DNA of 14,793 nucleotides from an uncultured Verrucomicrobiales bacterium (GTDB lineage: Bacteria; Verrucomicrobiota; Verrucomicrobiae; Limisphaerales; CANJSG01). Positions within the stretch are counted from its first letter, which is position 1; each line of letters starts with the position of its first letter. Both the position numbers and the translations under genes were made by a program. The stretch covers positions 1 through 14,793 of the forward strand of contig CAMLMI010000085.1 of assembly GCA_946480965.1 (NCBI GenBank), in the 5' to 3' direction. A model generated the notes under the pieces. The model did not search any database. It was not told the origin of the DNA and saw only the letters and a program-made list of their open reading frames with translations. Shown piece by piece: positions 1 to 14,793 of the stretch.

Positions 1-26
1 GGTGGAGCGGAGGAAGCCCGAAACTC

Positions 27-252
27 CGTAGCGGCGAACGGGAGTTCGCCGCCAATCCACCAAAATGTGGATGGCCACAAAGAGGCACAAGAAGCGCAAA
101 AAACTGCAGGGCTGAGTCGGAAGGCAGCGCGGTGATTCCGCCTACGGGCTGGAGAAACTCTCTCGGGGAACTTTCCTCCGCCTTTGCGTCTCTTGTGCTT
201 CTTTGTGGCCAATGCTCTGGATGTTTCCGGCGAACTCCCGTTCGCCGCTACG
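27..252. repeat. Intergenic element with long nested inverted repeats
   Basis: The ends at 27-51 and 228-252 are perfect 25-bp reverse complements of each other. Each end also contains its own hairpin, for example GCGGCGAAC / GTTCGCCGC around a GGGA loop at 31-52. A second pair of inverted arms lies inside, 73-100 against 183-210, with 25 of 28 positions matching. The centre (about 101-182) shows no repeat structure and no credible coding sequence, so the whole segment could fold as a long cruciform or RNA hairpin. Together with the terminator just after it, this accounts for most of the gene-free first 367 bases; I see nothing in 1-26 or 293-367 beyond a short imperfect palindrome at 350-365. 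It could be a miniature inverted-repeat element or a dispersed intergenic repeat. No target-site duplication is evident. Confidence 0.75.
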
Positions 253-258
253 AAACGA

Positions 259-292
259 AAAAGCCGCCGAGTCTCGCGACCAGGCGGCTTTT
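259..292 (-). terminator. Rho-independent terminator downstream of the Imm26-like gene
   Basis: AAAAGCCGCC (259-268) pairs perfectly with GGCGGCTTTT (283-292) around a 14-base loop that holds a small GTC/GAC stem of its own. Read on the minus strand the hairpin is followed by TTTTTCGTTT, a good U-tract, about 75 bases after the stop of the minus-strand gene ending at 368. It also has T residues in the plus direction and may act both ways. Confidence 0.75.
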
Positions 293-367
293 GATTGGTT
301 TGGCAGGCTGCAAGCCCGCGCACTTAGCCACATCAACAGGAAGTGACGGACCTATCCGGACAGGTTC

Positions 368-859
368 TTAGCTGTTGCGCGCTTTAATATAGATCAAGTT
401 TTTCGGCTTCTTTTGAGGAGAAATCAAAAGCCGGTCTAAATAGTTTGGGTCAGCCCAATCGTCCCACGGTGCTAAACGATAGAATGCGTCCAAGAAGGTT
501 CGCACGTTGCCCGATCCAATCACCTTTGCTCCGACCCAGCCTTTTTTCCGACAGTCCTCGAAGGGAAAGCACGAAATCGGCAGTTGCGAGGCGACTTGTC
601 CGATGATGGGCCATGTCCCCCTGTTGAGCAGATCATGAGTCGTGAAGAGGCATGCAATCAACGCCTCTTCCCCCGGAAATGGAGGGCACTCCGGAGGACA
701 GCTCTCAGGAACCTTGATGTCGAATAACGCGCAGGTAACAGAGTTCAAAACCTCTGCTTCTCGGGCGACGATATGACCGAGTGCTGCACTGCCGTCGGAA
801 AGAGCGATCTTAAACAGATCCCCGACCTGCCATCGTTGTCGTTGAGTGGCCACTGGCAA
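368..859 (-). CDS. Imm26-like putative immunity protein
   Basis: This 163-residue soluble protein has no signal peptide or membrane segment. Its N-terminal region, with WQVGDLFKIALSDG at residues 10-23, a following GH pair and an FDI strand near residue 46, resembles the immunity protein 26 family of polymorphic-toxin systems. The later TTHDLLNRGTWPIIGQ (residues 73-88) fits the same fold. Family members are thought to neutralise a cognate secreted or contact-delivered toxin in the cytoplasm, but no toxin gene is visible here. The start is uncertain: TTG at 859 has a GAG about 6 bases upstream, and GTG at 853 is an alternative. The gene lies 14 bases after leuB on the same strand, so it may be cotranscribed. 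Its sequence is visibly richer in A and T than the neighbours and it is unusually cysteine-rich (six Cys), which suggests transfer. The family call is by recalled pattern only. Confidence 0.6.
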   Translation of the reverse strand: MPVATQRQRWQVGDLFKIALSDGSAALGHIVAREAEVLNSVTCALFDIKVPESCPPECPPFPGEEALIACLFTTHDLLNRGTWPIIGQVASQLPISCFPFEDCRKKGWVGAKVIGSGNVRTFLDAFYRLAPWDDWADPNYLDRLLISPQKKPKNLIYIKARNS

Positions 860-873
860 TCATCTCGATTAAA

Positions 874-1980
874 TCAGATCGCCTTCACAATGGCGTCGCC
901 CATCTCCGAGGTGCCGACCTTGCGGGCGCTCGTGTCGGCGGCTGAGTAGATGTCGCCGGTGCGGACGCCGGTGTTGATCGCGGCGGCGACGGCGTTCTCG
1001 ATGGCCTTGGCGGCGGCTTCCTGCTGGAAGCTGTAGCGGAGCATGAGCGCGGCGCTGAGGATCTGGGCGATGGGATTCGCCAGGTTCTTGCCGGCGATGT
1101 CGGGCGCGGTGCCGCCGGCGGGTTCGTAGAAGCCGAACGTCTTGCCGCCCTCGGTCGCGCCGAGGCTGGCGCTGGGCAACATGCCGAGGGAACCGGCGAG
1201 CGCGGCGGCTTCGTCGCTGAGGATGTCGCCGAACATGTTCTCGCAGAGCATCACGTCAAACTGGGTCGGCTTGAGCATCAACTGCATGGCCCCGTTGTCC
1301 ACGAACATGTGTTCCAGCGTGACGTCGGGATACTGTTTGCCGATGCGGGTGACGGTTTCGCGCCAGAGGATGCCGTTCTCCAGCACGTTCGCCTTGTCGA
1401 TGCTCGTGAGCTTCTTGCGGCGGAGTTGGGCGGCCTTGAAGGCGACATGGGCGATGCGTTCGATCTCGGACGTGGTGTAAACCATCGTGTCGATCGCTCG
1501 CTGCTGGCCGTTGCCGAGGTCCTCGGTCTTCTTCGGCTGGCCGAAATACATGCCGCCGGTCAACTCGCGGACCACGAGGATGTCGAGGCCGTTGCCCTGA
1601 CGCTCGGGCGCGAGCGGGCAGGCGTGGGCCAAGGCCTTGGGCAGTTGGACGGGCCGGAGATTGGCGAAGAGTCCGAATTCCTTGCGGATGCGGAGCAACG
1701 CGGCGCGCTCGGGACGTTCTTCCTTGGGAATCGTCGGATCGCGGTCGGGCAGGCCGACGGAGCCGAAGAGAATGGCGTCGGACTGTTTGCAGAGCGCAAG
1801 GGTGGCGTCGGGCAGCGCTTTGCCGGCGGCATCGATGCCGGCCCAGCCGACGGGCGCCTCGGTGATCTCGAACTTCAGGGAAAACTTCTTCTCGACGGCG
1901 CGGAGCACCTTGATGGCTTCGCGGGCGACTTCGGGGCCGATGCCGTCACCGGCCAAGGCGGCGATTTTGTAGGAACTCAT
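874..1980 (-). CDS. leuB: 3-isopropylmalate dehydrogenase
   Basis: LeuB oxidises and decarboxylates 3-isopropylmalate with NAD in leucine biosynthesis, in the cytoplasm, as a homodimer needing Mg or Mn. The 368-residue length is normal for the family. Visible hallmarks are GDGIGPEV near the N-terminus (11-18), substrate-binding arginines at 99, 109 and 138 (VVRELTGG at 136-143), Tyr145, Lys196 in DKAN, and the metal-binding aspartates D228, D252 and D256 in the VDNGAMQ and FGDILSDEAA motifs. The NAD-binding loop reads EPAGGTAPDIAG (286-297), lacking the histidine found in many LeuB proteins; GG variants of this loop also occur in the family as I recall it. No other leucine genes are in the window. 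The ATG at 1980 is the natural start and has a promoter-like sequence very close upstream. Confidence 0.96.
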   Translation of the reverse strand: MSSYKIAALAGDGIGPEVAREAIKVLRAVEKKFSLKFEITEAPVGWAGIDAAGKALPDATLALCKQSDAILFGSVGLPDRDPTIPKEERPERAALLRIRKEFGLFANLRPVQLPKALAHACPLAPERQGNGLDILVVRELTGGMYFGQPKKTEDLGNGQQRAIDTMVYTTSEIERIAHVAFKAAQLRRKKLTSIDKANVLENGILWRETVTRIGKQYPDVTLEHMFVDNGAMQLMLKPTQFDVMLCENMFGDILSDEAAALAGSLGMLPSASLGATEGGKTFGFYEPAGGTAPDIAGKNLANPIAQILSAALMLRYSFQQEAAAKAIENAVAAAINTGVRTGDIYSAADTSARKVGTSEMGDAIVKAI

Positions 1981-1989
1981 GGGGCGCGG

Positions 1990-2018
1990 AGGCTAAAAAC
2001 CGGGGGCAAGGGGCGCAA
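1990..2018 (-). promoter_or_regulatory. Candidate leuB promoter, nearly leaderless
   Basis: On the minus strand TTGCGC (2013-2018) and TAGCCT (1990-1995) are separated by 17 bases. The -10-like box ends 9 bases before the leuB ATG, so a transcript would start within about 3 bases of the start codon. There is no Shine-Dalgarno sequence in the gap. The hexamers are only partial matches to the sigma-70 consensus. Confidence 0.35.
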
Positions 2019-2079
2019 GCGCGGGATTGGCTTCGAACGGGACGCCGGTCCACAGAGGAAACCTCCCCGTTCCCCGCTG

Positions 2080-2105
2080 TAACTCCGGACGCTCCCCCGG
2101 AGTTA
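2080..2105. other. Inverted repeat between leuB and the secreted-protein gene
   Basis: TAACTCCGG (2080-2088) and CCGGAGTTA (2097-2105) are perfect inverted copies around an 8-base spacer. The repeat lies about 100 bases upstream of leuB and about 80 upstream of the divergent gene. It has no U-tract on either side, so an operator or an mRNA hairpin is more likely than a terminator. Confidence 0.4.
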
Positions 2106-2186
2106 TTGCAGGTGCCCATCGACGGAAAAACCGGCGCAAGTGTCGTCGGCTTCGTTGAGCGGCCTGCAACCAACTCAACTGATCCC

Positions 2187-2642
2187 ATGCACTCATCCAA
2201 CCTGTATTCCTTCGCCAAACTCGTGGCCTGCGCCGCCGTCGGCCTCGCCACGCTGCTCCCCGCGAGCGCCGCCGACGCCGCCAAGGCCGATCCGTCCGGC
2301 AAATGGACCTGGACGATGCCCGGCCGCAACGGCGGTCCCGATCGCACCACGACCCTCACGCTGAAGGTCGAAGGCGAGAAGGTCACCGGCAAGGTCGCCT
2401 CCCCCGGCCGCGAAGGCGCGGTCATGGAAACCGACATCGCCGACGGCAAGCTGGCCGGAGACACATTGACCTTCACCGTGACCCGCGAATGGAACGGCAA
2501 CAAATTCGTCTCCAAGTATAACGGCAAGGTCTCGGCCGACGCCATCAAGGGCAAGATCGAGTCCGAGCGCAACGGCGAGACCATGTCCCGTGACTGGGAA
2601 GCCAAGCGCGAAGCCGCCAAGAAGGACGAAGCGGCGAAGTAA
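2187..2642 (+). CDS. Small secreted beta-rich protein of unknown function
   Basis: The protein of 151 residues starts with a clear signal peptide: a short polar N-region, a hydrophobic core (LVACAAVGLATLL) and an ASA-A type cleavage site near residues 26-29. The mature part opens with DPSGKWTWTMPGRNGG and continues with alternating strands around EGEKVTGKV, ADGKLAGDTLTFTV and KYNGKVSADAIKGKIE. This is a repetitive all-beta pattern, suggesting a small lipocalin-like barrel or sandwich. It ends with a charged tail (KREAAKKDEAAK). The pattern recalls periplasmic proteins of unknown function in Planctomycetes and Verrucomicrobia, but no enzymatic motif is seen. A longer reading frame from TTG at 2106 is possible, but ATG at 2187 places the signal peptide at the N-terminus and is preferred. 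The gene is monocistronic, closed by a terminator 29 bases downstream. Confidence 0.8.
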   Translation: MHSSNLYSFAKLVACAAVGLATLLPASAADAAKADPSGKWTWTMPGRNGGPDRTTTLTLKVEGEKVTGKVASPGREGAVMETDIADGKLAGDTLTFTVTREWNGNKFVSKYNGKVSADAIKGKIESERNGETMSRDWEAKREAAKKDEAAK

Positions 2643-2670
2643 ACCGGTCCAAGCTTCCGCCAGTCCACCG

Positions 2671-2700
2671 AGCCGTTCCAAGAAGTGGAACGGCTTTTTG
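2671..2700 (+). terminator. Rho-independent terminator of the secreted-protein gene
   Basis: AGCCGTTCC (2671-2679) pairs perfectly with GGAACGGCT (2687-2695) around the 7-base loop AAGAAGT, followed by TTTTGTTTG. It starts 28 bases after the stop codon at 2640-2642. Confidence 0.9.
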
Positions 2701-2821
2701 TTTGTAGGCGCTATGTCGGACTCCATTTCCCGCAAACAAGTCGAAGGCCTTTGGGTGTAGCCCGCCGGGCCGCAAGTCAGGACTTTCTTTGGCGCCCCGG
2801 CCCTGTAGAACCACGCCCGCC

Positions 2822-3115
2822 ATGGACCTGAATTTCACCGTGCTCCAAAACTCGGAGCTCGTCGGCGGAGCGAACGCCGTCGCCGTATCCCTCGTGGGCA
2901 TTCTCGCTTTGATCATTCACATCGCTTTCGCCTACGCGGTTTGGCGCGATGCAAAATTGATGAAGCGGTCCTTTGGCCGAGGAACCTTCCTGGTCAACGG
3001 CCTCATCTGGGGCCTGGCCACTCTGCTGGGCGGCGTCTTCGTCGCCGGACTCTATTGGGTAATCCATCATTCGAGCCTTCGCCGGGACACTCCTCCAGCG
3101 CCCAGCAATCTTTGA
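2822..3115 (+). CDS. Small two-helix membrane protein of unknown function
   Basis: The protein of 97 residues has two strongly hydrophobic segments, about residues 18-40 (with GILALIIHIAFAYAV) and 57-80 (with GLATLLGGVFVAGLYWV). They are joined by a short basic loop containing WRDAKLMKRSFGRG. By the positive-inside rule the loop would be cytoplasmic and both termini outside. No domain is recognised. ATG at 2822 is preferred over an in-frame upstream start at 2789 because nothing conserved-looking precedes it; a weak TAGAAC box lies at 2806-2811. The 142-base gap to the next gene and the lack of a terminator leave open whether it is cotranscribed with the coiled-coil genes downstream. Confidence 0.7.
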   Translation: MDLNFTVLQNSELVGGANAVAVSLVGILALIIHIAFAYAVWRDAKLMKRSFGRGTFLVNGLIWGLATLLGGVFVAGLYWVIHHSSLRRDTPPAPSNL

Positions 3116-3222
3116 GGAAGAGACGGACGCCGAGGAGCGGCAGCGAAGGTGAGCATGGCAGCAACCTCCGGTGCTCGTTCGCTTCTTCTCCGCTTCCAGC
3201 GATCTCATTTCCCAGCGTCCGC

Positions 3223-3251
3223 TTTACTTGAAAAACGACCCCGTGCATAAC
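3223..3251 (+). promoter_or_regulatory. Candidate promoter for the coiled-coil gene, nearly leaderless
   Basis: TTTACT (3223-3228) and CATAAC (3246-3251) are spaced by 17 bases, each matching four of six sigma-70 consensus bases. The -10-like box ends 6 bases before ATG at 3258, so transcription would start about at the start codon. This local A/T-rich patch also argues against coding use of the frame upstream of 3258. Confidence 0.35.
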
Positions 3252-3257
3252 AGCCCC

Positions 3258-3932
3258 ATGCCTACGGGATCCGATCCGGCCGAGTTTGTGGACCACGATT
3301 ATCCGACCTCACGACAGGGGTCGGGCGCGGGCTTCGCTCGTCCCGCCGGTCCGTCCGCCGCGCCCTCGCCCCGCCCGCCCACGCGGGAAGAGGTCGAGCT
3401 GCAGGTGAGCGAAACGCAGGCGCGTCTGGAGGAGCTGAAACGCGCGCAGGAGAAGCTGGAGCGCGAACGCGCCCAACTGGAGGACCTGCGGCGGCGGCAG
3501 GCGGAGTTCCAGACCGGACGCGAGGAGATGCTCCAGCACCTCACGCGCGGCGTCGGCCTGCTGGAGGACGCGGAGTTCGACCGTCGCCGCGAGGCCGAGC
3601 AGATGGCGCAGACGCTCCTGGAGTTCCGCGACGGGCTCCAGCGGCTCCAGGCCATCCGCCAGGAGGACTGGACGCAGGAGAACTACAACATCGAGCTGAC
3701 GAAGGCGCTGGCCGCCATCGAAAACGCCCGCATGGACTGGAACACCGCGCGGCTGAAGTTCGGCGTGTTGAACGGTTCCGCCACCGCGCCGTCCCCACGC
3801 GAAAAGGGCGCGTCCGCGCCGTCCCTGGCCGCGATGCCCTTCAAGGATCTCTGCAAGATCGGCCTGGCCATGACCTGGCCGCTGGTCGTGTTGGCGGCGG
3901 CCATCGTGGCGCTGCTGCTCTTCAAGGCTTGA
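3258..3932 (+). CDS. Tail-anchored coiled-coil protein of unknown function
   Basis: The protein of 224 residues has three parts. Residues 1-42 are a low-complexity Pro/Ala/Gly-rich segment. Residues about 43-170 are a long charged helix rich in Glu, Arg, Gln and Leu, with heptad-like spacing (ELQVSETQARLEELKRAQEK) and few helix breakers. After a Pro/Ser linker, residues about 200-223 form one membrane helix (WPLVVLAAAIVALLLFK) at the extreme C-terminus. There is no N-terminal signal, so the coiled coil should sit in the cytoplasm, anchored to the inner membrane by its tail. No catalytic motif is seen. GTG codons at 3171 and 3243 could extend the protein, but ATG at 3258 fits the promoter-like sequence. 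The next gene follows after 11 bases and encodes a protein of similar architecture, so the two may form a complex. Confidence 0.75.
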   Translation: MPTGSDPAEFVDHDYPTSRQGSGAGFARPAGPSAAPSPRPPTREEVELQVSETQARLEELKRAQEKLERERAQLEDLRRRQAEFQTGREEMLQHLTRGVGLLEDAEFDRRREAEQMAQTLLEFRDGLQRLQAIRQEDWTQENYNIELTKALAAIENARMDWNTARLKFGVLNGSATAPSPREKGASAPSLAAMPFKDLCKIGLAMTWPLVVLAAAIVALLLFKA

Positions 3933-3934
3933 GC

Positions 3935-3938
3935 GAGG
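3935..3938 (+). promoter_or_regulatory. Ribosome binding site deciding the start of the second coiled-coil gene
   Basis: GAGG lies 5 bases before ATG at 3944. It is one of the few recognisable Shine-Dalgarno sequences in the window, and it supports ATG 3944 over the in-frame TTG at 3929, which overlaps the preceding stop codon. Confidence 0.55.
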
Positions 3939-3943
3939 GGGGC

Positions 3944-4429
3944 ATGTCGCTCTTCGGGAAAAAAGCCGATCCGATCTCCGCGCGCTCCAAGGCGCTGGAC
4001 CGGGAGATCGCGGAGCTGGAGGCGAAGATCCGCAAGCTGAGCACCCGGCCGGAGCCTCCCGCGCCGAAACCGCGCGCGATGCAGCCCGCCGGGTTTCCGG
4101 ACGCCACCCGCGTGCCGACCGAGGAACCGGTTTTCGAGACGATCCCGGCCAAACCCCGGCCCATGACCTCCGCCCCGCCGGAAGACGCCGCGCACTACAA
4201 CGAGATGGGCGTGCGGAAATACGACCTGGTCTCGCTCCTGGCCCGGTTGCGCGCGCAGTTCCAGAGCCGCCCGGCGAACAACCCGAAGCTCGTCCAGTTG
4301 ATCGCCTCGGGGAACATCCACGGGCTGCGTCCGCTGCGCTACGAGAAGCGGGTGGCGCGGAACCGCTTCCTGCTCGTCTCCCTGGTGCTGTCCCTGGTGG
4401 TCTGGGGCATCATCGCCATGTTGCGCTAG
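3944..4429 (+). CDS. Second tail-anchored protein, partner of the coiled-coil protein
   Basis: The protein of 161 residues starts with SLFGKKADP and a short charged helix (residues about 12-33, ALDREIAELEAKIRKL). A proline-rich disordered stretch follows (34-80). A folded-looking segment (81-135) contains HYNEMGVRKYDLVSLLARLRAQF and a conserved-looking LIASGNIHGLRPLRYEKR. The end is a C-terminal membrane helix (142-160, FLLVSLVLSLVVWGIIAML). It lacks a signal peptide, so it should be anchored by its tail facing the cytoplasm, like the product of the gene 11 bases upstream. Function is unknown; the shared topology and tight packing suggest a membrane-associated pair. The alkyltransferase gene begins one base after its stop codon. 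Confidence 0.75.
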   Translation: MSLFGKKADPISARSKALDREIAELEAKIRKLSTRPEPPAPKPRAMQPAGFPDATRVPTEEPVFETIPAKPRPMTSAPPEDAAHYNEMGVRKYDLVSLLARLRAQFQSRPANNPKLVQLIASGNIHGLRPLRYEKRVARNRFLLVSLVLSLVVWGIIAMLR

Positions 4430-4430
4430 G

Positions 4431-4955
4431 ATGGAGGCTCCAGCGGAACGGGTCCGGCTGGGATTGCCGACGCTGCACGGCGGTTTCGCCGCGACGTATT
4501 CGCGCCGGGGGCTGGCCCGGCTCGAGTTTCCCGCATCGGCCGGGGAAGCGCCGACGGGCTTTTCCTCCGAGGTTCTCCCGCAAATCGCCATTTGGCATCG
4601 GCAAGCAACCACGGCTGTCGAGCGCCTGTTGCGGGGCGAGGAGCCGGGGCCTTTGCCGCCGTTGGACCTCTCCGTCGGGAGCGACTTCCAGCAAGCCGTC
4701 TGGCGGGAACTGCTCTCCATTCCGCTCGGCCAAGTGCGGACCTACGGCGAACTCGCAACACGGCTGGGACGGCCGGGATGTTCGCGCGCGGTCGGGGCCG
4801 CGTGCGGGGCCAATCCCGTGCCGGTGATCGTGCCTTGCCATCGGGTGCTGGCGGCGGGCGGCAAGCTGGGCGGATTCTCCGGCGGGCTGGACTGGAAGAA
4901 GAAGCTGCTGGCGATCGAGCGGGGCGGAGGCGTTTTCGCTCTGGGGGAGTTCTAG
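4431..4955 (+). CDS. ogt: Methylated-DNA--protein-cysteine methyltransferase
   Basis: This suicide enzyme transfers alkyl groups from O6-alkylguanine (and O4-alkylthymine) in DNA to its own cysteine, reversing mutagenic damage. The 174-residue length matches stand-alone Ogt/MGMT proteins. Residues about 1-80 are the variable N-terminal domain. Residues 85-165 are the conserved catalytic domain, with FQQAVWRELLSIPLGQVRTYGELA, the DNA-binding SRAVGAACGANP helix carrying the arginine finger (R119), and the active-site PCHRV motif (135-139, acceptor Cys136). The GGFSGGLDWKKKLLAIE tail is typical. No Ada regulatory domain is present. The gene starts one base after the preceding stop, with no visible ribosome binding site, so it is probably translated by coupling. 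The symbol could equally be given as a generic MGMT. Confidence 0.93.
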   Translation: MEAPAERVRLGLPTLHGGFAATYSRRGLARLEFPASAGEAPTGFSSEVLPQIAIWHRQATTAVERLLRGEEPGPLPPLDLSVGSDFQQAVWRELLSIPLGQVRTYGELATRLGRPGCSRAVGAACGANPVPVIVPCHRVLAAGGKLGGFSGGLDWKKKLLAIERGGGVFALGEF

Positions 4956-4986
4956 CGGACCCGCTGGTCCCGCACGGATCTCGGTT

Positions 4987-5006
4987 GCCGGGCAGGGAGG
5001 CCCGGC
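4987..5006. other. Hairpin between converging ogt and ROK kinase genes
   Basis: GCCGGGC (4987-4993) pairs perfectly with GCCCGGC (5000-5006) around a 6-base loop. No U-tract follows in either direction. It may slow converging transcription or assist Rho-dependent termination, but it is not a standard intrinsic terminator. Confidence 0.35.
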
Positions 5007-5020
5007 CTAAGGCGGCTTTG

Positions 5021-5935
5021 TCACCGCTTCCCCTGTCCGGCCAGGAGCAGCGCGCCGGTTGGCACGGAGTCTTCCTTCAAGGTGGCGAGGACCAGCGCCG
5101 GGCCTTCGCCGAACACCTCCATGATGTAGCGACGCAGCGCGGTGGCCACGGCGGCGCGGAGCGGTTCTCCCACCAACGACAAGCCGCCGCCGAGGATGAT
5201 CCGCTCCGGGTGCAGCAGTTGGACGACGTGGGACAGGCCGAAGGCCAGATTGTCGGCAAATTCGCTGAGAATGGCGTGGGCCAGCGGATCGTGCTGGGCC
5301 AGGGCTCCGGCCAAAAACCGAGCTTCGCCTTCGGTCGCGCCGTCGGCCAAGGCGGCCAAAGGTCCGCCGGGATGCAGCGCCACGGCTTCGCGGATGCGCC
5401 GGTCCACCGCCCAGCCGGAGCAGCGCTCTTCGACGAGCGTGCCGGACTTGTCCAAACGCACGTGGCCGATCTCCGCTTCGCCCGGCGCGCGTCCGTGGTA
5501 GATGCGGCCTCCGACGATCAATCCACCACCGACCCCGCTGCCAAGAGTGGTGTAGAAGACGGGATCAGCTCCACGGCCCGCACCCAGCAAGGCTTCTCCG
5601 AGCGCGGCGACGTTGGCGTCGTTGTCCACGAAGACGGGGCATTCGACCTGGCCCCTCATCCAGCCGGCGAGGTCGAAGTCCGACCAGCCTTCGATCTGGT
5701 GCGAGCGGGCGATGCGGCCGGTGGCGTGGTTCACCGGCCCGCCGAAACCGACGCCCACGGCGTCGATAGATTCCGTGGAACGGATGGAGGCGACGGTTTC
5801 CGCGATCTTGCGGCGAATGCCCTCGGCGGCGGCTTCGCGGGCCACCTTGAACCGGAAGCGTTGGCGGATCGTGCCGTCGGCGTCGCCAAGAACGAGCTGG
5901 AGCTTGGTGCCGCCGATTTCGATGCCGAGGATCAT
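5021..5935 (-). CDS. ROK-family sugar kinase (glucokinase-like)
   Basis: This cytoplasmic protein of 304 residues is predicted to phosphorylate a hexose or amino sugar with ATP. The phosphate-loop motif is IEIGGTKLQLVLGD (5-18). The catalytic base lies in VDNDANVAALGE (103-114, Asp106), and the second phosphate motif is TTLGSGVGGGLIVGG (129-143). The sugar-binding E-x-G-H motif is EIGH (155-158), and an adenosine-binding IILGGGLS lies near the C-terminus. There is no N-terminal DNA-binding helix-turn-helix, so it is a kinase rather than a ROK repressor. After EIGH the usual zinc-binding cysteine cluster is missing: only one cysteine (C172) occurs in LVEERCSGWAVD. The substrate therefore cannot be named from sequence. 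The gene lies downstream of htpX but beyond a strong terminator. Confidence 0.87.
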   Translation of the reverse strand: MILGIEIGGTKLQLVLGDADGTIRQRFRFKVAREAAAEGIRRKIAETVASIRSTESIDAVGVGFGGPVNHATGRIARSHQIEGWSDFDLAGWMRGQVECPVFVDNDANVAALGEALLGAGRGADPVFYTTLGSGVGGGLIVGGRIYHGRAPGEAEIGHVRLDKSGTLVEERCSGWAVDRRIREAVALHPGGPLAALADGATEGEARFLAGALAQHDPLAHAILSEFADNLAFGLSHVVQLLHPERIILGGGLSLVGEPLRAAVATALRRYIMEVFGEGPALVLATLKEDSVPTGALLLAGQGKR

Positions 5936-5968
5936 GGCCCGGAGGAGACGCGGAATCGGGGCCGGTTC

Positions 5969-6007
5969 AAAACAAAAAGAGCGGCCCCGGAACGCCGGAA
6001 CCGCCCT
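5969..6007 (-). terminator. Rho-independent terminator of htpX
   Basis: On the minus strand the 13-base arms 5995-6007 (AGGGCGGTTCCGG) and 5978-5990 (CCGGGGCCGCTCT) pair fully, with three G-U wobbles, around a CGTT loop. TTTTTGTTTT follows (5969-5978). It begins 22 bases after the htpX stop and ends 33 bases before the ROK kinase start. Confidence 0.93.
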
Positions 6008-6029
6008 TCGTTATCAGCCGATCTTGGAC

Positions 6030-6929
6030 TCAGCGCAGACGCTCCAGCGCGGCGATGCGGTCCGCCAGCGGAGGGTGGGTGGAGAACAGGCGGGCGATGC
6101 CGCCGGGCTTGCCGCTGATCTTGAAGGCGCTCAGCGCGGGCGAACGGTCGTCGATGAAGCCGCCGCCTTCCGTCACCTGCTTGAGCCGCTGGAGGGCGCT
6201 GATCATGGCGTCCTTGCCCGCGAGCTTGGCCGCCATGGCGTCGGCCGCGAATTCGCGGCGGCGCGAGTAGGCGAAGACGATCAGGCTGGCGAGGATGCCG
6301 AGCAGGATCTCGCAGACGATGTAGCCGACGAAATAGCCGATGCCCGGCCCGGAGCTTTCCCGGTCGTCGCCCCGGCGGAGGAAGCTGTCCACGGCGAAGC
6401 CGATGATGCGGGAGAAGAACACGACGAAGGTGTTCAGCACGCCCTGGAGCAGCGACATCGTGACCATGTCGCCATTGGCCACGTGCGCAACCTCATGGGC
6501 CAGCACGCCCTCGATCTGGCGGAGGTTCATGCCCCGGATCATGCCGGAGCTGACGGCCACCAACGCATTGTTGCGCGAGGGACCGGTGGCGAAGGCGTTG
6601 ATCTCCGGGCTGTCATAGACGCCGACCTCGGGCATCCGGATGCCGGCGGCCTTGGCCTGGGCGGCGACGGTCTGCTTGATCCAGGCTTCCGCCTCGCTGC
6701 GGGGCTGACCGATGGGCTGGATGCCGTAGGCCATCTTGGCCATCCACTTGGACAGCATCAGGGAGATGAAGCTGCCGGTGAAGCCGACGATGGCGGAGAA
6801 GATCAACAGCTTCTCGTAGTCGAGCCCCTGGCGGGTGAAATAGCGGTTCACTCCCAGCAGGCTCGTGACGACCGAGATCACGAGGATCACGGCCAGGTTG
6901 GTTCCGACAAAAAGCAAAACGCGTTTCAT
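6030..6929 (-). CDS. htpX: HtpX-like membrane zinc metalloprotease
   Basis: HtpX is an inner-membrane M48 protease that degrades misfolded membrane proteins alongside FtsH. The 299-residue length is close to the roughly 290 of typical HtpX. Two N-terminal membrane helices lie at about 4-26 and 40-60. The zinc site is HEVAH (145-149) followed by ANGD, with the third ligand Glu226 in RRREFAAD. Two further hydrophobic segments lie at about 158-182 and 197-220. The conserved NAFATG (111-116) and the C-terminal STHPPLADRIAAL complete the family pattern. It is transcribed alone from the 174-base intergenic region shared with the divergent HAD-NUDIX gene and closed by a strong terminator. No Shine-Dalgarno sequence is visible before the ATG, and no heat-shock promoter or CIRCE element can be recognised. 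Confidence 0.95.
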   Translation of the reverse strand: MKRVLLFVGTNLAVILVISVVTSLLGVNRYFTRQGLDYEKLLIFSAIVGFTGSFISLMLSKWMAKMAYGIQPIGQPRSEAEAWIKQTVAAQAKAAGIRMPEVGVYDSPEINAFATGPSRNNALVAVSSGMIRGMNLRQIEGVLAHEVAHVANGDMVTMSLLQGVLNTFVVFFSRIIGFAVDSFLRRGDDRESSGPGIGYFVGYIVCEILLGILASLIVFAYSRRREFAADAMAAKLAGKDAMISALQRLKQVTEGGGFIDDRSPALSAFKISGKPGGIARLFSTHPPLADRIAALERLR

Positions 6930-7067
6930 GGTTCTAGATTCAATCGGACCGGAATCTCCGGCCCGGGGGGAAAGACACTCAAGACCGATCCGTGTTCAAG
7001 TGGAAATCCCGGCGGAAAATTCCAGTTCCCGTGCCGCGGAGCTTTCCTCCGTGCGCAAACGGCGGGA

Positions 7068-7096
7068 TTTGCCTCCGGTCCTGCTGCCGCTAGTGT
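7068..7096 (+). promoter_or_regulatory. Candidate promoter of the HAD-NUDIX-folB cluster, nearly leaderless
   Basis: TTTGCC (7068-7073) and TAGTGT (7091-7096) are separated by 17 bases, and TTGCCT at 7069 gives a 16-base spacer. The -10-like box ends 7 bases before the GTG start at 7104, the same geometry as upstream of leuB, and implies a transcript beginning at the start codon. There is no Shine-Dalgarno site. Consensus match is weak. Confidence 0.35.
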
Positions 7097-7103
7097 CGCC
7101 CGC

Positions 7104-8189
7104 GTGATCCGGAACATCATCTTCGACTGGTCGGGCACCCTGGTGGACGACCTCCCGGCCGTGTGGCGGGCGTCGAACCACGTCTTCTCCCAGGCGGGCG
7201 TGGAGGAACTGTCGCTGGACCAGTTCCGCGCGGAGTTCCAGTTGCCCTTCGAAGGTTTCTACCGCCGCTACACGCCGGACGTTCCGATGGAGCGGCTGGA
7301 GGAATGGTTCCACGGCCGGTTCCGCGAAGTGCAGGACAGCGTCGTCGGCCTGCCGCACGCGCGGGCGTTCCTCGAACTTTGCCGCCGCCACGGCATCCGC
7401 ACCTTTCTCCTCAGCGCGGTGCATCCCGACCATTACGCGGTGCAGGCCGAGACGACGGGTCTGGGCGGATTCATCGACCATCCCTACATCGGCGTCTGGG
7501 ACAAGCGCCGGCGCATCCACGACATCCTCGCCGAACACGCGCTCGATCCTGCGCAGACGCTCTTCATCGGCGACATGCAGCACGACATCGAGACTGCGAA
7601 GCACGGCGGGCTGCATTCCGTGGCCGTGTTGACCGGCTACAACGGCCTCGGACAACTGCGCGCCAGCCAGCCGGACCTCATCGTCGAACACCTCGGCGAA
7701 CTGCGGGAACTCTTCGAACGCGACGCCTTCCATTTGCCGCACCAGCAGGTCCCCACGACCGCAGCGCCGAAGCCCATGCCGATCGCCACCGTCGGCGCGG
7801 CCATCTTCAACGATGCGGGCGAAGTCCTGATGATCCGCACGCAGAAGTGGTCCGGTCTCTGGGGCATTCCCGGCGGCAAGATCCACTGGGGCGAAGCCAG
7901 CGAAGACGCGCTCCGGCGCGAAGTGCTGGAAGAGACGGCGCTGCGCGTGACGGACGTGGAATTCGTCCTCGTCCAGGACTGCATCCACTCGAAGGAGTTC
8001 TACCGCGACGCTCATTTCCTGCTGCTGAACTACGCCTGCCGCGCGCCCGGAGAACAATCCGTGACGTTGAACGAAGAGGCGCAGGATTTCCGTTGGGTGT
8101 CGCTGGACGACGCCTACGCCCTGCCGCTAAACACGCCCACCCGCATCCTGCTCGACGCGTTGGTCGCCCGGCGTGGCGCTCTCGTCTGA
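7104..8189 (+). CDS. HAD-superfamily / NUDIX hydrolase fusion
   Basis: This cytoplasmic protein of 361 residues joins two hydrolase domains. Residues 1-205 are a HAD domain with motif I FDWSGTLVDD (nucleophile Asp8), a helical cap, motif II Ser104 in TFLLSAV, a motif III lysine near 134, and motif IV FIGDMQHDIETAKHGG (154-169). Residues about 226-355 are a NUDIX domain with LWGIPGGKIHWGE and a full NUDIX box, Gly258 to Leu280, including REVLEET; Ala replaces the usual Gly near its end. NUDIX enzymes split nucleoside diphosphate-X compounds; HAD enzymes commonly remove phosphate. In motif I, Ser10 replaces the second Asp used as acid-base by most HAD phosphatases. folB starts 9 bases downstream, which suggests a role in pterin metabolism. 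The GTG at 7104 is chosen because the HAD fold begins there; the frame stays open far upstream only because it runs antisense to htpX. A nucleotide-sugar or ADP-ribose role is an alternative. Confidence 0.9.
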   Translation: MIRNIIFDWSGTLVDDLPAVWRASNHVFSQAGVEELSLDQFRAEFQLPFEGFYRRYTPDVPMERLEEWFHGRFREVQDSVVGLPHARAFLELCRRHGIRTFLLSAVHPDHYAVQAETTGLGGFIDHPYIGVWDKRRRIHDILAEHALDPAQTLFIGDMQHDIETAKHGGLHSVAVLTGYNGLGQLRASQPDLIVEHLGELRELFERDAFHLPHQQVPTTAAPKPMPIATVGAAIFNDAGEVLMIRTQKWSGLWGIPGGKIHWGEASEDALRREVLEETALRVTDVEFVLVQDCIHSKEFYRDAHFLLLNYACRAPGEQSVTLNEEAQDFRWVSLDDAYALPLNTPTRILLDALVARRGALV

Positions 8190-8198
8190 TTCTCCGTC

Positions 8199-8558
8199 AT
8201 GGACACGATCATCATCCGCGATCTGGAGGTCTCCTATCACGTGGGCGTGCCCGACGAGGAGCGCGCCCATCCCCAACGCCTGCTGCTGACGGTGGAGATG
8301 GAGCGCGACATTCGCCGCGCCGCCGCCATGGACGACCTGATCCACACGATCAACTACTACGCCGTGAGCCAGCGCCTGCTGAAGCTGGGCGAGGGGCGGA
8401 GCTGGAAACTGATCGAAACGCTGGCCGAGGAGATCGCCGGAATCGTGCTCAAGGAGTTCGGCGCCGCCGCCGTCACGGTCGAGGTGCAGAAGTTCATCAT
8501 CCCCGAGGCGCGGCATGTGGCGGTGAAGGTTCTCCGCTCGGTCCAAGTGCCCTACTGA
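8199..8558 (+). CDS. folB: Dihydroneopterin aldolase
   Basis: FolB cleaves 7,8-dihydroneopterin to 6-hydroxymethyl-7,8-dihydropterin and glycolaldehyde in folate synthesis, in the cytoplasm, usually as an octamer. The 119-residue length is standard. The N-terminus IIRDLEVSYHVGVPDEERAHPQ (4-25, abbreviated here by its DLEV and GVPDEER cores) carries the pterin-binding glutamate (Glu21). TINYYAV (50-56) carries the conserved tyrosine, Glu73 lies in LIETLAEEI, and VEVQKF (94-99) supplies the catalytic lysine Lys98. The segment after the lysine reads IIPEARHVAV. FolX epimerases are related, but the sequence looks like FolB. The gene begins 9 bases after the HAD-NUDIX gene with no ribosome binding site, so translation is probably coupled. 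No other folate gene is in the window. Confidence 0.92.
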   Translation: MDTIIIRDLEVSYHVGVPDEERAHPQRLLLTVEMERDIRRAAAMDDLIHTINYYAVSQRLLKLGEGRSWKLIETLAEEIAGIVLKEFGAAAVTVEVQKFIIPEARHVAVKVLRSVQVPY

Positions 8559-8565
8559 ATTTCCC

Positions 8566-9072
8566 GTGTCCGACTCCCTCGCCGGAACCTTCCTCCAGTT
8601 GATCGTCGTGCCGTTCCAGCACGCGTCGATGGTCTGGGGCATCGTGCCGCTCTACTTCGGTTGGATCGTGAACGAGATCACGTCGTCCAAACCGTCCTTC
8701 AACACCGCGTTCCAGACCGGCTTCGCCCTGCTGTGGTCCGGCGCGAACTGGACGTGGCAATACTTCCAGGACCATCCGGACCAGGACCAGGCGTTGCAGG
8801 CCCGCAGCCTGATGGCGGTGAGTTCGGCGGTGACGCTGCTGGTGTTGGCGCTGGGCGCGGTGGCGTTCTGGGCCGGCATCCGGAGGAAGTATCCGAAAGG
8901 AATGCGGTTCCTGGGCCACACGCGGTTCAGCGCCTATTTCATGATCGCAATCTTCCCGATCCAGAGCGGCTTTCTGGCATGGACCTGGGAACGCGTCGCT
9001 GCGATTGCGGTCTTCGCCGTGCCGGTCTGGCTGGCATCGCACTTCCTGCTGATGCCGCTGCGGAAGCGTTGA
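8566..9072 (+). CDS. Polytopic membrane protein of unknown function
   Basis: The protein of 168 residues is mostly hydrophobic. Likely membrane helices lie at about 8-37 (LQLIVVPFQHASMVWGIVP, possibly a re-entrant pair), 83-104, 121-139 and 143-163. A weaker, tryptophan-rich segment lies at 45-65 (FALLWSGANWTWQYF). The linkers are short: an acidic stretch DHPDQDQ at about 69-75 and a basic stretch RRKYPKG at about 106-112. No known transporter motif is recognised. The start is GTG at 8566, 7 bases after the folB stop codon, without a visible ribosome binding site. The spacing implies cotranscription with the HAD-NUDIX protein and folB. A pterin-related role is possible from context only. Confidence 0.75.
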   Translation: MSDSLAGTFLQLIVVPFQHASMVWGIVPLYFGWIVNEITSSKPSFNTAFQTGFALLWSGANWTWQYFQDHPDQDQALQARSLMAVSSAVTLLVLALGAVAFWAGIRRKYPKGMRFLGHTRFSAYFMIAIFPIQSGFLAWTWERVAAIAVFAVPVWLASHFLLMPLRKR

Positions 9073-9175
9073 GGAAGGCAAGAGCGCGGACCCGACCGCC
9101 CGCGCGCCGGCGGCCCTTGTCCTCGATTGCGGGGATTGCATCCGTCGCCTGCGGCCGGGAAGCTGCACCGAACCC

Positions 9176-9967
9176 ATGAAAGCCTTCGCCTTTGCCCGGT
9201 TTGTTCTGGCCTGCGCCAGTCTCTGGATCGCGACTCCGGCCAGCCGTGCCGCCGATGCGTCTTCGGACAAGCCGCAGTATTTCGAGCTGCGGACCTACAC
9301 CACCAAGTCCGAGGACCAGCAGCAGCGCATCGACGCCTTCTGGAAGGACGCCGCCGTGCCCGCCTATCGTCGGCTCGGCTACGGCCCCATCGGCGTCTTC
9401 ACCGAGACGGAAGCTTCGCCGACCAACCGCGTCTATGTGCTGATCGCGCACGATTCCCTGGAAGCCTTGGCCACGATCCCCGCGAAACTGGCGGCCGACA
9501 CCGAGTATCAGAAGGCCGGCGCGTCGTTCCTCGACACCGCCCGGACCAATGCCGCCTACGTGCGCATGGAGAGCTCGGTGAGCGTCGCCTTCGACGGTAT
9601 GAAGCGGCTGGAAGTGCCGGTCGCGCCTTCGGCGGATCGGCCCCGGCTCTTCGAGCTGCGCATCTACTGGAGCCACAGCGACGCCAAGGGCGACAACAAG
9701 GTGGCCATGTTCAACGACGGCGAAATCCCCCTCATGCGGAAGGTCGATCTCGGCCCCGTCTTCTTCGGGCAGACGATCCTGGGAGCCGACCAGCCGAACC
9801 TCGTCTATCTGGTCTCCAGCGACAACGCCGAGGCCCACAAGAAGGCGTGGAAGGGCTTCTTCGACGACGCGGTCTGGACCCGGCTGAAGAACGATCCCCA
9901 ATACAAGGACAACGTCTCAAAGGTCGTCAGCATCTTCCTGAAGCGGATGTCGGCCTCGCAGATCTGA
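9176..9967 (+). CDS. Secreted tandem NIPSNAP-like protein
   Basis: The protein of 263 residues begins with a signal peptide: basic start, hydrophobic FVLACASLWIA, and cleavage probably after SRA at about residues 23-25. The mature part has two related halves. The first starts with YFELRTYTT (about 35-43) and contains a YVLIAHDSLE strand; the second starts with LFELRIYWS (about 157). The ELR(T/I)Y entry strand is typical of NIPSNAP-domain proteins, which adopt a dimeric alpha/beta-barrel fold; similar secreted tandem proteins are, as I recall, common in Verrucomicrobia and Planctomycetes. The biochemical function is unknown. The gene stands alone: 103 bases separate it from the upstream membrane-protein gene, and a weak hairpin follows. 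No Shine-Dalgarno sequence is visible upstream of ATG 9176. Confidence 0.85.
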   Translation: MKAFAFARFVLACASLWIATPASRAADASSDKPQYFELRTYTTKSEDQQQRIDAFWKDAAVPAYRRLGYGPIGVFTETEASPTNRVYVLIAHDSLEALATIPAKLAADTEYQKAGASFLDTARTNAAYVRMESSVSVAFDGMKRLEVPVAPSADRPRLFELRIYWSHSDAKGDNKVAMFNDGEIPLMRKVDLGPVFFGQTILGADQPNLVYLVSSDNAEAHKKAWKGFFDDAVWTRLKNDPQYKDNVSKVVSIFLKRMSASQI

Positions 9968-9978
9968 GCGGGGGCCGT

Positions 9979-10010
9979 GGTGGCGGGCATCCCGTCGTTC
10001 GCCACCCTTT
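9979..10010 (+). terminator. Possible weak terminator after the NIPSNAP-like gene
   Basis: GGTGGCG (9979-9985) pairs with CGCCACC (10000-10006), followed by CTTT. The loop is 14 bases and the T-run short, so termination would be weak. It starts 12 bases after the stop codon. Confidence 0.4.
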
Positions 10011-10102
10011 CACGGACCATCGGCGGTTGTCACTGAACCGTTTGGCCCGGTTGGGCGATTTTCCGGCTCCAGCCTCCGGCCGTTCCCGCCGATGGATACC
10101 GT

Positions 10103-10297
10103 GTGAGCATTTCAGGCATTTCGACCGGCGCGTTGGTTTCCGGACTGGAGAAACCCGAGGCGGCCAAGGACACCGTGGCCATCGCCATGCTGGACAAGGC
10201 CAACGAACAAACCCTCCAGCAGGGCGCGGCGCTGATCCAGATGATCGAGCAATCGGCCATCGACCCTTCCAGCGGCCGACTCGACGCCTACGCCTGA
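10103..10297 (+). CDS. YjfB-like putative motility protein
   Basis: The protein is 64 residues, with a polar N-terminus (SISGISTGALVSGLEKP) followed by a central amphipathic helix containing VAIAMLDKANEQTLQQGAALIQMIEQ (about 24-49, seen in two overlapping parts). The QQGAAL-x-Q pattern after a short MLDKA helix is characteristic of the small YjfB family annotated as putative motility proteins, whose exact role is not established. The start is GTG at 10103; an ATG at 10092 is out of frame and stops after four codons (its TGA overlaps the GTG region), so it could be a tiny coupling reading frame. GCCGATGG at 10088-10095 resembles a sigma-28 -10 element, but no matching -35 TAAA was found. A strong terminator follows at 10331. 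No flagellar genes are in the window. Confidence 0.7.
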   Translation: MSISGISTGALVSGLEKPEAAKDTVAIAMLDKANEQTLQQGAALIQMIEQSAIDPSSGRLDAYA

Positions 10298-10330
10298 TCG
10301 GTTTCGACCGGGCTGGGAGCCCGGAAACGA

Positions 10331-10368
10331 AAAAGGCGGCGGATGGAACCTTCCATCCGCCGCCTTTT
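10331..10368. terminator. Bidirectional Rho-independent terminator
   Basis: AAAAGGCGGCGGATGG (10331-10346) and CCATCCGCCGCCTTTT (10353-10368) form a perfect 16-bp stem with a 6-base AACCTT loop. It has A residues on the left and T residues on the right, so it ends the plus-strand YjfB-like transcript and the minus-strand skp transcript, whose stop is at 10388-10390. A second small hairpin, CCGGGCT / AGCCCGG (10308-10324), precedes it. Confidence 0.95.
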
Positions 10369-10387
10369 CGTTCTTTGGGATCGATGG

Positions 10388-11047
10388 CTACTTCGCGGCC
10401 GGCACCAAGGGCTTGGCCGCTTCGGTGTCGGCGTCGGGCTTGAAACCGGCCGGGGCCGAGGCGTTGAGCTGGGTCAAGACGGCTTCGGTCAGATCGTGCT
10501 CTCCGCTGGTGAAGACGACGACCTTGGTGTTGTTCACGGTTTCGGCGGCGGCGTCGAGCACCAGGCTATAGCCTCCGGCCTTGGCCTTGGCGTTCACGAG
10601 CTCCTGGATCTCGCCGAGGATCTTCTCGCGCAGGCGGCGCTGCTTCTCCTTGAGCTTCTCGCTCTGGTTGCCGAGGAACTGCTTGATGGCGTTCTCGCTG
10701 TCGCGGAGCTCGGCCAGCTTCTTCTCGGCGGCCTTCTTGGCCTTTTCGCGTTCGTCGGCGGAGATGGCCTGGTCGTTGGCCTTCTCGTTGAGCAGCTTGA
10801 ACTCGTCCTCGGACTTCTTGAGGTTGTCCACCATCGACTTGCGTTCGGCGTCGATCTCTTTGGCCTCATCCTTCAGGCCCTGGTCGGCTTGCTTGGTCTT
10901 GTAGTAGCCGTCGAAGGCCTTGCGGAGATCGATGGTGGCGATCTTCTGGATGGCGTTGGTGGCGGGGGCCTGGGCCGAGGCGGCAGGGCTGCCGAGGGCG
11001 ACGATGGCCGCCGCAACGAGGGTGGTCTTGAGCAGGGACATTTTCAT
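10388..11047 (-). CDS. skp: OmpH/Skp-family periplasmic chaperone
   Basis: Skp holds unfolded outer-membrane proteins in the periplasm and delivers them to BamA, normally as a trimer. This protein has 219 residues. A signal peptide (KMSLLKTTLVAAAIVALGS, cleavage after ASA near residues 22-24) is followed by a first strand KIATIDLRKAFDGYYKTK. A long charged coiled coil covers about residues 45-150, rich in Lys, Glu and Ala. The C-terminal part returns to the body domain (AGGYSLVLDAAAETVNN, then VVVFTSGEHDLTEAV), as in OmpH proteins. It is somewhat longer than E. coli Skp, with an extra Ala/Pro-rich tail. ATG at 11047 puts the signal peptide first and is preferred to an upstream start at 11089 that overlaps bamA. 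The gene starts 13 bases after the bamA stop, the usual gene pairing, and ends at a shared terminator. Confidence 0.9.
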   Translation of the reverse strand: MKMSLLKTTLVAAAIVALGSPAASAQAPATNAIQKIATIDLRKAFDGYYKTKQADQGLKDEAKEIDAERKSMVDNLKKSEDEFKLLNEKANDQAISADEREKAKKAAEKKLAELRDSENAIKQFLGNQSEKLKEKQRRLREKILGEIQELVNAKAKAGGYSLVLDAAAETVNNTKVVVFTSGEHDLTEAVLTQLNASAPAGFKPDADTEAAKPLVPAAK

Positions 11048-11060
11048 GGGGGTGACTGTG

Positions 11061-13433
11061 TCAGAATTCGCGGGTGTAGCCGACGCCAAAGTTGAAGCGG
11101 CCGGAGCCGCCCTTGGCGGAGTCGTTCTGGATCGGGTAGCCGTAGTCGAGCCGCAACGGGCCGATGGGCAGGTTGATGCGGAGGCCGATGCCGACGTTGT
11201 CGTTCCACTGGTCGAAATCGAAGTCGTAGGCGTCCTGATAGACGTTGCCGATGTCGTAGAACATGGCGAAGCGCAGGCGGTCGATGATCGGCAGGCTGTA
11301 TTCGACCGCGCCGAAGTAGTAGCTCTTGCCGCCCAACGGCTCGCCGTTGATGTCGCGCGGTCCGATGTCGCGGTATTTGAAGCCGCGCAGGGAGTAGAGG
11401 CCGCCGAGGAAGTAGCGTTCGTAGATGGGGACGAGCGTGGTGTCCGAAAACTCGTCGGTCACACCGATCCGGCCGGTCACTTCCAGCACATGGTCCTCGC
11501 CGAAGCCCCGGAAATACCAGGCGCTCTTCAGCTCCAGCTTGTAGAAGTCCACATCGCCGCCGAACGGCCCGCCGCCGAGTTCGGAGGAAAGTTCCGTGCG
11601 CTGGCCCCGATCCGGCAACTGTCCGGGCCCACGGGTGTCGTAGGAAAGCGTCGTGCTGATCTTGGAGATCAGGTCCCGGCCGTCTTCGAGCTTCATCTCG
11701 GGGGAGGCGGCGGCGAAGTCCTCGAGCTGGATGTCGATGCTCTCCAGCGTGTAGCCGACCTTGCCCACCCAGGTGCCGCCGCGCGAATCGGTGTAGAGCA
11801 GTTTGCGCAGGCTGAGGCTGCCGCCGGTCTGCACCTGGTCGTAGATGTCGGAGTAGAACTGGATGTCCCGGTGATAGAGGTCGAACCCGAGCTCCAACCG
11901 GCGGTCGAGGAACCACGGCTCGATGAAGCTGAGCTGGTAGTCCTGGCGCTCGGTGCCGACGGACGCGCGGAGGCGCGCCTTCTGGCCGCCGCCGGTGAAG
12001 GTGGGCGGGTTGAAGAGGTCGAAATTGCCCTGCGACACCTCGGCGAAGCCCACGATGCTGTCCACCGAGCTGAAGCCCGCGCCGATGGTGAAGTTGCCGG
12101 TGCTCTTTTCCTGGAGGCTGATGACGAGGTCGCGACGGTTCGGCACGTCGGTCCGCTCGGAGGTGGTCTCCACGCCGCCGCGCTCCTCGAAGTAGTTCAA
12201 CCCCTGGAGCCGGGACTTGCTGGCCTTCACCCGGACCATGTCATAGACCTCGCCCGGATGGACGGCCAGCTCGCGGCGCACGACGCGGTCGCGGGTCTTG
12301 ACGTTGCCCTTGATCTCGATCTTCTCGACGAAGACCTTCTCGCGCTCGTCGATCGTGAACTTGATGTCGATCGTGCCGTCGGTGGTGTTGGCGCTCTTGG
12401 TCGCGAACACCTTGGTGTCGATGTAGCCGCGCGCGCCGTAGTAGTCCTCGATCAGGCCGATGGTCTTGGCCAGGGCGTCCGGCGTGAAGGTGGACCCGCT
12501 GGTCATCTGCTGCCGCTTGTTCCGGTCGTCGCGGTAGGTCAGCTTGTCGAATTCCGAACCCTCGAAGAGCTTGTTCCCCTCGTAGGTGATCTTGCCGACC
12601 TTGTATTGGCGGCCCTCGTCCACGACGAAGCGGAGGACCATCCGGTCGTCCTCGGGATACTCGAACTTGATCTCCTTGATCTGGAAATCGACGTAGCCCT
12701 CGGCCTGGTAGAACGCGGCCAGCTTCTCCTTGTCGTCCTCGAACTGCTCGTCCTTCAGGACGCCGCTGCCGGTGAGCCAGGACCACATCCACCAGCGGCG
12801 GGTCTTGATCGTCTTGCGGAGCTTCTTCTGCTCGAAGGCCTGCGCGCCGTCGAACTCCACGTCCACCAGCCGGATCTTGGGCGTCTCGGTGATCTCGAAG
12901 GTGACGCTGGCGCGGCCGGAATTGGGGTCGATGCTCGGCACGCCCTTGACCGTGGTCTTCTGGTAGCCGGCCTTCTGGTAGAGCTTCTGGATCTCCTGCG
13001 CGTCGGAGAAGAGCTTCCTCTCGCTCAGCGGCTCGCCCACCTTGGAGCTGACCTTCTTGAGGATCTTCTTGTCCTTATACTTCGTGTTCCCGGCGAACTT
13101 GATGGACGTGAGCGTGGGATTGCCCTGGACGACGTAGGTCAGCTTGACCGCGTTGCCGCCGAGGTCCTCGGTGCCGACGCGGACGTTGTAGAAGAAGCCG
13201 GTGCCGTAGAGGGCGCGGATGTCGTCATCGACCGAGGCGGGGCGGTATTGGTCCCCCTCCTTCAGCCGGATGTTGGAGCGGATGACGGCCTCGCTGACCG
13301 TGGCAGGGCCGACGAAGGACACCTCGATCTTGGAGATGCTGATCTGGGGGAGATCCGACTGCGCGACGGCGTGCGTCGCGGCCAGCGCGAGCATCAACGC
13401 CGCCCACCGGGGAGGGTTCGGGTTGCGTTTCAT
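11061..13433 (-). CDS. bamA: Outer membrane protein assembly factor BamA
   Basis: BamA is the outer-membrane beta-barrel that inserts other barrels into the outer membrane. The 790-residue length is normal for the family. It has a signal peptide (WAALMLALAATHAVA, cleavage near residue 24), then about 400 residues of periplasmic POTRA repeats recognisable by their ends: ALYGTGFFYNVRV, LYQKAGYQKTTV, FYQAEGYVDFQI, DYYGARGYIDTKV and the last before LNYFEE. The C-terminal barrel (about 430-790) contains the conserved LRGF motif (682-685) and ends in GVGYTREF, with the terminal Phe expected of a barrel assembly signal. ATG at 13433 is chosen because the signal peptide follows directly; it lies one base after the dnaB stop. 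A tryptophan-rich insert (RRWWMWSW) sits in the third POTRA region, where other BamA proteins also carry a similar sequence. Confidence 0.96.
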   Translation of the reverse strand: MKRNPNPPRWAALMLALAATHAVAQSDLPQISISKIEVSFVGPATVSEAVIRSNIRLKEGDQYRPASVDDDIRALYGTGFFYNVRVGTEDLGGNAVKLTYVVQGNPTLTSIKFAGNTKYKDKKILKKVSSKVGEPLSERKLFSDAQEIQKLYQKAGYQKTTVKGVPSIDPNSGRASVTFEITETPKIRLVDVEFDGAQAFEQKKLRKTIKTRRWWMWSWLTGSGVLKDEQFEDDKEKLAAFYQAEGYVDFQIKEIKFEYPEDDRMVLRFVVDEGRQYKVGKITYEGNKLFEGSEFDKLTYRDDRNKRQQMTSGSTFTPDALAKTIGLIEDYYGARGYIDTKVFATKSANTTDGTIDIKFTIDEREKVFVEKIEIKGNVKTRDRVVRRELAVHPGEVYDMVRVKASKSRLQGLNYFEERGGVETTSERTDVPNRRDLVISLQEKSTGNFTIGAGFSSVDSIVGFAEVSQGNFDLFNPPTFTGGGQKARLRASVGTERQDYQLSFIEPWFLDRRLELGFDLYHRDIQFYSDIYDQVQTGGSLSLRKLLYTDSRGGTWVGKVGYTLESIDIQLEDFAAASPEMKLEDGRDLISKISTTLSYDTRGPGQLPDRGQRTELSSELGGGPFGGDVDFYKLELKSAWYFRGFGEDHVLEVTGRIGVTDEFSDTTLVPIYERYFLGGLYSLRGFKYRDIGPRDINGEPLGGKSYYFGAVEYSLPIIDRLRFAMFYDIGNVYQDAYDFDFDQWNDNVGIGLRINLPIGPLRLDYGYPIQNDSAKGGSGRFNFGVGYTREF

Positions 13434-13434
13434 C

Positions 13435-14793
13435 TTAGCCGCCCTGGGGGAGGTCTTCCGCGCTGATCTTGGCCGCATTCTCAAACCGGGTGAATTTCTT
13501 CAAAAACGTCATGCGCACGTCCCCCGTGGGACCGTTGCGCTGTTTGGCGATGAGCAGGTTGACCGGTATGACGTCGTTCTCGACACCGGCCTCTCCGTCG
13601 TCGTCCCGGCTTTTCGGTCGTCCCGGGTTCTCGGGGTCGGCCTTGTAGAGCAGACCCACGAGGTCGGCGTCCTGTTCAATCGCGCCGGACTCGCGGAGAT
13701 CGGAGAGCTTGGGCTTGCGGTCCTTGTCCTTCTCGAACTCGCGGTTGAGCTGTCCGAGAACGATCACGGGAACCCGCAGTTCCTTCGCCAGAGCCTTGAT
13801 GCCATTGGAGATGTCCGCGATCTCCTGCTGGCGGTTCTCGGCTCGGCGGGACGTTGAATGCAGCAATTGGAGGTAGTCAATGACTATCAGCCTCACGTGG
13901 TGCTGCTGCCACATCCGCCGCGCCTTGGCGCGCATCTGGAGGATGGAGAGTCCGCTGGTGTCGTCGATGTAGAGCGGCGCCGAAGCGAGCCGGCCGGCCC
14001 AGCTCGTCAGCTTGGCGAAGTCCGTCTCCGCCAGGAAACCGTCCTGGATGTTCCGCATGTTCACCCGCGAACAGGAGGAAAGCATGCGCATGACGAGCGA
14101 CTCCGCCGTCATTTCCAGGCTGAACACGCCCACCGGGATCTTCTGCTCCACCGCCACGTGCTCCACGATGTTCATGGCGAAGGACGTCTTGCCCATCGAG
14201 GGACGCGCCGCGATCACCACCATGTCGCCCGGCTGGAGCCCGTTGGTCATCCGATCCAGGTCGAGGAAGCCGGTCGGCACGCCCGTGGTCTGACCGGCGT
14301 GGGTGTAGTAGAACTGGATCTTCTCCACCGCCTTGTTCACCAGCTCCCTCATGCCGGGGGAACTGGTTGAAACGCGTTCCTGGCTGATCTGGAGGATGTC
14401 CTTCTCCACCTCGTCGATCAGCGCATCGACCGACTCCGTGTTCTCATAGGCCTTGGCCACGACGCCGGAACACACCTGGATGGTCCTCCGGAGCATGTAT
14501 TTGTCCCAGACGACGGCGAGGTAGGTGCCGACCATCGCCGGGGACGCCACCTTGTCCGGCAATTCCGCCAGATAGCCGCGTCCGCCGACCGCCTCCAACT
14601 GGCCCCGGTCCTTCAGCCGCTGCTGGACCGTGATCAGGTCGACGTGCTCCTTCTTGTCATACATCTCCGTCAGGGTCTCGTAGAGCACCTGGTGGCGCAC
14701 GTCGTAGAAGGCCATCGGGCCCGACTTCAGCTTCTCGATGCACTCGCCCATGCAGTCCTGCGCGGCGAGAAGGGCGCAACCCAGCACGGCCTG
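13435..14793 (-). CDS. dnaB: Replicative DNA helicase DnaB (N-terminus outside the window)
   Basis: DnaB is the hexameric ATP-driven helicase that unwinds DNA ahead of the replication fork. The visible 452 residues are open at the window edge: the last codons read Q-A-V-L-G, matching the usual EQAVLG start region of the N-terminal domain, so only a short N-terminal piece is missing. The N-terminal helical domain covers about residues 1-105, a linker follows, and the RecA-like domain runs from about 165 to the end. Visible motifs, numbered from the V of VLGCALL as residue 1, are Walker A ARPSMGKTS (194-202), Walker B IVIDYLQ (301-307), GQLNRE (345-350) and SDLRESGAIEQDAD (362-375). No intein or insertion is present. 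The gene lies one base upstream of bamA on the same strand, an unusual neighbour. Confidence 0.96.
   Translation of the reverse strand, partial: QAVLGCALLAAQDCMGECIEKLKSGPMAFYDVRHQVLYETLTEMYDKKEHVDLITVQQRLKDRGQLEAVGGRGYLAELPDKVASPAMVGTYLAVVWDKYMLRRTIQVCSGVVAKAYENTESVDALIDEVEKDILQISQERVSTSSPGMRELVNKAVEKIQFYYTHAGQTTGVPTGFLDLDRMTNGLQPGDMVVIAARPSMGKTSFAMNIVEHVAVEQKIPVGVFSLEMTAESLVMRMLSSCSRVNMRNIQDGFLAETDFAKLTSWAGRLASAPLYIDDTSGLSILQMRAKARRMWQQHHVRLIVIDYLQLLHSTSRRAENRQQEIADISNGIKALAKELRVPVIVLGQLNREFEKDKDRKPKLSDLRESGAIEQDADLVGLLYKADPENPGRPKSRDDDGEAGVENDVIPVNLLIAKQRNGPTGDVRMTFLKKFTRFENAAKISAEDLPQGG

Follow-up and report, generated by a model that had tools for sequence, protein, structure and literature searches.

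A HAD-NUDIX fusion protein encoded next to folB in Verrucomicrobiota is a strong candidate for phosphate removal from the folate precursor before FolB

Which enzymes remove the phosphates of 7,8-dihydroneopterin triphosphate (DHNTP) before dihydroneopterin aldolase (FolB) acts? In this vitamin pathway, a target of drugs, few steps are as poorly assigned as the dephosphorylations that lie between GTP cyclohydrolase and FolB. The described pyrophosphatases of DHNTP, NudB of Escherichia coli and FolQ of Lactococcus, are single-domain enzymes. In its account of these steps, a 2007 comparative study noted that the gene for DHNTP pyrophosphatase was still missing in most genomes, and that the last phosphate, that of dihydroneopterin monophosphate (DHNMP), was believed to be removed by a non-specific phosphatase (PMC1971073). 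The two known DHNTP enzymes are placed apart in a published Nudix tree (PMC5389931), and gene clustering has been described as helpful in predicting Nudix substrates (PMC5041015).

Here, we describe a locus in which both chemistries may reside on one polypeptide. The window, that is, the whole stretch of 14,793 nucleotides that was analysed, encodes a single protein of 361 residues with a HAD and a NUDIX domain, followed after 9 bases by folB; the open reading frames and the Pfam search confirm this layout, on which the original prediction was built. The features are as follows.

7104..8189, + strand: HAD-NUDIX fusion gene, 361 aa, GTG start (ORF list, Pfam, 81-row alignment and AlphaFold model)
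7104..7739, + strand: HAD domain with C1 cap and phosphoglycolate-phosphatase-like fold (HAD_2, PF13419, 57.1 bits at residues 5-175 of the fusion protein)
7125..7139, + strand: HAD motif I, D8-W9-S10-G11-T12, in 81/81 rows; the nucleophile Asp is retained, and the Asp two residues on (D+2) is replaced by Ser
7413..7415, + strand: HAD motif II, Ser104, in 77/81 rows
7503..7505, + strand: HAD motif III, Lys134, in 81/81 rows
7569..7586, + strand: HAD motif IV, G156-D157-M158-Q159-H160-D161, with G156, D157, M158, H160 and D161 in 81/81 rows
7776..8180, + strand: NUDIX domain with NudI/MutT-like fold (PF00293, 86.8 bits at residues 227-344; PDB matches to NudI 6dt3)
7875..7943, + strand: Nudix box, residues 258-280, with G258, E264, R272, E273, E276 and E277 in 81/81 rows
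8199..8558, + strand: folB, dihydroneopterin aldolase, 119 aa, ATG start at 8199 (PF02152, 93 bits)

Upstream of the GTG at 7104 the same open frame continues, to a TTG at 5613, and the GTG was chosen as the start because the N-terminus is conserved (I2 in 79/81 rows and N4 in 81/81). The AlphaFold model of the fusion protein (mean pLDDT 92.2, pTM 0.75) consists of two folded domains joined by a loose linker around residues 215-218, which fold comparison identifies as a phosphoglycolate phosphatase-like HAD and a NudI-like NUDIX domain. Nearly all rows of the structure comparison cover residues 1-214 only, and consequently the fold assignment of the NUDIX half rests on Foldseek and sequence. 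Beginning 7 bases past folB there is also an ORF of 168 aa (8566-9072, + strand), hydrophobic by eye, which has no Pfam match and is absent from the 80 related loci described below.

Compared with the non-specific phosphatase believed to act on DHNMP (PMC1971073), the proposed reaction is the same, and the fusion protein would be a dedicated, FolB-coupled candidate for it. No description of a HAD-NUDIX fusion was found in the open-licence literature, which does not prove that none exists; the same literature was also queried for DHNMP phosphatase, for HAD-FolB and NUDIX-FolB fusions and for the folate genes of Verrucomicrobia, Akkermansia and Chlamydia, and the fusion was not described there.

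A protein search with the fusion returned 5636 matches, and among the 120 matches listed all carry HAD plus NUDIX. In genome contigs, 244 stretches encoding relatives were found, of which the best 80 were analysed for neighbours. They come mostly from Verrucomicrobia-level taxa, and the three with proteobacterial names (L009, L024 and L030) were read as misnamed bins. FolB lies downstream on the same strand in 73 of these best 80 loci, at an estimated median gap of 11 nt; the gap is no more than 100 nt in 67 of the 73, small overlaps included, and 149-409 nt in the other six. Nine other genes of the window were searched for at E 1e-4, and the 80 loci contain none of them. The linkage between the fusion and FolB is thus not accidental. 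It should be noted that clustering of the neighbours in 39 loci was noisy, since out-of-frame and antisense ORFs also form clusters; judged by their offsets, the clusters of 15-39 loci represent frames that fall on HAD-NUDIX or FolB; after these, cluster size does not exceed 12 of the 39.

Seven of the 80 loci (L020, L029, L042, L053, L057, L067 and L068) show no clear FolB within the stretch, although that of L053 stops 791 bases past the fusion gene and L067 has a faint match (E 0.0041). Each of the seven unlinked genomes carries one FolB at a separate place, and in three of them (L084, L086 and L088) no HAD relative was seen in the FolB surroundings of about 1.5 kb. Linkage to folate genes, which had been proposed as a check, stands for folB in the 73 loci. 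It fails for folK and FolE2: of 288 genomes sampled, 11 have the HAD-NUDIX fusion, and in none of these does the contig of the fusion carry FolK or FolE2 at a distance of up to 100 kb.

These 288 genomes were drawn from the phylum of one relative (G001, itself counted), and 44 of them encode a clear relative of the HAD half with the motif DWSGT; beneath the 44, HAD identity drops from 38% (E 1.3e-43) to 30% (E 1.7e-18). Searching the sample for the HAD-NUDIX architecture, as the original prediction had suggested, gave 11 genomes, all within the 44: nine have it beside folB, and two (G277 and G204) have FolB elsewhere. The other 33 carry the HAD half without NUDIX, and here 22 HADs share a single open frame with FolB as a fusion, 5 adjoin folB and 6 have no FolB nearby. 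Altogether, the HAD is coupled to FolB by fusion or adjacency in 36 of the 44 genomes and uncoupled in 8. With a HAD-FolB fusion as the query, nearly all of the 120 matches listed carry both domains, the exceptions being P0154 and P0160, and the four organism-named matches among them are all Akkermansia sp. Since both gene order and fusion connect one HAD family with FolB, Akkermansia included, the step could be tested with one purified protein.

A tree of 58 hand-picked HAD domains, with a midpoint root and weak deep forks, scatters the HAD-NUDIX members over many branches (6 changes), while the HAD-FolB fusion takes 2 changes, the HAD beside folB 3 and the HAD alone 1. This pattern fits an old HAD-NUDIX/folB pair whose NUDIX part may have been lost several times. 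Among the six stand-alone HADs, five match or resemble proteins of Methylacidiphilum and Methylacidimicrobium. In loci of this type (L144, L145, L149, L150 and L151), a single open frame was seen to encode a SLOG domain of the cpYpsA type (PF12694) in its N-terminal half and FolB in its C-terminal half; Pfam confirms the cpYpsA-FolB fusion in L144 and L150, and the other three look alike.

What, then, could the HAD-NUDIX protein do? The gene order, the two kinds of fusion, a NUDIX-DHPS gene pair described below and the co-occurrence of FolE or FolE2 with FolK place it in folate synthesis, just before FolB. Its membership in the pathway is well supported, and the idea of the original prediction, that the fusion acts just before FolB, finds support at this level from the linkage and the HAD-FolB fusions. 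The chemistry agrees, since pyrophosphate release by a NUDIX domain and phosphomonoester hydrolysis by a HAD domain fit, in order, the steps from DHNTP to dihydroneopterin. Based on these sequence comparisons, we consider it probable, at roughly 0.7, that the protein is a bifunctional folate enzyme. That is, DHNTP, the product of FolE2 (in a few genomes, of FolE), would lose pyrophosphate at the NUDIX domain to give the monophosphate; the HAD domain would remove the last phosphate via a phospho-Asp8 intermediate; and FolB, from the next gene, would cleave the dihydroneopterin. Both substrates, the order of the steps and any hand-over between the sites are what we infer here. The residues needed are conserved, namely the Nudix box, the HAD nucleophile, the Lys and the motif IV Asp residues, and it is the HAD, not the NUDIX domain, that stays with FolB when one of them is kept, which fits a HAD step adjoining that of FolB.

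Several points speak against the bifunctional enzyme. Ser replaces the D+2 Asp in every row, and the NudB model gives a score of 33.5 against 103. The NUDIX half is absent from 33 of the 44 sampled HAD genomes, and the surroundings of folK and folE2, at 20 loci each, offered no substitute beyond a weak lead to RppH. FolB is not beside the HAD gene in 8 of the 44 genomes and in 7 of the 80 contig loci. In addition, 7 of 30 HAD-less genomes with low FolB scores have the same type of FolB, so that the HAD is not indispensable, unless the assemblies are incomplete. All the same, the HAD-NUDIX protein stands as a strong candidate for this little-understood removal of phosphate from the folate precursor before FolB.

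The FolB of the window scores 93 bits with PF02152, against a cut-off of 31.8, and narrowly misses the TIGR00525 folB equivalog (71.8 vs 72.15 bits). Four active-site residues of FolB, Glu, Tyr, Glu and Lys, are used on dihydroneopterin; the corresponding E21 and Y53 are present in 74/74 rows and E73 and K98 in 73/74, the remaining row being a gap, and the four matching residues are invariant in 28 HAD-FolB fusions. The rest of the pathway was checked in 47 HAD-carrying genomes (39 from the sample's 44, and 8 more), each with a single FolB and a single FolK; FolE is present in 3 and FolE2 in 45, and no genome lacks both. FolB occurs in 44/44 HAD genomes of the sample against 216/244 of the others, a comparison that is confounded by kinship.

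The loop after the catalytic Lys of these FolB proteins is one residue shorter and mostly reads K-F/Y/R rather than K-P. The next residue is Phe in every linked row that reaches it (73 of 74, the other being truncated at this point). Among the 28 fused rows, 26 have Phe or Tyr, one has Pro and one has Met; of 20 HAD-less genomes taken from the best-scoring FolB matches, 19 have Pro and one has Lys. As a mark of partnership with the HAD the short loop was rejected, because the K-F/Y/R form is also found in 7 out of 30 further HAD-less genomes, selected because their FolB scored low (L254, L265, L266, L268, L270, L272 and L273, two of these genomes being of about 0.9 Mb), and it is therefore a lineage trait.

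The loop also bears on the main alternative, in which the monophosphate, again a product of the NUDIX domain, is the substrate of FolB; glycolaldehyde phosphate would be released and then dephosphorylated by the HAD. A label of this kind exists, since an archaeal PTPS-family protein appears as 'Dihydroneopterin monophosphate aldolase' in one database (PMC5041015). The phosphoglycolate phosphatase-like sequence and fold of the HAD and the shortened loop would agree with such a scheme. However, the phosphoglycolate phosphatase models are far off (54.3/225 bits), the loop change recurs in the 7 HAD-less genomes, 2 of the 28 fused rows have no aromatic residue, and FolB retains all four residues that serve on dihydroneopterin. 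We regard this alternative as unlikely.

For the NUDIX half, the complete box claimed in the original prediction holds up, as its six key residues are invariant in the 81 aligned rows. The consensus of the Nudix box is GX5EX7REUXEEXGU, and the window protein has Ala in place of its usual final Gly. By PDB sequence comparison this half resembles NudI, MutT and GDP-mannose hydrolases, and Foldseek matches its fold to NudI 6dt3. With NudB and FolQ it shares the NUDIX fold and box and, under the bifunctional reading, the reaction and the place in the pathway; by both sequence and fold, however, it is closer to NudI/MutT. Orthology to NudB was rejected, the score being unsupportive (NF006961, 33.5 bits vs a cut-off of 103).

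Could the protein instead be a house-cleaning hydrolase, acting on oxidised or sugar nucleotides, ADP-ribose or phosphoglycolate and merely co-transcribed with folB? The kinship of its NUDIX domain to NudI, MutT and GDP-mannose hydrolases points that way, as do the database names 'phosphoglycolate phosphatase' and 'ADP-ribose pyrophosphatase YjhB' given to members, but the repeated coupling to FolB only, the HAD-FolB fusions and a NUDIX gene overlapping a DHPS-family gene would be left unexplained, and we find such a role quite improbable.

The overlapping gene was found with a NUDIX-domain profile, which matches 17 of the 288 genomes at E <=1e-12: the 11 fusions, G215 (E 7.6e-36) and five at 1.0e-16 to 8.4e-13. 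In G215 (L137, 3186-4399, - strand), a NUDIX gene that is not part of a fusion shares bases with the beginning of a Pterin_bind gene (DHPS-family, 84.5 bits), with a radical-SAM gene, queE-like by reading, upstream and a second NUDIX gene downstream. This overlap links the NUDIX half to folate on independent grounds, though only once.

If the bifunctional enzyme is the right reading, what replaces the NUDIX half where it is lost? The profile finds no close relative of it at E 1e-12 in the NUDIX-less HAD genomes of the 288. A separate NudB in the same genome, which would have spoken against the prediction, exceeds the NCBIfam cut-off in 0 of 37 HAD genomes, with a narrow model that only 1 of 14 controls passes; weaker NUDIX matches are present in all 37. 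The Nudix-box pattern occurs in 3 of 20 folK loci (G213, G216 and G225, one small clade) and in 0 of 20 folE2 loci, and the three folK-side proteins pass the RNA pyrophosphohydrolase cut-off (123.1-130.8 vs 116 bits), so that they provide a weak lead to a substitute. In L182 (2977-4095), the RppH-type NUDIX gene lies about 42 nt after folK, and NUDIX genes close to folK were also seen in L183 and L184; in all three of these related genomes the HAD protein has no NUDIX half.

In the HAD domain, D8, W9, S10, G11, T12, K134, D157, H160 and D161 are invariant over the 81 aligned rows. D-W-S-G-T is present in 357 of 360 protein matches, the other three not fitting the pattern at all, and His at position 160 in 359 of 360. 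The residues of HAD subfamily IA are found, namely the nucleophile D8, S104, K134 and G156/D157/D161 (GDxxxD), except for the D+2 Asp, which is Ser10 in 81/81 rows. The caution of the original prediction about this Ser was well placed and becomes stronger, the Ser being invariant across the family. In HAD phosphatases the residue two after the nucleophile is usually an Asp that works as acid/base and protonates the leaving group, and its absence raises a question on how the DWSGT HAD catalyses. In phosphoserine phosphatase, the residue just before the last motif IV Asp sits by the phosphate; His160, which holds this position, is therefore a candidate stand-in for the missing Asp.

The phosphoglycolate phosphatase-like HADs (subfamily IA, C1 cap) are similar to the fusion HAD in sequence and fold; the latter differs by the Ser in place of the D+2 Asp and by the coupling to FolB, and does not reach the phosphoglycolate phosphatase equivalog models (54.3/225 and 50.3/180 bits). 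Phosphonoacetaldehyde hydrolase (PhnX) also lacks the D+2 Asp, and carries a Schiff-base Lys in its cap, whereas the fusion HAD family keeps no invariant cap Lys. A phosphonatase reading of the DW-GT motif was rejected, as no Lys is found among the conserved columns of residues 14-100 in the alignments and TIGR01422 gives 28.8/220 bits.

That the HAD has lost phosphatase power and is a scaffold or a phosphoryl-holding regulator keeping NUDIX and FolB together would account for the Ser in every row, but this is very improbable, because a pure scaffold needs none of the nucleophile, Ser/Thr, Lys and GDxxxD that are all retained along with the invariant His160, and 6 genomes retain the HAD with neither NUDIX nor FolB next to it. 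Returning to the bifunctional reading, the DWSGT clade could be a dedicated DHNMP phosphatase of Verrucomicrobiota that works without the acid/base Asp, with His160 or Ser10 substituting, and the fusions could serve to pass labile pterins from site to site, a possibility that we hold at somewhat less than even.

As a separate observation on the HAD-FolB proteins, P0121 and P0122 are frames of 583 and 485 aa, respectively, in which an RNA methyltransferase domain (PF04452) accompanies HAD-FolB; they are either true triple fusions or overlapping gene calls.
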